64,000 nt of DNA, taken from a virus. The stretch lies in the IMG/VR virus record IMGVR_UViG_3300013118_000321, positions 1-64,000 of that record; one strand, 5' to 3'. Below are positions 1 to 64,000 of the stretch, one piece after another. Within the stretch, counting starts at the first letter, position 1, and each line of letters starts with the position of its first letter. The notes under the pieces are model-generated. The model was not told where the DNA came from and made no database searches. It worked only from the letters and a program-made list of their open reading frames with translations. The translations under genes were made by a program, and so were the position numbers.

Positions 1-3
1 ATC

Positions 4-486
4 TCAACATCCATCTTCATCTAAGATAGATTTATATTTCTTCACAATCTTAATATAATGCATTCTATCATAAGAATTCTTCCAGCGCAAGCAGATCGTG
101 CCAGTACTATAAAAGCACAACCCCTTGTTTACATTACCCTTGGCATAAACCCTTATATTGTAAGATAAGATTTGGGCGCCTACTTTTATTGACACTTTCG
201 GGTTCTTCAACTGTTCGCAAGTGTATTTCCTATTTTTGGTTTCTGGTCCACCTGTCCATCTAGGTATTACCTGAGTGAGTCCGCATGCTCCCGCTGGCGA
301 AGTGACCCACGGTACAAACGAACTCTCGGCCATAATTACGGCCGCCAAGAGAGATGGTTCAATGTCATTCTTTTCTGCTTCTGCAATTATTGTTGGAACA
401 TAAGAGCACGCTCTGCGTGATGAAGAATCTGTAAGTCCAAAACTGCTGCCGATAATTGCACAGAGTGCTAGCATTGAGACTGGCAT
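4..486 (-). CDS. Lytic transglycosylase (SLT domain), probably secreted
   Basis: A 160-residue protein with a hydrophobic N-terminus (about residues 1-17) that looks like a signal peptide, followed by a soluble lytic transglycosylase fold. The segment around residues 44-57 (LLAAVIMAESSF) carries the catalytic glutamate of the AES/ES motif, and GACGLTQVIP (from about residue 66) matches the family's G-x-x-GL-x-Q-x-x-P. The family cleaves the glycan backbone of peptidoglycan. ATG at 484-486 has a GGAGGAG Shine-Dalgarno 5 bases upstream and overlaps the ThyX stop (TAATG), so it is the last gene of the groES-thyX operon. It could be the endolysin or a virion/entry hydrolase. The signal peptide would allow export without the holin. 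The class is clear; the stage at which it acts is inferred. Confidence 0.85.
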   Translation of the reverse strand: MPVSMLALCAIIGSSFGLTDSSSRRACSYVPTIIAEAEKNDIEPSLLAAVIMAESSFVPWVTSPAGACGLTQVIPRWTGGPETKNRKYTCEQLKNPKVSIKVGAQILSYNIRVYAKGNVNKGLCFYSTGTICLRWKNSYDRMHYIKIVKKYKSILDEDGC

Positions 487-1193
487 TATCTCTCCTCCAT
501 CTTATTCAATATAAATGATTGTACTGAGTGTGGGAACAGACCCTCTACAATCTCCAGGCATGCCTCGGCAACCTGTTGGATCTCCCACTGGGCGCCCTCA
601 TGTGAGCGCAGCTGCACAAACTTAAGAAGGTTGTGTAAATTAACAGTTCCATAATATTTGGTGTATAAATTCTGAGGGAGGATACCTCTGGCCTGTTCCC
701 TGCAGACACCCGCATCAAGCAGACTTTCAAACAACTTCAGACTCTCTGAGTGATGAGATTTTACCAAGTCTGCCGCTAGAGCGGAAACTGGAAATCCTGA
801 CCTGTTGTATTCCAGTATTGGATTTGTTAATTTATCCTTACTCGCCTGTCTATTACTTTCGTGCTGGGTTCTAAATTCTCTAGGTTCATAGAACTCCATA
901 TCTACAGCAGTATACCTTCTAGATATCTCATTGTATGCCCAAGTGCGGTGTCGATGATGCTGACTACGAATAAACAAAGGTACCGTGAACCTAAAAGTAA
1001 CAGTGCAGTGCTCAAAAGGAGAAGAATGATTATGGGACATAAGATAATTGATGAGTTTGATGTCCTTCTCATCTACTTCTTCCTTTTCCGACCCAAAAGA
1101 GACCCGCGCTGCATTAACAACCGACAAATCTGAACCCATATGTGAAATGTATTCAACCGCACCTATATCGTCTCCATATAGTTCAATTCTCAT
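486..1193 (-). CDS. thyX: Flavin-dependent thymidylate synthase ThyX
   Basis: Makes dTMP from dUMP using FAD, NADPH and methylene-tetrahydrofolate. The ThyX signature RHRTxSxNExSxRY appears as RHRTWAYNEISRRY, with Ala in place of the usual first Ser. The upstream FRFTVPLFIRSQHHRH stretch and the C-terminal RSHEGAQWEIQ helix also fit the family. An in-frame start exists at 1214, but the ATG at 1193 has a full AGGAGG Shine-Dalgarno 4 bases upstream inside the end of the co-chaperonin gene, so 235 residues is preferred. It overlaps the upstream gene by 11 bases and the downstream gene by 1, indicating translational coupling. It works with thymidine kinase and RNR, also in this window, to supply dNTPs. 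Confidence 0.95.
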   Translation of the reverse strand: MRIELYGDDIGAVEYISHMGSDLSVVNAARVSFGSEKEEVDEKDIKLINYLMSHNHSSPFEHCTVTFRFTVPLFIRSQHHRHRTWAYNEISRRYTAVDMEFYEPREFRTQHESNRQASKDKLTNPILEYNRSGFPVSALAADLVKSHHSESLKLFESLLDAGVCREQARGILPQNLYTKYYGTVNLHNLLKFVQLRSHEGAQWEIQQVAEACLEIVEGLFPHSVQSFILNKMEER

Positions 1194-1503
1194 TCGGCCT
1201 CCTGTAGATCCCAACTACATAGTTTTCTAAAATCATGTAGTGTGTTCTACCACCTGCTTCAACTTCCTCAATCATAGACTTGTCAACAACAATCTCTTTC
1301 GGTCCGATTCTGTTAAACTTCAACTCATGAAAGTCCTTCTTACAATCAGAAGCAACATCCACTACGGTTGCCTTGATGAACCTGGACTCTTCTTGCTTGA
1401 AATCATCTGGTAAAATTACACCAGTGTCCGTCTTCTCTTCCTTGTAGTGTGGCACAATTGCAATGTGTCTGTTGACAGGTTTCAGCATCATCAAATCAGT
1501 CAT
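1183..1503 (-). CDS. GroES-like co-chaperonin
   Basis: A 106-residue Cpn10-type protein. The N-terminal KPVNRHIAIVP matches the GroES opening (RPLHDRVIV), DTGVILPDDF sits where GroES has its mobile-loop flank (GGIVL), and the C-terminal GRTHYMILENYVVGI matches the final strands of GroES (EVLIMSESDILAIV). The region between is longer and more divergent than in bacterial GroES. By analogy with T4 gp31, it would cap the host GroEL and fold phage proteins such as the major capsid protein; that role is inferred. It overlaps its upstream neighbour by 8 bases and thyX by 11 bases, and lies in the short operon expressed from the promoter at 1795-1823. Confidence 0.75.
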   Translation of the reverse strand: MTDLMMLKPVNRHIAIVPHYKEEKTDTGVILPDDFKQEESRFIKATVVDVASDCKKDFHELKFNRIGPKEIVVDKSMIEEVEAGGRTHYMILENYVVGIYRRPNEN

Positions 1504-1768
1504 CGGCGCCTCCGAAGTTTTGCTTTAGGTGGTTAAAGTAATCGGTAATCATCTCAAGGTCATCACCTTGCTTTAACATTCGATATACCTTGACCGCCAT
1601 ACGCATGTCTTCTTTGGTCAACCAATCGTTCTCAGCATAACTGGATCTTAGGTCTTTCAGATGCTCCTTGAGAGGTTGCATCTCCTCTTCAATGGCAACA
1701 AATGCCTTAATAAATTTGACGATGTGCTCGTCCTTTGTCATATGATCTTCTTCTTTATCACCAAACAT
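1496..1768 (-). CDS. Small helical protein, GapR/DUF2312-like candidate
   Basis: A 90-residue charged, almost entirely helical protein. Its layout (an N-terminal helix VAIEEEMQPLKEHLKDL, then DWLTKEDMRMAVKVYRMLKQ and a final helix) resembles DUF2312/GapR, a DNA-binding protein that senses overtwisted DNA, whose consensus has EE...L..D.K..Y.EAK..GFD.K.LR.V.RLRK. The match is by pattern only and may instead reflect a generic coiled-coil protein. ATG at 1766-1768 has an AAAGGAG Shine-Dalgarno 5 bases upstream. It is the first gene after the promoter at 1795-1823 and leads the groES-thyX-transglycosylase operon, suggesting early expression. Confidence 0.5.
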   Translation of the reverse strand: MFGDKEEDHMTKDEHIVKFIKAFVAIEEEMQPLKEHLKDLRSSYAENDWLTKEDMRMAVKVYRMLKQGDDLEMITDYFNHLKQNFGGADD

Positions 1769-1794
1769 AGTAACTCCTTTCCATTGGTAGAATA

Positions 1795-1823
1795 ATAATA
1801 CTAAATTATATCAATTAATGCAA
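1795..1823 (-). promoter_or_regulatory. Sigma70-type promoter, groES-thyX operon
   Basis: On the minus strand a -35 TTGCAT (1818-1823), a 17-base spacer ending in TTTAG, and a -10 TATTAT (1795-1800). The spacing and the TTTAG just before the -10 are the same as in the two stronger promoters at 9213-9241 and 10513-10541. The first downstream start codon is at 1768. Confidence 0.6.
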
Positions 1824-1855
1824 GTGTTTTTTCAAACAAAATGAAATAAAATTAT

Positions 1856-1927
1856 TTAAGATTGAAGGGGCGGAAACATGTACCATACGTAGATGATGGC
1901 CGCTTGCAACAACAGTAACCTTGCCAT
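1856..1927 (-). CDS. Possible 23-residue membrane peptide
   Basis: A short open frame starting ATG at 1925-1927, 3 bases after the stop of the phosphate-permease gene. AGGAGGTG, 9 bases upstream, lies in the last codons of that gene. The product begins MARLLLLQAAIIYVWYMF and ends in a short polar tail, so it would be a single transmembrane segment. The stop TAA is at 1856-1858. The good Shine-Dalgarno and strongly hydrophobic composition argue for a real gene; its tiny size argues caution. It could be a membrane-acting small protein or an accessory to the permease. No function can be assigned. Confidence 0.35.
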   Translation of the reverse strand: MARLLLLQAAIIYVWYMFPPLQS

Positions 1928-1930
1928 CGT

Positions 1931-2866
1931 TCACGACACCTCCTGAACCAGTAACACAATAATGATCGAAACGGACAGTCCCAACATCATCTTCATGAAG
2001 TCCTTGGCGACAAGAGGAAAGACCTTTTTCACCTTTCTATCCATTCTCGTTGCAATGGCGAGTTCACGACCACAAAGCAACCCTACAAACACCCACGTTG
2101 TGCTCATGGGAATGTTGTTCATCTGCTTTAGGTACAGTAAGATAAAAGCATAAACCGCATCGATGATTGTGGCCGAGCGCACATAAGACGTAGAGGATTT
2201 CTCAATTACTATCTGCTGTATCTTGCCACCCTTGGTATAAAAGACATACCCCAACACAGACACCAATAACACAAGCACGCCTGACAAGAACTCTACGCTC
2301 ATCTGTCTTGGTGCGAACACTGCTATGTTCGCGAGGTCATGACTTAGCCAAGTGAACCATAAGAATCCCGTTGTACCCCACTGGGCGATGCGCCAGGCAC
2401 GTTCATGGTCTGGTTTAACCTTCTTCTTTTCGTCTAAGTATTTGGACAGAATCATCCAAAACCCGTAAGCTACAGTTGCTGCTATGGCATATCCAAGGAC
2501 ACTCTTAACCAACATCTTCTCAAAAACAACAGTACTAGCAAAGGCGGATAACACCAAGAATGTCGTAGAGACTGGAATGCCATATCTTGTCAGCAACAGT
2601 AAAACACCTGGTGCTAATGCATGGTACCACTCAACTGTTACGAAAGGTATCTTCTCTAGGCGTCCGAAGGATATGTCTCCTCCATATGCAAACCAACTGT
2701 ACAAAACAGTCGCAACAAGCACTGATGAGGCAGCTGCCCACAGTTTCCACCATGGCGTCTTCTTATTCGACACCATAAACGTTCCCAAGGTTTGAACGGC
2801 ATCGTTACTCATAACCGCTGTGCCAGCAAGGGTGATCCCAACAAGGGGCAAAATCATCTCTAACAT
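1931..2866 (-). CDS. PiT-family (PHO4) phosphate permease-like membrane protein
   Basis: A 311-residue polytopic membrane protein with about eight hydrophobic segments and the twofold internal symmetry of PiT inorganic-phosphate permeases. Each half carries the two family signatures: MSNDAVQTLGT (about residues 19-29) and SHDLANIAVFAP (about 175-186) for the GxNDxANxxxP motif, and GIPVSTTF (about 96-103) and NIPMSTTW (about 252-259) for the GxPVSTTH motif. PiT proteins carry phosphate with H+ or Na+. The protein is shorter than bacterial PitA (about 500 residues), lacking much of the central loop. AAGGAG lies 9 bases before the ATG. It follows RNR after a 90-base gap. A role in supplying phosphate to infected cells is inferred. 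Confidence 0.75.
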   Translation of the reverse strand: MLEMILPLVGITLAGTAVMSNDAVQTLGTFMVSNKKTPWWKLWAAASSVLVATVLYSWFAYGGDISFGRLEKIPFVTVEWYHALAPGVLLLLTRYGIPVSTTFLVLSAFASTVVFEKMLVKSVLGYAIAATVAYGFWMILSKYLDEKKKVKPDHERAWRIAQWGTTGFLWFTWLSHDLANIAVFAPRQMSVEFLSGVLVLLVSVLGYVFYTKGGKIQQIVIEKSSTSYVRSATIIDAVYAFILLYLKQMNNIPMSTTWVFVGLLCGRELAIATRMDRKVKKVFPLVAKDFMKMMLGLSVSIIIVLLVQEVS

Positions 2867-2956
2867 TTCTATAAACTCCTTTTAACTTGGATAAGTATAC
2901 TCTATGTTAGAGATGTTGTTGTGCCATTTGTGTGAAGTGTTTGAGACAAGCAGGAG

Positions 2957-4819
2957 TCAAACAAACTTAATTTCACAAGCTCCGCCAGCGCAGGCAATTT
3001 CGCCCTGCAGATCTGTATTGTCTTCCTCTTCAACAACCTTTGAGAGGTCAACCTTAGTGAGGGATGCCATCATCGCTTCATAGGTCTCCTCTGCGCAGTC
3101 TTCGAAGGGTGCCTGGGTGTACGTTCCACCATCGTATGGCAGCACTGACAGTCCATTATAACTGTTCCTATTTTCCCACATCCATTCACCGACGTCGACC
3201 CACTCAGCGTCCTTGATCGACACAGTTGCAGAAATATTGTGAGTATTCTGACCCTTTCGGAAACCTGGCTTTACCCATTCGTCCGTCACCTGCTTTACTC
3301 TCTTAAGCAACTGAAGAGCAGACTCTGTTCTCATTATAGCACCTTCTGGGGCTCGCTGAGGGATGGAGATAACTGCCGTACTGTGTGGGCTAAAGTACTC
3401 GTCTTCAACCAACTCAGGATGATTCTTCGCCAAGTAAGAATAAATCGGTTCATTCTTGCCAACACGAATACGACGAACATAAAAATCATTGTGCCAAGCA
3501 TGAATACCAGAGGAAGTACCAAGCGCAAGACTTGTGGTACCAGCTGGTTTAACACATGTTGTTCTAGCTGCTGGTTTTACACCAATCAACTCTGCGACTC
3601 TAGCATTCTCCTTCTTGACAGTAGCGGCAGCTGCCTTCATATCCAAAAGAAGAACCTTGCCAGATGCAATACCCGTCATCGATACGCCAATGAGTGCATC
3701 TTTCTCTGTTGTTCTTCTCCATACGTCTCTAAGATAATGAAAATCAGTGTAACTCGCCTGAAGTGTTCCGATAAAACTAGCAGCGCGGACTCTGCTCTCC
3801 AAGTCCTCCTGCCCTTCCAAATCAGATACATTTACCTCAGTCAAATTACAAAACTGATACGGTCGGAGACCTATTTCACAGCAAGGGTTAGTGCCCCAGT
3901 CCTTATCATTGGAGAAGTAAAACCCAGGTTCTCCTGCCCCTGATGCTTTGACTCGGTCCCACAAATTCATAAAATATTCTTTATCAATCTTGTGTCTCAA
4001 TAATACAACTGAGTTGTTTGCACGTCCTCTCTGTGGGTTTGTCTCCCACCAGTTGCCAGTCTTAGCAGAGATCATCTCCTCGTCGTCTGCTGAGAATAGC
4101 GATATAAGCGCTGCCCTGCGGATACCTCCCGCAAGTACAGCGTCTGCGATATGGCAAACCATATCGTGAACTTCAATAGAAGAAAGTTTGTCACCGCTCT
4201 CCTTTTCAGATAACATACCTTCCAACTTCACAAGACACTCTCTTAGTGGTTGTGGTCCAGGTGCTTTGCCTCCCGATGTTACGAGTGCCGCGCCTTTTGG
4301 ACGGATGTCTGTATAATCAAATCTAAGTCTAGAACCTCCATTGAAATAGGAACGAACCAATGCCTTTACAGCATCTGCCCAACCTTCAATAGAGTCGTTG
4401 ACCAAAAACCTTCGTGTTCTTTTCATGTTTGGTCTAGTAATTTCTGGTAGTTTTTCGACGTGATGCTTTTGAACACTATATCCAACACCCGTACCACCAA
4501 GCAGCAAGAACATCGCCTCGCCGAATGATCGCCAATCATCGATTGGCATGAAAGCGCAGTTAAAAATCCTGTTAGGAGCAACCTCAATTGGTTTGCCGCC
4601 AAACTGCAGGGACCTCATAGAAGGCAAAACCTTCTTGTCAAACACCAACTTATAATTTTTTCTAATCTGCAACTCTAGTTCTGGAAACTTCTTTAAGTGC
4701 ATCTCCATATTTCTTGTAACCAGTTCATGCCACGTCTCTCTCCTGTTCTTTTCTGGCACATACTTGGCATATTTCATGTGCACAGTTATTTCTGACAAAA
4801 TGTCATTTGATAAACTCAC
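2957..4819 (-). CDS. nrdJ: Class II adenosylcobalamin-dependent ribonucleoside-triphosphate reductase
   Basis: A 620-residue monomeric B12-dependent reductase of the Lactobacillus leichmannii RTPR type, converting NTPs to dNTPs. Active-site residues are visible with correct spacing: C88 (RTPR C119), N311, C313 and E315 in NPCCE (RTPR N406, C408, E410) and C324 in FCNLTEVN (C419). The C-terminal CAGGAC (C611, C616) matches the RTPR swinging-arm pair C731/C736. It is shorter than RTPR (739 residues). Its start overlaps the helicase stop by 4 bases (ATGA). No R2 subunit is present or needed. The enzyme depends on host or imported cobalamin. Confidence 0.93.
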   Translation of the reverse strand: MSLSNDILSEITVHMKYAKYVPEKNRRETWHELVTRNMEMHLKKFPELELQIRKNYKLVFDKKVLPSMRSLQFGGKPIEVAPNRIFNCAFMPIDDWRSFGEAMFLLLGGTGVGYSVQKHHVEKLPEITRPNMKRTRRFLVNDSIEGWADAVKALVRSYFNGGSRLRFDYTDIRPKGAALVTSGGKAPGPQPLRECLVKLEGMLSEKESGDKLSSIEVHDMVCHIADAVLAGGIRRAALISLFSADDEEMISAKTGNWWETNPQRGRANNSVVLLRHKIDKEYFMNLWDRVKASGAGEPGFYFSNDKDWGTNPCCEIGLRPYQFCNLTEVNVSDLEGQEDLESRVRAASFIGTLQASYTDFHYLRDVWRRTTEKDALIGVSMTGIASGKVLLLDMKAAAATVKKENARVAELIGVKPAARTTCVKPAGTTSLALGTSSGIHAWHNDFYVRRIRVGKNEPIYSYLAKNHPELVEDEYFSPHSTAVISIPQRAPEGAIMRTESALQLLKRVKQVTDEWVKPGFRKGQNTHNISATVSIKDAEWVDVGEWMWENRNSYNGLSVLPYDGGTYTQAPFEDCAEETYEAMMASLTKVDLSKVVEEEDNTDLQGEIACAGGACEIKFV

Positions 4820-6198
4820 TTCTTCGACCCTCCTTTAAACTCTTTATACTTTTCATTCAATAATTTCTTTTGTTTCTTTGCTGCATCTTTAACAATATCT
4901 TCCATCTCCTCTTGCGTCATCGCCTTCGGCAAGACCTTGATTTTGACATTAGCAGTATCCATAAATATGGGGTATATCATACCATCGGGACCATTTCTGT
5001 TCTTTGCGATGTAAATTCTTCCACTATTGGTATTTTTGTCCTCAACAGTTCTTGAGACAGAGAAAATAAAATCCGCGACGAAGCACTTATTGAATGCTTC
5101 AGATATTGACTCCATAGTAATAACCTCTGCATTGAGACCAGACCGATTAGTCTGGGAGGCGGTCCAAATTGGGCAACCGACCTCCTGTGAAATGCCACGC
5201 AATTCTTCATAAATAGCCTCAAGTTGGTGTCTTTTCTCTTCTTTTGAGGATCCCTCTGGTTTTATCAAGTCAGCATAATCTACAATAATTAGATCTGGAA
5301 CAAACTCCTGGTTTTTCATCTTCTCGATGTGGTTCTTTATCGTCTGGATAGTAGCTGACCTAGTAGGATACTCTTTTACGATGAGTTTACCTTTTAAATC
5401 CTTCAAGTCATCGTAAATCTGTTCCTTGAATGCTGTTATGTCATTGAGATGATACCCAGTAATGCAACTATCATATCTATTGGCGACAACAGTGTCAGCC
5501 AACTCTAGAGTGTAGTGCACCACATTCTTTCCTTCCTGCAGCGCTTTAGATCCAAGATGAACTAGCACCATGGACTTGCCAGCACCTGTTGGTGCAATCA
5601 CAACACCAAGTTCACCCTTTCCAAGCCCACCTTTAGAGATATCGTCAAGTGGATCCCACCCAGTAGTAACTGGATTTCTTGCCTTCTTTTCAAATCGCTG
5701 TTCAAAATCCTCCATATAATCATACCCGAGGTCATTTGAGGTTCCTAGTTTGATTGCATCGTTGATTACTTTTGCAACCTGGTCAAACGATGACTTCTTT
5801 AACAGCGGAACACACCTGATCATCGCTTCTTGTAACTTCTGCTTCTTACAGAAGTCAAGGGCAGTATCCTTTATATATCCAGACTCTGAATGGTTGATTT
5901 CTTGAGACAATACCCTAGCATAATAATCCCTCAACATCTTCTGCACAGAGTCTTGCTCCTCAGTGATGCCAGTTCGCAATATGCTGGTCATTATCTTTCT
6001 AGTGGGGTGTACGCCATACTTTTTCTTATACCCCTTGATCTTGTTAACAAAGACTCTGAGATAAGTTAATTCAAGGAAATTTATGTCCAAGACCTCAAAG
6101 ATCTGATCCGCAAAGGGACGATCATCCAAGATTAAGTGGCACAGGTTTTCTTGAAAGTTCTTTCCGAACTTAGAGAAGTCTTGATTCATTTTATCCAT
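4816..6198 (-). CDS. Replicative DNA helicase, DnaB/T4 gp41-like
   Basis: A 460-residue RecA-fold hexameric helicase that would unwind the replication fork 5'-3' with the DnaG-type primase at 57217. The N-terminal about 170 residues form the helical collar domain. Walker A APTGAGKS is at 202-209, Walker B is in LIIVDYADL, the QTNR sensor lies in WTASQTNRSG, and AKNRNGPDG near the C-terminus is the arginine-finger/DnaB C-terminal motif. This matches the T4 gp41 layout (475 residues). It ends in a 4-base overlap with RNR and begins 1 base inside the exonuclease stop. Confidence 0.92.
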   Translation of the reverse strand: MDKMNQDFSKFGKNFQENLCHLILDDRPFADQIFEVLDINFLELTYLRVFVNKIKGYKKKYGVHPTRKIMTSILRTGITEEQDSVQKMLRDYYARVLSQEINHSESGYIKDTALDFCKKQKLQEAMIRCVPLLKKSSFDQVAKVINDAIKLGTSNDLGYDYMEDFEQRFEKKARNPVTTGWDPLDDISKGGLGKGELGVVIAPTGAGKSMVLVHLGSKALQEGKNVVHYTLELADTVVANRYDSCITGYHLNDITAFKEQIYDDLKDLKGKLIVKEYPTRSATIQTIKNHIEKMKNQEFVPDLIIVDYADLIKPEGSSKEEKRHQLEAIYEELRGISQEVGCPIWTASQTNRSGLNAEVITMESISEAFNKCFVADFIFSVSRTVEDKNTNSGRIYIAKNRNGPDGMIYPIFMDTANVKIKVLPKAMTQEEMEDIVKDAAKKQKKLLNEKYKEFKGGSKK

Positions 6199-7166
6199 TA
6201 GTTATAACTTACTCCTGATTCGATCATCGCATTGAATGTAGTCTTCAAGCAATCGATATTCAGGGAAGTCGCACCATCAACAGACATCATCTTGTTTATC
6301 TCGGTCTTGTTGAACATGGGTTTATATTCCTCAAAGGTTGAATTAATAAAGTTGGCACATTGAATGGAGATGAGCGGTGTACTCAGCTGCATTATAGAGT
6401 AATTATCGCACACCTTCTTGTAATCGTCAATTACTTTATGATAAATTGCAAGTTTAGATTCTTCCCGCTCAGAATGCTCCTTGAGATCACTCAAATAGTA
6501 ATCCCTCTCTTCGGAAAGAAACGGAAATGCCTTAGCAACAGTCTTAAGTCCAACACCCTGGAGTCCATCGATGTTGTCACTCTTGTCTCCAACCATCGCC
6601 CTGGCAAGGGCAAAGTTACAGGGATGGATAGAATGTTCTTCCAGCACTCTGCTAGTATTTAGAATCTGATCCTGTGTTGGTCTCAACAGGAGCGTCCTAT
6701 CGTCCAACAGCTGTATAAAATCCTTATCACTAGACACAACAACCTTTCGCCATTCCTGAAAGAGTGGCATTGATTTGACGTAAGCAATTACATCGTCCGC
6801 TTCGACATTTGGTTGCCTAAACTGGATGATGGGAGTTTGGTTAACGTACTCAATACACCTAACCTGCTGCCAAATCTTATTTGTGTGAATCTCTGCAGGA
6901 TTCATAGACTGGGACCATCGATTTAATTTCGGCGGCTTTCTACCTACCTTATAGTTCTTGTTCTGTTGTCGTCTTTTATTAGATCCATTGTCACCATCCC
7001 ACACAACAACCAAAAGGTCGGGTTTGATCTGTCGGCACAACTTATTCATCGTTTGCAGAAAACCAACCACACCTCCGATGGGGTCGCCATTGGGTGACAT
7101 AGTGGGATTAACAATGTAGGATCTCATAAACTGGTTTTGCGCATCTACCAGCATTAACCTCTTCAT
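6198..7166 (-). CDS. 5'-3' exonuclease / flap endonuclease (T4 RNase H-like)
   Basis: A 322-residue PIN/FEN nuclease. Acidic metal-binding positions are visible: D8 in LMLVDAQN, the VVWDGDNGSNKRRQQNKNYK stretch, EADDVIAY, and VVSSDKDFIQL. The helix-three-turn-helix DNA-binding motif is clear in GDKSDNIDGLQGVGLKTV. In T4 this enzyme (RNase H) removes RNA primers from lagging-strand fragments. Because the short family A polymerase in this window has no nuclease domain of its own, this is likely the enzyme that completes Okazaki processing; that link is inferred. It starts directly after the terminator at 7180-7208 and is coupled to the helicase gene. Confidence 0.88.
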   Translation of the reverse strand: MKRLMLVDAQNQFMRSYIVNPTMSPNGDPIGGVVGFLQTMNKLCRQIKPDLLVVVWDGDNGSNKRRQQNKNYKVGRKPPKLNRWSQSMNPAEIHTNKIWQQVRCIEYVNQTPIIQFRQPNVEADDVIAYVKSMPLFQEWRKVVVSSDKDFIQLLDDRTLLLRPTQDQILNTSRVLEEHSIHPCNFALARAMVGDKSDNIDGLQGVGLKTVAKAFPFLSEERDYYLSDLKEHSEREESKLAIYHKVIDDYKKVCDNYSIMQLSTPLISIQCANFINSTFEEYKPMFNKTEINKMMSVDGATSLNIDCLKTTFNAMIESGVSYN

Positions 7167-7179
7167 ATAACTCCTTAGT

Positions 7180-7208
7180 AAAAAAAACCCCCTGCTTTCA
7201 CAGGGGGT
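7180..7208 (-). terminator. Rho-independent terminator after uvsX
   Basis: On the minus strand an 8-bp stem ACCCCCTG/CAGGGGGT with a 6-base loop is followed by a run of Ts (A-run at 7180-7187 on the + strand). It lies between the UvsX stop and the exonuclease start, so it would end or attenuate the SSB-UvsX transcript. Confidence 0.85.
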
Positions 7209-7223
7209 CGACCGAACACTATG

Positions 7224-8363
7224 TCAGTCTTTGGTGGGGGGATCCTCCTGATCATAAAAATCAGAAGCGTTTCCTGTTTTGTTGCTGAATTTCATTATAA
7301 CATCATCATCCATGATTTGCAAAACTCTTTTCTTAAATCTCTCATCTTGCAATTTCGAAACCCAATGTGCTCTCTGAAATTTCTCTTCCGTTCCGTCACT
7401 ATGAACAAGAGCGTACCAAGCACCTGACTGCTTCAGGTTTTCAGAAATTTGAATTGCATCGAACCAACTTTCCTTATCTTGTACACCGACAGTATCGGAA
7501 TCACCCCAAAGGATCTTAAAGTTGCAAGTTCTACCAGTTGACCCAAATCGAGACTTTTCAATCTTACACTTCACTTCGGAACCAATCCTAAAACCATTGT
7601 CATCCGTGACAAATGATGCCTTTGCCTTCCTTCCAGTTAACCACACTCTTAGAGAGTAGGAATATGGCAAAGTCTTACCACCTGGTGTCATGTAAGGCGT
7701 TGTCAATGCCTCAGATGGGGACCTAGTGATATTTGTTTTAAGTTGGTTTAATACCAACAGTGTAGCGCCAGCATTCGCAATAGGTTGTACCAACTTGGGC
7801 ATACCCTTAGATAACACTCGCGCCTTCATTGCCATCGACGATTGGGGATTGTAGTCCGATTCCAAATCATGCTCTGATGGAGTGAGTGCCAGGGAGTCCC
7901 AGATAAACAACCACTTTTGAGGCATCTTCAAGAGATCCTCAATTGTGGCCATCACCATCTCCACAGAGTGTGCCTGTACATAAATTAACCCATTGTCTTC
8001 ATCTTCAAGATCACATCCCGCTCTCGAAAGAAACTCTGGATCAATCGCCGACTCTGAATCAAAATATGCTACACGGTATCCCATCTGCTGTGCATTAGCT
8101 GCTACCTGAGCTGCCATAAAAGACTTGCCCGTCGCTTCGAGACCTGCTATCTCGGAGATCTTCCCTACGGGAATTCCAGCGAGTCGACCCTTACAAATAA
8201 TAGAGTCTAACCATCTGGATCCCGTAGGAATCCACTCCTTGACCTTGGTTGGGTTCTCCTCCTTGAGATTATAAGCAACAACACCACCAGCAGACTTGTT
8301 GAGTGACTTTATAATGTCCTTCGTGGACAAACCTCCTGGTTTCATTTTTGTTACTTTTGCCAT
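7224..8363 (-). CDS. uvsX: RecA/UvsX-like recombinase
   Basis: A 379-residue RecA-family strand-exchange ATPase. Walker A GLEATGKS is at 74-81, the catalytic-region YFDSESAIDPEF follows, Walker B is in WLFIWDSLAL, and LLVLNQLKTN is the L2/Q region. The TPGGKTLPYSYSLRVWL stretch is typical of UvsX/RecA core strands. It would polymerise on gp32-coated ssDNA to drive recombination-dependent replication. It lies 11 bases after the gp32-like gene and shares its early promoter; a terminator follows. Confidence 0.93.
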   Translation of the reverse strand: MAKVTKMKPGGLSTKDIIKSLNKSAGGVVAYNLKEENPTKVKEWIPTGSRWLDSIICKGRLAGIPVGKISEIAGLEATGKSFMAAQVAANAQQMGYRVAYFDSESAIDPEFLSRAGCDLEDEDNGLIYVQAHSVEMVMATIEDLLKMPQKWLFIWDSLALTPSEHDLESDYNPQSSMAMKARVLSKGMPKLVQPIANAGATLLVLNQLKTNITRSPSEALTTPYMTPGGKTLPYSYSLRVWLTGRKAKASFVTDDNGFRIGSEVKCKIEKSRFGSTGRTCNFKILWGDSDTVGVQDKESWFDAIQISENLKQSGAWYALVHSDGTEEKFQRAHWVSKLQDERFKKRVLQIMDDDVIMKFSNKTGNASDFYDQEDPPTKD

Positions 8364-8374
8364 CCTACGTCACC

Positions 8375-9130
8375 TCAACCAAGAAGCTCATTAAATGCTG
8401 ATGAGACAGCATCTGTTTCAGACTTGACCTCCGTGTTGCCACCTCCACGAGTGATCTCGGACTTGTCCGTATCGCCACTAAGATGTGCATCTAGGATTCC
8501 TCTCACTTCTTCGGTCGTCTTTCTTTCAAAGACACTGTCAATGTTCGGAACCTTTTCCAACAACTCTGCACATCGCTCGTCGCCGCCCACAGCGTCGTCA
8601 CAAAGAACCGACTTGCGAGGGCGTGGTCGAATGTCTGTTGTAGGATAAGAAGCACCAGGCTGCTTACCGTACATCAACTTGAGGTCATTACCGTCCTCTG
8701 GATCAGTAATATCCCCATAATCAGGATCAAGGACGATGCCGAGAAGTTTCTGGTATGCTAACTTACCATAACCCCAGACCTTGACGCCTTCTGCCTCTTC
8801 CCCTCTCACCAAGACGGGTGAAAAGAATCTCTGCTTCGCAAACATACCCTTGGCGAGTTGCTTGCTCTCTTCGGTGCCTTCGTTCCATAGTTGATTTGCG
8901 AAATCACAGACTGGACACTTATCTCCGAAGTTTCGTTTTGGACACAAGAAGGATTGATCACCCACTCCATAGTGGAAAAACTTCTCCTTGAATGGGTCGC
9001 CATCCGCTGTCGGAACAATACGAATATTGTTCTCACCATCTTGTGGACGCCAGAAGTTGTTCTTCTTACCGTCACCCTTTCCTGATAATGAAGCCATCTT
9101 TTGCTTCATAAGATCTAAATTCAGTGCCAT
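8375..9130 (-). CDS. Single-stranded DNA-binding protein, T4 gp32-like
   Basis: A 251-residue gp32-type SSB. The zinc site is conserved with T4 spacing logic: H53, C63, C72 and C75 in SFLCPKRNFGDKCPVC (T4: H64, C77, C87, C90). The N-terminal basic LSGKGDGKKN region corresponds to the cooperativity domain, and the C-terminus ends in a mildly acidic tail (SETDAVSSAFNELLG) as in SSBs that recruit partners. AGGAGG precedes the ATG. It is preceded by a 112-base leader with a strong promoter and a stem-loop, and followed by uvsX, its functional partner. Confidence 0.88.
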   Translation of the reverse strand: MALNLDLMKQKMASLSGKGDGKKNNFWRPQDGENNIRIVPTADGDPFKEKFFHYGVGDQSFLCPKRNFGDKCPVCDFANQLWNEGTEESKQLAKGMFAKQRFFSPVLVRGEEAEGVKVWGYGKLAYQKLLGIVLDPDYGDITDPEDGNDLKLMYGKQPGASYPTTDIRPRPRKSVLCDDAVGGDERCAELLEKVPNIDSVFERKTTEEVRGILDAHLSGDTDKSEITRGGGNTEVKSETDAVSSAFNELLG

Positions 9131-9182
9131 TTTTATTACCTCCTATGGTATGTTATTTTTTTGCACACTTTCGGCTATAGCG

Positions 9183-9202
9183 GGTCAGCAAATCTTCTGA
9201 CC
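9183..9202 (-). promoter_or_regulatory. Stem-loop in the SSB mRNA leader
   Basis: A perfect 6-bp stem GGTCAG/CTGACC with an 8-base loop, lying just downstream of the predicted start of the SSB transcript. The loop contains UUUG, which could pair with CAAA further along the leader. T4 gp32 represses its own mRNA through a 5' pseudoknot, so this is a candidate autoregulatory operator. The hairpin is seen; the pseudoknot and function are inferred. Confidence 0.4.
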
Positions 9203-9212
9203 AACTTTCTAT

Positions 9213-9241
9213 ACTATACTAAACGTTTTTTTGTTTGTCAA
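9213..9241 (-). promoter_or_regulatory. Consensus sigma70-type promoter for SSB-uvsX
   Basis: Minus-strand TTGACA (9236-9241), 17-base spacer ending TTTAG, then TATAGT (9213-9218). The -35 is a perfect match to the sigma70 consensus with optimal spacing. Nearly the same sequence recurs at 10513-10541. It drives the gp32-like gene starting at 9130. Confidence 0.88.
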
Positions 9242-9242
9242 C

Positions 9243-10481
9243 TTAATTGTCTAATTCTTTAAAGTTTTTTCTTACGTGATCGATGTCGTAAAGTTGCCCA
9301 ACAGTCTCTACTGGATAAGATTGCGATTGCCCCATATACTTGACATTCAAGGTGACGCTTGGATAGGCGTCGCCGATAAGACGATCTAGGTAATCGTGAA
9401 ACTTAATTCGATGATTGTGCAAGTTTTTATCACCGCCCGAACCGGTAAGAGAAACTAGGACTCTAACTTCTTCTGGCAGTGCGCCGTTGTTCTGCTCCCG
9501 ATGGTTCACAATCATGTTCCACAAGTCTCCACAGATCTGTCTTTTTGTGCCGTTTGCTTTTCCACTGTGTCTCTTGACGATAACCTTGTTAGAGTTTACG
9601 GACTCCTTCTCTTCTGATTCCATCTTAATCATTTCTGCATCAGAATATGAATACGCTGCTTTTTGTTCTTGATAGCACCAACTATTAAACACATTCGTAA
9701 TACACTTTGTTGCATATTCCTCGGACCAACGATATCCACTATCTTTGATAACATCTGGAAGCAAAAAATCAACGATTTTAGTTCTCAACCTACCTCGCTG
9801 ACTCTTCAGTGATCTTCTAGTAGAATTGTCAATCCTTTGATCTTCAAGTTGGCGGTTAATCTGATTGACAGCGGCAATCTCGTCTTGCAAGACGCCAGAA
9901 CCTGTTGTTAGCGCAGAAGCAATGCCATTCTTAATTGCTGCCTCACTGTTTGGTTCTCCGTTGTCTGGATGAGAATTTAGTTGTCTCAAATATCTGTTCT
10001 TCTCATATCTTGTTTTAAGTGACATGAAATCCCTATCCAATATTGCTGGAAAATAAGTAAGATTTGTCAGAGGAAGCATTGCGTCCCTGTTGAATCCTCC
10101 TATGCCCTCTAGAATATGGGTTACGTTGTTCAAATTATTGTATGGTATGAGATTTAGGGGGGTTCTAATTCCAAACTCTAATTTTCCACGCTCATTAAGT
10201 ACACCCTGATTCGCTTGAGCGGCAAACTGTTTGACCTTCGCATGATTGATTGTATCAGGGCGCACCTGATACTTTGACCTTTGCTTATTGTAGACCTGCT
10301 CACCTACCTTCACAGCGATTAATCCTTCAATGTGTTCTTTGTGGTTTGAATCAAACATTTCTGGTTTAAATGCATTGTTTTCGTTACAACACTGCTTGAT
10401 TCTCTCAGGCGTGTTGCAGTACTCAATAATCTGCTGAAACACGTCCTTGGTTTGTGGAAAATCCACTACGTTGTGAGGCAT
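9243..10481 (-). CDS. Hypothetical protein (412 residues), early-promoter gene
   Basis: I do not recognise this protein. It is soluble, rich in Asn and Gln, with no membrane segment or signal peptide and no nucleotide-binding loop I can see. A basic, helical middle (about residues 190-235, RQLEDQRIDNSTRRSLKSQRGRLRTKIVDF) is followed by KVIVKRHSGKANGTKRQICGDLW, which could contact nucleic acid. A Cys pair lies near the N-terminus (QCCNEN). GGAGGG precedes the ATG, and it has its own copy of the strong sigma70-type promoter (10513-10541), giving it single-gene early expression between thymidine kinase and SSB. Its position suggests a role in replication or host take-over, which is inference only. 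Confidence 0.8.
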   Translation of the reverse strand: MPHNVVDFPQTKDVFQQIIEYCNTPERIKQCCNENNAFKPEMFDSNHKEHIEGLIAVKVGEQVYNKQRSKYQVRPDTINHAKVKQFAAQANQGVLNERGKLEFGIRTPLNLIPYNNLNNVTHILEGIGGFNRDAMLPLTNLTYFPAILDRDFMSLKTRYEKNRYLRQLNSHPDNGEPNSEAAIKNGIASALTTGSGVLQDEIAAVNQINRQLEDQRIDNSTRRSLKSQRGRLRTKIVDFLLPDVIKDSGYRWSEEYATKCITNVFNSWCYQEQKAAYSYSDAEMIKMESEEKESVNSNKVIVKRHSGKANGTKRQICGDLWNMIVNHREQNNGALPEEVRVLVSLTGSGGDKNLHNHRIKFHDYLDRLIGDAYPSVTLNVKYMGQSQSYPVETVGQLYDIDHVRKNFKELDN

Positions 10482-10512
10482 TTGGGCCCTCCTTTTCTTT
10501 TATTGTTTTTAT

Positions 10513-10541
10513 ACTATACTAAATGTTTATTTGCTTGTCAA
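10513..10541 (-). promoter_or_regulatory. Consensus sigma70-type promoter for the 412-residue gene
   Basis: Minus-strand TTGACA (10536-10541), 17-base spacer ending TTTAG, then TATAGT (10513-10518). It is a near copy of the promoter at 9213-9241. The -35 lies inside the 3' end of the thymidine kinase gene; the first downstream start is at 10481. Confidence 0.87.
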
Positions 10542-11081
10542 CTGTTTTTTGTAATGTTTGAAACATCTTGGTTCATACATTTCTGAACCGCCAATTAATA
10601 ACTCTCTGTCGTCCTCAAACTTTCTAAAAGTGAAGTAAGCATCTCTACCACACTTAGAGCAGACTGATGGACACTTCACCACGTTCGTTGCCCAGGGCAT
10701 CATCTTTGACACTTCCTTAAAAGGTTCTGCCTTTGAGGATAGGTCCAGACTCGATACTAACACAGAGACACCTGACTTGTAAAGACTTATTGCAACATTA
10801 CTTACACCTTTTATCATAAACGCTTCGTCGATGGCAACCACTTCGGCGGGACTCTCCTTTAGATGTCGGAGAATGTCTGCTCCAGACGTAACGCAATGCG
10901 CATCGATGCGTCCACCGTTGTGAGTCACTATCTCTCCAGCAGAGTACCTGTCGTCGATCATTGGTTTAAATGCCAGGATCTTCTTTCCTTGATATTTGTA
11001 TCTTTCCAGTGCTGCAATAAGTCTTGTTGTCTTTGATCCGAACATTGGACCAACAAACATGACTAGGTCAGGGTTTTTCAA
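10527..11081 (-). CDS. tdk: Thymidine kinase (type II)
   Basis: A 184-residue TK1-type enzyme that phosphorylates thymidine to dTMP. Walker A GPMFGSKT is at 11-18, the catalytic Glu lies in VVAIDEAF, and the lasso/zinc region has three Cys of the usual set in CPSVCSKCG with a fourth in YEPRCFKHY. Length is normal for the family. It is part of the operon with the polymerase-like and tubulin-like genes and complements ThyX: one salvages thymidine, the other makes dTMP de novo. The 3' end overlaps the -35 of the next promoter. Confidence 0.93.
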   Translation of the reverse strand: MKNPDLVMFVGPMFGSKTTRLIAALERYKYQGKKILAFKPMIDDRYSAGEIVTHNGGRIDAHCVTSGADILRHLKESPAEVVAIDEAFMIKGVSNVAISLYKSGVSVLVSSLDLSSKAEPFKEVSKMMPWATNVVKCPSVCSKCGRDAYFTFRKFEDDRELLIGGSEMYEPRCFKHYKKQLTSK

Positions 11082-11093
11082 CTTAATCTCTCT

Positions 11094-11930
11094 TTAAAAA
11101 TCTTGTACTTTTGAAGAATATGTCTTTATATAACAAAAATCTGTCTCATACTGAGTCTCGTAGACTCCGTAACTGTACTTGCACAGTTCTTCGTTTTTGT
11201 CTTTAATTAATTTTATAATATTTCTCTGCAGATTTTTGTCTTCTGCTAAACTTTGTTGAGAAATACCGTAATAAAGTCTGGTGTCCATTTTGTTTGTCAA
11301 GGGATACAGCAAACTTTCTTTTCCCTCTTTCATATCTAAAACTCCCAGAGTGCAAACTCTCCTAGAATCGTTTACTATCGAAAAGTTACTCACCTCTGCA
11401 TCCTGGTGGTCAAACACCATAACCATGTGGAAAACAGAAGCGATCAAACTGTTGATTGCAGGGTAATACTCTTTTATACTCGCATCTTCAACCAGTGTGT
11501 CCATTTCAGAGTTGCTTGTCAAGTATATGTTTTTAAATATGCCTGACCTAGTATACTCCTGCATTATAGAGAATACCATCCTTTCATGCATCAACTGTTT
11601 TTCGTCAAGAAGGTCTAACTCTGGTCTAACGCAGACAACTGTAATTTCTTTGTCTCTAATTTGATACAAAAACTTGAGTGCAATAGACGAAACAAAACTC
11701 GAACCGCTAAGTACAAAGATTACCTTATCTTTTATCTTGTCTTTCAGTCTTTTCGGTATTGTCTTGAAAGATTCTTCGTACTCTTCTGGGGTTTCTTTCT
11801 TTTTTACAACCAGTTTATCTTTCCACTCAACAGAGGAATCATCTACGCAAATAACATTGTACTGAGAGTATTTGTCGAACTGCATGGCAACGCGGCATCC
11901 GACACCGCCTAATCCTATTACTGTATACAT
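11094..11930 (-). CDS. Candidate divergent tubulin/FtsZ-like GTPase
   Basis: A 278-residue protein starting with a strand and glycine loop (VIGLGGVGCRVAMQF), like the first loop of FtsZ and tubulin (GVGGGGxNA). A strand plus Gly/Ser loop, FVLSGSSFVSSIALKFL, sits where FtsZ has its GTP-binding GGGTGTGAAP. Then comes ITVVCVRPELDLLDEKQLMHER, like FtsZ's TVAVVTKPFPFEG...R, and NIYLTSNSEMDTLVED...YYPAINSLIASVF, like FtsZ's ITIPNDKLL...FxxANDVL. The order of elements fits well, but the GTP loop is degenerate and the T7 loop is not clear. A Rossmann-fold enzyme (ThiF-like) is the alternative. It overlaps the polymerase stop by one base, so the two are co-translated. If tubulin-like, it may position replicating DNA, as PhuZ does in jumbo phages. 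Confidence 0.45.
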   Translation of the reverse strand: MYTVIGLGGVGCRVAMQFDKYSQYNVICVDDSSVEWKDKLVVKKKETPEEYEESFKTIPKRLKDKIKDKVIFVLSGSSFVSSIALKFLYQIRDKEITVVCVRPELDLLDEKQLMHERMVFSIMQEYTRSGIFKNIYLTSNSEMDTLVEDASIKEYYPAINSLIASVFHMVMVFDHQDAEVSNFSIVNDSRRVCTLGVLDMKEGKESLLYPLTNKMDTRLYYGISQQSLAEDKNLQRNIIKLIKDKNEELCKYSYGVYETQYETDFCYIKTYSSKVQDF

Positions 11931-13048
11931 TAAACCTCTTTCATTTCCCCAAAGTTTTTACCGATACCAGAGTTGACAACGTACTTTCCAAACCTAGTGT
12001 CTGCAAATATACTCTTCGCCTCCAAAAACTTTTCTTTATCTTCTTTAGCAAAATCCAGTATAACAGAGTCGTGAAGCAAATAACAGATTTTTGTTCTAAA
12101 TCCTTTAAAAAAATCTCTCAACTTATATGCCTGCTCGATGCAGACATCACTGCTCGTGCTTTGAACAATATAGTTTAGTGCCCTTCTTTCATCAGTTTCA
12201 ATATATCGCAAAAAGGGGGTCTTTACGCCGTCTTTGTGACGATAGTTATCTTTGACCCAATCCCTGTTGTAAAGTCTCTCCAGCAGAGGATCTCGCGCTT
12301 CAGGGTTATATAACCAGGCGAAAGTTCGCTTCTTCATCTCCTCTCGGGTGATCTCGTCAGATGTCTGTTGCATATTCCATTCATGAATGTCGTTCAATGG
12401 TTGTTCCTTGCCCGAAAGTGCAAGGAGTGTACGCAACTCTGCAGCGTTGAAGTCAAATTCGACAAAGAGGTCATTCGATGGTTCCAAAGAGGATCTGTCT
12501 TCCCTTTTCATGGTCAGGATAGGTATACCAGACTTCTTGTTGGACAACCTGCCTGTCCTCGTTCCAAAGATACTATAATTTGTGTTCTTCAGTTCCCCAT
12601 TGTAAAGGTTGCTCTTGGCATTCATCTCTTCTGTTAGGATGTGTGCCTTTTTGAGTACATCGTAGTGCGCTGGCTTTCGAATATTCTCAAATGCATGCTT
12701 TATAATGTTTCCTTTGTCCTTTAGAAAGTCAAGCAAAATATCGGAAGGTATATAATCATATATACAGTGATCCTGCAGGTTACATTTCGATGTAACGACA
12801 GATTTCATGATTGCGGAAATTCTTCCCGAGGTACACTTCCAAGAATCAAGAATGAAAATCGGGCAGACCGATTCTATCTCCCCATCTGAGGTGTACAAAT
12901 ATGCATAGTCCACATCGTCCCTATCTGAGAGGTGATCTGTGTGCCTCCACGTCTTATTGAGTTCTGGTAGATTTTGGAAATCTGCCAAATCACCAGAGAC
13001 GTACATTTTCAAGCACTTCTTGTTATTGTCAATTATCTGAAAATACAT
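11930..13048 (-). CDS. Minimal family A DNA polymerase (palm/fingers only)
   Basis: A 372-residue protein carrying the motifs of family A polymerases in order: GTRTGRLSN (162-170, the TxTGRLSS thumb/palm motif), motif A FVEFDFNAAELRTLLALSG with catalytic D199 (about 195-213), motif B/O-helix KKRTFAWLYNP (239-249), ALNYIVQSTSSDV (290-302, like PIQGTAAD), and motif C LLHDSVILDF with catalytic D327. Motif C has HDS where Pol I has HDE. Pol I Klenow is about 600 residues and T7 polymerase 704; here the N-terminal about 130 residues cannot hold a 3'-5' exonuclease. It lies in a tight operon with an unknown gene upstream and a tubulin-like gene downstream. Whether it is the main replicase or an accessory polymerase is unknown; a family B enzyme could lie outside the window. 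Confidence 0.8.
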   Translation of the reverse strand: MYFQIIDNNKKCLKMYVSGDLADFQNLPELNKTWRHTDHLSDRDDVDYAYLYTSDGEIESVCPIFILDSWKCTSGRISAIMKSVVTSKCNLQDHCIYDYIPSDILLDFLKDKGNIIKHAFENIRKPAHYDVLKKAHILTEEMNAKSNLYNGELKNTNYSIFGTRTGRLSNKKSGIPILTMKREDRSSLEPSNDLFVEFDFNAAELRTLLALSGKEQPLNDIHEWNMQQTSDEITREEMKKRTFAWLYNPEARDPLLERLYNRDWVKDNYRHKDGVKTPFLRYIETDERRALNYIVQSTSSDVCIEQAYKLRDFFKGFRTKICYLLHDSVILDFAKEDKEKFLEAKSIFADTRFGKYVVNSGIGKNFGEMKEV

Positions 13049-14151
13049 TATCTATAAATATCTGTCTTTATTTCAAGGATTTTTCTCTCTACATAATCCA
13101 TAGATCTTTCAAACCCTTCCTTTATGAGCAAACTATAACAGTTTTCAAGAAGTCTGTCAATCTTTGTTTTAGGAATATTTATTTTTTCTTCTAATACGAG
13201 GATTTTAACATACAGCTGAAACCACTTCTTATCCCCATATGCCGCGACAGCTGCGGAGGCAGGCGTTCTACTTGTGATAGTTGTACCCCTTAACAAGGAC
13301 CCATCCTTACATATCTTATATGTGGCCGTCTCTCCGTGAGCCGCGGTCAAGAGATCGTACCAGGACCCAATGCTATATTTGATCTTGTCTAGGTCGAAAC
13401 CGCGACAGTTATAGTAAAAAGAACTTTGTATATCAGATTCGACACCAACGTATTGGCTGGCATATTCAAGCATTTGTCTGCTTTTGATGTTTGCGACTAG
13501 TGCCCAAGGCGCGTGGGCCATTAGGGAGAACCCATGTTGCGCTGCAAGATTAGCATATGCATCAAAAGAAGGACTGTTGATAATTTTCAACTTGGTTTCT
13601 ATTCCGTCGACTGAATGTGATGCCTTCATTAATTCTATAACCAATCCAGTACCATGAATTGGACATAATCCAGATTTAACAAACCTGGAGTAAGTCACTG
13701 GAGACTGGTGCGAATAGTCTTTAATGGCAAGCAATACAACTTCCACAAACTGATCAAGACTTTTTATGCTATCCTTTCGCGGTAAAATATACTCGGAATA
13801 AATCACACTAAATAAATTTTCTAATTGCCTATCATACAATTCTAGCGGATTTACATACCCCCTCTGTGCCACAATGATTGGTATTCCCTCTATGGGGTGA
13901 GACAACCTCTCATATTTAGCAGAAAATTCAACAAACGCATCAACAACAAAATTCAGAGCACTAATCTCAGTGCCTGGGATTTGCTCTATTGCTGAGTGGT
14001 TCAATGGGGCGATAGACTTACCATTCGAATCGATACGTCCATACATCTGATGTTTCGGAGACCTATTATCAAAAGACTCAAGACTGGGTTCGAATTGAAT
14101 CTCGCGCATATATCCTAAATTTTCTAGAAATTTTCTTTTTGAATCAGTCAT
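13048..14151 (-). CDS. Hypothetical protein coupled to the PolA-like gene
   Basis: A 367-residue soluble protein that I do not recognise. It contains GLCPIHGTGLVIELMKASHS (about residue 171 on), a short motif that could bind a metal or ligand, and a helical C-terminus (ERKILEIKTDIYR). No exonuclease motifs (DxE...D) or nucleotide-binding loop are apparent. Its stop overlaps the start of the short family A polymerase by one base, so the two are probably made together. That coupling makes it a candidate subunit or processivity partner, but an unrelated structural role following the hub gene is equally possible. It overlaps the upstream hub gene by 8 bases. Confidence 0.75.
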   Translation of the reverse strand: MTDSKRKFLENLGYMREIQFEPSLESFDNRSPKHQMYGRIDSNGKSIAPLNHSAIEQIPGTEISALNFVVDAFVEFSAKYERLSHPIEGIPIIVAQRGYVNPLELYDRQLENLFSVIYSEYILPRKDSIKSLDQFVEVVLLAIKDYSHQSPVTYSRFVKSGLCPIHGTGLVIELMKASHSVDGIETKLKIINSPSFDAYANLAAQHGFSLMAHAPWALVANIKSRQMLEYASQYVGVESDIQSSFYYNCRGFDLDKIKYSIGSWYDLLTAAHGETATYKICKDGSLLRGTTITSRTPASAAVAAYGDKKWFQLYVKILVLEEKINIPKTKIDRLLENCYSLLIKEGFERSMDYVERKILEIKTDIYR

Positions 14152-17100
14152 TAATCATCGCCACCGTCTCGGCATCTGTCAAGGTGTCTCCTCTTTCTAT
14201 CTTTCTCATAATACGCGCAAGATTTCTTTCTTTTTTGGCCGTGGCTTGCCTCTCCAGAAGACGTTTCTTTTCTTCTTTGCTCTTGGGTTTGATTGCCTCG
14301 ATGGCCTCAGCCCAATCTACGGTCGATTCATTATAACACTTAAAGGAAGTCGAAAACCCTGATGAATCAATCTTGTGTTCCACGTTAATAACGTTATAAA
14401 GTCCAGTTAGTCCAACCTCCTTAAAAACTGGTGAATCAGAAATATCTGCGACACCTATCAAACTCGGCTTAACAAAAAAGGATAATCCAGGGTAAAAATC
14501 TATCAACCCGAAGCTCGTTATATCGACATTGTAAAGCTGCGGTATCATAATCAGGCCATTCTCCGATCTAAATCCTTTTTCTATGTTATCATCTTGCTTT
14601 GCCTTCATGCTTTGGTTCTCCACCTGCTTGAAAGAAATTTTTCTTATTATGCTCTTATCCTTGCCCACTTCCCATTTCGTTAATCTTAGTGCATCTTGGA
14701 TATTAAGTTCTGTCGAAGCTTGAGACATTGTGTAATAGTACACCGTTTCATCACCCCCGCCTTGTCCGTACCCTTCTGCATAGAGTTTGTCAACTGATGG
14801 CGCTGTGCGCAATTTTTTAATCTTTTCTGGCGTAGTCCTGAATTGACCCACTTTCATACTATATGCTGATGTGTGTTTTCCAGAATCCAGAACATAATCC
14901 CCTTGATTGTAGTACCTCTGCACTTCCCTCAATAACGATGTTATTAATTTCTGCAACGTGAACCTTCTTGCTGTTGACTGTTCGAAATCCTTCATGATCT
15001 TTTGATAAGTTTCCAGCGCAATAGGTATTTTATATAAATTATAAAAGTCACGATTGATACGAATATTTCCCAACATCACACTGACTTTATCTTTCTCCAG
15101 CACCTTGACACTTTCGCTAACTTTCAAAAATGAAGAAATTATATCCCCCATTGTAAAAAACAGAACAGCATGCTCGCTGTCGAGTGTCGCCAATACCTGG
15201 GCGTGGCGGGCCAACTCATCATCAAGTTCTTTTTGAGCTTTCGCTACCTGCACTGATAATGGATCATCGAACCAACCGTCGTCGTTTCCTTTCTTGGCTC
15301 TCTCAAGTTTGTCTTGTAGAACCTTCACCTTTTTGGCATGGGTTTTGTTTTCTTCATCGAGGACAGCCTTTCGACCTTTTTTGGTTTTGCCATCTCCCTC
15401 GGCAATCAGATCGACTTTAGATTTTATTTTCTTGGTGGGGTTGTCACTTTCAGTAGTCTTTTTAGTAGGAGATATCTCTATGTATGACTTATCAGTACCA
15501 GGCAGGCGATAATTTGCGCTATCAGCGGCGGCCTGTTCTTCCATTATACTCAACCCTGGAAGTTCATTACCTTCAGAATCTTTAGTTACGAGCATTCTTT
15601 GAACCTTTACTCGCTTTTCTTCTGGTTTTAAGAATTCCTCATCCAGCGTCTTAGAAACCTGCATCCTAAATCTACATACTCTTCTAAAGTCCACAACTTT
15701 CTGTGATCCACCAGTTGTACGCATCTTCGGAGGGAGCATCTGGTCGTCAGCAAAATTTAACTTATAGAAGTGGGGCCTCATAACCCTATTAAAGGCAGTA
15801 TCGAACAACTTCTCTCTGTATGCTTTTCCTTCTATTGCGAACCTGTACATCTTGCTATTATCTGTCAGATGATTTAGTACGGCATTTATCTTCTTTGTCT
15901 TCTTTTGTTGAAAATAATCAGTGTGGACACTTATGTGAGTGGTCACTTGGTTGTGTTCCTTTTTGGGAATCTTCTTGAAAAAGGTTCGGATCTTCTTCTT
16001 AGTATCGTCGGAAGCAGTCGGATGCACCCTATTAATATACTCGTTCACGACCCTCTGTATATTTCTGTTCAAAGTCGGTTGTGTTTCTTTGGCCATTTGA
16101 GAGATTAATCCATCATAATAACTGTGGACGTGTGAGTCACCGTCGGACATTACATCAATATCTTGAAATACCTCACTGGTTCTTGAAACATAATCACACT
16201 GAAGCATGAAAGACCCATCCTCATTGAAGTTGAATGAGTGTTTGTAATAACTCATGACAAAAGTCTTCAATTGCCTCTTCAATGACTTTACTTGCAGGGG
16301 TGTATAGTTAAGTGATTTGATTGTCTCCGAACTGGGCATGTTCCACCCCACTGTCAACATAAGGTCTTTTGGACTACCGTCTTCGGACCCTAACCCCTCT
16401 GGCTGAATAAGTGGCAAATACAATTCACGTCCTCTCTTGCTGCTAAAAACAGACAAGTTGGATCCATAAAAAGTTATAGTTGAATCAATGTCTCTCTTGG
16501 CGGTCTCTGGGGTGTCACCTGCAAGACGAATTGTTAAATCTTGAAGACCCAGAACACTCTGGAAGTTATTAAGGGCAGTAATTCCTGTCCTTTTTTGAGT
16601 TGATAATCCCCTATTTTGAATGGGGATCGGTTTCTTTGTTTTCTTTTCGCGGTTATATACGAAGAACTCCACCCTTGGTGTTAAAGCAGCGAGTTGGGCA
16701 TTATTAAGAGTGACAAGTGGATTTACTAAAAACCCCTCATAGTCCTTATTTTTGACATACTCCATTTTAAAACTAAAAATATTGGTGAGTCTGTTTGTGT
16801 CCAGTCCTGACTTTATCGAAAAAACGCGGCCTTTTGCTGCGATCGCAGAGGTGCGGGTCATGGCAGTTGTGTTCATTATGTGCGCTCCATACATGCTTAG
16901 TAGGTGCTGATCCTTTGTTCCCTTTCTTAAGGATATATAGTTTTGTCGGATTCTATCAAAAGTGAATTCTGCGAATTGAGGTTTTATTGGGTTATCCAGT
17001 GCATGGTCTTCTGTTGCCGTTTCTTGTTCAATTTCTGCAACGACTTCTGAGTCTGTACCGTACGCGGAGAGTAGTTTACCCGTTGTGGCGGCCGTTCCTA

Positions 17101-17557
17101 GACTCTTTTTTAATTTTGCTATTTTCTCGGCATTTGCTTCTCGGGACTTTTTATCTTTTTGGTTCTTGTTATTACGCAGGACTGTGATTAGTTCTGCAAT
17201 TTCCTTATCAGCGTCGCCGCCAGCACCATATTTCTTTTCCCAGCCCTGGAGTTTCTTATAATCCTTTTTAGGACCTAATTTATACAAATTCAAATCTTTG
17301 GACAATGGGTAGATTTTGCTATAATCTTCTACCGTCAACTCTTTGGCACTTGGGTAGTTGCCATCGTTGCGCGGTTTGATCACTTCATTGAGATAATCAT
17401 TGATTGGTTCATACTGCTTGGATTTAGGGCCATTCCTGTTGGAAGCTGCCATGTCGAGCATCTGCTTGGTGATACTTTGTTTAAAACTTTTGATGTTGCT
17501 CTCGGCTTCTGCCTTAATACTGTCAACGATTTTCTGTTCAGCTGATGTGTATTTCAT
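14144..17557 (-). CDS. Large tail/baseplate hub-type protein
   Basis: 1137 residues from the ATG at 17557, which has a GAGGGGG Shine-Dalgarno 6 bases upstream in the end of the preceding gene; a TTG at 17593 is open but unsupported. The N-terminal about 180 residues are charged and helical. A beta-rich part (about 200-470; for example TLNNAQLAALTPRVEFFVYNR and DLMLTVGWNMPSS) is followed by a Lys/Glu-rich coiled-coil linker (about 690-800) and a C-terminal beta domain. Immediately upstream lies a LysM-type baseplate gene, and the tape measures are two genes further. Size, mixed beta/coil architecture and position suggest a baseplate hub or spike component. I see no lysozyme domain. The family is not recognised. 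Confidence 0.65.
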   Translation of the reverse strand: MKYTSAEQKIVDSIKAEAESNIKSFKQSITKQMLDMAASNRNGPKSKQYEPINDYLNEVIKPRNDGNYPSAKELTVEDYSKIYPLSKDLNLYKLGPKKDYKKLQGWEKKYGAGGDADKEIAELITVLRNNKNQKDKKSREANAEKIAKLKKSLGTAATTGKLLSAYGTDSEVVAEIEQETATEDHALDNPIKPQFAEFTFDRIRQNYISLRKGTKDQHLLSMYGAHIMNTTAMTRTSAIAAKGRVFSIKSGLDTNRLTNIFSFKMEYVKNKDYEGFLVNPLVTLNNAQLAALTPRVEFFVYNREKKTKKPIPIQNRGLSTQKRTGITALNNFQSVLGLQDLTIRLAGDTPETAKRDIDSTITFYGSNLSVFSSKRGRELYLPLIQPEGLGSEDGSPKDLMLTVGWNMPSSETIKSLNYTPLQVKSLKRQLKTFVMSYYKHSFNFNEDGSFMLQCDYVSRTSEVFQDIDVMSDGDSHVHSYYDGLISQMAKETQPTLNRNIQRVVNEYINRVHPTASDDTKKKIRTFFKKIPKKEHNQVTTHISVHTDYFQQKKTKKINAVLNHLTDNSKMYRFAIEGKAYREKLFDTAFNRVMRPHFYKLNFADDQMLPPKMRTTGGSQKVVDFRRVCRFRMQVSKTLDEEFLKPEEKRVKVQRMLVTKDSEGNELPGLSIMEEQAAADSANYRLPGTDKSYIEISPTKKTTESDNPTKKIKSKVDLIAEGDGKTKKGRKAVLDEENKTHAKKVKVLQDKLERAKKGNDDGWFDDPLSVQVAKAQKELDDELARHAQVLATLDSEHAVLFFTMGDIISSFLKVSESVKVLEKDKVSVMLGNIRINRDFYNLYKIPIALETYQKIMKDFEQSTARRFTLQKLITSLLREVQRYYNQGDYVLDSGKHTSAYSMKVGQFRTTPEKIKKLRTAPSVDKLYAEGYGQGGGDETVYYYTMSQASTELNIQDALRLTKWEVGKDKSIIRKISFKQVENQSMKAKQDDNIEKGFRSENGLIMIPQLYNVDITSFGLIDFYPGLSFFVKPSLIGVADISDSPVFKEVGLTGLYNVINVEHKIDSSGFSTSFKCYNESTVDWAEAIEAIKPKSKEEKKRLLERQATAKKERNLARIMRKIERGDTLTDAETVAMIND

Positions 17558-17559
17558 CC

Positions 17560-17895
17560 CTACCCCCTCACATAATCGTATATTAATTCCCAATTGATCG
17601 GAATATAGATGGTGTCACCAATGTCAAGGTGTGCTTCGGTTGGCGCAAGATTGAAACTTGCTATGATCCACCACAATTCTGGATCGCCATAATACCTGTC
17701 TGCAAACTTAAAGTATTTATCGCCAATTTGCCATATGGCAAGTTCATAACTTACATTCTTTCTCAAATCGTCTGGTAGGGTTATGAACTTTGGTGTTGCG
17801 AACTGTGTTATTCTCTTTGTCCCCCTATTCTTTAACGTGTTGTGATACATCTTGTGACTATTAATAACCATGGTTCTGTTTGAATATCTACTCAT
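17560..17895 (-). CDS. Baseplate wedge-type LysM protein (gp53-like)
   Basis: A 111-residue protein. The C-terminal half has the LysM-like pattern seen in T4 gp53-type and phage X-type tail proteins: GDKYFKFADRYYGDPELWWIIASFNL followed by LDIGDTIYIPINWEL. In these proteins the fold anchors a baseplate part rather than binding peptidoglycan freely. It overlaps the upstream gene by 4 bases (ATGA) and its last codons supply the Shine-Dalgarno of the hub gene. Position between tape measures and hub supports a baseplate role. Confidence 0.65.
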   Translation of the reverse strand: MSRYSNRTMVINSHKMYHNTLKNRGTKRITQFATPKFITLPDDLRKNVSYELAIWQIGDKYFKFADRYYGDPELWWIIASFNLAPTEAHLDIGDTIYIPINWELIYDYVRG

Positions 17896-18836
17896 TTCTT
17901 ATCTGCCTTTGGCGCGTTGGCCTTATCTATTTTATCATTGACTGCAGATTTATTTACTTGTGTTTGTTTATTTTGTTTATTGTTTCGTTTCGAATTCTTT
18001 GCGGAGGTCGACACGGAAACTTGATTGCCAGTGCCGCCTCTGGTCCTTTTCAGTGGTGAATTATTCACTGCTGCGGATCCTCGCTTGACATCATGGAGAA
18101 CGCCGCCTTGCGACTCATACCCATAGGGATATCCCGTTGCGTGGCCACCTAACCACTTCTTTGCACCACTCCACCCGAGAGAGTGTTCATGAACAACAAC
18201 AAAAGACATATTAACCTCAAACACTTTAGGGACAAAAGTATGACTCTTGTTTGTGGTTTGCCTTTCGTGTGCGTCGTTTGTCCTATTATAAGACTTTACA
18301 TCATTTGCGCTCATTGCTGGTGACATGTGATGAAACCCAGCTTCTAGATTGGGGGTGAAATCAACATTCTCCATCCATCCAGAAAGTCCACCCTTTAACA
18401 CGCTTACTGCGTTTTGTTCTTGTCTTGCATCCTTGACAAAGTTTGCAAACTTCATTTTAAGTAACGGATAAGCGTTCATTACATTATGTCCGCCATTAGA
18501 ACTGTAGGATGGATACAAAAACCCTATCAAATGCTCCAATTGGTGCATGTTGGCGTATCCCTCTTCGGGTGTAAAGGATGGAATACTCAACGATAATGAG
18601 ATTCTCCTTGTAGTGTTATTCCAAGATCCAATTGGATCAGCGCGGCCGAAGACATTCTGCGTGTTCCACTGACTTGTAAAGTTCTCATTAAAACTGGTTA
18701 ACCAAGCTGGAAACACACACGCCTTACCAGTTGCGATGTGCATAATTTCTATACTAAACCCAGCTTCTTCAAATCTCGACAATATCGGATCTGTGTGTTT
18801 TGCATCGACTGACCAGAATCCATCACCACCTGCCAT
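17892..18836 (-). CDS. Probable baseplate/tail-tube-initiator protein
   Basis: A 314-residue protein with a beta-rich N-terminal about 240 residues and a low-complexity C-terminal tail rich in Lys, Asn and Gln (about 270-314, KRNNKQNKQTQVNKS). NVFGRADPIGSWNNTTRRISLSLSIPSFTPEEGYANM followed by LEHLIGFLYPSY resembles tube-like domains of baseplate proteins in other myophages, where a domain akin to the tail tube starts tube growth. I cannot assign a T4 gene number. It lies directly after the second tape-measure gene (1-base gap), the usual place for baseplate hub parts. Confidence 0.6.
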   Translation of the reverse strand: MAGGDGFWSVDAKHTDPILSRFEEAGFSIEIMHIATGKACVFPAWLTSFNENFTSQWNTQNVFGRADPIGSWNNTTRRISLSLSIPSFTPEEGYANMHQLEHLIGFLYPSYSSNGGHNVMNAYPLLKMKFANFVKDARQEQNAVSVLKGGLSGWMENVDFTPNLEAGFHHMSPAMSANDVKSYNRTNDAHERQTTNKSHTFVPKVFEVNMSFVVVHEHSLGWSGAKKWLGGHATGYPYGYESQGGVLHDVKRGSAAVNNSPLKRTRGGTGNQVSVSTSAKNSKRNNKQNKQTQVNKSAVNDKIDKANAPKADKK

Positions 18837-18837
18837 A

Positions 18838-21051
18838 TTATAACCTCTTTATTGCATTGAGTCCATCGACCACCATTTGACCTGCATCCCTCTCTTTCAT
18901 AGATAGTTTCAAATCCGACTTTTTTGCTGCGATTTCGGCAACGATCTCTGTGATACCTTTTATCATCGTGGCCAAGGCGCCGTCTGCTTTAGCAGCATAA
19001 AACACATCATTCTTATCAAAAACGGGGGTCATATAATTGCGAGCAATGTTTGGAGTTGCCATAACTGGTCCCAGTGATTGGGCTGAATTTGAATCCTCAG
19101 TTGGGGCAGCTTGGTTTGTCCCTCTCCTCGCAACCGAACTAGCACTGAACTGTAAATCCGTACGTGCTTCGTTCTTGCCTGCCTTTACGTTGGATTTGCT
19201 TGAACCGCGAACCTTAGTGCCGCCAGGAAGTTTTAAGTTTGCATTGGCAACTGTTCCTTCCATCCTTTTTTGAATTTCATTTAAATTATCGGGACCTTTT
19301 TTGGTGCTGCCTCCTTTTGTTGGCCACTTCTTTTCACGTTCGTCCTGTATTCTTTTTTCACGCTCTTCTCCACTGGTACCAGCGAAGCTTGCGCCTGCGC
19401 CCATGCCAATAACTGTGCCAATTTGAGCCGCCGAGCCGAGCCCGAAAGTGTTCATAGCCATACCCATCATTATGCTCGAAAACAGAGCAATGTTATCAGT
19501 GAAAAAACTTATCATGCCCACGACGACATTTGTTAACTCCATCAAACCCTTCTCCCCGCCAATGGCATTGACGAGCATTCTAATCGCCTGCTCCATTGCG
19601 GCGTCTATCTTTGTAGCGACTGACAACTGGTCTGCGATCTCTGATTGGGTTCCTTGCATATCTGTCGCCACTGCATCAAGACCCTCCCTGTCACTCTCTA
19701 AAAGATCAGCTTCGGCGTCCATAAACTGCTTCAATTTTGCGACGTCACCGCCGAAACCCAATGTTGGTTCTTTTGCAAGTGCTCGCAATTCTCTTGCACT
19801 AAGTTCCTTGATCGATCTCCCTTCCTTAGCAAGGGAATCCATGATCACTTTTCTCTTTTCTGCTGGAGATTCAGCTGCTAGTAAGGCTTGAGCACTGACA
19901 AGAGGAGCACCGAAAGCAATATTGATGCTTTGGGCGAACTTTGCGGCGCCTTCAAATGTATCCATATTTTCATTCATTTGCAACAACTGGTTAACCTCTA
20001 TTCCCAGTTTCGCTGCCATAAATGCTGTGTCTTTGAATATCCTGCGGCCCAGTTCTGCCTCGAACCTGGCCAGAATCGGTTGGGCGTTCTTAAAATCTTG
20101 TGCCATCTCTTGTGGAGGGCGCCCCAGTGCTCTGGCTACGCCTGCAAGGTTGAATAGAAGATCTTTTGCCTGTTCTGGTGTTTGTCCCAGTGCCTTAACT
20201 TGAGTTCCAATAATCTGCGCCTGAGTGTCCATAGACACCCCTAGTTTGCTCAATGTACCTATACCAGCTGTCAATGCAACCAGTTGAGAGTCCTCTCCTG
20301 TGGTCAATTCCGAGAACGATAAAAAATTCTCTTTAAGAGAAGATGCAGCTTCGGCAGCAACTCCTTCGAGATTTGTACCTATTTGACCCATTGCGGCAGC
20401 TGCTTCACCAACATTTAACTGCTCTCTAGTGATTTGGGACCTTTGGAAGAGTGCTGCGCGTGCTTTGTCCATCCGCAACATTGTTTCAAACATTTTAGCG
20501 GTAATTGCAACTAGAACGTTTTGCCACTGCATTGTTTCCGCAATACCTTTGGTGAACCCTTCTAATAGACCTTTGCCTGATAAATTCTCCCAACCTTTTG
20601 ATAATCCAAAGGTAGCTTGCAACAACCTCTCGGCAGCTGCTTCACCTTTAGCTAATCCTTTATCGTAGTCTTCTTGAAGTTTGACTATTTTCTTGATTTC
20701 TTTATATCTCTTTCTGGCGGTTTCAAGTTCCTTTTCATCTACCTCATCCTGCGTGACCATAAACTCAATCTTTCTTTTTAGATCATATGCCTCTTGGCCC
20801 AAGAGTTCTAGTTTCTTCTTTTCAAGATCGATAACGCCTTCTATCTTATCTTTCTGTTCTGATAAGAGTCTATCTATGTCTTGGTATCTTTTTGAAAGTT
20901 CTTCTACACTTACTTTTCGGACATCAACTAATTGATCGCCCATCACTTCGGTAATTGCCTCAAGTAGTGTTTGGGCAAGTGCTGGATCTATTCTAGAGTT
21001 TGCAGCAGCTGCTTTGAGTTGCTCTATAAGTCTTTTACCCTGATCGCTCAT
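18838..21051 (-). CDS. Tape-measure-like protein, second copy
   Basis: 737 residues, mostly helical. A coiled-coil N-terminus (about 1-140) precedes a long Ala-rich helical region, a short hydrophobic stretch (about 505-555, VVGMISFFTDNIALFSSIMMGMAMNTFGLGSAAQIG) and a low-complexity C-terminus. Architecture and position fit a tail-length tape measure. It aligns with the upstream 875-residue protein: KMFETMLRMDKARAALFQ against KMFEQAKAVDEARAKLYQ, and LSKLGVSM against LKSLGVSV. It starts within the last codon of that gene (4-base overlap). T4 uses a single gp29. Which of the two sets tail length is unknown. Confidence 0.7.
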   Translation of the reverse strand: MSDQGKRLIEQLKAAAANSRIDPALAQTLLEAITEVMGDQLVDVRKVSVEELSKRYQDIDRLLSEQKDKIEGVIDLEKKKLELLGQEAYDLKRKIEFMVTQDEVDEKELETARKRYKEIKKIVKLQEDYDKGLAKGEAAAERLLQATFGLSKGWENLSGKGLLEGFTKGIAETMQWQNVLVAITAKMFETMLRMDKARAALFQRSQITREQLNVGEAAAAMGQIGTNLEGVAAEAASSLKENFLSFSELTTGEDSQLVALTAGIGTLSKLGVSMDTQAQIIGTQVKALGQTPEQAKDLLFNLAGVARALGRPPQEMAQDFKNAQPILARFEAELGRRIFKDTAFMAAKLGIEVNQLLQMNENMDTFEGAAKFAQSINIAFGAPLVSAQALLAAESPAEKRKVIMDSLAKEGRSIKELSARELRALAKEPTLGFGGDVAKLKQFMDAEADLLESDREGLDAVATDMQGTQSEIADQLSVATKIDAAMEQAIRMLVNAIGGEKGLMELTNVVVGMISFFTDNIALFSSIMMGMAMNTFGLGSAAQIGTVIGMGAGASFAGTSGEEREKRIQDEREKKWPTKGGSTKKGPDNLNEIQKRMEGTVANANLKLPGGTKVRGSSKSNVKAGKNEARTDLQFSASSVARRGTNQAAPTEDSNSAQSLGPVMATPNIARNYMTPVFDKNDVFYAAKADGALATMIKGITEIVAEIAAKKSDLKLSMKERDAGQMVVDGLNAIKRL

Positions 21052-23675
21052 GCACTGCCCCCATTAATGGCATAGACCCTACTTCCAACCTCTAATGAGA
21101 CTGAAGGGTCTATGTCTCTTAGTTTAATTAGACCTTTCCGTAAATTATCTAACTGCTCCAAAAGCACGCCGTCATGTTTTGAGTTCTCAAACTTTGCCTT
21201 CTTCATCGGAACTGGACTCATGGCAGTTAAGGTATCCTCGAACCCCATCAATTGTGATTGTGTCATCTCTTCAGCAACAAACTCCCCTTTTGCTCTTGCG
21301 ATATCCTTCGGGGACATGCCAGACTTCTTCATGTGCTGTTCATCCAACTTCAATTTCATACTTCCGTCTTCAATCCCCATCTTTACAAACATCGGAACAA
21401 GGACGTTGTCGGCGAAGGCGTGCCCAATACTAGACGAAGCGAGCAATCGACCAATGTAACTTCCCAGGAGACCACCTGCCATATAAGCAAGAGGTGTCAA
21501 GGCGACACCGAGACCAGGAGCAACATTTGCTAGTTGCACAATCCAACCGCCTGCCATGCCACCCAACCATCCGCCGAGAGCACCTGCAACTGCCTCTAGT
21601 ACCCCTCTGGCTTTACCTTTCACATCCAAAGTATCATCATTCAGAACCATTGCAGACTCACCTATTGCAAAAAGGGTTTCAACAATTGGGTACTTAGCGA
21701 GGGCAGCGAGCATTTTGCTGTTTGCTAATGCTTCACCCAACTTTGATCCATATTTAGCAAGAAGTCCACCGCCCGATTTCGCTCCCGCTTCGACTGCTTC
21801 GCCTGCAACAGTAGCTCCTATACTTGATGCTGCGCCTTTCGCGACATCATCAATACCACCTGCGGCCGATCCGGCTACCGAAGATGCGGCTTGAGTGGCT
21901 GCCTCGACGCACCCTGCTGCGCCTTTTGCTGTACCTGCTGCCCTTGCTGCGGCGAGCTGAGCCTTAAGTGTACCAATTTGTAACTTCATCCTTGGTATTC
22001 GCACGAAGTTATCGAATTTTGATTTCATGTATGCTGCGCTAACTGCCATCCCTGCCAAGGCAAGTGCTGGTATAGTTATCTTGGCATGCCTGGCCAAGAA
22101 TCCGACCGTTTTGGCAATAGCTGGCATGTGCTTGTTGATCTGGTTGTTAAGTTTTTGGATCAGTTCTGCCATTGCAGCATCGATTCGCTTGCTTTGGTCT
22201 AGTGTTTTTTCTGTATCCTTCTTAATCTCTTCATCCGTTGCTGCTTCGTCTAGATTAGCTACCTTAGCATCAAAATCTGCGAATTGCCCTCTAACTATCT
22301 TTTGAAAGTTTTCTGCACTCACCCCTGCAGACCCAAGATAACCCTGCATTGCGCGTTGAACGCGTTGATGTGGTACCCCGAACTGTGCTTCTGCTCTCTG
22401 ATATGCTTCTGCAATCAATCTCACCTTGCCAGATGCATCTGCAGCAAGAAGGGCAACCCCATTAACAAAAGATCCGCCCAATAATGAATTTAGTTTGGCA
22501 GCTGTCTTCAGGGCGTTTTCTGATGTGTCCAAATCTTCAGTTAAAGACATCAAATCTTCGATCTTTACATTTGTTGCTCTCGCTGTTGCGGCAAGTCTAG
22601 CAAACATTTGCGGTGCACGTTTCCCGAATCGAGCATATGTTGGTAAAGTTTTAGCAAAGGACCCAAGAGACTCTTTCTGAGTCATCCCATAGTCTTTGCC
22701 CATCTTATAAAGGGCCCTTACTGTATGGTCCATCTCTTCGGCATCCATCCCGATACCCTTTGACATGGCTTGGTATGAACTCCCCATTGCCGTAACAGAC
22801 ACTCCAAGGGATTTTAACCTACCAGACATATTGGCCATTCTAACGATCTCTCCAGAGTCTCTAAAATCCTTAAAAACCTTCATCTCGCTTTGAAGATCCG
22901 CTAATATTTCACCAGCAGCTGCTGGAGACCCAGGACCATACACTGATGCCAACTCTTGGCCAATATCCATCATCTCTGTTGTGAGTCCCGACAATCCAGT
23001 CTTCTGATACAGTTTTGCTCTTGCTTCATCTACTGCCTTAGCTTGTTCAAACATTTTCGTAAACACAGCAACCAGGATATTTGATGAGTTGACGGTTTTC
23101 TTGAGTCCTTTCCCAAATCCCTTGATCGAACCAATAATGCCGTCTGGGCCTGAAAAGGAATTACTAACGCCGAGGACTGACTGGGTCATCTTTACTGCTA
23201 TGGATTCGCCTTTTGCTAGCGACTTCAGCATGCTGTCATTTTCGTCTATTTCTTGCTTTAACAGTTTGTACTTTTCTTGTGCTCTTTTGGCAGCTTCTGT
23301 GTTCAACTCTCCAGCTATAGCATATTCTTCTATTTTGCTCTTTATTTTAGACATTTGAGATTGTGCGATCTGCTTCTTTACTTCGGAAGCCTCTTGAGTA
23401 TCCCACTCCAGATATTTGCCCGCTTTTTCACTATATTCTTTATCTTTCTTGAATTTCTCTAAGAGATTTCTGAAGTATTCACCTGATGATGTACCTCCAG
23501 TGGTGCCTCCAGATTTTCTTGATAGTATCTTTTCGTATTCGGATATTAAATCACTCAATAGAGCTTGATCAGAATCGGAAATCTCAGGAGAGGTTCCGTC
23601 GCCAGGGTTGTACTCACCCCCTTGTTCGAATTTCTTAAATAATTCTTTTAATTTTTGAGGGTTTATGAATGCCAT
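21048..23675 (-). CDS. Tape-measure-like protein, first copy
   Basis: 875 residues with a helical N-terminus (about 1-150), a central helical region related to the next gene, and an Ala/Gly-rich C-terminal half with several hydrophobic segments (about 520-760, such as ITIPALALAGMAVSAAYM and GGWLGGMAGGWIVQL). Such membrane-like segments are usual in tape measures, which may enter the host membrane at DNA ejection. It is preceded by the small gene at 23687 and followed with a 4-base overlap by the second copy. The pair probably arose by tandem duplication and then diverged. Confidence 0.72.
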   Translation of the reverse strand: MAFINPQKLKELFKKFEQGGEYNPGDGTSPEISDSDQALLSDLISEYEKILSRKSGGTTGGTSSGEYFRNLLEKFKKDKEYSEKAGKYLEWDTQEASEVKKQIAQSQMSKIKSKIEEYAIAGELNTEAAKRAQEKYKLLKQEIDENDSMLKSLAKGESIAVKMTQSVLGVSNSFSGPDGIIGSIKGFGKGLKKTVNSSNILVAVFTKMFEQAKAVDEARAKLYQKTGLSGLTTEMMDIGQELASVYGPGSPAAAGEILADLQSEMKVFKDFRDSGEIVRMANMSGRLKSLGVSVTAMGSSYQAMSKGIGMDAEEMDHTVRALYKMGKDYGMTQKESLGSFAKTLPTYARFGKRAPQMFARLAATARATNVKIEDLMSLTEDLDTSENALKTAAKLNSLLGGSFVNGVALLAADASGKVRLIAEAYQRAEAQFGVPHQRVQRAMQGYLGSAGVSAENFQKIVRGQFADFDAKVANLDEAATDEEIKKDTEKTLDQSKRIDAAMAELIQKLNNQINKHMPAIAKTVGFLARHAKITIPALALAGMAVSAAYMKSKFDNFVRIPRMKLQIGTLKAQLAAARAAGTAKGAAGCVEAATQAASSVAGSAAGGIDDVAKGAASSIGATVAGEAVEAGAKSGGGLLAKYGSKLGEALANSKMLAALAKYPIVETLFAIGESAMVLNDDTLDVKGKARGVLEAVAGALGGWLGGMAGGWIVQLANVAPGLGVALTPLAYMAGGLLGSYIGRLLASSSIGHAFADNVLVPMFVKMGIEDGSMKLKLDEQHMKKSGMSPKDIARAKGEFVAEEMTQSQLMGFEDTLTAMSPVPMKKAKFENSKHDGVLLEQLDNLRKGLIKLRDIDPSVSLEVGSRVYAINGGSA

Positions 23676-23686
23676 TTAGAAGTCCC

Positions 23687-23995
23687 CTACTTAAAAGGCC
23701 AAACTAAACCCGTATCTCTTTCAAAAGATTTGATTGACCTATCTAACTTGAATTTGTCTTTAAACGTCTTTGGATTGTTTAAACCATATTGAGACAAAGA
23801 AGAGAGGTACCTTTTTTCGCCTGCAAGCGTCCTGACAAAGGAATCCACCTGTGCTGGTGATCCTTTAACAGATACAGGAAAATATTCACCCGTAAATAGA
23901 GCGTCCAAGACCATTCTCAACCTTGCGCCCATAGCGACCAAAAAACTTTCGTCGATCTTTGTGAAGTCTATTACAATTGGTTCTTTCTTATTCAT
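23687..23995 (-). CDS. Small conserved-type tail-region protein, unknown
   Basis: 102 residues from ATG at 23995, which has GGAG six bases upstream; an earlier ATG at 24007 lacks a Shine-Dalgarno. The sequence begins MNKKEPIVIDFTKIDESFLV and contains LRMVLDALFTG and GSPAQVDSFVRTLAGEKRY. I do not recognise it. Its place between the gp26-like chaperone cassette and the tape measures suggests a role in tail assembly or a virion component, by position only. Confidence 0.7.
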   Translation of the reverse strand: MNKKEPIVIDFTKIDESFLVAMGARLRMVLDALFTGEYFPVSVKGSPAQVDSFVRTLAGEKRYLSSLSQYGLNNPKTFKDKFKLDRSIKSFERDTGLVWPFK

Positions 23996-24047
23996 AAACG
24001 TCTCCATTAGTAATTAGTTTGGCAAGTCAAAAGAGGATATTGTTTGT

Positions 24048-24227
24048 TTATTTCTTGATCTTTTCAGCTTCCTTGTTCCTTTCTTCAAAGTACTTGGAGA
24101 GTCTTTCCACAAACCACCTTCTAATGGTTATAGGTAGGTCATAAACATCGAAATAGTTCCAATTACCGTGCTGAACTAGATAAAATATCTGTTCGTGCAC
24201 ATGTAACATATAATCAGAGGTCAGGCC
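24048..24227 (-). CDS. Frameshifted C-terminal extension of the gp26-like protein
   Basis: A 59-residue open segment in the +1 frame relative to the gp26-like gene, entered at the seven-T run 24228-24234. It reads GLTSDYMLHVHEQIFYLVQH, then a charged helical end (ERNKEAEKIKK). The open frame upstream of the run reaches only a TTG at 24290 with an implausible Arg/Pro-rich product, and there is no well-placed independent start; an ATG at DYMLHV would make a truncated version. The layout matches tail-assembly chaperone pairs (lambda G/GT), in which a minority of ribosomes shift frame to add a C-terminal domain. A +1 or -2 shift would give a product of about 343 residues. Confidence 0.6.
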   Translation of the reverse strand, partial: GLTSDYMLHVHEQIFYLVQHGNWNYFDVYDLPITIRRWFVERLSKYFEERNKEAEKIKK

Positions 24228-25080
24228 AAAAAAACGTCGCCTCCAGGGGTACCTCCGTTTCGGCTTCGGCACCGCAATACATACACTCAAAATCTTCCTT
24301 GAGTCTTACAGTTGGAACAAGGGAAGCATAGTTCTTTCTCAAGAACCTAGAATCTCTCGCTGGCATTTCACCTATCATCTCATTCAAATCAGCTGGGTTT
24401 GCGATTTCGTCAATAGATACAATGATCATCTTTAAGAAGTCCGTCGTATTGGTTTCTGCCAACTTGTTCTTCTTCTTTGATGACATTCTACTGGCCATCC
24501 TAGATTCATCCCTAGACGTCAACAACCTAACAACAACATTTTGCCCTGACATAGGGAGAGTTGTCTCGAAGTGCCCTTGATGATTTGTCTTAAAATTCTC
24601 TGACTGTTCAAACTTCTCAAAATACTTATGATATTCTGATAGGTCAACTGTGATGTCACAGTCTGTATTGCACTCTGGGCAGGTTATCTTTACTTCATAA
24701 TCAGGCCCATACCCTGTTACTCTTGCAGCGACCATAATTGCTGACTTATCACCGATAAGCAGATCTGCTACCTGAATGCTTTGATCGACCATAATGTTCT
24801 GAATGAACTTATCAATTGCCACTCCCTTTCTTAAAAGAGCGGGAGATGTTAAGATATCTTCATCCCTGGCTGTCATGAATCTAATCTCAACTGTCTCTTG
24901 ACCGTGGAGAGGGTGATTCTGTGGATAAAACAGACCCCTAGACGGCAGTTCGACGAATTCGGTGTTTGCCGTTCTTCTTACTGCTTGTACTGGGGGTTGT
25001 GGACTTTGTAACTCCTCTGGAGCTGTTTGTTTTTTGGCAGGAGGCGCTTTGCGCGCCATCCTGTTCGAATTTCTACTCAT
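24214..25080 (-). CDS. T4 gp26-like baseplate hub / tail assembly protein
   Basis: 288 residues. ELPSRGLFYP (about 43-52), FMTARDEDILTSPALLRKG and the later VRLLTSRDES are typical of the T4 baseplate/gp26 family (PF12322 type). It has two possible zinc-binding Cys pairs: CPEC...C (about 135-142) and CMYC near the C-terminus. The N-terminal about 35 residues are basic and Pro/Gln-rich. ATG has GAGG six bases upstream. In T4 the protein acts in baseplate hub assembly. Near the 3' end the codons ACG TTT TTT TGG contain seven consecutive Ts, where a second frame is open downstream. Confidence 0.75.
   Translation of the reverse strand: MSRNSNRMARKAPPAKKQTAPEELQSPQPPVQAVRRTANTEFVELPSRGLFYPQNHPLHGQETVEIRFMTARDEDILTSPALLRKGVAIDKFIQNIMVDQSIQVADLLIGDKSAIMVAARVTGYGPDYEVKITCPECNTDCDITVDLSEYHKYFEKFEQSENFKTNHQGHFETTLPMSGQNVVVRLLTSRDESRMASRMSSKKKNKLAETNTTDFLKMIIVSIDEIANPADLNEMIGEMPARDSRFLRKNYASLVPTVRLKEDFECMYCGAEAETEVPLEATFFWPDL
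24228..24234 (-). other. Candidate programmed frameshift site (seven-T run)
   Basis: Seven consecutive Ts on the coding strand, read TTT TTT TGG in the gp26-like frame, five codons before its stop. Skipping one T (+1), or slipping back two, gives TTT TTT GGC and continues for 59 more codons. A -1 slip gives a stop two codons later, so only +1/-2 is productive. Polymerase slippage on the run could have the same effect. Confidence 0.55.
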
Positions 25081-25132
25081 TTAAACCTCACTTTACTAAA
25101 ACTATTATAAACCAAAATAAATATTTTTTTTA

Positions 25133-25759
25133 TTAAACTCCTGGTGCTAATCCAGTAAGTCCTGCCTGTGCGCCTTGCCCAGACTGTTGAACCTGACGAA
25201 GTGCGCCCTTATCTGAAACGCCCTTAGTATCAAGTCCTGCCCAATCAAATCTCATCGTAAGTTCAACGTTTACAAGATCGTCAGACTCATAATCAAGATC
25301 ACCAAAGTTAACACTCTTAATCCAAGGATTATATAGAGACCAGGTCTCGATCGGAGATCCATTCTCATCAATCGTGTGAATATACACTCTACCACCCACT
25401 GCGCTTGTTGCCTGCTTCTTAGAGAAGGTAACAATATTGCTCGCCTTACCTCTACCCAGAGGGTCATTCAAGAAGTTGTGCGGTGCAACGTAACCAGACA
25501 ATTCAATCAAGTCCAACATGGTCTTTGATGCATCTGGATCAACTGGATCAACAAGAGTCATACTGATCTCTTCCCACTCCAATCTCCCAGGGTAATAAAA
25601 CTTATAGTTAATAAAACTATGCTCAGACTCCGATACCGAAAAATTGGGTTTACCCGTTGTCTTCACGATCCACTGCGGGATACCATTAAACGATAACAAA
25701 AATCTGTATTTTCTCTTTGGCTCAATTGAAGCATCTGACCAAAATTTCTGACTTGCCAT
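25133..25759 (-). CDS. Tail tube protein (gp19-like)
   Basis: 208 residues. The family pattern is clear: KYRFLLSFNGIPQWIVKTTGKPNFSVSESEHSFINYKFYYPGRLEWEEISMTLVDP, then a beta strand ending with TWSLYNPWIKSVNFGDLDYESDDLVNVELTMRFDWA. Gp19 hexamers stack to form the inner tail tube through which DNA passes. The C-terminal 20 residues are Gln/Gly/Ala-rich. AGGAGG lies 9 bases before the ATG, and a perfect palindrome containing the CTATTTA motif lies just upstream, between sheath and tube genes, so the tube may have its own late promoter for high expression. Confidence 0.92.
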   Translation of the reverse strand: MASQKFWSDASIEPKRKYRFLLSFNGIPQWIVKTTGKPNFSVSESEHSFINYKFYYPGRLEWEEISMTLVDPVDPDASKTMLDLIELSGYVAPHNFLNDPLGRGKASNIVTFSKKQATSAVGGRVYIHTIDENGSPIETWSLYNPWIKSVNFGDLDYESDDLVNVELTMRFDWAGLDTKGVSDKGALRQVQQSGQGAQAGLTGLAPGV

Positions 25760-25775
25760 TATAAAAATCCTCCTA

Positions 25776-25792
25776 ACACTATTAAATAGTGT
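25776..25792 (-). promoter_or_regulatory. Palindrome with CTATTTA motif before tail tube
   Basis: ACACTATT-N-AATAGTGT, a perfect inverted repeat with 8-base arms, 17-33 bases upstream of the tail tube ATG. It contains the recurrent CTATTTA motif (25783-25789). It may be a late promoter element or operator; the symmetric form is unique to this site. Confidence 0.4.
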
Positions 25793-25802
25793 CTATTATT
25801 TT

Positions 25803-28800
25803 TTAATCTTCAAATGATGCACCTGAATTGGTGATCATGAAGTCGATCGCAATGAACTCAATTGCTCTGGCAGGCTTCAAGAAGATCTTTGCGTACATGA
25901 TATTTCTATCAATCAAATCTGGTGTCGTTGTTGTCTCATCAAGTACAACCTTGAATTCCGTCAAACCAAATCTAGACTTTACACCGTCCAGGAAAGGTTC
26001 TACAGAACCACGGAATCTATCCCATGTTGCTTGTACGTTCTGATCGAAAAGCAACGTTGCTGCTCTTCTTGACACCTCTTTCTTGATGTAGATCATCAAG
26101 CGACGTACATTAATTCTATCAAGTGCTGAAGGCGTTGCTTGAAGCGTCTTCTGACCAAACACCACAATGCCCTCTGCTGGGAACTGCGCGATTGGGTTAA
26201 TATTCGCCTCATATAGATCGTCTCTCTCTTTCGAAGAAACTCTCTGAGATACTGCAAGTACTGGCAGACCGCCAGCACCCTCTGACAATCCACCTCTGGT
26301 GAACCCTGCAGGTGCGAACCATAACTCAGATCTTGCCTGAGTGCTACCAAACGTTCCAAGTGCCACAACTGACGGTGGTACCCAAATCTGTCGGTCGCTG
26401 ATCTGGTCAGAGACCTTAACCCAAGGATAGAAAGCACAAGCATAACTTGAGTTCAACCCTCTGTTCTCTATATTGTCAACTGCTGTTCTGACCTTTGAAT
26501 TCTGAATTCGGGTCTTGAAGTCATCAGTATTCTCTGTTGATGGAATATAACCGCCTGCCTCGATATCAATGACAGCGAGAGTGTCTGCGCGGTCCTCACA
26601 CGTTCTAATCATGTGATTTGTTATTCTCGTGTTCGTGATGCCTGGGATGGCAAGAGCGTTCATCTCTACCACCTCTGGATCTGCGACAGCGTCGATGCCG
26701 CGCTTAAGTGTCGCGATTTCGTATGCTGTTGTCTCGTCACCAGAAGAGAACTTGGAATTTCTAAATGGTTCCTTCTCCGTAATATCAAAACCATCAAACC
26801 CACCATATACTGGGCAAGTGAATTTTGCGAACCCTGCCTTAACTAGGTCCTTATATCCACCTCTCTTGGCGGTGTAGGACTTGTTGAGTGCTCTAGATCC
26901 ACTGACATATACCGCTGTGCCAACATCTACTGGAGTGATTGACCCCTGGTTCTTACCAAGGTTAGATGCCAGAGATCCCGACTTACTTACTATGATAAGG
27001 TCATCCAAAGTGAACATGAATGAATTCTCTACCTTTGCGGATGCTGCAGAGGCGTCATAAACACCTGCGCCCAAGAACCCACTACCCATGCGGCGAGTAA
27101 TGTCGACGAACGAAGGATCGAACTTTGTATCTGTTGGTGTTCTGTATGTCGAAACACCAAAGAATGAGTTCTTCGGATTTGACAGACCCTCTTCAGATGC
27201 TGAAAGTCTCATTGGTAATGTTGGATAGACCAACGATGCAGTCAATTTCTGTGGGAATCCCAAATAAGGGATGTTCGTACTACCTGCTGACTTGATACCT
27301 GTTGCGCTTGTGCCAGCGACTACGTCTGACGATGCGGCTAAAATAGCGGACCCAGTTGCTGCGCCCATAAATTTACCTTCGCCATTACTTCCAGAATCAT
27401 GTACGGTAAATGCGCCAAATCCAGTTGCAACCTTGGTTTCGCCTGTAGCGATTGTACCCGTCTTGTATCTAGGCGGACCATAGAAACCGAATGGCATACT
27501 GATCGGATCGGTAACACCGTTATCAACATCCTGATCAACCAACACTCTAAAGAATGAAGAGTTGTTGTCATAATTACCGTAAACCCTGTATCTCTTGTCT
27601 GTTTCGTCCCACTCTCTGTACTTGTCACCGACTTTACGTCCGATATAGTTACTAGAGTTAGGGTTTAGATTACACTGTGAGAATCTCTCCAAAACAACTG
27701 GCCTTGCATCGTTGTCAGAAATTCTTCTGACCAACACTGAAAATGTTCCGTAAGGATCTACGTCATTACCTGCCTTTACATCGGTAATTGAAACTTTTAA
27801 GTTTCTGGTGTTCCACCCACCGTCGTTAATACCAACAAATCTAAACAACTTCTGCATCGCCGCTGCTTTGTATCCAGTACCAATAGCATTTAAATCCTGA
27901 GAAAAGATCCAAGGCGTTCTAGAGTCCTGGTGGGCGATTGCTCTTACCATGCCGCTTGTCGTACTATGAAGAGGTACAATCATAGCGCATAGGGAACTAT
28001 CAGCAGATAACTCGCCTTTGTGAAGCGATCCACTGGTTCCTAAGAATCCGTGCGTGTCTTTAGCAAATCTGTCGAATGACTCTCCCAACCAGTATTTTGT
28101 TAATCCTGCTGCCTGAGTCGTGTCACCGTTTGTCAGTGTAGGGTTCGTGTTGAACACCTTTCTAATATATTTGTCCGAATTTCTATCAAAGTTGAAGGTT
28201 ACTCTTCTTTCTGCCTTTGCGCCGTCTGTAAGAAGTGCTGAGAACTCCATTTTTGATGAATCCGTCGATTGTACAAGTACGTGAGAACCAGTGCCGTGGA
28301 TACGTGCGCCTGGCCAGTGTGCTTTTTCACCAGCAAGGTGTCCAATGGTGCCCGTCAATGCCATTGCGCCCTTTTGGAAGTACCAAACAGCGGCAAGGTT
28401 ACCTTCCATTGCTCTGTTTTGGTTTAGTTTCTCACCTTGTGATGTGATTGAGGCATTTTCCCCAACTAAACTGCTACGTCGGTCAACACCGCCCGTAGAA
28501 AAAAGATACAAACCATAAACTGCTGATTTGGTGTCATCGACAGCAGATGCATCCAAAGACTGATCTAGCGTCCAACCTGCGGCGCCAGCTGAAGTTGCTT
28601 GCGGGTCTTCTGTGCCCAACAATCTAACGACATTAACAGGCCCCGCGTTTTTCAAAAATGCTTGGGCAGCATATGCGGCGTAAGTTGGCGCAGTTTCGTT
28701 GCCTTCTCTCCAAACATCACCACCCTTACCTCCTGGGATTGGGTTGCCAAACACTTCAATGAATTGTGACATGCTATCGACCCTAAGAGGGATCATACCT

Positions 28801-28925
28801 GGACCTTTTGCTAGGCGACCAACGATCGTTGGACCTACGTCCTCTGGCTCTCTTGCCAATTGTGAGTTATCGATCTCATTGAGAAAGATACCTGGGGATA
28901 CAAATTTAAATCTCTTTACAGACAT
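25803..28925 (-). CDS. Contractile tail sheath protein (gp18-like)
   Basis: 1040 residues, larger than T4 gp18 (659). The N-terminus KFVSPGIFLNEIDNSQLAREPEDVGPTIVGRLAKGPGMIP and the C-terminus VVLDETTTTPDLIDRNIMYAKIFLKPARAIEFIAIDFMITNSGASFED are classic for T4-type sheaths; the latter forms the contractile core domain with NVRRLMIYIKKEVSRRAATLLFDQN. The middle (about 130-700) holds the extra domains facing outward and accounts for the added length. Sheath subunits store and release the energy that drives the tube through the host envelope. GGAG precedes the start, and a CTATTTA motif lies 56 bases upstream. Confidence 0.95.
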   Translation of the reverse strand: MSVKRFKFVSPGIFLNEIDNSQLAREPEDVGPTIVGRLAKGPGMIPLRVDSMSQFIEVFGNPIPGGKGGDVWREGNETAPTYAAYAAQAFLKNAGPVNVVRLLGTEDPQATSAGAAGWTLDQSLDASAVDDTKSAVYGLYLFSTGGVDRRSSLVGENASITSQGEKLNQNRAMEGNLAAVWYFQKGAMALTGTIGHLAGEKAHWPGARIHGTGSHVLVQSTDSSKMEFSALLTDGAKAERRVTFNFDRNSDKYIRKVFNTNPTLTNGDTTQAAGLTKYWLGESFDRFAKDTHGFLGTSGSLHKGELSADSSLCAMIVPLHSTTSGMVRAIAHQDSRTPWIFSQDLNAIGTGYKAAAMQKLFRFVGINDGGWNTRNLKVSITDVKAGNDVDPYGTFSVLVRRISDNDARPVVLERFSQCNLNPNSSNYIGRKVGDKYREWDETDKRYRVYGNYDNNSSFFRVLVDQDVDNGVTDPISMPFGFYGPPRYKTGTIATGETKVATGFGAFTVHDSGSNGEGKFMGAATGSAILAASSDVVAGTSATGIKSAGSTNIPYLGFPQKLTASLVYPTLPMRLSASEEGLSNPKNSFFGVSTYRTPTDTKFDPSFVDITRRMGSGFLGAGVYDASAASAKVENSFMFTLDDLIIVSKSGSLASNLGKNQGSITPVDVGTAVYVSGSRALNKSYTAKRGGYKDLVKAGFAKFTCPVYGGFDGFDITEKEPFRNSKFSSGDETTAYEIATLKRGIDAVADPEVVEMNALAIPGITNTRITNHMIRTCEDRADTLAVIDIEAGGYIPSTENTDDFKTRIQNSKVRTAVDNIENRGLNSSYACAFYPWVKVSDQISDRQIWVPPSVVALGTFGSTQARSELWFAPAGFTRGGLSEGAGGLPVLAVSQRVSSKERDDLYEANINPIAQFPAEGIVVFGQKTLQATPSALDRINVRRLMIYIKKEVSRRAATLLFDQNVQATWDRFRGSVEPFLDGVKSRFGLTEFKVVLDETTTTPDLIDRNIMYAKIFLKPARAIEFIAIDFMITNSGASFED

Positions 28926-28980
28926 ACTGGAAATCTCCTTATAACGAAAAATTACAAAATATTATTTATTTTCTCTCTAT

Positions 28981-28987
28981 TAAATAG
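28981..28987 (-). promoter_or_regulatory. CTATTTA motif upstream of tail sheath
   Basis: One copy of the recurrent coding-strand motif (ACTATTTAATAG), 56-62 bases before the sheath ATG and downstream of the fibre terminator. Candidate late promoter element. Confidence 0.4.
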
Positions 28988-29032
28988 TCTTTGAAAATTC
29001 CAAAAGTTAGTAAAAGAAACAAGAAAAGGAAG

Positions 29033-29052
29033 TGGGGGGCGTGAGCCCCCCA
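29033..29052 (-). terminator. GC-rich hairpin after the large fibre gene
   Basis: An 8-bp stem TGGGGGGC/GCCCCCCA with a 4-base loop, 15 bases after the fibre stop. The following coding-strand sequence is pyrimidine-rich (CTTCCTTTTCTTG) rather than a clean T-run, so termination may be partial. Confidence 0.65.
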
Positions 29053-29066
29053 TTTAGGTAGGTTTA

Positions 29067-32000
29067 TTATAATGTCTGTGATCCAGATAGGTACTGAACT
29101 ACCACAACATCATCAGCGTCCATTGTAAGGGTTTCATGCAAGAAAACCTCGCCGCCGTTATAGTCGATTCTATAGTCACCGTCTCTTGGGTTACCTGCAA
29201 CGCCGTTACTCTTCACAAGAAGAAGACCATTGAAGTAAACCATCTCCGAACCAGACACCATTGAGATGTAAGATCCTGAAGGAGGTAGAGAACAGGTTGT
29301 ATATAGCGATCCAGAACCCTGAGTTGGCTGTGATCTATTCACAATCTTCTTAGAAGATCTACTGAATATTCTTCTGTGCCAACCGACGCTCAACTGACCA
29401 TTGTTGAATACAAGTCCACCATGTGAATTGGTTGCGCTTTTAACGATATCGCAATTGAGATGCGCTTTCTTGATCACATCATTTGTAACAATATCATTCA
29501 ACTGCAATTTATCAACAGTGAGCGTATGCGGTGTTGTTTTGGATCCAGACAATATATCTGAAGTTATCTTATGGATCGTTGCCGTTCCAGAACCAGAAAT
29601 GGTTGACGTTGCCGTCAACGTTCTAACTTCAATCTTGTCAACATCAAGTAAGTGTCCATCTACAGTAGAACCAGACACCGTACTAGTGATCGTCATTGAC
29701 ACGCCGTCAACATCGTTACCAGTAAGTTTGTCTGTATCTAGGGTATGCGCCTGAACGGTTGTACCCGAGACTGTTGTAAACGTAGCTGAGGTGCCATCCA
29801 GATCTCCAATGTTTGCTTGATTTGAATCAATTTCAAAGATCTGTGCGAGAGCACCCGTTACAGTCTGCGCATTGAAGGTAGAACCACTCATAATCGAGTC
29901 CTGGTTACCGATCGCAGTGTTGATTGTTACAGTGTGGAAAATACCCACTGAACCAGAGATAGATCCCGTGACACCAAATCTCTGACCACCATCACTGACA
30001 GAACCACTCAAGGAAGCACCCTGTGTTGATCCGATCTTTAACAAGAGATCAAGTCCTGCTCCAGAACCAGCGTCACCCATAACAATACTTGCTACGCCAG
30101 CTGAACCAGTACCTGCTGTACCACCAATCTGAAGACCAGCGCCTTCGGCGGCCACGCCTGTTGAACCACTTGCGTACGCAATGTACTGCTTTTGTGGAAC
30201 TTCGAAGTGTTCAGATGTTGTCACGCCAGAAGTAATCTTTCTAGCTGAAAGGTCATCTACCACAATCTTGTAGAACTTACCAGATGAACCTGATATGTCA
30301 TTACCAGTAACAACATGGAGGTTCGAAGTTCCAGAAGATGTGATATTGGTTGCGACTACCTTGCGGAAATCACCCTCATCACCATCAATCTTGTGAATTA
30401 CTGACGTTCCAGAAGATGTGACTACGTTTGCGGTTGCCTTATTAAAGGTACCTTCGTCCACGTCTGTCTTATGGAATGTAGAAGTTCCAGAACCAGTAAC
30501 GACTGTTGCAATAACCTTGCGGAAATCACCTTCGTCTGAATCAAGTTTATGAATTTGTGCCGTTCCAGAACCAGTGATCATATAAGCAGCACTTGCTCTA
30601 GCAGTGGAGAATTTAACCCCACCGAACGTTCCCTCATCAACATTAATCTGGTGGATCGATGCTGTACCTGAACCAGAGATCACAGAAGCGCCTGAATCTA
30701 GGTTTAATTTTCCTACTGTCAATGCATCAACATCACCCTTATGAAGGGTAGACTCTGCTGTAGACGACGCGGTTAACACACTTAAGTATGTCGTTCCGTA
30801 CTTGTTTCCAGCTGCACCAAGATTGAGTCCGCCATCAGTAGATGGTTGAAGTGTTGTTGCAGTTAGATCCAATTCGTCTGTTCCGTTAATGTTCAACTTA
30901 AGTGTAGTTTTTGCATTAACCGTCAAAGTAGTTTTGGCACTAGAATAAATCTCGCCAGTAGATCCTGAAACACCAGTATAAGCAAAAACTACTTTACCAG
31001 CATTTGAAGCAGTCAAATGTACACCATCTGTGGTAATCTTAGCGATACCATCGAAACCACTTCCGTCGTTATACTGAATTGCTCCTTCATTACCTCTCGC
31101 TGCATTCGAGAGAGATAGTGCAGTCTTCAGTTGAGTAAAACTAAATGCCTTGGTTTCATTGTCTGATGCGTCACCACAATAAAAATAATCACCATTCACA
31201 AAGTCAACGTGATCGTTTCTTGCCTGTGCTGATGTATCCAAATGAACAACCTGAACAGATCCAGATCCAATATCATCTCTCTGTACTGTACTCGAACCTA
31301 ACTTAACTGTTGTTACGACACCATCTTTTATTAACTTGGTGCCTATCTTTGTTACTGCCATTGATGCTCCTCCTACGGCTATGTAATCGCTAAATGAGCT
31401 GGCGGTTACGTGTACCTGCCCGCTATCAAAACTATACTTACTGGTGGCGAGTTCTGCCCATGCACTGGAAGCGTTCGACCTTCTAAAGATTCTTATTGCC
31501 GATGTGCTACCTGTGATGTTCCAAGATAGAATCGCAGGACTACTAAAAGATGTACCGTGAGGAACAAATCTAATAATGTCTGACGATGCTCTTGGAGCAA
31601 TAATCGCTGTACCTAATGCTGAAATATCCGTTGTCGCTGTGCCTTTGCCAGCACTTTGAGATAGAATCGCTACTGTTACAGTGGTGTTACCAGATAGCGC
31701 TCCAGCTGGGATATTTGCTTGAGCGGAAGGGTTAGTGTCAGTGTTACCTGCTTGTACCAATCCACCGTTTGCTGCCACAACAGAACTAGACACCTCGCCA
31801 TCAATGGCGGTGGGTTCCACAGCACCTTCGGTTCCCAGACCTGTTGTAAAGACATGAAAGTTTGTCGCAGACTGGTTAAGGGAAGCGTTTCTGCCTGGTT
31901 CCAAAGAAAGTATACCACCTCCAATAAAGATCTGCCCTGGGGCACGATCTTCTGGGTTGGTGTTGTAAATCTCTGCCATACCAGATTGAGTTAGAAACTC

Positions 32001-33056
32001 CGATCTCCACCCACCTGGATATCCTCCAGTGTTTGATCCATTCTCTAGAACATACACAGAGTCAATCGTAAGTGTATCGTGGTAAGTCGCATCCATTCTG
32101 TAGAATATCGAACCCTTATAGTGCTTCGAACTGTAACCAGTCAAAGCTCCCGAACCACCGTCGAAAGAGGACCCAGTCAAAGTATATGCTGGTTGATTTT
32201 GTCCAGAATATCCCTGCGATGAAGATGCGTGAACTTCTACTTGTGCGTTGTTGAAAATGAGAAGTGAATTACTTGCCGTATGCCACTCCATAGTCATACC
32301 AAAGTAAGAACTTGCCTGAGAACCAGTTATTGAGTATGCTGATGCTGCACCAGCACTTGGAACGTATGATGGCCATCCGTCCAAACTGGATCCTGTTCTT
32401 TGAACAATCCAAACTTTATTGTTGTTGGAATCGCCAACTGCGAATTCGTCATTTGTTCTCAACCATCTCGCAGAATAAACATCCTTTGAGGATTGGTTCG
32501 TAACTCGCACTGTTTGTGTCCAGTTCCAACCCGCATCGGCGTCGTCTGCAGAACCCGAGTTGAAGACCCAGACATACTGATCGCCAGCAGAACCAGGTTC
32601 ATGGTATGCCAACAATGCGTCTTTGTCCGCACTTATCTCAAGTTTCCAATTTGTTGCGCCTGATGAGTTGTCATTTCTGGTTATGACCTTGTGAAGACCA
32701 AAGTCGACGCCGCCGGCTGATGCCGTGACAATCCCCATTTCTTCGTATGCGTCATTTGTTGTAAAAATAAACTCTTTGTTGTTAACCCACACAAGATCGA
32801 TCAATCCACTTGTTGTTCTCTGTGGGACAGAGGATATTAGATCCCAGACACCATTCGATCCAGACTTTCTAACATCAATACCGTGATTTAAACTTGAGTC
32901 GTTGTTCCTATACCTAGTAGGAATAATCATCAACTCCCCGTTTGGACTAACCAAACCTGAACGATAACTTCTGGCATCTGCTGAACTCAATGAAGAGGAA
33001 ACTGGTCCTCTCGTGTTTAGCACTCCAGCCTTATTATCTAATATTGTATAAGCCAT
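29067..33056 (-). CDS. Fibre-like virion protein with fused N-terminal domain
   Basis: 1329 residues in two parts. Residues 1 to about 565 are beta-rich, with Trp/Asp/Gly-rich repeats (NGVWDLISS, DGWPSYVPSAGAASAYSITG) suggestive of a beta-propeller. Residues 566-1329 are a full-length paralogue of the next-upstream gene: the junction reads MAVTKIGTKLIK, exactly like that gene's start MAKTKIGTKLLA, and includes 26-residue SGSGTxxxHKxDxDEG repeats and the C-terminal NGLLL...DGDYRIDYN...ADDVVVVQYL domain. An AGGAGGAG Shine-Dalgarno precedes the internal Met566, so a 764-residue short form is plausible. Placed between gp15-like genes and sheath; likely a tail or neck fibre. Receptor binding is inferred. 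Confidence 0.7.
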   Translation of the reverse strand: MAYTILDNKAGVLNTRGPVSSSLSSADARSYRSGLVSPNGELMIIPTRYRNNDSSLNHGIDVRKSGSNGVWDLISSVPQRTTSGLIDLVWVNNKEFIFTTNDAYEEMGIVTASAGGVDFGLHKVITRNDNSSGATNWKLEISADKDALLAYHEPGSAGDQYVWVFNSGSADDADAGWNWTQTVRVTNQSSKDVYSARWLRTNDEFAVGDSNNNKVWIVQRTGSSLDGWPSYVPSAGAASAYSITGSQASSYFGMTMEWHTASNSLLIFNNAQVEVHASSSQGYSGQNQPAYTLTGSSFDGGSGALTGYSSKHYKGSIFYRMDATYHDTLTIDSVYVLENGSNTGGYPGGWRSEFLTQSGMAEIYNTNPEDRAPGQIFIGGGILSLEPGRNASLNQSATNFHVFTTGLGTEGAVEPTAIDGEVSSSVVAANGGLVQAGNTDTNPSAQANIPAGALSGNTTVTVAILSQSAGKGTATTDISALGTAIIAPRASSDIIRFVPHGTSFSSPAILSWNITGSTSAIRIFRRSNASSAWAELATSKYSFDSGQVHVTASSFSDYIAVGGASMAVTKIGTKLIKDGVVTTVKLGSSTVQRDDIGSGSVQVVHLDTSAQARNDHVDFVNGDYFYCGDASDNETKAFSFTQLKTALSLSNAARGNEGAIQYNDGSGFDGIAKITTDGVHLTASNAGKVVFAYTGVSGSTGEIYSSAKTTLTVNAKTTLKLNINGTDELDLTATTLQPSTDGGLNLGAAGNKYGTTYLSVLTASSTAESTLHKGDVDALTVGKLNLDSGASVISGSGTASIHQINVDEGTFGGVKFSTARASAAYMITGSGTAQIHKLDSDEGDFRKVIATVVTGSGTSTFHKTDVDEGTFNKATANVVTSSGTSVIHKIDGDEGDFRKVVATNITSSGTSNLHVVTGNDISGSSGKFYKIVVDDLSARKITSGVTTSEHFEVPQKQYIAYASGSTGVAAEGAGLQIGGTAGTGSAGVASIVMGDAGSGAGLDLLLKIGSTQGASLSGSVSDGGQRFGVTGSISGSVGIFHTVTINTAIGNQDSIMSGSTFNAQTVTGALAQIFEIDSNQANIGDLDGTSATFTTVSGTTVQAHTLDTDKLTGNDVDGVSMTITSTVSGSTVDGHLLDVDKIEVRTLTATSTISGSGTATIHKITSDILSGSKTTPHTLTVDKLQLNDIVTNDVIKKAHLNCDIVKSATNSHGGLVFNNGQLSVGWHRRIFSRSSKKIVNRSQPTQGSGSLYTTCSLPPSGSYISMVSGSEMVYFNGLLLVKSNGVAGNPRDGDYRIDYNGGEVFLHETLTMDADDVVVVQYLSGSQTL
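30305..30690 (-). repeat. Repeats of about 78 bases in the large fibre gene
   Basis: Approximate extent. Successive about 26-residue units of the form (T/S)GSGTxxxHKxDxDEGxFxKxxAxxV, for example TGSGTSTFHKTDVDEGTFNK and SSGTSVIHKIDGDEGDFRK. The same repeat occurs in the upstream paralogue. It is probably a trimeric beta-helical shaft. Confidence 0.65.
31359..31374 (-). promoter_or_regulatory. Internal ribosome binding site in the large fibre gene
   Basis: AGGAGGAG (31367-31374), five bases, then ATG (31359-31361), in frame within the fibre gene at residue 566. The following codons match the natural start of the paralogous 758-residue gene. This supports internal initiation or a gene fusion that kept its RBS. 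Confidence 0.6.
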
Positions 33057-33118
33057 AATTTAATTATTCTCCTTTTGTTATTATGTAAAATAAAATAACA
33101 AACACATAAACGAAACAA

Positions 33119-33138
33119 GAGGGGGGGTTACCCCCCTC
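33119..33138 (-). terminator. GC-rich hairpin between the two fibre genes
   Basis: An 8-bp stem GAGGGGGG/CCCCCCTC with a 4-base loop, 11 bases after the stop of the upstream fibre gene. The coding-strand sequence after the stem is CTTGTTTCG, not a clean T-run. It resembles the hairpin at 29033-29052, including a following CTTGTTTC. Confidence 0.65.
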
Positions 33139-33149
33139 AAAACTAAGAC

Positions 33150-35426
33150 TTAAGAGATCGTTCCCGAGAGAAACTGAACGACAAGAATATCGTCAGCATC
33201 CATAGTAAGACTCTCGTGCAATTCAACTGTCACAGGACCATTGCTGCTGTTGTAGTCAATGGTATAGTCACCGTCGACTGGCGGTCGCTGCGTTGCTGGT
33301 GCAGGGATGAGAAGAACACCATTTAGGTATACCATCTCGGAACCTGACATGATGATCGTCGGAGCCCCGCTTGTTGTTGCCAAAGATGCAGTCGTATATA
33401 GAGAACCAGAACCCTGTGCAGGTGCTGCTGCTCTGTTTGCAACAGATGTATCTCTAGAGAAAATCTGTCTCTGGTGTCCAATACTCAAAACACCGTTTGC
33501 AAAGTTAAGTCCACCGTTACCGTTGTCTATATCATAAACAATATCTCTGTTTAAGTTTGCTGCCTTGACAACATCAGTCGAAACGATAACACCCACGTTC
33601 AATTTGTCTGTGTCCACATTGTGTGCGGTCAAGACTGAACCAGATAATACATCTGAAGTTACCTTGTGGATTGTTGCTGTTGCTGAACCAGAAATGGTCG
33701 ATGTTGCATCTATTCTTCTAACCTCGATCTTATCGACGTCAAGAAGGTGAGCATCAACGGTCGAACCAGATACTGTTCCCGTGAATGTTGCAGAAGTTCC
33801 GTCAAGATCCTGAACGGTTACCTTGTCTGCATCAGTCGTGTGAGCCTGAACAGTTGTACCAGATACCGTAGTAAAGGTAGCAGATGTACCGTCCAAGTCA
33901 AGGATGCTTGCCTGGTCTGCATCAATCTCGTGATACTGTACAATCGTACCTGACAAGGTGTGGAATGTACCCTTAGAACCAGAGAATGATGTTGCCGTCA
34001 ATCCCTTCGCTACGTCCAATTCCTGGAAAATACCAAGAGATGCTGAAAGTGTACCAGACACACCAAATAATACTGCGTCATTCTTTCTACCACCTGTGGT
34101 TGAAAGCGAGAGACCCTGTGTGGAACCAATCTTGAAAAGAAGATCAGAACCAGCGCCGCCGCCTGCGTTACCCAAGATTACACTTGCGATACCGCTTGAA
34201 CCAGAACCTGCAGTGCCACCAATCTGAAGGCCTGCGCCCTCAACAGAATCACCTGCGGATCCTGATGCCGCAGCAATGATCTGCTTATTAACGATTTCAA
34301 AATGCTCTGAAGTCGTAATGCTGGATTTGTACGTTCTTGCGTCAAGAACATCTACAACCAACTTGCGGAACTTACCAGAAGAACCAGAGAGTTCATCTGC
34401 CGTTACGACATGGAGGTTTGATGTACCAGAAGACGTAATGTTTGTAGCAACTACCTTACGGAAGTCGCCTTCGTCGCCGTCAATCTTATGGAAGAGCGAT
34501 GTGCCCGAACCAGATACGACAGTACCGATAATCTTGTTAAAGGTACCTTCGTCAACATCAACCTTGTGAAAGAGTGAAGTGCCTGAACCTGTAACCACAG
34601 GTGCGATAACCTTATTGAAAGTACCCTCATCTACGTCAACCTTGTGAATCTGTGCGGTTGCCGAAGCAGAGAGGTTTGTTGTCTTTACAACATTAAATGT
34701 TGCGTCATCTACGTCCAACTTGTGAAGCGTAGAGGTACCAGAACCAGTGATGGTTGTTGCTGTTACCTTTCTTGCGTCAAGACTATCTACATCCAACTTG
34801 TGGATTGTGGAAGTTCCTGAACCAGATACTGCATCAAGATACAGTGTTCCGTATTTCTTTGCTGCTGCACCGAGGTTGAGTCCACCGTCCGAAGAAGGCT
34901 GAAGTGTTGTTGCATTTAGGTCCAACTCATCGGTTCCGTTGATATTGAACTTTAATGTCGTCTTTGCATTGACCGTCAAAGTGGTTTTAGCGCTAGAATA
35001 AATCTCGCCAGTAGAACCTGAAATTGCAGTGTATGCAAACACTACCTTACCGCCGTCAGAAGCGGTCAAGTGAACACCGTCTGTTCTAATCTTTGAGATA
35101 GCGTCCATCGCATTTGTGCCGCCTTCGCCGTGAAACTGAATGTGTCCTTCGTTACCGACAGCTGCATTAGATGCTGAAACCGCTGCTTTGAGGTGTGCGA
35201 ACGTGACCGTCCTCATGCCACCGCTTTTGCCCTTAGATGCGGATACGATTAAGACGTCGGCATCCTCAAGATGCGCCACGTCGCTACGTGCTTGGAATAG
35301 GTCTAAGTGACCGACTTGAACTGAACCTGATGCGATCTTATCGCGAGTTACTGCGGAAGTATTTAACTTCGCAGTTGTGATGGCACTATTTGCCAATAGT
35401 TTTGTGCCAATTTTTGTTTTAGCCAT
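33150..35426 (-). CDS. Fibre-like virion protein (paralogue)
   Basis: 758 residues. N-terminus MAKTKIGTKLLANSAITTAKL, a region with GEIYSSAKTTLTVNAKTTLK (about 140-160), 26-residue SGSGTxxxHKxDxDEG repeats (about 199-342), a Gly/Ser-rich beta region (GTAGSGSSGIASVILGNAGG), short GTSATFTTVSGTTVQAH repeats, and a C-terminal domain NGVLLIP...DGDYTIDYN...MDADDILVVQFL. Every part is mirrored in residues 566-1329 of the next gene. Low Cys and high Ser/Thr/Gly content are typical of phage fibre shafts. I cannot say whether it is a tail fibre, neck whisker or head fibre. Confidence 0.7.
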   Translation of the reverse strand: MAKTKIGTKLLANSAITTAKLNTSAVTRDKIASGSVQVGHLDLFQARSDVAHLEDADVLIVSASKGKSGGMRTVTFAHLKAAVSASNAAVGNEGHIQFHGEGGTNAMDAISKIRTDGVHLTASDGGKVVFAYTAISGSTGEIYSSAKTTLTVNAKTTLKFNINGTDELDLNATTLQPSSDGGLNLGAAAKKYGTLYLDAVSGSGTSTIHKLDVDSLDARKVTATTITGSGTSTLHKLDVDDATFNVVKTTNLSASATAQIHKVDVDEGTFNKVIAPVVTGSGTSLFHKVDVDEGTFNKIIGTVVSGSGTSLFHKIDGDEGDFRKVVATNITSSGTSNLHVVTADELSGSSGKFRKLVVDVLDARTYKSSITTSEHFEIVNKQIIAAASGSAGDSVEGAGLQIGGTAGSGSSGIASVILGNAGGGAGSDLLFKIGSTQGLSLSTTGGRKNDAVLFGVSGTLSASLGIFQELDVAKGLTATSFSGSKGTFHTLSGTIVQYHEIDADQASILDLDGTSATFTTVSGTTVQAHTTDADKVTVQDLDGTSATFTGTVSGSTVDAHLLDVDKIEVRRIDATSTISGSATATIHKVTSDVLSGSVLTAHNVDTDKLNVGVIVSTDVVKAANLNRDIVYDIDNGNGGLNFANGVLSIGHQRQIFSRDTSVANRAAAPAQGSGSLYTTASLATTSGAPTIIMSGSEMVYLNGVLLIPAPATQRPPVDGDYTIDYNSSNGPVTVELHESLTMDADDILVVQFLSGTIS
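34400..34832 (-). repeat. Repeats of 78 bases in the fibre paralogue
   Basis: About five and a half tandem 26-residue units, such as TGSGTSLFHKVDVDEGTFNK and SGSGTSLFHKIDGDEGDFRK. Boundaries are approximate. Confidence 0.7.
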
Positions 35427-35506
35427 TTTAATTGCTCCTTAGTGTATGTTTTTTATTTTTTCACTAACAAAAACCAACAGCACATTAAACGGACTGGGTT
35501 TGTGAA

Positions 35507-35722
35507 TTACGAAAAGAGAACCTTCTTCAGATTTCTAACGTTATTATCAAACTTACAAAACTCACTATTCAAGAACTCTAACGAAAGAGCTTGGCACTCA
35601 CCTAACCTATCATCAAACTCAAAATGAAACTTTCCTGAATCTAATCGCCTACATCTAATCAGGTTAATACCCTTTAACTGCAAGTAAGCGGCGATTCCTA
35701 TATCAGATGTTGTAAAATTCAT
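35507..35722 (-). CDS. Small protein, DUF5659-like
   Basis: 71 residues beginning MNFTTSDIGIAAYLQLKGI, then FHFEFDD and QALSLEFLNSEF, and ending LKKVLFS. The order (T-x-D-x-x-x-AAxL-x-x-xG, F-x-F, SLEFxN, LK) resembles small phage proteins of the DUF5659 type, whose function is not known. Located between the fibre genes and the gp15 pair, with a CTATTTA motif 19 bases before the ATG. The family match is by eye. Confidence 0.6.
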   Translation of the reverse strand: MNFTTSDIGIAAYLQLKGINLIRCRRLDSGKFHFEFDDRLGECQALSLEFLNSEFCKFDNNVRNLKKVLFS

Positions 35723-35740
35723 ATTATACCTCTCTCACTT

Positions 35741-35747
35741 TAAATAG
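35741..35747 (-). promoter_or_regulatory. CTATTTA motif upstream of the DUF5659-like gene
   Basis: ACTATTTAAAG on the coding strand, 19-25 bases before the ATG at 35722 and in the gap after the Glu-rich gene. Candidate late promoter element. Confidence 0.35.
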
Positions 35748-35750
35748 TCT

Positions 35751-36191
35751 CTACTGCTTAACAAACGCTAAATTTCCTGTACCGTTGGAATCTAATTCCA
35801 ATGTGTATCCTGCGTTTGGATCTAACTTATACTTTTCTCGAAGAAGTTGTAAGATTTGCTCATTACCTTCCCTGATTCTCTCAATCTCTTCTAACATTAG
35901 AATTTTTTTCACCTCATGATCTCTCATGTAGATCCCATATTCAGTAAGTTTACCATTCATATTATCCCTACCATCGAGCAATGATTGGGTATCATCTGGA
36001 TATAAAACAACATAAGAGTCGTCAAAGGGTTCCTCTTCTTCCTCTTCTTCTTCTTCCCATTCTTCCTCAAGATCGTCGGGATCCATACCCGCCTTAAGGG
36101 TTTCTGCGGCAAGTAACGCCTTGTTGGCCAATTCTGGATTTTCTTCTTTCAAATCATCCAGCATTCCCAATAATTTATTTAAAACTGACAT
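35751..36191 (-). CDS. Glu-rich hypothetical protein
   Basis: 146 residues. A helical N-terminus (LLGMLDDLKEENPELANKALLAAETL) is followed by a nearly uninterrupted acidic stretch of about 15 Glu/Asp/Trp residues (about 40-55), then a helical part (HEVKKILMLEEIERIREGNEQILQLLREKY) and a short beta C-terminus. AGGAGG precedes the ATG. No family recognised. Its place among neck and fibre genes suggests a virion or assembly factor. Confidence 0.75.
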   Translation of the reverse strand: MSVLNKLLGMLDDLKEENPELANKALLAAETLKAGMDPDDLEEEWEEEEEEEEEPFDDSYVVLYPDDTQSLLDGRDNMNGKLTEYGIYMRDHEVKKILMLEEIERIREGNEQILQLLREKYKLDPNAGYTLELDSNGTGNLAFVKQ

Positions 36192-36208
36192 TCTCGCATC
36201 CTCCTTCT

Positions 36209-37432
36209 TTAATCAGCAATATAACTAAATAGTATGTTCGCCTCATTCTGGGGCGCTTCTTCGAAAGTAACCACCCTACCAGACAAAATATAGTCATTAT
36301 CTGCCCCGATAAGCATCAAAAGACCTTGGTTAAACACCATAAGTGTTCCTGCAACAAAATCCTCTGGTACTGTAAATTGTGTAGTCGATCCGTCAGCTGT
36401 CTCGGTGGGTGTTTGGGCAACTTTGTAATTAGTAGTTGTCACAGAGTCTGCAGAAGATGACGATCCTCCACCTCCACCACCGCCTGTGGTAGCTTCCGTT
36501 GTTGTTGCGCCTGGGTTTCTAACTTGCTTGTAGTTTGCAATATTGTCATCAACCTTTGGTAACAACAAGTCTGATTTAAGTCCTTCAAGTCCATACAATC
36601 TCCCGTTTACAGTATCTAGGTCATCACCAGTAATTATCCTCTCCCTCGGTATCTTAACTTCAACAATGTTTTCTCGAATAGAAACATTTGGTTGAAGTCT
36701 ATTGACATTCTCTCCAGTTAGCCACCCAAGAACCTCAATGTTGAGTTTTGTCTCAAACTTTCTTTCTTCGTTTGAAAAGTTGCTTATATTGTTGTTCTGA
36801 GAGAAGTCCTCCTGTATAAACGCTTCATACCTTAATCTCCCCTCTTCAATTATTACGTAATTGATGCCACCTGGTCTTGTTATGAAGGGTGTCACTATTT
36901 GATTCATTTGTTGTTGATATTCCGTTCTTAGGGTTATTTCATACTGGACCGTGACATAGACTGGTAGTGGGATTGTTAATGTCTCATAGACTATCTTGCT
37001 ATTCTTCTTTGAGAAATTTAATTGTCCTGCCCTTTTATACATCGAAGCATTTGCAAAATTAGAAGTCTTATCTTGCTTAATTCGCCTGGAAACTGATATG
37101 GATCCGCCCTTTACTTTATCAATAGGTGGAATATTTGCAAACACAGTACCCTTCCTCGAAGGATCCTTGGTGATGTTAGATCTCTCTATTGTTATAACTG
37201 GCAGAACCAGGGTACCGTCCTTGTCCCTGAATCTACTATCCTTCTTACTTTGAAATAACCTTTCAGATGAAGTCCATACCACTGGCACTTTCTTAAACCC
37301 AGTTGGCGTAATGCACCTAATGTCTAGCGTTTCTTCTATAAATTTATGCATTGCTAGATCGATCGTTTCCATCGTGGACGGGGGAAAAGGAATATCTTCC
37401 AATCTTCTAGATTTTGTGACTGATAATACCAT
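36209..37432 (-). CDS. Tail terminator, gp15-like copy 2 with fibre-type C-terminal domain
   Basis: 407 residues. Residues 1 to about 290 are closely related to the next-upstream gene (shared ITLRTEYQQQMN and NISNFSNEERKFETK) and match the T4 gp15 pattern: GFKKVPVVW near the start, Y-x-x-x-LRTEYQQQM in the middle, ERKFETKLNIEVLGWL late. Gp15 caps the tail sheath. Unlike copy 1, this protein has a Gly/Ser linker (about residues 318-330, GGGGGGSSSS) and a C-terminal domain (DGSTTQFTVPEDF...VFNQGLLML...DYILSGRVVTF) of the type found on phage fibres. The extension could display an attachment site for fibres at the neck. Confidence 0.72.
   Translation of the reverse strand: MVLSVTKSRRLEDIPFPPSTMETIDLAMHKFIEETLDIRCITPTGFKKVPVVWTSSERLFQSKKDSRFRDKDGTLVLPVITIERSNITKDPSRKGTVFANIPPIDKVKGGSISVSRRIKQDKTSNFANASMYKRAGQLNFSKKNSKIVYETLTIPLPVYVTVQYEITLRTEYQQQMNQIVTPFITRPGGINYVIIEEGRLRYEAFIQEDFSQNNNISNFSNEERKFETKLNIEVLGWLTGENVNRLQPNVSIRENIVEVKIPRERIITGDDLDTVNGRLYGLEGLKSDLLLPKVDDNIANYKQVRNPGATTTEATTGGGGGGGSSSSADSVTTTNYKVAQTPTETADGSTTQFTVPEDFVAGTLMVFNQGLLMLIGADNDYILSGRVVTFEEAPQNEANILFSYIAD
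36226..36232 (-). promoter_or_regulatory. CTATTTA motif upstream of the Glu-rich gene
   Basis: ACTATTTAG on the coding strand, within the last codons of gp15-like copy 2 and 35-41 bases before the next ATG (36191). Because it lies in coding sequence it may be chance. Confidence 0.25.
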
Positions 37433-37440
37433 GCCCTACC

Positions 37441-38286
37441 TCACAACCCATATTTTGCCAACTCATCTGGGTCGACAATGGTCCTTTCTTTTGGAATCTT
37501 AACTTCTACGATTGTCTCATTAACTACCTTGTGAGGTGTCTCTTGATTTATGCCACTTCCAATCAGGTGCCCAAGCACCTTAATATCGAATTTTGTTTCG
37601 AATTTTCTTTCTTCGTTTGAAAAGTTGCTTATGTTGTTTTCATGTGAATAGTCCTGCTGGATAAATCCTTCATACCTGTGATTACCATCTCTGATGATGA
37701 TATAGTTAATGCCGCCTGGAACTGTCATAAAAGGCACTACAAGGTCGTTCATTTGCTGCTGGTACTCCGTTCGGAGGGTAATCTGATACATCACCGTAAC
37801 ATAGACTGGCAAGGGGATAGAGACCGTCTTATACACGGTTTTTTCAGTTTTATCTGGAAAGTTCAATTGCCCTCTCCTTCTCTTGGAGTGGGCGTTCTTG
37901 TAGTTGGAAGTCTTATCTTGCACGATCTTCTGCATAACGGGGATGGTGCCACCCTTTATCTTATCTGTTGATGGTATGTTTGCCCACACTGTGCCCTTCT
38001 CGCTAGGACTTTTTGTCATCGAGGTCCTCTCGATAGTGATAACTGGCATGATTAGAGCGCCTTCAGCATCCCTAACACGACTATCCTTTTTGCTCAACAC
38101 TGATCTTTCAGCTGATGACATTATAACTGGTACTTTCTTAAACCCAGTTGAGGAATTTACGTGTAGATTCATTTGCTCATCCACGAACTTATACATAGCA
38201 GTATCTATATTCTCAATTCTTGAATCGAAAATACGCTTGCCTTCGTAGTCGTTAAGTTGTTCGCTGAATGGTTTATGACGTTCCAT
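37441..38286 (-). CDS. Tail terminator / sheath stabiliser, gp15-like copy 1
   Basis: 281 residues, about the length of T4 gp15 (272). The motifs line up with gp15: GFKKVPVIMSSAER (gp15 IRVPITYASKE), YVTVMYQITLRTEYQQQMNDLVVPFM (gp15 KMIYELSIFTRYEDDMFQIVEQILPYF) and EERKFETKFDIKVLGHL (gp15 RRIEWSLTFEVNGWM). A hexamer of gp15 closes the top of the tail and joins it to the head. It overlaps the upstream neck gene by 14 bases and is followed at 8 bases by its paralogue. Confidence 0.78.
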   Translation of the reverse strand: MERHKPFSEQLNDYEGKRIFDSRIENIDTAMYKFVDEQMNLHVNSSTGFKKVPVIMSSAERSVLSKKDSRVRDAEGALIMPVITIERTSMTKSPSEKGTVWANIPSTDKIKGGTIPVMQKIVQDKTSNYKNAHSKRRRGQLNFPDKTEKTVYKTVSIPLPVYVTVMYQITLRTEYQQQMNDLVVPFMTVPGGINYIIIRDGNHRYEGFIQQDYSHENNISNFSNEERKFETKFDIKVLGHLIGSGINQETPHKVVNETIVEVKIPKERTIVDPDELAKYGL

Positions 38287-38764
38287 TAAATAGACCCTCT
38301 CTTGCCTTTATGCATTCGGCACTTATTTCCATCATGTGGTCGCGCTGACCAAAGATTTGAGTTGGTTCATTTAAAGTCGCGATCTCATAATAAGTTTCAC
38401 CATACAAAATAAAATCACCCTCTCTAACAAACAAATTCTGATCCTCTGTCAGTCTGCGTTTATGAAAATGCACTACAATTTTTGACAATCGATCTACGCC
38501 TAAGTTGGTCGTTTCCGTCTCATACCCTTGCCACTCCACAAGAGCATAGACCATAATTGGATTGAGAAAGGTCTTGTTCATTGCTTCGCCGTATATTGGA
38601 TGAAAATTTGTTTCCTCAATAGACACTGGGTAGTAGACCACCTGTTGCCCAATGACTCTTTCGATAATTTCATCACTAACCTGTTTTACAAGGTCTCGTT
38701 CCTTCTTACCAGTAAAGAGCGGTGGTGGTGGCGCTTCTGGTTGATTCCACTTATTATCTCCCAT
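38273..38764 (-). CDS. Neck / head-closure protein (gp14 position)
   Basis: 163 residues, beta-rich. VYYPVSIEETNFHPIYGEAMNKTFLNPIMVYALVEWQ followed by DRLSKIVVHFHKRRLTEDQNLFVREGDFILYGETYYEIATLNEP resembles small head-completion and neck proteins of myophages, in which a beta barrel closes the portal channel. In T4 the gene between gp13 and gp15 is gp14 (256 residues); this one is shorter and the homology is not certain. It starts 6 bases after the gp13-like gene and overlaps gp15-like copy 1 by 14 bases. Confidence 0.65.
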   Translation of the reverse strand: MGDNKWNQPEAPPPPLFTGKKERDLVKQVSDEIIERVIGQQVVYYPVSIEETNFHPIYGEAMNKTFLNPIMVYALVEWQGYETETTNLGVDRLSKIVVHFHKRRLTEDQNLFVREGDFILYGETYYEIATLNEPTQIFGQRDHMMEISAECIKAREGLFNGTS

Positions 38765-38770
38765 AGTATA

Positions 38771-40024
38771 TTACCCCACATACACCGAATAGGGTATTCT
38801 CTGCAAGACTTTTTCAGCTGCTTCGACCTCCAGTGCCTCCTTTTCCGCAATCTTTTGATAAGTAAGTTCGGAAAGAGTTGTTTTAAGTTCTTCTCTGAGA
38901 GCGTTCTGTTCTTCTTTGCCCTGTGATACTAAATCAGTTCCGTTGAGGGTTATACTATCACCAGGAATGGGCAATGAAGCAAACTTGGATCTGACCTGTC
39001 CTAGTGTTTCCTTGGATAGAGCGAGCGCGAATCTCCTGATCCACTGCTTACCAATTGAATTGATAGTGTCATAAGGCAAGTTAGAGAATGGCAATGTATT
39101 CATGTTATTAACCCCCTCTAGTTCGCCTCGACCATTAGTGTCATCGTCCAAGTTAGATGAGGGGACAGAGAATTCTACCCACATTTTAGTAGGTCCGCCA
39201 CCATATGGAATCGGAAACAATCTTATCTTATTGTTCCTAAGTTCATATGACCAATGAGACATTCTAGTGTATATGGCGTCCTCGAATGCAAGTGCTTGTG
39301 CCTTGTTTTGCCATGCTGGTACAAGCTGGAAAGTGGAATCATCCGAGAATTGTCCATAATTGTGAAAATTGCCAATCACATTCAACCCACCGTAGTACCC
39401 ATAGAATCTCCACATTGCACTAGGCGTCTTGTAATACACTTTTTTAATCAATATCCTTTTGCCATTAATCTTGCCAGTGTATGGTGCGCCTGATTCAGAG
39501 GAAATTATGTCCTGTAGATCATAATCTTGCTGCCCTACAGTGACATCAAATGACGCGGAGTATTGTACAGAATCCTTTAATCCTATTTCTGATCCAATTT
39601 TCTCAGAGACGCGTCTGGAAAAACCATAATCAAATTTAGGATACTTCAAACTACCCGAGGCTGCGCCTGAAGTTAGTTCACCCTTATGATCGAATGTCCC
39701 TGTTGCATGACCCAAAAAACTAGGCAATGCATTGTTTGCCTGATGTATGTTTATAAGATATGAATACTCAAGTACTGCTTCTTCGTATGCAGCATATATG
39801 TTTCCATCTGAAAGTTCTATATCCAGCACATCACCGCCAAGTTTCTTATATGTGTGTGCAACCTGGTCGACCGCACCTGAAATAAAGTTTCTAGAATACA
39901 GCACACTACTGTTTAATGAATATATTTTATATGGTAAAGATTTATTCACATTACCATGACTACCAGTCTCTGGCAAGATGCTCTTGCTAGAAGTGCTAGC
40001 TGGTCTTAATGTTGGTAAAGACAT
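38771..40024 (-). CDS. Neck protein, gp13-like
   Basis: 417 residues. LDIELSDGNIYAAYEEAVLEYSYL near the N-terminus corresponds to gp13 [24 protein letters not shown], and the C-terminal SIGKQWIRRFALALSKETLGQVRSKFASLPIPGDSITLNGTDLVSQGKEEQNALREEL corresponds to gp13 [52 protein letters not shown]. It is longer than T4 gp13 (309), mainly through the N-terminus and middle. Gp13 binds the portal after DNA packaging and prepares the head for the tail. A GGAGG-like site precedes the ATG. Confidence 0.85.
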   Translation of the reverse strand: MSLPTLRPASTSSKSILPETGSHGNVNKSLPYKIYSLNSSVLYSRNFISGAVDQVAHTYKKLGGDVLDIELSDGNIYAAYEEAVLEYSYLINIHQANNALPSFLGHATGTFDHKGELTSGAASGSLKYPKFDYGFSRRVSEKIGSEIGLKDSVQYSASFDVTVGQQDYDLQDIISSESGAPYTGKINGKRILIKKVYYKTPSAMWRFYGYYGGLNVIGNFHNYGQFSDDSTFQLVPAWQNKAQALAFEDAIYTRMSHWSYELRNNKIRLFPIPYGGGPTKMWVEFSVPSSNLDDDTNGRGELEGVNNMNTLPFSNLPYDTINSIGKQWIRRFALALSKETLGQVRSKFASLPIPGDSITLNGTDLVSQGKEEQNALREELKTTLSELTYQKIAEKEALEVEAAEKVLQRIPYSVYVG

Positions 40025-40091
40025 TTAATTGGTCCTCCGTGTCTAAGTAATTAGTCTTAAACTTAACAAAACGCTAGGACTTCAAATTTCT

Positions 40092-40457
40092 TTACTCTTC
40101 AGTCTTCTTTGTAGTTCTTCTTGTAGTTGTTGTTTTTTTTCTTGTTGTGCGCTTCTTTCTGGGTTTTGGCGTCTCAACATCAACAACCTCATCTTTAACT
40201 GGTTCTTCGATTTGGACTACCTGAAGTTCTGGTTCGGGAATCCGTGGAGGTGCTTGGACCTCTTTCTTTTCTTCAACTGGTTCGTTTGTTACAACTTGAA
40301 CCTGCTCTTCTTGCTTGATCTCTTCACTGGTGTTCATGTCAATTTCGATCAATTTGTTCTCAACCTCTCTCTTGTCAAAACCAAGTGCTGATCGCTTTGC
40401 AGCATACTTCTTGGCATATCTTGTCATTGTCATTCTTTTTCTACGTTTACCCATCAT
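40092..40457 (-). CDS. Basic, low-complexity protein with Pro/Glu linker
   Basis: 121 residues. A basic N-terminus (GKRRKRMTMTRYAKKYAAKRSA), a central Glu/Val/Pro-rich disordered linker, and a C-terminus of Lys, Arg and Thr repeats (PKPRKKRTTRKKTTTTRR), resembling histone-tail-like sequences. No fold is visible. It lies between the decoration-type protein and the neck genes, flanked upstream by a terminator and a CTATTTA motif, so it appears to start a late unit. It may bind DNA or the inside of the capsid; this is inferred from composition only. Confidence 0.75.
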   Translation of the reverse strand: MMGKRRKRMTMTRYAKKYAAKRSALGFDKREVENKLIEIDMNTSEEIKQEEQVQVVTNEPVEEKKEVQAPPRIPEPELQVVQIEEPVKDEVVDVETPKPRKKRTTRKKTTTTRRTTKKTEE

Positions 40458-40487
40458 TAAACTCCTTTAACTAAAACGATTATAACA

Positions 40488-40494
40488 TAAATAG
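40488..40494 (-). promoter_or_regulatory. CTATTTA motif upstream of the basic protein gene
   Basis: CCTATTTATGTTATAAT on the coding strand, 31-37 bases before the ATG at 40457 and just downstream of the terminator at 40508-40538. The gap before the gp26-like gene has a related sequence (TATAAT followed by GTTTTAGT). Confidence 0.45.
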
Positions 40495-40507
40495 GTTTTT
40501 AATAAAG

Positions 40508-40538
40508 AAAAACCCCCAACCAAATTGGAAGGGGGTTT
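40508..40538 (-). terminator. Rho-independent terminator after the small virion gene
   Basis: The coding strand forms an AAACCCCC/GGGGGTTT stem, extended by partial pairing around the central AATT, followed by a T-rich tract. It lies between the gene ending at 40564 and the next unit starting at 40457. Confidence 0.8.
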
Positions 40539-40563
40539 GACTTGTAGTAAGGCGAGTTACTTT

Positions 40564-40998
40564 TTACTGGTCAGCAAATGCTGGTGCTGTTTCGCTAACC
40601 ACGCCGCCAGACAAGTACCAAAGGGTTCCATCAGAAACACATTCAATTCTTGTGCCTCCTGCTGGGTCATTTAAGGTTAACTTACTGTTACTGCTGCCGT
40701 TTGGTGCAACAGATGCGTTGTCTGCATTTGTATCTAAGTGAACCACGCCGCCCAAAAAGTATCTATCATCTGAACCCGTGTCAATAATCAATTCATCATT
40801 ACCTGCCTGTGAGGTTACAATAAATGTAAACACGGTGCCGTTCTCTGGAGCGGAAGGAAGTGTAATTGTACAATCTGCCGCTAGTGCAATTGCATAAATC
40901 TCTCCACTTTCTGCAAGTGTTAAAGTCTTGCTCGTTGCTGTAATCTTTTCTAGTCTTCTTCTAGAAGCATCATATGCTGCTCTACCTACTTTTGCCAT
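40564..40998 (-). CDS. Probable virion decoration or head-fibre protein
   Basis: 144 residues, beta-rich, no Cys pair pattern or membrane segment. After a basic start (KVGRAAYDASRRRLEKI), the pattern TLTLAESGEIYAIALAADCTITLPSAPENGTVFTFIV followed by DELIIDTGSDDRYFLGG and IECVSDGTLWYLSGG is typical of short trimeric beta-prism or fibre-head domains in marine phage virions. It follows the major capsid gene and terminator and has its own CTATTTA motif 53 bases upstream, suggesting high late expression. Capsid decoration is inferred from this position. Confidence 0.65.
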   Translation of the reverse strand: MAKVGRAAYDASRRRLEKITATSKTLTLAESGEIYAIALAADCTITLPSAPENGTVFTFIVTSQAGNDELIIDTGSDDRYFLGGVVHLDTNADNASVAPNGSSNSKLTLNDPAGGTRIECVSDGTLWYLSGGVVSETAPAFADQ

Positions 40999-41050
40999 TT
41001 TATAAATCTCCTTTTAATTAATAAAGGCTATCGCCTTACCTTTTATATTA

Positions 41051-41057
41051 TAAATAG
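41051..41057 (-). promoter_or_regulatory. CTATTTA motif upstream of the decoration-type gene
   Basis: ACTATTTATAATATAAAAGG on the coding strand, 53-59 bases before the ATG at 40998 and directly after the capsid-gene terminator. TATAAT overlaps the motif. Confidence 0.5.
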
Positions 41058-41080
41058 TTTAAACTAAACCAAACTCACAC

Positions 41081-41115
41081 AAAAAAACGCCCTACCACAA
41101 TATTATGGTAGGGCG
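41081..41115 (-). terminator. Strong terminator after the major capsid gene
   Basis: A perfect 10-bp stem CGCCCTACCA/TGGTAGGGCG with an 8-base loop, followed on the coding strand by seven Ts. It lies 26 bases past the capsid protein stop and is the clearest terminator in the window. Confidence 0.93.
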
Positions 41116-41140
41116 AATCTTTTAGTTGTCGGACACTTTA

Positions 41141-42892
41141 TTAAGCGCCTGCCTCACCAAGGAGACCTCTTACGACAACAAGACCATACATATCTGGTCT
41201 AACCATCTTCTTAGCGTAACGGGTCATGACACCCTTACGTGGTACGAAGTCTTCCGTACCGAAAATGGTAGGTGTTACCTGGAGTGGTACATATGGAGCG
41301 TACACATAACCGCTTTCAAGGAAAGAGTTACCTCTACGACCTACAAGAAGAATGTTTCTTGGGAAGTATGGATCAACCATAACATCAAACTTCTTGCTCA
41401 ATGAACCAGTCTTAACAGCACCAATGTCACCACGGTCAGCGTCTGCCGTAACAGATGCGCGGAAACCGCTTGTGAACTCAAGGATGTTAGCAACCTCTGG
41501 ACCACAAACAACAAAGTTTGCGCCACCACGAAGTGTCTTTCTGTGGATCTGAGCGCTCACGTCATTGATTGTCTCAATGAGAGTCTCATACCACTCGCTA
41601 ACAGTACCTGTGAAGTCAGGTGAAGCACTGGTTGCACCAAGTTCACTGCCGTTGCTATCAACGAAAAGACCTGGAGCGCGTGACCAGTAGCGTGTACCTG
41701 CCTTAGCACCCTGGATCAAGTCAGAGAGAATCTCCTGGTCGATTTCAAGAGCAATTTGCTCAGAAAGAATACCAGTTAATTCAACCTCTGCGTCAAGGTT
41801 GTGATAAGCATTGAGGTCCTGACCTAATTCAGGAGTCCACTTTGCCTTCAACTTCTTTGTAGCAGCTGTGACCGCTACGCTGTCGACCTTGATGTCGATT
41901 TCTGGGATGTTTCTTGGGTTGCTATTGTTAACTGTTGATCCACCTGTGGTATCACGACCAGCACCTTCAAGCTCCCACGGCTCTCCACCAACGACTGAAC
42001 CAAGTCCGCCGCCAGCTGAAAGCGTATCTGCTATCGGGAACGCTAGAGATGCATCATCTCTGGTAGGCGCGAACACGTCCGAAGCATGTCCGGTGAAAGT
42101 CAAAAGCAAGACCTCCTGGCTAGCACCTGTACCACCAGAGCCGGTGATTCTCGTCAAACGGCGGACCAGCTTTGCATGTCCGTAGTTTCCAGAACCGTTA
42201 GATGCCGAAATTGCCGAAGCATTGACCGCACCAGATGGGAAAGTAGTCGGCAAGTGATTTCTATAAATAGAAACAACCGAAACTACGTCGGTGCCCGAAA
42301 GAAGATCAGGATCCCAGCGAATCAACTTCTTCTGTGCGGCAGTCATTGACGAAGGCGCTACGTTAGTAAGCCCCGTGCTCATGACCTTTGCCTGGCTCTG
42401 TGAACCAGTTGCGCTAGTGTAACCATTCGCCAGGTCATAAAAACCACCTGCTCCAACGCCCGTAGCAGGATTAAGATCAACACCGTCAATCAACCCCTTC
42501 GCTACAACGTTACCACCATAGATAGATTGTCCTGCTAGACCGCGAAGGCGATCATCAGTCATTGTAAAGTCCAAGAAGAAGATAAGTCCACTTGGAAGAC
42601 TCATTGGCTGCACGCTAACGAGTTCATTTGCAATCAACCCACCGAATACACGACGGACGATTGGGAAAGCAACTGATGCGAAACCTTCAACATCACCTGC
42701 TGCCATTGAGGACGCTTCACGAAGAAGCTCCTTTGCTTGGTTCTCAAGGAGAACCGCCATACCATTCTTGGATTGCTCATCAGTAATACCTTCTAAGAGA
42801 CCAGTCTTTTCCCACTTCGCAAGAAGTGCTTGACCTTCCTTAGACACGTCACGTCGAACAATACCTTCAGTTAATTTTTCTAATACAGACAT
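41141..42892 (-). CDS. Major capsid protein (gp23-like)
   Basis: 583 residues (T4 gp23: 521), HK97 fold. The N-terminal about 59 residues are charged and helical and end in KELLREASSM; LRE59/A60 fits the T4 prohead-protease rule (I/L-x-E, cut before Ala) and lies close to the T4 cut (65/66). FASVAFPIVRRVFGGLIANELVSVQPMSLPSGLIFFLDF and the C-terminal VDPYFPRNILLVGRRGNSFLESGYVYAPYVPLQVTPTIFGTEDFVPRKGVMTRYAK are characteristic of gp23. Preceded by the scaffold gene with GGAGG before the ATG and followed by a strong terminator. Confidence 0.95.
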   Translation of the reverse strand: MSVLEKLTEGIVRRDVSKEGQALLAKWEKTGLLEGITDEQSKNGMAVLLENQAKELLREASSMAAGDVEGFASVAFPIVRRVFGGLIANELVSVQPMSLPSGLIFFLDFTMTDDRLRGLAGQSIYGGNVVAKGLIDGVDLNPATGVGAGGFYDLANGYTSATGSQSQAKVMSTGLTNVAPSSMTAAQKKLIRWDPDLLSGTDVVSVVSIYRNHLPTTFPSGAVNASAISASNGSGNYGHAKLVRRLTRITGSGGTGASQEVLLLTFTGHASDVFAPTRDDASLAFPIADTLSAGGGLGSVVGGEPWELEGAGRDTTGGSTVNNSNPRNIPEIDIKVDSVAVTAATKKLKAKWTPELGQDLNAYHNLDAEVELTGILSEQIALEIDQEILSDLIQGAKAGTRYWSRAPGLFVDSNGSELGATSASPDFTGTVSEWYETLIETINDVSAQIHRKTLRGGANFVVCGPEVANILEFTSGFRASVTADADRGDIGAVKTGSLSKKFDVMVDPYFPRNILLVGRRGNSFLESGYVYAPYVPLQVTPTIFGTEDFVPRKGVMTRYAKKMVRPDMYGLVVVRGLLGEAGA

Positions 42893-42913
42893 TGTATTGT
42901 AACCTCCTAATAT

Positions 42914-43993
42914 TTAATTGTCTTTATTAATACCAGCTAATCGCTGCATTCTTTCAGCAAAAATATCTGCTGAAGTAGCTCGTTTCTCTTCACGAGAACG
43001 AACCAGTAAGCTAGATCTTCTATTGTTAACTGCCTCACTCAGCGATTCTGGACTCTTCTTTTGACTAGTCTCCACTGTGTTTTGAAGGGTTTCATAGATA
43101 ACCTTTGCTTGTTTTGCATCTTCGGCCTTAGCGATTGCTTCAACAATACTCTTTTTCTGTCGCTCATTCAGGGAGCCACAATCCAAAGTCCGATTGATAT
43201 AAAGTAACTTTGCGTTTGATGTATTAACAGCATCAAACTTTTCTTTTATTTGTGAGACAACAGACTTATGAGCATTAATCTCGTCTGTTTTCATCTCATT
43301 TTCTTTAATTAAATCTTTATTTTGTTTATTGAGATTCTTGTTGGATTCTTCCAACTTACCAAGTGCTGCCTTGAGTGCCTCAAGTTGCTCCTTGATATCG
43401 TCATCTTGTAATCTGGCAAGTTCTTGCTCAACTGCAAGATCCAACTCTTCATTGGAAGTCCCCATCCATCCACTCTTTTGTGGTTTGATGTCAACCTTAA
43501 GAGATTCCATGATCTCATCAACGAATAATTCTTCCATCTCTTCTTCTAATTGAGTGAGTGTTTCGGTCGCAAGAGAACTTGCGTCAGCAGAAGCTTGAAT
43601 TTCATCAGACATACCAGCAGCAAGATCATCATGATCTACCTTATCTGCTTGAAGTACATCCGTTGCTTCAATTCCCTCTTCGTCTTCAATTTCTTTAATT
43701 CTTTTTTCGATCGCGTCAAGATCTAACTCGACCTGACCCGACTCAGATGAGGGGATATCATCCATTGCCTCTTCATCAGACTTTGCAGATACAGTATCGT
43801 CAGACCCCTCATCGCTAGATGGTTCAAGATCTAACCCTAAGTCCATCTCTTCTTCCTCTTGCTCAAGAAGAGATGACACGGCATCCTTAATTTGTTCTGA
43901 ATACTTTTCAATTACCATTTGTTCTGCATTTTTGAGCGCAGCGGATTTAAGCGCCTTGGCGTCAATGATTGCTTGTTCTAGAAGTGATGACAT
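42914..43993 (-). CDS. Prohead core scaffold protein (gp22-like)
   Basis: 359 residues from ATG at 43993, which has AAGGGG seven bases upstream; a GTG at 44053 is open but has no Shine-Dalgarno. The protein is acidic and strongly helical, with a Glu-rich segment (about 43-55), Asp/Ser-rich stretches, and a long coiled coil (about 195-260, LEALKAALGKLEESNKNLNKQ). This composition, together with its place immediately before the major capsid gene, fits T4 gp22, whose core guides capsid assembly and is then cut to pieces by the gp21 protease. Several L-x-E sites are present. Sequence similarity to gp22 itself is limited. Confidence 0.75.
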   Translation of the reverse strand: MSSLLEQAIIDAKALKSAALKNAEQMVIEKYSEQIKDAVSSLLEQEEEEMDLGLDLEPSSDEGSDDTVSAKSDEEAMDDIPSSESGQVELDLDAIEKRIKEIEDEEGIEATDVLQADKVDHDDLAAGMSDEIQASADASSLATETLTQLEEEMEELFVDEIMESLKVDIKPQKSGWMGTSNEELDLAVEQELARLQDDDIKEQLEALKAALGKLEESNKNLNKQNKDLIKENEMKTDEINAHKSVVSQIKEKFDAVNTSNAKLLYINRTLDCGSLNERQKKSIVEAIAKAEDAKQAKVIYETLQNTVETSQKKSPESLSEAVNNRRSSLLVRSREEKRATSADIFAERMQRLAGINKDN

Positions 43994-44026
43994 AGTTTGC
44001 CCCTTATATAAAAATATGTTCAATAA

Positions 44027-44033
44027 TAAATAG
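44027..44033 (-). promoter_or_regulatory. CTATTTA motif upstream of the scaffold gene
   Basis: ACTATTTATTATTG on the coding strand, 34-40 bases before the scaffold ATG at 43993. Candidate late promoter for the scaffold-capsid pair. Confidence 0.45.
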
Positions 44034-44090
44034 TTGAAGTGTTCTCTAAACACCTGAAATTTATTATACTACAATGTAGGAGTGTTTTTT

Positions 44091-44675
44091 TTAATTTGCT
44101 ACTGGGTTCGTTCTTAGGGAGGATAACCCTGGTATGGTCATCCTGAGAGGGGTGTACCCAGATGGGTTTATGCCCCCAGAGAAAGCGATAGTTGGCATAC
44201 CATGTATGTTGGAAGTTATGATCTCGTGTCCAGCGGTGCCGATGGGTCCAGTCTTTGTTATGGTTATTGTCGCGCCATCCCTAGTAGCGGAAATAGTATG
44301 GTCGGACTCCGAAGCACCACCATTGATGGCGGTTGTTAAAACTGTTGCTAAGTGAGTAGAGTTTGTGGCGTCGGATGTGCATACTGTGACAATTCCACTA
44401 GAGGGTCCAGTTCCGTCGGTGGCGGACATGTTGGCAGAATCGTTAATTCGATACTCTACAGTTCCAGTACCTGCCGAAGTTCGAACATTATTAATTGTTA
44501 AGTGCTGATTAGTTGCAAGTTGCGATATGTCTGTGACATTTACAGTGAATGTTACCTTAGATCCTGTGCCGCCGACATTACCAGCAGGAGTGTTGTTGAC
44601 CACTAGAGGATCTTCTTGTAGATCTCTTATGTTATCAATCACAAAATCAGGTCTTATGGTGTGCTTTCTCTTCAT
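44091..44675 (-). CDS. Probable virion protein, beta-rich
   Basis: 194 residues from ATG at 44675, two bases after the stop of the upstream gene; an upstream in-frame start at 44726 would overlap that gene by 49 bases. Rich in Thr, Ser, Gly and Asn, with repeating beta strands (GSKVTFTVNVTDISQLATNQHLTINNVRTS; DHTISATRDGATITITKTGPIGTAGHEIITSNIHG). No domain is recognised, but the composition is typical of capsid decoration or fibre proteins. Located just upstream of the scaffold. Confidence 0.7.
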   Translation of the reverse strand: MKRKHTIRPDFVIDNIRDLQEDPLVVNNTPAGNVGGTGSKVTFTVNVTDISQLATNQHLTINNVRTSAGTGTVEYRINDSANMSATDGTGPSSGIVTVCTSDATNSTHLATVLTTAINGGASESDHTISATRDGATITITKTGPIGTAGHEIITSNIHGMPTIAFSGGINPSGYTPLRMTIPGLSSLRTNPVAN

Positions 44676-44677
44676 GG

Positions 44678-45097
44678 TTAGAATGTGGAACAGGCAGCAT
44701 ATACTGCATCGGGTGCATCTCCCCAAGTGCCAGCATCTCTTACGAACGCAACACGATCAACACCATTTATTTCAATCTTATAAGTTGTGGGGACTGTAAC
44801 AGCATCACAATCAACTGTCTGCGAGTACGACCAAATACCTGTTGCGTGCATATAAAACCACAATTCAATATCCCGATCGGGAGCGCCAGCGTCAGCGGGA
44901 TCTACGGTCAGAAACAAGTATCTTTGATTTTCTGTCACATACCCAGTAGTACCGTCCCTAGCGGCGGTTCCTGTTGAAATGCCTGTTGTAACTGGAAGGG
45001 CGTTGTGTGCCAACACTACTATCGCTGTACCATTGGCGCCTGCTAAATTTTTGGGTCCTCTTGTTCTGCCCCAACTTGTATTCTTAAAAGTACTCAT
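44678..45097 (-). CDS. Probable virion protein, beta-rich (2)
   Basis: 139 residues with a basic N-terminus (FKNTSWGRTRGPKN) and beta strands (TAIVVLAHNALPVTTGIS; QRYLFLTVDPADAGAPDRDIELWFYMHATGIWSYSQTVDCDAVTVPTTYKIEING). The end has a pair of Cys. Probably a small virion component, judged from composition and its place between bS21 and the scaffold. The following gene starts two bases after its stop. Confidence 0.68.
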   Translation of the reverse strand: MSTFKNTSWGRTRGPKNLAGANGTAIVVLAHNALPVTTGISTGTAARDGTTGYVTENQRYLFLTVDPADAGAPDRDIELWFYMHATGIWSYSQTVDCDAVTVPTTYKIEINGVDRVAFVRDAGTWGDAPDAVYAACSTF

Positions 45098-45119
45098 TTT
45101 AAATCTCCATTAATAAATA

Positions 45120-45344
45120 TCAATCTTTAAACTTTTCATTAAATTTTCTAGTTGATTCTTGAGAAAGTTTCTTCTTTCTCTCCTTCTTCAACTTTCTAAT
45201 TTCAGACTTTGGAGTGAATTGCATTCGTTTTCTTACCTTGTCGATCAACCCTTCCTTCTTTGTCTTCTTAACGAATCTTCTGATCATTCTCATCTGATCT
45301 TCGTTGTGCCTTGGTCTTACATCAAAATTAACTGCTTTAGCCAT
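45120..45344 (-). CDS. Ribosomal protein bS21 homologue
   Basis: 74 residues, highly basic. VRPRHNEDQMRMIRRFVKKTKKEGLIDKVRKRMQFTPKSEIRKLKKERKKKLSQES fits bS21 ([50 protein letters not shown]): N/E-x-x-x-x-x-RRFK/V, a Lys-rich helix, then R+x-F/Y-x-x-P-x-x-x-x-R/K. bS21 is a small-subunit protein near the anti-Shine-Dalgarno end of 16S rRNA. Phage-encoded bS21 is known in other marine phages. AAGGA precedes the ATG. Its position inside the head cluster suggests late expression, which could favour translation of phage mRNA; that role is inferred. Confidence 0.8.
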   Translation of the reverse strand: MAKAVNFDVRPRHNEDQMRMIRRFVKKTKKEGLIDKVRKRMQFTPKSEIRKLKKERKKKLSQESTRKFNEKFKD

Positions 45345-45354
45345 TATAAATCCT

Positions 45355-45777
45355 TTATTTTAGTGCGTCCCACTTTTTGCCAAAGGCGCCAAGTAGTCCG
45401 TCAATGTCAACTCCCTTATCACTAGGGTCCATATTCGCAAGAGGAGAATGAGAGGGCGTAGTGCCACCAGCTGATGACAATGGCGTCGTACCCTCAAAAA
45501 CATTCACTCCACCATAGGCATCCTTACCAATCGCTTCAAGCATTTGATTCTTGGATTCCTGTAGTCTTTTTGAAACTTGCGCTGTTCTATCGTCAGAAGT
45601 GCGAGCAGAAGATCTTTCGGGCGTTTTGTTTTCTACTATCGGTTGTTGTCCCATACCTGAAAAGATCTCGGCAACCAATGTCGATAACACACCTTCTTCA
45701 AAAATTGCCTCTTTTATGCAATCCATCACAAGCGGTTTCAATACTTTCTTTAACTTATTTAATTCTTGTTCTTTCAT
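45355..45777 (-). CDS. Hypothetical head-region protein
   Basis: 140 residues. Helical N-terminus (KEQELNKLKKVLKPLVMDCIKEAIFEEGVLSTLVAEIFSGM), an Arg/Ser-rich linker (ERSSARTSDDRTAQVSKRLQESKNQML), a Gly/Ser/Pro-rich middle and a short helical C-terminus (DIDGLLGAFGKKWDALK). Starts inside the last codon of the protease gene (4-base overlap). A prohead core or protease-associated component is possible from position; no family recognised. Confidence 0.72.
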   Translation of the reverse strand: MKEQELNKLKKVLKPLVMDCIKEAIFEEGVLSTLVAEIFSGMGQQPIVENKTPERSSARTSDDRTAQVSKRLQESKNQMLEAIGKDAYGGVNVFEGTTPLSSAGGTTPSHSPLANMDPSDKGVDIDGLLGAFGKKWDALK

Positions 45778-46379
45778 TTGTTCCTCAAAATATCATTCAT
45801 TATACTATTAATTCTATCTTCTTTTGTTAGCGGCCTGCTCATATCTCTGGATTCGTGCACCTGAGACATGATCGCACCTGGTGTAGATGGGTCCGAAACC
45901 ATGTCGAAACATATCAACTGAAAGTCATCTTCAACTAAAGTAATACCGTTTCGCTCTGTAACAGATCCCATGCCTCTAGACGATATACCACAAGGAATAT
46001 TACACTCTACAAGATTCTTGAGTATTTGTCCCGCTGGTGTTGGTAATACTTCAATTTTACCCATTACCTTGTTTTCATCCATCCAAATCTCAGTCACTAG
46101 ATGTGAGGCATTTTGCAAGTTAATGACAGACGACTCTGGATGGTCCAGTTCACCCAATGCTCTACGTTGTTCTACTAGTTTACTATATCTGGAGACTTCT
46201 CTTTCCAAAAGAGCATGAGGATACATCCTGCCGTTGGCGTTCTTGGTTTCAGACATTTGCATGACACCTGTAAGGATTGTCACCTTACCTTCAGCAACTC
46301 TTCTTTTCTCATCTTCGGTGAGCAGGTCCTGACAGACACCACCCTCACATAATTCAAAATACTCTCTTAATAGTTTCAT
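45774..46379 (-). CDS. Prohead protease (gp21-like)
   Basis: 201 residues from ATG at 46379, with GAGGAAGG just upstream; an earlier ATG at 46403 lacks one. A serine protease of the herpesvirus/T4 fold: LGELDHPESSVINLQNASHLVTEIWMD carries the catalytic His, CGISSRGMGSV the nucleophile Ser, and the early TILTGVMQMSETKNANGRMYPHALLEREV the usual first strands. It would cut the scaffold and trim the capsid protein after L-x-E, and then itself. Position between the portal block and scaffold is as in T4. Confidence 0.92.
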   Translation of the reverse strand: MKLLREYFELCEGGVCQDLLTEDEKRRVAEGKVTILTGVMQMSETKNANGRMYPHALLEREVSRYSKLVEQRRALGELDHPESSVINLQNASHLVTEIWMDENKVMGKIEVLPTPAGQILKNLVECNIPCGISSRGMGSVTERNGITLVEDDFQLICFDMVSDPSTPGAIMSQVHESRDMSRPLTKEDRINSIMNDILRNK

Positions 46380-46412
46380 AACCTTCCTCATTGCGGGGGT
46401 CACCCGCGTCAG

Positions 46413-46463
46413 TTACTTACCGCTGCAACAACGTCTAACTCTCTGTATCATCCAACGTTTCAT
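46413..46463 (-). CDS. Possible 16-residue basic peptide
   Basis: ATG at 46461-46463, TAA at 46413-46415, product MKRWMIQRVRRCCSGK. GAGGAG, in the last codons of the preceding gene, lies 5 bases upstream, so ribosomes are well placed. The size is too small to prove coding; it could be a translational coupling leader for the protease gene. Confidence 0.25.
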   Translation of the reverse strand: MKRWMIQRVRRCCSGK

Positions 46464-46465
46464 AA

Positions 46466-46765
46466 CTACTCCTCACAATTGTGCTTTATTTGAATTCCAT
46501 CATCCCCAACGATCATGCTACCATAATAACACACGATTGAAGAATAACATCCCAAAATAAAAGCAGTGACCACAGAATGATCAAATATAAATAGTTCTGT
46601 AAACGGACTTAACGCCCACAAAAACACACCTGTCCAAAACCCAGTACACATAGGGCACTTGAGGAGATCCCCAAACCACCCCGTAGTGGGTCTAATTTTG
46701 TTAAATATTTTTCCATAGACAAGGATTTGGGTCATACCAATGCAGGCAATCGTGTAGGTAAACAT
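46466..46765 (-). CDS. Small membrane protein, DUF1360-like
   Basis: 99 residues with three hydrophobic stretches (about 1-19, 41-56 and 65-86). KIFNKIRPTTGWFGDLLKCPMCTGFWTGVFLW resembles DUF1360 membrane proteins, which have a C-P-x-C-x-G-F/W-x-x-G motif. The function of that family is not known to me. Its start overlaps the upstream stop by one base. It is an unusual guest in a head-assembly block. Confidence 0.65.
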   Translation of the reverse strand: MFTYTIACIGMTQILVYGKIFNKIRPTTGWFGDLLKCPMCTGFWTGVFLWALSPFTELFIFDHSVVTAFILGCYSSIVCYYGSMIVGDDGIQIKHNCEE

Positions 46766-47328
46766 TACTTCTCCAAGATTTCCCTCAAAATCGAATACAT
46801 ATACTGATATCCATACGGGCGGACTTGATGGTCAGCTGATCCTTTCTTTTCCCTGTGAGGGACCTCACCGAGTTCTGTAGAGTCTTCATCCTTTGGATCA
46901 AGAAAGAAGTTCTGTAGAGTATCTTTGTATATCTCTCTCGACTTAATGTTTGGTTCCTCCTCTTGAAGGAAGTTAAACACCTCTAACAAAGTTAACTGAA
47001 ACGGGGAAATGTCCTCGTCTGGAGATTCCAAAATTTCTGCTTCCAACGATGAAAAAACAGCACCAGAGCGGATCGTTGAGCGATCAAGCACCCCATTCTT
47101 AGCGAGCAATTTCAATAATGCTTCTTGAGTATGATAAGTCTCCTCTGAAATGACTTCCTTTGGGAATGTGGAGATTTTTAATTTCTCGCGTGAAACAACA
47201 ATATCAATTAGGTCGTGATCAAATATCATAAGATCACCATTCACTGCCTTGCGAGCCTCTGCAAAAGAGATCTGCTTTACAGTAGGTTCTTGATCCTTGG
47301 TACCCCTAATTATGTTGATTTTAAGCAT
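46765..47328 (-). CDS. Hypothetical head-region protein
   Basis: 187 residues, acidic and mostly helical after a short beta start (MLKINIIRGTKDQEPTVKQISFAEARK). The C-terminus ends with a Tyr-rich stretch (GYQYMYSILREILEK). No family recognised. It overlaps the upstream gene by 8 bases and the downstream gene by 1, placing it in the portal-protease operon, so a prohead or packaging role is likely but not shown. Confidence 0.75.
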   Translation of the reverse strand: MLKINIIRGTKDQEPTVKQISFAEARKAVNGDLMIFDHDLIDIVVSREKLKISTFPKEVISEETYHTQEALLKLLAKNGVLDRSTIRSGAVFSSLEAEILESPDEDISPFQLTLLEVFNFLQEEEPNIKSREIYKDTLQNFFLDPKDEDSTELGEVPHREKKGSADHQVRPYGYQYMYSILREILEK

Positions 47329-48133
47329 TCTCTAACTCCCGTACTAACCCTTGAATTTTTAGTACCTCGGTAATCATAACGTCGTCCACTTCCATGTCCT
47401 TATATGACTCTAGCTTCAGCATGATTTCTCCGTATTTACCCTTCAAATCCTCAGATTTGAGAACCGTACTTGATTCAAAGTTCTTTAATTTTTCCTTCAA
47501 TTCCGACACCTGGTCATTTAAGTATATCTTAAGTCCCAGCGAATTATCGGAAAAAGAAGCAATATAATTAGTCAACAATTCCTTTTGGTTGTCTGGGAGT
47601 TCTGAATATTTCTTATTAAAACTTTCCACAAATGTCTTATATGTCAAATTGTCGATGTGCTGCTTCTCTTCCTCCGTATTGGTGGTTGTTAGGGATTCGA
47701 TCATCTTCTCCTCTAACAGCATCTTTTCCTTAATTGATGTTTTATCATTAAAGATATTATAAATCGTAGCAAGATTCTTATAGTTTGGTACAAAATTTCC
47801 AAATACTTCAGAAGATAATGTATAATTTATTTCCTTTATAAGTCTATTCTGACTCGAAAAAACATTCTGCTTTCCCAATGTTCCGTATCTCTGCTTCGCT
47901 TCACCCAACAAACCAACTGCCGTTTCTCTATCCAAATTTTTCGATTCAAGAACTTCTTTATAGATTGAAAGTTCTTCATTCAAAATACTACCTTTAGAAA
48001 AATGCTCTTTTATGATCTTCTTAACAAGAGACTGTCTAGCGGAATTCTTTTTTACAACCGATTTAACATACTCTCTGGTAAGTGCTTCAAATAAAAATGC
48101 AGTATTTCTCTTCTTGTTGTGTTTTAATCTCAT
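47321..48133 (-). CDS. Hypothetical helical protein downstream of the portal
   Basis: 270 residues, helical throughout with high Lys, Glu and Leu content. It begins MRLKHNKKRNTAFLFEALTREYV and ends in a coiled-coil-like region (VSELKEKLKNFESSTVLKSEDLKGKYGEIMLKLESYK). T4 has core proteins gp67/gp68 in the corresponding place, but they are smaller and I see no motif to link them. Overlaps the portal stop by 4 bases. A prohead core component is the likeliest role by position. Confidence 0.75.
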   Translation of the reverse strand: MRLKHNKKRNTAFLFEALTREYVKSVVKKNSARQSLVKKIIKEHFSKGSILNEELSIYKEVLESKNLDRETAVGLLGEAKQRYGTLGKQNVFSSQNRLIKEINYTLSSEVFGNFVPNYKNLATIYNIFNDKTSIKEKMLLEEKMIESLTTTNTEEEKQHIDNLTYKTFVESFNKKYSELPDNQKELLTNYIASFSDNSLGLKIYLNDQVSELKEKLKNFESSTVLKSEDLKGKYGEIMLKLESYKDMEVDDVMITEVLKIQGLVRELENA

Positions 48134-50079
48134 TTTTTGGTTTTCCTATTGTTTAGTTCTTCGATGAGGTCCGACACTTCCTTACTTCTCAAGAAGATCT
48201 TCTCCTCCTCTTTGATATAACTAGTAAGTTTAGACTCGGAAAGTCTCTGCTTATCTTCAGCAACGACGCCTCTAGATAAAGATTTTAACTTTTTATATCC
48301 AGGAACGGTCCTATAAGACTGTGTGCGGCCGCCAGTATCTCTCTGGTCCCTCTCTCCTGTTTCGGATTTTGTAACATGTATCTTGCCCTTGGCACGTTTC
48401 CACTTTGCATCAGGAGTGTCTTCTCTTGATCCAGGTGCTGCCAATAGAGCACCAGCATCTTCACCACCCTCATCGCCTCCAAGATCTGCGCCCAAATCGT
48501 CGCCGCCTTCGAGTCCGCCAGTGGTATCAATTCCTTCGCCGCCTTCGCCGCCTGTGCCAAGGTCACCTCCGAGCATATCTTCCTCGCCACCAGCTGCGCC
48601 AGTGGCGTCTGCCTGGGCCTGTTCTGCAGCTGCCTCAAGGCGGGCGTCGAACTGCCTATCATAATACATCTGCCTCTGATTTTTGACAAACTCTTCCTCA
48701 GTCATGTTGAACAATCGAGAAGCAATCCACTGTCGACTAAAGAAACCTTCCGTTGCAGTACTTGCAACGTCGAACTTGGTCTTCCAGTGCTCCAATTCCT
48801 GCAGTTCTGCAATCTTAGATGGACTGTTGAGACTTAGTTTAAAATTAACAAGATCTTCGCCTCTGTACCCCAATGTATAAAGGTGAACAATTCCGATCTT
48901 TTCCAACTCTGTGACGATGGACCTTTGCAGTCTCTGCACTGTTCTAGCAAATCTAATGTCTTTTTGTGCAAGAGTTGTTGCGTCTTCTCCACCTGCAGCA
49001 TCGGCATTCGTGTTGGAGATATATGATCCAGGCACCTTCAAGGCAGAAAATAACTTATCCCTCAAATATTTAACGTCATCAATGTCTCCCGTATATGTAC
49101 CACCTGGTAGACTTTCGACCTTCGAACTAGATCCAGCGCGGGTGGGGATGAAATAATCCTCATCAACAGACATTGGATTGTATCTAAGATCCACTCGTCC
49201 CGTATTAGCATCCACAATTTGGTTTCGCTTCATCGAAGTCATAACTCGCTGCATGTATTGCTCGATGTCTTGAGGTGGAATGTTGCCCACATCAATATAA
49301 AATACTCTACGCTCTGGTGATCTGACTATTCGATATGCCATCATAGCATCTTCGAGAAGGGTCAGTTGTCTCCAAATACGTCGAGCAGGTTCGAGCACAG
49401 AAGTTCCATAAGGCGCATACTTGTCATTACCCAAGATACGGAAATGTCCTATTTGCCAATTTTCAAACGTCAATCCAGCGGAATTCCACTGAAACTGGCA
49501 ATAGTTTGGATTAGTCTTATCTTCACCCTCTAGTCTTTCAAGTTCTTGCCCAGGAAGACCAATAACGCTCTTGATTCCAAGCGTTTCGTCAATATCCAAG
49601 TATAAGAAAAAGTCACCATACTTCACCATGGTTCTGCACCACCCAAAGATATTGTATTCAAGATTCATTATACTGAAATATAACGCTGACAAGATTCCCT
49701 TAATTTCCTCGTTGTTGCAATCGATTTTCATCAAAGGTTGTAATGCACTGTGGGTGGTCATCTCATCTGCATATATATCTAACGCAGATGCAATTTCAGG
49801 TGTGTATTCCATCTGATCGAAATCTACGCACCTTTCCAATCTATTCTGATTATTCTGAGCACTACCATACAATCCAGCAAATGGGTTGTAATCCATTCTC
49901 TTAAACTGTTTGCCACTCGTAGATAGGAACTTGTTGGCGTATTTGTCCAGCTGTCGCCTGCGTAATCTTCTTGCAGTTTGTGTTCTGTAGTTTACAATTG
50001 GCCCAGATAACAATCTTGTCAGTTTTTTAAACAAACTATTCTGATCGTTCTTAGGGTTTATCTTTCTTCCGCCTGCCAT
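48130..50079 (-). CDS. Portal protein (gp20-like)
   Basis: 649 residues (T4 gp20: 524). Core motifs of T4-type portals are plain: YTPEIASALDIYADEMTTH, KYGDFFLYLDIDETLGI, APYGTSVLEPARRIWRQLTLLEDAMMAYRIVRSPERRVFYIDVGNIPP, and DDVKYLRDKLFSALKVPGSYI. The portal dodecamer sits at one capsid vertex, starts assembly and passes DNA. Residues about 480-550 form an extra Gly/Glu/Asp-rich disordered stretch, followed by a basic C-terminus. It lies 5 bases after the terminase gene. Confidence 0.93.
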   Translation of the reverse strand: MAGGRKINPKNDQNSLFKKLTRLLSGPIVNYRTQTARRLRRRQLDKYANKFLSTSGKQFKRMDYNPFAGLYGSAQNNQNRLERCVDFDQMEYTPEIASALDIYADEMTTHSALQPLMKIDCNNEEIKGILSALYFSIMNLEYNIFGWCRTMVKYGDFFLYLDIDETLGIKSVIGLPGQELERLEGEDKTNPNYCQFQWNSAGLTFENWQIGHFRILGNDKYAPYGTSVLEPARRIWRQLTLLEDAMMAYRIVRSPERRVFYIDVGNIPPQDIEQYMQRVMTSMKRNQIVDANTGRVDLRYNPMSVDEDYFIPTRAGSSSKVESLPGGTYTGDIDDVKYLRDKLFSALKVPGSYISNTNADAAGGEDATTLAQKDIRFARTVQRLQRSIVTELEKIGIVHLYTLGYRGEDLVNFKLSLNSPSKIAELQELEHWKTKFDVASTATEGFFSRQWIASRLFNMTEEEFVKNQRQMYYDRQFDARLEAAAEQAQADATGAAGGEEDMLGGDLGTGGEGGEGIDTTGGLEGGDDLGADLGGDEGGEDAGALLAAPGSREDTPDAKWKRAKGKIHVTKSETGERDQRDTGGRTQSYRTVPGYKKLKSLSRGVVAEDKQRLSESKLTSYIKEEEKIFLRSKEVSDLIEELNNRKTKK

Positions 50080-50084
50080 TATTT

Positions 50085-51671
50085 TTATCCTTTAAACAAC
50101 CAAGGGAATTGCTCGTATGTCTGGTCGTGTTTTCTCTTTTTCTCGAAGACACTATCGCCATCATACCCGTGCATGCCCTTTATGGTTGTGTTCATATTAG
50201 TTTTTGCTGACACCATTGTAGCAAGAAATGCCTTATTATATTCTATATTTCTCTTATTTTCAATCAAGGCCGTATCCCTAACCCAACAACCAATTGCGCA
50301 TGCCATAATTAAGTCATCATTATAAGATCGCATAGCTTCTGGTCGTCCGTTATTCCAAATAAAAGTTTTCATCTCATTATATAAACGAGGCGAATTTATG
50401 GTAATTAGTCCATTTCTTACAAATTCTTCCAACTTTGCCACAATCAAAGGTCTCGTTTTTTGACTGGTTGTGAATCCAGGCACTGCGTTGGTAGCTGCTT
50501 CGGCAGTAACTTGATCGACATATTCGTGAGTTGACTTAATTGAGTGATATACATTAGGGTAATTCATATCTCTTAATTTGCCCAAAACAGCAAATCCAAC
50601 CGTATTGTTTTCGACCACGATCATGCAGTCTCCATACTCCCGTCCCGCATCAAAGAGTATTTTAGAAAACAGATCTGGAGTCACTCTTCCTTGATATTCC
50701 GCAACAATCTCCATTGTGAGCGTATTGAATACGTGAAAAACCGAATAGTCCTTACCATCACCCCTTGCTACGTCAGCACTTAACAGATACGGTACGCCTG
50801 ATTCAGCTTCTTTCCAAATCCAATAATTTCTATCGAACCCTGTCCTGTATTTTGGATCATGAACAAAATTCGATAACATCTTCATTTTATCTGGATGGAA
50901 TACAGTTTCGCCCGACATATTAAAATTACACTCCAATTCCTGTGCAATCTGGCGGCGAGACATGTTCTTTGTCTCCTTATCGAACCATTCCTGATCCCTG
51001 TCAGGATGGACCTGCCATGGGAGTGTCATTGGCATAAAATCATTAGAGTTGGTCTCTGCATCGGTGAATGTCTTATGAAACCAGTTACCGACGCCATTAG
51101 GTGTAGACAGTGCTATACAGCGACCACCAGTTGAAAGAGTGGGGTATAAACCAGTCCACAACTCATCCAAACCCTCTACGTGCGCTGCTTCGTCTACAAC
51201 CAACAAGGACAATGCTTCTGAACGACCTGCATCGCCCGAAGTGGACGATGCTTTAATTTGCGATCCGTTAGTTAATTCAAACGAAGTTCTATTGTCGATC
51301 GATACATCCGAGATACGGATCCATTCTGGACAATTTCGCAATATAGATTTCACCTTCTTTACAAGGTTTGCAGCGGTACCGAACTTAGTCGCTAACACTA
51401 AAACATTCTTTTCTTTGTGAAAGAGCATCAACCAAACAACATATGCCGCCGTTACCGTAGAAAGACCCAGCTGGCGTGCCTTCAAGACGATATTAAAGCG
51501 ATTATCCTGAAAGTTCTTTAATGCGTCTTTCTGAAATGGGTAAGTCTTAAACGGTATAAGACCCTTAAGAGGGTGGGTGATCTTTGCATAATTTGTTATG
51601 AAATAGTCTGGGTCTCTCCCTGATTTAACTATTTCTCTCATGATCTCTTTCTTGGAGAGAACTTGCTTCAT
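50085..51671 (-). CDS. Terminase large subunit (gp17-like)
   Basis: 528 residues. The ATPase half has the packaging-motor Walker A variant LKARQLGLST (about 63-72) and Walker B LLVVDEAAH (156-164). The nuclease half has the first RNase H-like Asp in LLSADVARGDG (D300), acidic MIVVENNTVG, and NDDLIMACAIG near the end. This is the motor that cuts and pumps DNA into the prohead. It is followed directly by the portal. A gp16-like small subunit is not obvious in the window. Confidence 0.95.
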   Translation of the reverse strand: MKQVLSKKEIMREIVKSGRDPDYFITNYAKITHPLKGLIPFKTYPFQKDALKNFQDNRFNIVLKARQLGLSTVTAAYVVWLMLFHKEKNVLVLATKFGTAANLVKKVKSILRNCPEWIRISDVSIDNRTSFELTNGSQIKASSTSGDAGRSEALSLLVVDEAAHVEGLDELWTGLYPTLSTGGRCIALSTPNGVGNWFHKTFTDAETNSNDFMPMTLPWQVHPDRDQEWFDKETKNMSRRQIAQELECNFNMSGETVFHPDKMKMLSNFVHDPKYRTGFDRNYWIWKEAESGVPYLLSADVARGDGKDYSVFHVFNTLTMEIVAEYQGRVTPDLFSKILFDAGREYGDCMIVVENNTVGFAVLGKLRDMNYPNVYHSIKSTHEYVDQVTAEAATNAVPGFTTSQKTRPLIVAKLEEFVRNGLITINSPRLYNEMKTFIWNNGRPEAMRSYNDDLIMACAIGCWVRDTALIENKRNIEYNKAFLATMVSAKTNMNTTIKGMHGYDGDSVFEKKRKHDQTYEQFPWLFKG

Positions 51672-51946
51672 TTAAGATCTAGTGCCTCACATGCTGCTTC
51701 AAAACTCTGCAAACTAGATTCATTTGAACACTCCTCGGTCTCAAGGATCCAACAAAAGGCACCTGTGTCACCTTCCTCAAAACACTCATCTGTACATTTC
51801 TGTCCGTGATGGTCTGGGTTTTCTGGGTTGTGACAAACCCAAACGAGTTCGTTATATACCTCTTCCCGCTCAGGGTGTGCACACTCTACGTTAGAATCCA
51901 ATTGACATGCCATAAGAAAGGGAACTAAAACAAAAAGAAGTCTCAT
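51668..51946 (-). CDS. Cys-rich lipoprotein
   Basis: 92 residues. MRLLFVLVPFLMACQ is a signal peptide with lipobox LMAC, so Cys14 would be lipidated. The mature part has about seven more Cys (C22, C38, C51, C55, C65, C73, C85), probably disulfide-bonded in the periplasm, and is acidic. Encoded between terminase and small genes next to the lysis cassette. It could be an outer-membrane spanin partner, although Cys-rich outer spanins are unusual, or a superinfection-exclusion lipoprotein. It overlaps the terminase start by 4 bases. Confidence 0.75.
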   Translation of the reverse strand: MRLLFVLVPFLMACQLDSNVECAHPEREEVYNELVWVCHNPENPDHHGQKCTDECFEEGDTGAFCWILETEECSNESSLQSFEAACEALDLK

Positions 51947-52494
51947 TACTTCCCCCTGTTGCTAAAACTGTACGCCTTGAAAGCCTCATATGGGTCAGAC
52001 TTTCTCTTGTCGTTGGGTGTCTTCTTTGCTTCTGGCGTTGATGGGATGTCCAACCCTGGTCTATCAGGTTTTTGTTCTTCAATGCTACCAATCTTGAATT
52101 TTTGGACCGCTGTAACAAGAGTTCTCACTCTCGATACGGGTTGTACAAGAACATTTACTTCACCTTCAGAAGTAAGAGTGAGTCCGCTCTTAGTCAGAGA
52201 CTTGTACTCTTTCTTGATGAATGTTGCGATATCGGAAATCTTACCAGACACGTCATTCTCCAAAGATCCACCATAAACTTCCTTAAGTTTAATTTCGCTT
52301 GAATAGGTGATACACAACTTGTTGCCTTCGAATTTAACCCCAAACCCATCAATAACTCTTGGATCCAGGATTGGGTCACCCTCTTCTCTCTTCAGTCCAA
52401 TTTTGACTAGTTCGTCGTTTTCATCCAATGCTCCATCGTGCCCTTTTGCAAGGACTTGTGAAATACCATTAATAATTTCAAGTGTTGTTGCCAT
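51946..52494 (-). CDS. Hypothetical protein
   Basis: 182 residues with a mixed alpha/beta centre (GDPILDPRVIDGFGVKFEGNKLCITYSSEIKLKEVYGG) and a basic C-terminus (TPEAKKTPNDKRKSDPYEAFKAYSFSNRGK). There is no signal peptide or membrane segment. GGAG precedes the start; it overlaps its upstream neighbour by 17 bases and the lipoprotein gene by 1. No family recognised. Confidence 0.75.
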   Translation of the reverse strand: MATTLEIINGISQVLAKGHDGALDENDELVKIGLKREEGDPILDPRVIDGFGVKFEGNKLCITYSSEIKLKEVYGGSLENDVSGKISDIATFIKKEYKSLTKSGLTLTSEGEVNVLVQPVSRVRTLVTAVQKFKIGSIEEQKPDRPGLDIPSTPEAKKTPNDKRKSDPYEAFKAYSFSNRGK

Positions 52495-52882
52495 TTATTT
52501 GCTCCTTTGACGGACGCCAACCAGATTCCCATCTTTCTTCTCTACCTTCGACCCACTGTATATAACAATCAAAACAACATTCAAATTTTGCCATGTACAG
52601 GTCGTCTTTAATAGAAAAAGAATAAGAACTACAGACTGGACATTCTCGTTCGTTTTCTTTACTAAGTAGTTTTTTGCTTATCAAAAATCCTTTGTACTTT
52701 TCTTTAGAGTTTTTGGCCTGTCTGAAGGCGATCCTTTTATAAAACTCCTTCACTTCTTCAGAGTGTTTCTTTTCCTTTTCTGGAGTCCAATATTTCTTGG
52801 GGTTTTCGATTGTCTCTTCACCCCAGCGCTTTTCAATCGCCTTCTCCAGTTTCACTACAAAGTGTGGATCCTTTTCACTCAT
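52478..52882 (-). CDS. Zinc-ribbon-type hypothetical protein
   Basis: 134 residues from ATG at 52882, which overlaps the upstream stop (TAATG); an open extension to 52960 lies inside the upstream gene. A charged helical N-terminus (EKAIEKRWGEETIENPKKYW) precedes a possible zinc ribbon, CPVC (about residues 85-88) with C-C-x-x-C near 104-108 in FECCFDCYIQW, and a Trp/Glu-rich end. The Cys spacing suggests one bound zinc. Function unknown. Confidence 0.68.
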   Translation of the reverse strand: MSEKDPHFVVKLEKAIEKRWGEETIENPKKYWTPEKEKKHSEEVKEFYKRIAFRQAKNSKEKYKGFLISKKLLSKENERECPVCSSYSFSIKDDLYMAKFECCFDCYIQWVEGREERWESGWRPSKEQINGNNT

Positions 52883-53325
52883 TACTTCACCATGACAGAC
52901 CAAATACTCAATACCGTTGTGGCACCAATAACAAAACCACCTGCGGTCCAGAGGTACCAATAGTTATTCGGTTTCTCTAGTGCTACCTCTTCTAATCTCT
53001 TGATTTCTTCGTTTTTTATTTTCATCATAGAAAGATGCTCGCTGTGTACAGAGGCAACTCTCGCCTGTAAAATATCAAGATTAAGTTTATACCTTGCGCC
53101 CAGTTCTTCTGATAGTTTATCCAACTTCAGTTTGCATCGCTCACCCTCTAGTTCCTTGTCGGCGACGATCTTTGCCATAGCAGTATCAGTGAGACACCAC
53201 CCATCATATGGCGCGGGTTCACCTTCATAAATCCTCAAAACACTAGGTCCAGCAATAGCGGTAGACCCAAAACTAATCAAGGTCAGATAGATTAAAAAGT
53301 TTCTCAATTTTCTCCCTAACTGCAT
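52882..53325 (-). CDS. Signal-peptide plus C-terminal-anchor protein, spanin-like topology
   Basis: 147 residues from ATG at 53325 with GGAG six bases upstream (an in-frame ATG at 53352 is weaker). A cleavable-type signal peptide (FLIYLTLISFGSTAIAG), a periplasmic region with two Cys, a helical stretch (LDKLSEELGARYKLNLDILQARVASV...KIKNEEIKRLEEV) and a C-terminal transmembrane segment (YWYLWTAGGFVIGATTVLSIW). This layout, next to a holin candidate and an N-anchored coiled-coil protein, suggests a lysis function. It has no lipobox, so it is not a classical unimolecular spanin. Confidence 0.65.
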   Translation of the reverse strand: MQLGRKLRNFLIYLTLISFGSTAIAGPSVLRIYEGEPAPYDGWCLTDTAMAKIVADKELEGERCKLKLDKLSEELGARYKLNLDILQARVASVHSEHLSMMKIKNEEIKRLEEVALEKPNNYWYLWTAGGFVIGATTVLSIWSVMVK

Positions 53326-53659
53326 CCGGCTCTCCATTTGTCTCTTCAACAATTTTCTTAACTCTCTCTTTTTCTTTCTTTGATAGTGCTAAAGATTTCT
53401 GTGCGTACTTCTTCTCTAACTCTTCTATTGTAACATGATACTGTTTAACAAGTTTGTCTCTTTTTGATAATTCTTTCTTGTGGTTCTCTTTTAGAGAAAC
53501 AATTTGTTTGTCATAGGAATCCTTCTTAGCTTCAAGCACATCCATCGCTGCTTCGGCATTCTTTCTAGATATAGCCCAAACAATAATAGACCATATAACT
53601 AAAAAGGGAATCTTCCAGTTTTCCCTTAACCAGATCCATGCTAATTTTATGTGAAACAT
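53273..53659 (-). CDS. N-anchored coiled-coil protein, inner-spanin-like
   Basis: 128 residues. A short cytoplasmic start, one transmembrane helix (about 15-31, WKIPFLVIWSIIVWAIS), then a long charged coiled coil (about 35-115, including VSLKENHKKELSKRDKLVKQYHVTIEELEKKYAQK). This is the topology of Rz-type inner spanins, which span the periplasm and fuse membranes at lysis. It overlaps the next gene by 53 bases, as Rz/Rz1 genes often do. Assigned by topology and neighbours, not sequence similarity. Confidence 0.6.
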   Translation of the reverse strand: MFHIKLAWIWLRENWKIPFLVIWSIIVWAISRKNAEAAMDVLEAKKDSYDKQIVSLKENHKKELSKRDKLVKQYHVTIEELEKKYAQKSLALSKKEKERVKKIVEETNGEPDAVREKIEKLFNLSDLD

Positions 53660-53664
53660 TTTGG

Positions 53665-53865
53665 TTATTTCTTCTTACCGTGCTTCCATTGTGTTGCTAA
53701 ATCAACTAAAGCCTGAGAACCAATATAGGCAAGAGTTACTGCTACCCAATCACTCGAAGTCACCGTACCGTAAACACACAAACTGGTTGCCGTAATCCAG
53801 GCAAGGAACTTGCGAGATATGAATCGCTCTGTATATTTGTCAGCAAATGATTTTAGTGCTGCCAT
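53665..53865 (-). CDS. Holin candidate
   Basis: 66 residues from ATG at 53865, with AGGAGG eight bases upstream; an upstream start at 53916 is less likely. A charged N-terminus, two hydrophobic segments (KFLAWITATSLCVYGTV and WVAVTLAYIGSQALVDLA) and a basic tail HGKKK, as in small class II holins. It starts a run of membrane-protein genes at 51668-53865 that looks like a lysis cassette. Confidence 0.6.
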   Translation of the reverse strand: MAALKSFADKYTERFISRKFLAWITATSLCVYGTVTSSDWVAVTLAYIGSQALVDLATQWKHGKKK

Positions 53866-53878
53866 AATATTATCCTCC

Positions 53879-56800
53879 TTAGACGCTGACATGTGCAAAT
53901 CCTCTTTTCTTGTCAATAACGATCTGCGTATCCACTGCGTCTTTAAGAGTATCTAGGTGCGAAATGAGTATAACGGTCTTAAAATATGACTTCACCATAT
54001 CGATAATTCTTACAAATCCCTCCATATTATCCTCATCTAAGGCGGTTCCTGGTTCGTCCAAAATGAAGATATCTGGCTTCGGAAGACTTGATACAGACAA
54101 CAAAGATAACCTTATGGCCATTGAAGCAATCGTCTTCTCGGCACCTGAACCCATCTCTAATGGTCTGGGTTCAAACTTGGGGTGTTTAATGAAAATATCC
54201 AACTTCTTTTCTTCGTTAAGAATAAACACTTCAAAGTCAACAATACCTGTTAAAATCTTTGCAATCTCATCATTGATGACTGGTAGTCTGTTCTTAATTA
54301 CGTCGTAAGAAATACCATTTGTGTGGAAACATGTCATGAAAAGTTCGTACGCCGCAAACTCAGTTCGCAATGACTCCAACTCTTCCTTGTCTTCTTGCAA
54401 GTTCTTTATTTGCTGCTCTGCAGAACCCACCTCTCTGAAGAGATTGTTTGTCTCCTTTTGGCAAGACTTGCATTCTCTACTTGCCTTGCTGGCTTCTTTT
54501 TCTAGTCTTGTCTTTTCACTAATCAGTTCCTCCAGGTTCTCAATTGCTTCCCTGTTGTCTTCGTATTCTTTAAGTTTCAATTCCAGTTTTTCTAAAATCG
54601 TTTTTTGTTTAAACAATTCACCCTTGTTCTTATCAACATTCAGCTGAGCGCTGGTAATATCTGACGACAGATTGTTTCTCTTCTCAATCAGTTGATCAAA
54701 CTTCTCAACATATTCCATCACCTTAAAAGGATCTAGGGATAAAGTATCCTCCCCCAACTTGTTGAGTTTAGCGCTAATGTCCCTCATTACGTTAGATTTA
54801 ACCTTTACCAGTCCCGTAGCCTCGTGTGCATCTCTTATAAACTTGCACTCTGGAAAGGAATCTCCACAAGGAACTTCAGATAATAGATCCGTCTTTCTCA
54901 TCAATCTAGATTTTTCGTTAGATCTTTTCTCAAGATCTTCCAACAAAACGTCGATTTGTTTCTGGTTTGCGTCTAACCGCTCTTTCTTTTCGTGATAAGT
55001 ATCGATGTCAAAGTCCGAGATAAAGACTTCGATCTTTTGAAACTTGTCTTTGCCTTCCTCGATCTTAATAAGGAGTCCTTCTGTCTCTTTTTTAAGGCCC
55101 GAAATAGCATTAATCCTGGTCTCTCTTTCCATTCTAATTTTGACGGGATCGATAATCTCTGTCGGTGCAGATTCAATCTTGTCCTGAATAATATTGACTT
55201 CCTTCTGGATGCTCTGGGTTTGTTCTTCCAGTTCTTTGCATCGTTTTTGATTTGTCGCAAGTCTCTCATTCTTTTCGACCAAGACTTGGTTTGCCTCTTC
55301 AATTTGTTGATCAAAATCATTTCCCTCCAATCTTCGCAACGCGCCTCTGGTGTCAGCAGATTCGTCTTTTGCCATTTTAAATTTTCTATCAAATACCTCT
55401 AAGTCTAAAAATTTAGCAAGTATTTCTTTTCTTTTTGTTGACCCCTCATTAATAAAAGTCAGAGAATCCAACTGAGATGCCATGGATGTCATCAAGAAAT
55501 CTTCCAAGTTACCAAAATATTTTCTGATGTTCTTATCTGTATCTTGTCTAGATGTACCATTTAAACTTTCAACATTTCCAATTGCATCACTGGAATAGAA
55601 GTTCACATCTGTCTTAGCTTCTTCTGTCTCGATGCCTTTAAGTTTTTTAATGTACTTTTCAGACACACGTTCAATGCTCAACTCTTTATCGGCAATCTTA
55701 ATTGTTGCCTTGGCAGATCCAACATCCATATTCTGATTGATCATGTTCAAATTTTTTCTGACAGATTTGGATGTAGAATTATATACAGCATACAACAAAC
55801 TATCAATAATAGAAGACTTGCCTGAGAAGTTCTTTCCGAAAATGCCTACGATACCTTCAAGCTTTGCAAAGTCTATCTTATTGTTCGCACCATAATTGAA
55901 AAGACCATCCCACTCCAGAGACTGCATACTCCAGTTGATGTTTCTATAAACCTCCTCTGTGTCTTCAATTGTCTTGTTTAATCTAGAATTAAGGGAGATG
56001 ACCTTTTCCATAACGTCATCTGTAACCTCATAATCCTCAAGATATTCTCTTATTAATTGATTTTGAACATTTATATTTCTCAAATCCTTTTGCTTGGATG
56101 CATCACTATCAACATCCAGTGCCTTACTTGCAGCACGATTTAAATAAGTTATACTCTCTGGTCTGTATTTAAACTTTGCGACGTCGACACTTCGTCGCAT
56201 CACATCAAGCGAAATATTCGAATCTGCTACCAAACGTAGTCTGGACCCTTCCGAAACATCAATTTCTGGTAGTGTACCGTCCTTGTTCAGTGCGACTGTA
56301 ACAAATGGTTTTGGATTTTTGAACGTTATTAACTTACAAGTAAAGTCATCCTTGTTCTCAATATCCCACAACAAATACCCTTTGTCCAGTGTTTCTCCGA
56401 AGTTTTGTTGGACTGTTGATCCAGCATATCGTATACGCCCCTGAGTGTCTAGGATTTGCGTCTTGTGGATATCGCCAAGAAAAGCAAAGTCAAACTTATT
56501 AAAGATGCTAATATCATGATCACCTCCCAGGGTCCAATTCAAATCTGTCTTGGACCTGTCAATGGCACCGTGATAAAGTGCAATATTAACTATATCTTCA
56601 TTTGTTGGATCAATCCAATTTTCTTCATCGAACACCGATAAAACATTCAAGCAAAACCCGCCTTCTAAGCGATGTTCTTGAGCGTCTTTGAGTAACACTA
56701 TACGTTCGTTGTTTAACGCCTTCACAATGGGCGATATCGCATCCTGACGACTACTATTTTTCAGGTTTCCGTCGTGGTTTCCCAAAATTATATAAGTTGG

Positions 56801-57013
56801 TGCGATTTTAGCAAGATTTTCAAAGAAATCTCTTGCCATGTCAACAAACTCTGGAGATATCTGCGTCTTGGTGTGTGCAATATCTCCACAATGAATAATA
56901 TAGTCCACCTTCTCTTTTTTCAGAGAATCATATAATTGCTTAAATACTTCATTATATTCAAAGTGGAACTTAAGGTTGCGGATATGTGTATCCGCAATGT
57001 GAGCAAACTTCAT
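53879..57013 (-). CDS. Fused Mre11-Rad50 (gp47-gp46) recombination nuclease-ATPase
   Basis: 1044 residues joining two T4 subunits. Residues 1 to about 340 are the Mre11/SbcD/gp47 phosphoesterase: DTH (8-10), CGD (42-44), GNHD (78-81), YHG (147-149) and GDIH (180-183), all metal or catalytic sites. Residues about 365-1044 are the Rad50/SbcC/gp46 ATPase: Walker A GKNFSGKS (393-400), a long coiled coil with an apex Cys pair (C716, C723), ABC signature LEMGSGAEKTIA and Walker B FILDEPGTALDEDN. T4 and most bacteria encode these as separate genes, with gp47 before gp46. It would resect DNA ends for recombination-dependent replication. No gap or frameshift separates the halves. Confidence 0.92.
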   Translation of the reverse strand: MKFAHIADTHIRNLKFHFEYNEVFKQLYDSLKKEKVDYIIHCGDIAHTKTQISPEFVDMARDFFENLAKIAPTYIILGNHDGNLKNSSRQDAISPIVKALNNERIVLLKDAQEHRLEGGFCLNVLSVFDEENWIDPTNEDIVNIALYHGAIDRSKTDLNWTLGGDHDISIFNKFDFAFLGDIHKTQILDTQGRIRYAGSTVQQNFGETLDKGYLLWDIENKDDFTCKLITFKNPKPFVTVALNKDGTLPEIDVSEGSRLRLVADSNISLDVMRRSVDVAKFKYRPESITYLNRAASKALDVDSDASKQKDLRNINVQNQLIREYLEDYEVTDDVMEKVISLNSRLNKTIEDTEEVYRNINWSMQSLEWDGLFNYGANNKIDFAKLEGIVGIFGKNFSGKSSIIDSLLYAVYNSTSKSVRKNLNMINQNMDVGSAKATIKIADKELSIERVSEKYIKKLKGIETEEAKTDVNFYSSDAIGNVESLNGTSRQDTDKNIRKYFGNLEDFLMTSMASQLDSLTFINEGSTKRKEILAKFLDLEVFDRKFKMAKDESADTRGALRRLEGNDFDQQIEEANQVLVEKNERLATNQKRCKELEEQTQSIQKEVNIIQDKIESAPTEIIDPVKIRMERETRINAISGLKKETEGLLIKIEEGKDKFQKIEVFISDFDIDTYHEKKERLDANQKQIDVLLEDLEKRSNEKSRLMRKTDLLSEVPCGDSFPECKFIRDAHEATGLVKVKSNVMRDISAKLNKLGEDTLSLDPFKVMEYVEKFDQLIEKRNNLSSDITSAQLNVDKNKGELFKQKTILEKLELKLKEYEDNREAIENLEELISEKTRLEKEASKASRECKSCQKETNNLFREVGSAEQQIKNLQEDKEELESLRTEFAAYELFMTCFHTNGISYDVIKNRLPVINDEIAKILTGIVDFEVFILNEEKKLDIFIKHPKFEPRPLEMGSGAEKTIASMAIRLSLLSVSSLPKPDIFILDEPGTALDEDNMEGFVRIIDMVKSYFKTVILISHLDTLKDAVDTQIVIDKKRGFAHVSV

Positions 57014-57024
57014 CTAAACTCCGA

Positions 57025-57213
57025 TTAAATGTTTACGTTTTCGTTAATGTGGGTGAATAGTCTCTCTAAGAAGTTGATCTTCTGATTTTCGTTTAATTTT
57101 TCAAACTGTTTAATTGTTTCTTCCGCCATGGAAAAACCTTCAGCACTAGTATCGAAGGATCTCTCGATCTCCTCGCTAATTAATGATTTTAACTTTTTCT
57201 TATCAATAAGCAT
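57025..57213 (-). CDS. Small helical hypothetical protein
   Basis: 62 residues, helical (KKLKSLISEEIERSF; AEETIKQFEKLNENQKINFLERLFTHI). Sits between primase and the gp47-46 fusion with gaps of only 3 and 11 bases, so it is likely co-translated. No family recognised; a helper of the replication proteins is possible. Confidence 0.65.
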   Translation of the reverse strand: MLIDKKKLKSLISEEIERSFDTSAEGFSMAEETIKQFEKLNENQKINFLERLFTHINENVNI

Positions 57214-57216
57214 AAT

Positions 57217-58173
57217 TTAACCTCCAAAGTCAAGCTTTTGTAGTAAGTAGTCTTCTCTCGTTATAAGAGATGCACGTTTCTTGTACTCACTTAACAGATG
57301 ATCAGGGACTTCTCCCAGATCAGAATAATCATATAGTTCTATTTTACAGACTTTAACACCAAAGTCAAGTAAATTCTTAACAATTTTTAATTCTTTTTGT
57401 TTTGCATCTTGATCTAGGCAAATATATACCGTTTTACATTTTTCAACTATCTTCATAAACAACTTAGTTCGCATGTTTAGAGTTGAACCAAGGATAGGTA
57501 TACTGTTGTCATACTTCAGAGAGTCGAAAAATCCCTCGACAAGGACAACTGGTCTAGACCAATCAACGTAAATGTCATTAAATATAATATCTTTTGTACA
57601 GGGAGGGTTCCTGTATTTCAAATAGGCATCGTCGAATGATCTTGCAATATAATAATTAAGTTCCCCCTCACAGTCGAAAGAGGGTACTATTACGCGGTTC
57701 TTATAAGGTCCGTGAAAACAAAACCCCATCTTATATAATAGGATATCAGAATAGGACACGCCCCGATCGAACAAATATTGTTTGGCACGCTTACCAATCT
57801 GCGAAAGATTTGCAGCTGACAATGAAGTAAAGTGCTCTGGAAGATCTAGACTCTTTTCCAGCACATATGTATCCTTTGTTTTAAATAAATCATCAAACCT
57901 GGTTATGTCTATCTGATTTACTAGGGAATTCCATCGAGATCTAAGTTCTCTATCTCTTATGAGAGATCCGAGATTATTTCCACGGAAATCACAAACCCAG
58001 CACTTAAATGCATTCTTGTTTATATTGACAGAAAGTTTTCTCTTGTGGTGCTTACACTTCGGACAATGAAACAACATCTCATCATTCGACTCGTAATATG
58101 ACCCAAGACTCTGCTTTATAATGCTTAACTTTTCGCTGTACAAAGTACGTAACCCGCTTTCGCTATTACCCAA
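57217..58173 (-). CDS. DNA primase, DnaG-type (gp61-like)
   Basis: Up to 318 residues. The zinc-binding domain has CPKCKHHKRK and KCWVCDFRG (about residues 37-63), and the TOPRIM core has VLVEGFFDSLKY (catalytic Glu) and VYICLDQDAKQK (DxD). It would make RNA primers with the gp41-like helicase. The longest frame begins at TTG 58173 inside the resolvase gene, with no clear Shine-Dalgarno. The overlap of 49 bases and the lack of a good start mean the true start may be further in, for example at the TTG before YSEKLS. Confidence 0.85.
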   Translation of the reverse strand: MGNSESGLRTLYSEKLSIIKQSLGSYYESNDEMLFHCPKCKHHKRKLSVNINKNAFKCWVCDFRGNNLGSLIRDRELRSRWNSLVNQIDITRFDDLFKTKDTYVLEKSLDLPEHFTSLSAANLSQIGKRAKQYLFDRGVSYSDILLYKMGFCFHGPYKNRVIVPSFDCEGELNYYIARSFDDAYLKYRNPPCTKDIIFNDIYVDWSRPVVLVEGFFDSLKYDNSIPILGSTLNMRTKLFMKIVEKCKTVYICLDQDAKQKELKIVKNLLDFGVKVCKIELYDYSDLGEVPDHLLSEYKKRASLITREDYLLQKLDFGG

Positions 58174-58655
58174 CTATCCGATTTATCCATAATACCTGGT
58201 TTCGGATTTCCATGTCTTGTATATTCTACTATGAAAGTAGGTTCATTTGCAACAACAAAATCAAAACTTTTTTGTTTTGAGTTTTCGCCCCTAGAAATTT
58301 TAATGCCTACCTGCTTTCTTGCTGAAGTAGCTGCAATCATTTCTGGTTTTGTTTTGAATATCTTATAACAGTGCCAGGAGACGATGCCATTAATCCTGGA
58401 CAATGTAGAGAGAGTCTGTGCTGAAGAGAAACCAGAGCGAAACGAGTGTAGTGACTGCTCTATAAACACATTGCCTATAGAGTATTCCATGGCAAGAGAC
58501 CTAAGATTGTTGTGAATAAGGAGTGCTTTTTCATATATTGACGGAAACTTGTTTTTATTCCTCGTATCCCAAAACTCATTATATACACACACGCCATCAT
58601 CATCAAGGACGGTCGCCCCCGTGATACTCGTTGAAACATCTAACCCTAAAATCAT
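58125..58655 (-). CDS. RuvC-like Holliday-junction resolvase
   Basis: 176 residues with the RNase H-like core of RuvC: first Asp in ILGLDVSTSITG (D6), Glu in VFIEQSLHSF, and terminal acidic pair in DKSDSWVIAKAGY. FRSGFSSAQTLSTLSRINGIVSW corresponds to the helix after the second strand in phage RuvC-type resolvases. It would cut branched DNA before packaging, in the place of T4 gp49 endonuclease VII. It overlaps the J-domain gene by 4 bases and the primase by 49. Confidence 0.85.
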   Translation of the reverse strand: MILGLDVSTSITGATVLDDDGVCVYNEFWDTRNKNKFPSIYEKALLIHNNLRSLAMEYSIGNVFIEQSLHSFRSGFSSAQTLSTLSRINGIVSWHCYKIFKTKPEMIAATSARKQVGIKISRGENSKQKSFDFVVANEPTFIVEYTRHGNPKPGIMDKSDSWVIAKAGYVLCTAKS

Positions 58656-59323
58656 TTATTATCCAATAGGAAAGTTGCATACCCTTCTATGAGTTTACGC
58701 TTTTCTGTCTCTTCATCCATGTGGTACCATTCCCAAGCAACACTCTTTGTGATGAGTTTTACTTTTTTACTAATATTATCTATTTTACCATTAATCTCCT
58801 CAATGTCAAGAGGAATCTCTTCTGGTATCTCTATATCCAAGAGCACTGCACATTCGACCAACTTAAAGTAATCCTCACTATCAACTGCGCTTGTGATTTT
58901 TTGAAAGATCTCCTTCTTATCATCGTCATCCTTTATTTTATCTGGATGTGTCTTATTCGCTATCTTCCTATATAAAGACTTGTACTCCTTTGGTAATGGT
59001 TTTTTGGGTGATGGTGGTGGAGTCTCAATAACCTCTTCGTGAAAATCTGGTCTTACCTTTGTTCTGCCCTTTCGATACTGTGCCTGTTGCTTTGCACGCT
59101 TTCCAGTCTTGGTCATTGGTTTTTCATTTTCTCCTGCCAATCCTGCTATTTGTTTTAATCTATGTCGAACACCCTTATTATCGACAGCATCAATATAATC
59201 TTTAAAGTAATCCGAGAATTGAGACATTGCTTGGTTGTTTATTTTTTGGTGGATTTCCAACTTCTTAATTGCAAACTTAAGTTCATGGATCTTTAATTCA
59301 AAGATTTCAGTACCCTTCCTCAT
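58652..59323 (-). CDS. J-domain (DnaJ-like) protein
   Basis: 223 residues. The N-terminal about 110 residues are charged and helical with a Pro-rich linker. YKSLYRKIANKTHPDKIKDDDDKKEIFQKITSAVDSEDYFKLVECAVLLDIEIP (about 114-167) contains HPD (126-128), the J-domain signature, with helices II and III in place. J domains stimulate Hsp70 (DnaK) ATPase. A coiled C-terminus follows. The phage therefore appears able to recruit host DnaK to a replication or assembly complex, as lambda P and O do by another route; this is inferred. The start overlaps the upstream stop (TAATG). Confidence 0.78.
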   Translation of the reverse strand: MRKGTEIFELKIHELKFAIKKLEIHQKINNQAMSQFSDYFKDYIDAVDNKGVRHRLKQIAGLAGENEKPMTKTGKRAKQQAQYRKGRTKVRPDFHEEVIETPPPSPKKPLPKEYKSLYRKIANKTHPDKIKDDDDKKEIFQKITSAVDSEDYFKLVECAVLLDIEIPEEIPLDIEEINGKIDNISKKVKLITKSVAWEWYHMDEETEKRKLIEGYATFLLDNK

Positions 59324-60636
59324 TAGAAGTCCATTTTGAGTTTGAAGGTATAGTCTCTATTTTCAGTTTTTCTAACTGGGTTTGCTAGTTTTGCCACGGC
59401 GATCAACCTTCTCTGGTCGTCATATATGCCGATCTTGGAAACATATGTCTGTTTATTGTATGATCCCGTTGGATCTGGATAGGGACTGTGAGAAAGTTTT
59501 TCAAACAACAAGTCATCAAACTCCTGGTATCTGGATGAACTTGTTACTGGAACTTTAGTTTGACTTTTCTTATAAACAGTTGGATTTGTCGAGTTGTTCA
59601 ACTCGCCCTTTGGCATGTGCGCCATCATGGTGACAGTAGGTACATAATTCACACCCTTGAATGACATTCTAAACATCGCATTCTCTAGGATGTCTCTTGC
59701 TGGTCCACTGTCCTCGTTAGCGCCTTCAGCGAAGTCGACCCAGCGAGGCTCCTGTCCGTCATCTCCGTGGAATGTCTCAGTTTGTTGTGATACATCCCAA
59801 CTCCCCGTTAAGGCAATAAACCCCTCATTATAGAGGACAGTGCCCACCACCTTGTTGTTGTGCTTCGCGGCATTATAAGTTCCAGAAACCTGGATTAGTT
59901 CACCGTTCTTGTTTATGTCTCTTGCCTCTGCAGCGAGTGCACCCGTCATGAAAATCTGAAGTATTACGGACCCTTTCTTTATGCTTGATCCATAAAATAT
60001 ACTTGGTATCTCCACTAGTGACATTTCCTGGTTTGCTTTGTTCCATCCATTATTGCCCATATCGTGAGACATTGATGACCTTGGATTTGTGGTATCGTCA
60101 AATGAATAGTGGTGACTGTGTTTTACATATTCATTAAAACTATTCTTCAAGGCAACTACAAACTTCTTGTTTCTCACCATTCTATTGTAAGTGCCATGGA
60201 ATCTCTCATCAGTACTAGATTCCTGTATAGCGGAGACCCCTCCCGCAATCCTAGTTCTCTTTATACTAGAGGAAAGAGGATATTGTGATTTTACCACATC
60301 ACCATAAGCAAACTGGGCAGCTGAATCAAAATCACTAGTACTGACTGTCTTGAAGGATATGCGGGCGCCGTCTTTGGTAATAAATGGATAGATCGATGTT
60401 CCTGCTGGGGGCGCATCTGTTCCGCCAGTATTGATAGCTCTGTCTACATTTAATTCAAAGAGCGATACGAACCCCTGTTGTACTGCTAGGAGGTTTCCAA
60501 ACTGACCTCCGCGAGCACCTTCGTTTTTAAAACTGTTGTAATAAACCCTAGAACCATATATGACAAAATCAGACTCTGGAAAGGTTTTTACCTGATTGTA
60601 GATTAGATCGTATTTACCAAACTTCCTAAACGGCAT
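59323..60636 (-). CDS. Virion structural protein (tail/baseplate), family member 1
   Basis: 437 residues. Its C-terminus TYVSKIGIYDDQRRLIAVAKLANPVRKTENRDYTFKLKMDF closely parallels the next-upstream gene's YVTSIGLYSPDNELMATAKLSEPLKKDPSNELTLRVRLDY, so the two are related. The middle is beta-rich with Asn/Gly-rich loops. The (I)G-I/L-Y-x-D/P-x-x-x-L-I/M-A-x-A-K-L motif is common in T4-like marine phage virion proteins. No T4 counterpart can be named; a baseplate or tail fibre attachment role is likely. Confidence 0.7.
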   Translation of the reverse strand: MPFRKFGKYDLIYNQVKTFPESDFVIYGSRVYYNSFKNEGARGGQFGNLLAVQQGFVSLFELNVDRAINTGGTDAPPAGTSIYPFITKDGARISFKTVSTSDFDSAAQFAYGDVVKSQYPLSSSIKRTRIAGGVSAIQESSTDERFHGTYNRMVRNKKFVVALKNSFNEYVKHSHHYSFDDTTNPRSSMSHDMGNNGWNKANQEMSLVEIPSIFYGSSIKKGSVILQIFMTGALAAEARDINKNGELIQVSGTYNAAKHNNKVVGTVLYNEGFIALTGSWDVSQQTETFHGDDGQEPRWVDFAEGANEDSGPARDILENAMFRMSFKGVNYVPTVTMMAHMPKGELNNSTNPTVYKKSQTKVPVTSSSRYQEFDDLLFEKLSHSPYPDPTGSYNKQTYVSKIGIYDDQRRLIAVAKLANPVRKTENRDYTFKLKMDF

Positions 60637-60648
60637 AATACACCGCCC

Positions 60649-61896
60649 TTAATAATCTAACCTTACTCTTAGTGTAAGTTCGTTTGAGGGATCCTTTTTG
60701 AGGGGCTCTGAGAGTTTCGCCGTTGCCATAAGTTCATTGTCTGGAGAATATAACCCAATTGACGTGACATATGCAACTGGAGAATCACTCGGTACATCTT
60801 TCACTCTGATCTTTGATGCACTGAGATAGGTTGGGTTGGCACTATAATTAAACTCATTGTGATTTGCTCTACAGAAATAAACAGTTGAGTTAAGTTCCGT
60901 TGTATTGTTGAAAGAAACATTGTGAATTCTTCTTCGAATTCCATTTGCAATATGCTCAATCTTAGACCCCGTAAGCATCTGACTGATACTTGCACTAAAG
61001 GCAGAATGTCCATCTGCACCATACTGCTTGAACCCATCACTATGTACACCATTGATACTCATAGAAACTGAAGTCATCAACATTCCCGTATCATTCGCAG
61101 TATCGTCGCCATCTGCGCCAGCAAGAACCGAAGCAGTTAATACTGCTACGCCTGCTTGGTAAAAAATGAGACCTGCATGCTTTCCGATAGAAAGACTTCC
61201 AGTTACTCTACCTGTAATATCCTGCCCACCATCGGCAGACCCAATTGACGCTGAAAGAATGCCATATTCGCCAGCTGGTGAATTAATTCTGTAGTCATTT
61301 TGTGCGTTAGTATCCTTAAGAGTGAGGATGTTTCTGACTCTGGATCTCAGACCCTTGTTAACCATAACTGGGTCAACCCCAAGATCTAGTTGAAAACTAC
61401 CCTTCTTAATCTCGTCTTTCACAAGAAGTCTAGAGAAGTTAATAAATATAACCTCTCTCATTTTACCAAATGCGTCTGCAGTATCCTTGGGGTTTGCTAC
61501 ATTGCCATCATTGTCGAAGTCTCTGATGTTGCCAGATGTGTCGTGCCCCATTAGAACCTGAGCCATCTGGTTATACATAGCAATCTTCTTTTCTTGTTGC
61601 TTATAGTTCGTCCCTGCAGATGCGACACCAACGTTCCCTGAAAGTCCACTCCTAGAAGAGAACCCAACGGAAATATCAAAAATGTGATTAGCAGAAGAAC
61701 TTAGGTAAGGATAGTCATAAATAGACTGAAACATTCCATGTGAATAATTCTTAATATTCAACTCCGTTCCGCCGCCGATGTCTCCTCCGTTATATGTACC
61801 TGATACGATTGCACCAGTAATTGGAATTGCCTCATGAAGCAAGGTCTTTGTTGTTGTGATGTCATTATTCAAAAATGTTTTAAATGTAGTTGCCAT
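60649..61896 (-). CDS. Virion structural protein (tail/baseplate), family member 2
   Basis: 415 residues, beta-rich, high Ser/Gly/Asn. Shares the C-terminal signature with its downstream neighbour (SIGLYSPDNELMATAKL), and like it has an N-terminal part that begins with a fixed pattern and ends in a short beta domain. Starts 9 bases after the upstream gene, ends 12 bases before the next. Role in the tail or baseplate is inferred. Confidence 0.68.
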   Translation of the reverse strand: MATTFKTFLNNDITTTKTLLHEAIPITGAIVSGTYNGGDIGGGTELNIKNYSHGMFQSIYDYPYLSSSANHIFDISVGFSSRSGLSGNVGVASAGTNYKQQEKKIAMYNQMAQVLMGHDTSGNIRDFDNDGNVANPKDTADAFGKMREVIFINFSRLLVKDEIKKGSFQLDLGVDPVMVNKGLRSRVRNILTLKDTNAQNDYRINSPAGEYGILSASIGSADGGQDITGRVTGSLSIGKHAGLIFYQAGVAVLTASVLAGADGDDTANDTGMLMTSVSMSINGVHSDGFKQYGADGHSAFSASISQMLTGSKIEHIANGIRRRIHNVSFNNTTELNSTVYFCRANHNEFNYSANPTYLSASKIRVKDVPSDSPVAYVTSIGLYSPDNELMATAKLSEPLKKDPSNELTLRVRLDY

Positions 61897-61905
61897 GTTT
61901 TATCC

Positions 61906-62931
61906 TTACGCCTTCCTAATATACCTAATCGGAATGTCAAGCGAAACACCCGTGGTTGCAGAAGTAATCTTAATAATTGTATCAATCATATTAAATGAGG
62001 TCGAGTCAGACGTAAATCCTGCCTGAGCAGATCCCAAAATTGTTGATCCTAACTTTTCAAACAAATACGAAGAAGCCCTCAAGTTAACGCTTGGTTCAAT
62101 CTTGAAGTGCAACAAGGTATCTCTTGGACCGTTAATGTTGTGTATAGACAAGTCACCATCGGTCGATCCAGCGTTTGTCTTAGGAAGACTATCAACACTA
62201 AGTGGTGCACCGTTCGTGTTTTTTGATATTACGATCGGACTACCCTGACCTGATACTGTATTTTCACTAATATAATATGAAGCGATTTGATCATCATCTA
62301 TAAATGACACTGGTACCTGGTCCGCATTTGCTGTTACCAGGGATCCAAGTCTGTGATCCATTTCTATAATAAATTGCGTTTCCTGCAAAGTTGCTGGCAT
62401 ATTGACAGCGGGTGCAATCTCAGTGGTATCCAACCCTCTCTCCACAATGCAGGAAATATCAGTGTTTCTAATTTTTTCCGATGAACGACCTGTAATGACG
62501 CCAGTGTTGGACAGACTAGTGTCTAACTTATCTTCTGTGTTCTTGTCAACCGTTATGACAAAACCACCAGTTGTTGTGTTTGTTGCGCTTGCATCGACAA
62601 CCGTAGTATTGATTGTAGAACTAGCGTTGCCTCCGTTGAGTAACTTCAACACAGGAAGATACAAAATATTCGTTCTGGTGATTGTAATTAATTTGCTCTT
62701 CATTGTAGAGGTGTTGTTTGTAAACGCCTCCAATAGTGGAGTCCTTAAGACTTCCAAATCATAATATGCAGAACCACTAGGGTGATTCTTGTTATATAAT
62801 GAGTAATCGATCTCGTCGTCTCCGAGGGCAAACTTGGAAATTCTAAAATCTCCGCGTGCCATTCTAAAGCGACCAGTGTCTGTCAATACGGCGTCTAAAA
62901 TTATATCGCCAGAATTATCAAGAAATGCCAT
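61906..62931 (-). CDS. Virion structural protein, conserved MAFLDNSGDIILDAVLTD type
   Basis: 341 residues. The N-terminus MAFLDNSGDIILDAVLTDTG, with RMARGDFRISKFALGDDEIDYSLYN after it, is a pattern I associate with structural proteins of T4-like marine phages; the rest is beta-rich with Thr/Asn-rich repeats. Probably a baseplate or tail component. A CTATTTA motif lies 28-34 bases before the ATG, as for other late virion genes. Confidence 0.7.
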   Translation of the reverse strand: MAFLDNSGDIILDAVLTDTGRFRMARGDFRISKFALGDDEIDYSLYNKNHPSGSAYYDLEVLRTPLLEAFTNNTSTMKSKLITITRTNILYLPVLKLLNGGNASSTINTTVVDASATNTTTGGFVITVDKNTEDKLDTSLSNTGVITGRSSEKIRNTDISCIVERGLDTTEIAPAVNMPATLQETQFIIEMDHRLGSLVTANADQVPVSFIDDDQIASYYISENTVSGQGSPIVISKNTNGAPLSVDSLPKTNAGSTDGDLSIHNINGPRDTLLHFKIEPSVNLRASSYLFEKLGSTILGSAQAGFTSDSTSFNMIDTIIKITSATTGVSLDIPIRYIRKA

Positions 62932-62958
62932 GTACTAAAACTCCTCAAACTTCACTTG

Positions 62959-62965
62959 TAAATAG
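62959..62965 (-). promoter_or_regulatory. CTATTTA motif upstream of the virion protein gene
   Basis: TCTATTTACAAG on the coding strand, 28-34 bases before the ATG at 62931, in the 37-base gap between two virion genes. Candidate late promoter element. Confidence 0.4.
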
Positions 62966-62968
62966 ATT

Positions 62969-64000
62969 TTAACATATTAAATTCACTTTTTTATTTTCTT
63001 GATCTTCAGACAATTTTAAGTTGAAAGTAACATCAATATCAATCTCTTTGCCAGTGTCCTTACTTCTAATTCTTATTTTAAACCTTTTCTTCCAAAGTTT
63101 TTCCTTTGTATTATCACCAATAAACGATTGAGAATCCAATCCCCGCTTCCAGTCTGAGAACTTTCCCGTGCCTAGATTTAGTGTTTTTTGGTCAAAATTT
63201 GGTCTCAACATTAAGAATTGCCTGACATCGATCGTTGATTGCTGTTTAGCTGTCTTTAATGCTTCGAGATCTGCTGCGTTCACTATTTTATGCGAAAGTC
63301 TAACTGCTTCGTTAATTTTAATTAATTCTATCTCGTGAATAAATCCTGGATTTGAAACCTTGTTGTGAATATCGATACATCTAAAGACGTAATAATATTT
63401 CACATTTGGTGAAATTCTGTCTAAAAATGTTGCATTATCTGCAGTTGATTCAATCGTAGCAATTTTTTTATCATAAAAGGATCCAATTTTTTCTGGGTAT
63501 TCATCTGTCCTGAATACTTGAAATGTTTTTGTCGGGTCATCTGATTTGTGCTTTATCATTTTTACATTTGCTGGATCATTCAGTAGTTGATCTTGCATCG
63601 ACTCAAAGTCAAGATCCCCCTCGACGTCGATTAGTCCCTGACTAAGTGCCACATTGACATACCTCATTCTATCTTCTTCCTCAAGTATAACTGGGGGTGA
63701 AAGGTATTCTCCACCGTTTGGTCTCAACGTAAACATAATCTTATCTGAAACATTCTTAAACGGTATCACTTCAACGTCTGGAAATACAGGCGGACTGTCT
63801 ACAACCACTACTCTTTTCTGAGTTGTTGGAATAATCCCAATCCTTAAGCACGGTTGGTTTCTAATACCGAAGGGCATATCAAACTGGCCAGTACTAGAAT
63901 TCTCTTCTCTAGAGATCTCGTATGCTCTAGCAAAATTACTTACGCAATTATGGTATGTGTATCTATTGCCAACGATCGCTACAATCCTATTGATTCTATA
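62969..64000 (-). CDS. Partial virion protein, 5' end outside the window
   Basis: The frame is open from the stop at 62969 to the window edge with no stop, so the start lies beyond 64000. The first visible Met (63877) is internal: the frame upstream reads, for example, YRINRIVAIVGNRYTYHNC and STGQFDMPFGIRNQPCLRIG without interruption. The visible part has a beta-rich middle (VKYYYVFRCIDIHNKVSNPGFIHEIEL), suggesting a fibronectin-like domain, and a basic C-terminus (WKKRFKIRIRSKDTGKEIDIDVTFNLKL). Followed by three structural genes, it is likely a baseplate or tail protein; no family recognised. Confidence 0.7.
   Translation of the reverse strand, partial: YRINRIVAIVGNRYTYHNCVSNFARAYEISREENSSTGQFDMPFGIRNQPCLRIGIIPTTQKRVVVVDSPPVFPDVEVIPFKNVSDKIMFTLRPNGGEYLSPPVILEEEDRMRYVNVALSQGLIDVEGDLDFESMQDQLLNDPANVKMIKHKSDDPTKTFQVFRTDEYPEKIGSFYDKKIATIESTADNATFLDRISPNVKYYYVFRCIDIHNKVSNPGFIHEIELIKINEAVRLSHKIVNAADLEALKTAKQQSTIDVRQFLMLRPNFDQKTLNLGTGKFSDWKRGLDSQSFIGDNTKEKLWKKRFKIRIRSKDTGKEIDIDVTFNLKLSEDQENKKVNLIC

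Follow-up and report, generated by a model that had tools for sequence, protein, structure and literature searches.

A conserved, probable +1 slippery site in a gp26-like tail chaperone gene of contractile-tailed phages, with sister clades in the -1 frame

One gp26-like gene probably gives rise to two tail assembly chaperones—a short protein, TAC-N, and a longer fusion, TAC-NC—through a +1 slip of the ribosome at TTT TTT TGG, a reading to which we assign a probability of roughly 0.88. The gene lies in a 64,000-nucleotide stretch of viral DNA, the window (positions 1 to 64,000 of IMG/VR record IMGVR_UViG_3300013118_000321, which is 105,155 bases long). The basis for this reading is the sequence of the locus, its conservation in relatives, a switch of the conserved reading frame where the slip is proposed, and the finding that relatives keep no common start codon for the second frame.

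The chaperone gene and its neighbours

TAC-N is encoded on the minus strand at 24214..25080 (ATG at 25080; 288 aa). It belongs to PF12322 (T4 base plate protein; E=1e-11, 45.4 bits against a curated cut-off of 24.5) and matches phrog_150 (baseplate hub; E=1.1e-13), and annotated relatives carry the family under the label baseplate hub. The PF12322 match is the only one in the virus record. Five IMG/VR contigs encode the TAC-N protein at 100% identity. A blastn search of the phage collection with 5 kb of the window gave no match.

The minus-strand 3' end of the gene reads GCG ACG TTT TTT TGG CCT GAC CTC TGA. As the first-pass annotation had noticed from the letters alone, the gp26-like frame passes through seven Ts (24228..24234) close to its TGA stop (24214..24216), and a shift there opens 59 further codons. 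The stop follows four sense codons after the proposed P-site codon, TTT at 24231..24229, with TGG at 24228..24226 in the A site. The additional stretch, TAC-C, spans 24048..24227 on the minus strand and is closed by a TAA at 24050..24048; after a +1 shift its frame begins GGC CTG ACC TCT GAT TAT ATG, and the predicted TAC-NC would be 284 + 59 = 343 aa long. This second frame is open from 24305 to 24048 (minus strand). The earlier statement that only a +1 or -2 shift is productive also holds in the window, because the -1 frame closes at TTG GCC TGA (checked as well on a relative, L002, that is identical over the query). A canonical -1 heptamer, X XXY YYZ, is absent from the site in the window: the T run is preceded by G (ACG TTT TTT) and the -1 frame is closed. 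T runs of at least seven occur four times on the minus strand of the 64 kb. Searched alone, the TAC-C of the window has no significant PHROG or Pfam match.

Upstream of the chaperone gene, also on the minus strand, are a tail tube gene (25133..25759; phrog_4542, E=8.9e-26; PF06841, E=8.7e-5, under its cut-off) and a tail sheath gene (25803..28925; PF17482, E=3.7e-9; phrog_23, E=6.9e-67), giving the order sheath-tube-chaperone. Downstream, a candidate tape measure gene of 875 aa (21048..23675, minus) is named by its position: PHROG gave no match, Pfam none that passed its cut-off, and BLASTP no similarity (E 0.22) to the annotated tape measure stretch of a relative, L011. In L011 and two other relatives (L015 and L016) the annotated tape measure comes after the chaperone locus. 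The first-pass annotation had placed the gene upstream of tape measures; a tube gene is found upstream of it, and the identity of the tape measure in the window is positional only. The interval from the chaperone pair to this candidate holds a 106-aa ORF (23687-24007, minus) that matched nothing in Pfam or PHROG.

Reading frame and slippery site across relatives

How general is the out-of-frame second domain among related phages? Relatives were gathered from IMG/VR with one sequence and three alignments, and 11 phage-collection records were added. The resulting loci are a sample, because three IMG/VR scans each kept the best 80 of at least 600 stretches. From a starting set of 260 loci plus the window, we left out L021 (T4) and two loci without a stop (L006 and L009), which gave 258; removal of 11 with too little sequence 3' of the stop gave 247, and merging those with identical sequence around the stop yielded 208 distinct loci, the window being merged with L001. 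Phages P-SSM2, S-PM2, HTVC008M, phiM12, RM378, and T4 were examined separately from these 208.

A TAC-C domain profile, built from 14 seeds and then iterated, matched just downstream in 199 of the 208 sampled loci before iteration and in all 208 after it. Controls on the other strand, on reversed letters, and on the hub interior gave 0 loci at E<1e-3 with both profiles. The domain lies in the +1 frame in 130 loci, in the -1 frame in 78, and in frame in none, and the two frames overlap in all 208. By source, the A1 set was entirely +1 (79/79) and the A2 set entirely -1 (64/64), the A3 set held 45 +1 and 9 -1 loci, and the phage records 6 and 5, respectively. TAC-C length was tallied for 129 of the 130 +1 loci. 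The earlier proposal of a tail-assembly-chaperone frameshift is thus supported by a second domain that is always present and never in frame, by the gene order, and by the switch of conserved frame described below. The PF12322 profile matched six of seven records and missed the Flavobacterium immuto protein at E<=0.1; that protein was found by tblastn with the window protein.

Public annotation of TAC-C is uneven: it appears as a shortened ORF in L011 (2830-2940) and L016 (2809-2928), is unannotated in L015 (2708-2939), and stands as a separate gene in L012 (2731-2967) and L020 (2705-2914). A scan of bacterial genomes returned one locus. On a Deltaproteobacteria MAG contig (L274, 4001-4900), a gp26-like gene with a tail-tube-like gene beside it is accompanied by a TAC-C-like stretch that, judged by eye, is in the -1 frame, with no obvious T heptamer adjoining; this is perhaps a bacterial contractile injection system or a prophage using the same frameshift trick.

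Every one of the 130 +1 loci has TTT or CTT in frame with T or C as the next base, and 3 to 7 sense codons separate this codon from the hub stop. The window's own form, TTT TTT TGG, accounts for 113 of them; the others are TTT CTT TGG (5), TTC TTT TGG (3), TTT TTT TAC (3), and six single forms. The 115 seven-T runs among these loci all start at codon base 1. At 60% identity the +1 loci form 77 clusters, and in every one the second and third bases of the P-site codon are T, with T (74) or C (3) as the next base, so that the P-site codon after a slip is always TTY. Before a slip it is TTT in 72 clusters and CTT in 5. NTT is uniform here even though TTC supplies 165 of the 640 Phe codons of these genes. 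Of the 70 clusters with Pro just past the A site, 68 use CCT, a codon that accounts for 245 of 840 Pro codons in the rest of the genes. Shared kinship among clusters means that neither count is of independent events. As far as sequence comparison can tell, conservation of the +1 site in the relatives is far beyond chance.

Where does double coding begin? Third-position variability follows frame 0 up to the site and the +1 frame after it. Among Pro codons, only CCT permits Leu in the +1 frame, and the Gly-Leu and Asp/Glu-Tyr codons ahead of the window-type ATG are conserved in the +1 frame. The third-position switch and the CCT bias therefore indicate that double coding starts at the site, upstream of that ATG.

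In each of the 78 -1 loci a canonical heptamer lies no more than 72 nt from the stop, a count that takes the nearest match and has no chance control: T TTT TTC in 64, A AAT TTT in 10, and T TTT TTT in 4. Their T run starts at codon base 3 in 75 of 78, and the codon phase of the run thus tracks direction (TTT TTT Txx for +1, xxT TTT TTC for -1). The comparison of related phages that the first-pass annotation had offered as a check shows both frames and a slippery site at every sampled locus. Outside the sample, the -1 form and a single PF12322 match were seen in each of the cyanophages P-SSM2 and S-PM2, the pelagiphage HTVC008M, and the rhizobiophage phiM12. With the TAC-C profile the cyanophages and HTVC008M score E 1e-4 or better; phiM12 reaches only E 0.1, and its assignment was therefore made by eye. 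In Rhodothermus phage RM378 the site is TTT TTT TGG and the +1 frame is open, but the profile has no match there, so its +1 assignment rests on site and frame.

On a quick tree of the N-domain (124 rows, site removed), the states +1, -1, and two genes require 3 changes, where 2 is the minimum and shuffling gives a mean of 38.2; of its 121 inner branches 55 are weak, and the branches to RM378 and T4 gp51 are long. Direction of shift is, on this sequence evidence, a clade trait. In a small -1 clade (L182, L186-L188, L192, L196, L197, L200, L214, and L013), T TTT TTC lies at least 10 codons ahead of the stop, and beyond it the short protein ends in a basic tail (RRKK). This clade falls in the tree near the +1 phages Listeria LIS04 and Streptococcus GXN1 and may for that reason represent a direction switch.

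Taken as one joint claim, we consider it likely that a broad clade of contractile-tailed phages makes its chaperone through a conserved +1 shift at UUU_UGG, where the A site is occupied by a sense codon and no stimulator is known, that sister clades shift -1 at the orthologous site, and that moving the codon phase of the T run by a single base decides which way the shift goes. The +1 clade would include the window's marine-type contigs, Flavobacterium, Microcystis, and Bacillus SP-15-like phages, and probably Rhodothermus phages.

Searches for stimulators of the shift gave no conserved element. Downstream RNA structure in the 77 clusters had mean z values of -0.27 (5 below -2) and -0.42 (4 below -2), with no structure conserved. 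The window has a Shine-Dalgarno-like GGAGG (24240..24244, minus) 8 nt before the P-site codon, a possible stimulator; such matches occur at 9 of 130 +1 loci, where a background of 1.9% predicts about 2.5, and we do not call them conserved because several of the nine are close relatives of the window. Predicted folding of the coding sequence from 70 to 6 nt upstream of the +1 site slightly exceeds that of shuffled sequences, at a mean z of -0.70 with 12 of 77 clusters below -2.

The proposed slip and its rivals

We infer slippage, its rate, and the function of the products from the lambda model, as described in a passage of PMC5009743; the +1 step in this phage and the ratio of the two products are likewise part of the proposal. 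Most ribosomes would stop at the TGA and release TAC-N, the predicted partner of the tape measure protein. A minority would slip +1 with the P-site Phe tRNA on the second TTT, re-pairing one base on (with TTT again), then read GGC as the next codon and continue to the end of TAC-C to make TAC-NC. Across the relatives the slip would take place on NTT_T, with a Leu tRNA in the P site in some of them and with TGG or a different sense codon in the A site. By analogy with lambda G/GT, the TAC-C domain of TAC-NC would deliver the tail tube protein to the tape measure.

Four other explanations were rejected on comparison of the relatives. A -2 slip, as in phage Mu (PMC5009743), would make the same fusion with one extra Phe at the junction, and the seven Ts of the window would let it re-pair on TTT, as would the sites of 118 of the 130 +1 loci. 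In the other 12 the -2 codon counted from the recorded P site is not TTT. Five of these have a CTT P site and are ambiguous, and L015 permits -2 from its second TTT; at the remaining six (L010, L017, L036, L053, L189, and L218), however, the -2 codon is ACT, TCT, or TCC, which by eye would mispair, whereas +1 pairing holds. A Mu-type slip thus fails in 6 of the 130 +1 loci. The relatives favour +1 over -2 as far as pairing in their sequences indicates, and we regard the -2 route as unlikely.

TAC-C could instead be a separate protein, made from an internal start or by re-initiation at the ATG 4 nt past the TGA. The first-pass annotation had seen no credible start for the second frame. The window in fact has two candidates, a TTG at 24290 with AGGA upstream and the ATG at 24207..24209 (minus), which has no Shine-Dalgarno-like match close upstream; what stands of the claim is that neither is conserved in relatives. 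A C-frame ATG, GTG, or TTG lies within 25 nt of the hub stop in 59 of 130 +1 loci (ATG in 39), and annotators give the second frame as its own gene in Mel-JY01 and PBECO4. Yet 71 of the 130 lack any such start codon within 25 nt of the stop; in 46 the second frame holds none upstream of the site, and in 14 (11 of 77 clusters) it holds none as far as 25 codons beyond the site. Because start codons are missing in so many loci, re-initiation is not the shared mechanism; the conservation in the +1 frame of codons ahead of the ATG, and a domain in frame at 0 of 208 sampled loci, also speak against a separate protein, which we hold to be distinctly improbable. In the window itself, re-initiation at ATG 24209 could still operate.

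The T run itself suggests two further explanations. RNA polymerase might slip on it and produce mRNAs with a changed number of Us, and a seven-base homopolymer is present in 115 of 130 +1 loci. In 11 of the 130, however, the longest T run at the site is just 3 or 4 long with frame and domain still kept, and runs of 3 or 4 are too short for polymerase slippage; we give this explanation very little weight. Homopolymer runs are also prone to errors, and a sequencing or assembly error might have split one gene. Against this, five contigs encode the identical protein, and the +1 relation recurs in 130 distinct loci and is also seen in records of the phage collection, Bacillus SP-15 and Flavobacterium immuto among them, which leaves the error explanation a negligible chance.

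Fold, the T4 pair, and known frameshift systems

An AlphaFold2 model of TAC-N built from 70 sequences had a mean pLDDT of 92.7 and no match in the PDB at E<=0.001. The HK97 tail assembly chaperone 2ob9 ranked second in Foldseek, weakly (E 0.87, prob 0.44), and second in VIA-align 2 (Z 5.7 over 89 residues, rmsd 7.2), where such a Z may mean only a common arrangement; the highest Z (6.6) belonged to an uncharacterised protein, 3fgx_A. Among viral models, 61 matched at E<=0.001, many of them named baseplate hub or baseplate hub assembly protein. By sequence, the best hit of the alignment among solved structures was a de novo protein at E 0.21, and T4 gp51 gave nothing.

In T4, genes 26 and 51 are divergent neighbours. 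Both proteins match PF12322 across the full length of that family, and gp51 has an extra C-terminus and matches phrog_634. The window TAC-C has no match to this gp51-type C-domain family. Used by itself, the present TAC-C profile gives gp51 E 1.5, worse than a 31-aa chance ORF at 0.0039. The present profile does match a cyanophage TAC-C profile (prob 95.7), and gp51 is reached at E=3e-5 with a profile built from four TAC-C sequences of cyanophage type. Through this chain of profile links, T4 gp26/gp51 looks like a two-gene version of the single frameshifted gene. Such a two-gene form in T4 agrees with the title of the 2022 paper by Vladimirov et al. and with a passage citing it (PMC10885494).

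Why does this matter? The relatives provide 77 clusters of natural +1 sites with orthologues that would slip -1 on nearly the same T run, so that the determinants of direction and efficiency become directly testable. The reading also fills in the C-terminal half of a tail assembly protein, a part that is missing or shortened where several phages are publicly annotated.

Conserved +1 programmed frameshifts are few in bacteria and phages compared with -1. The +1 site of bacterial prfB (RF2) is CUU_U with a stop codon in the A site. The window shares the prfB-type NUU_U slip in the P site (TTT T), and 5 of 77 clusters have the same CTT then T (TTT in the other 72); unlike prfB, the window and 71 of 77 clusters hold the sense codon TGG in the A site, and the clade has no conserved Shine-Dalgarno-like stimulator. 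Lambda gpG/gpGT, likened here by layout alone, is also a short and a long chaperone with slippage near the 3' end of a gene that follows the tail tube gene, but lambda shifts -1, whereas the window phage is contractile and would shift +1. T4 gp26/gp51 shares PF12322 with the window, as two divergent genes rather than one frameshifted gene.

Several of these systems are described in the literature. The prfB frameshift is mentioned in PMC10885494. A passage of PMC5009743 states that tail genes of different phages use -1, -2, and +1 shifts, and describes a tail gene of the haloarchaeal myovirus HSTV-2 as very likely +1; by that description, HSTV-2 would share direction, gene type, and myovirus morphology with the clade. 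The -2 shift of phage Mu given there reaches the same frame as +1, but fails in six relatives of the window. In the titles and abstract openings searched, we found no +1 class or direction switch in T4-like tail chaperones. The tail assembly chaperones of T4-like phages have been published (Vladimirov, Gautam, and Davidson, Virology 2022), and frameshifted or two-gene chaperones with poly-T -1 signals are reported for these phages in passages of PMC10885494 and PMC12846349. They belong to the same gp26/gp51 family as the window gene and follow the same short-plus-long logic, with a -1 shift in the citing papers vs. a proposed +1 in the window's clade. The short-plus-long product pair is therefore already known, while the +1 class and the direction switch may be new.
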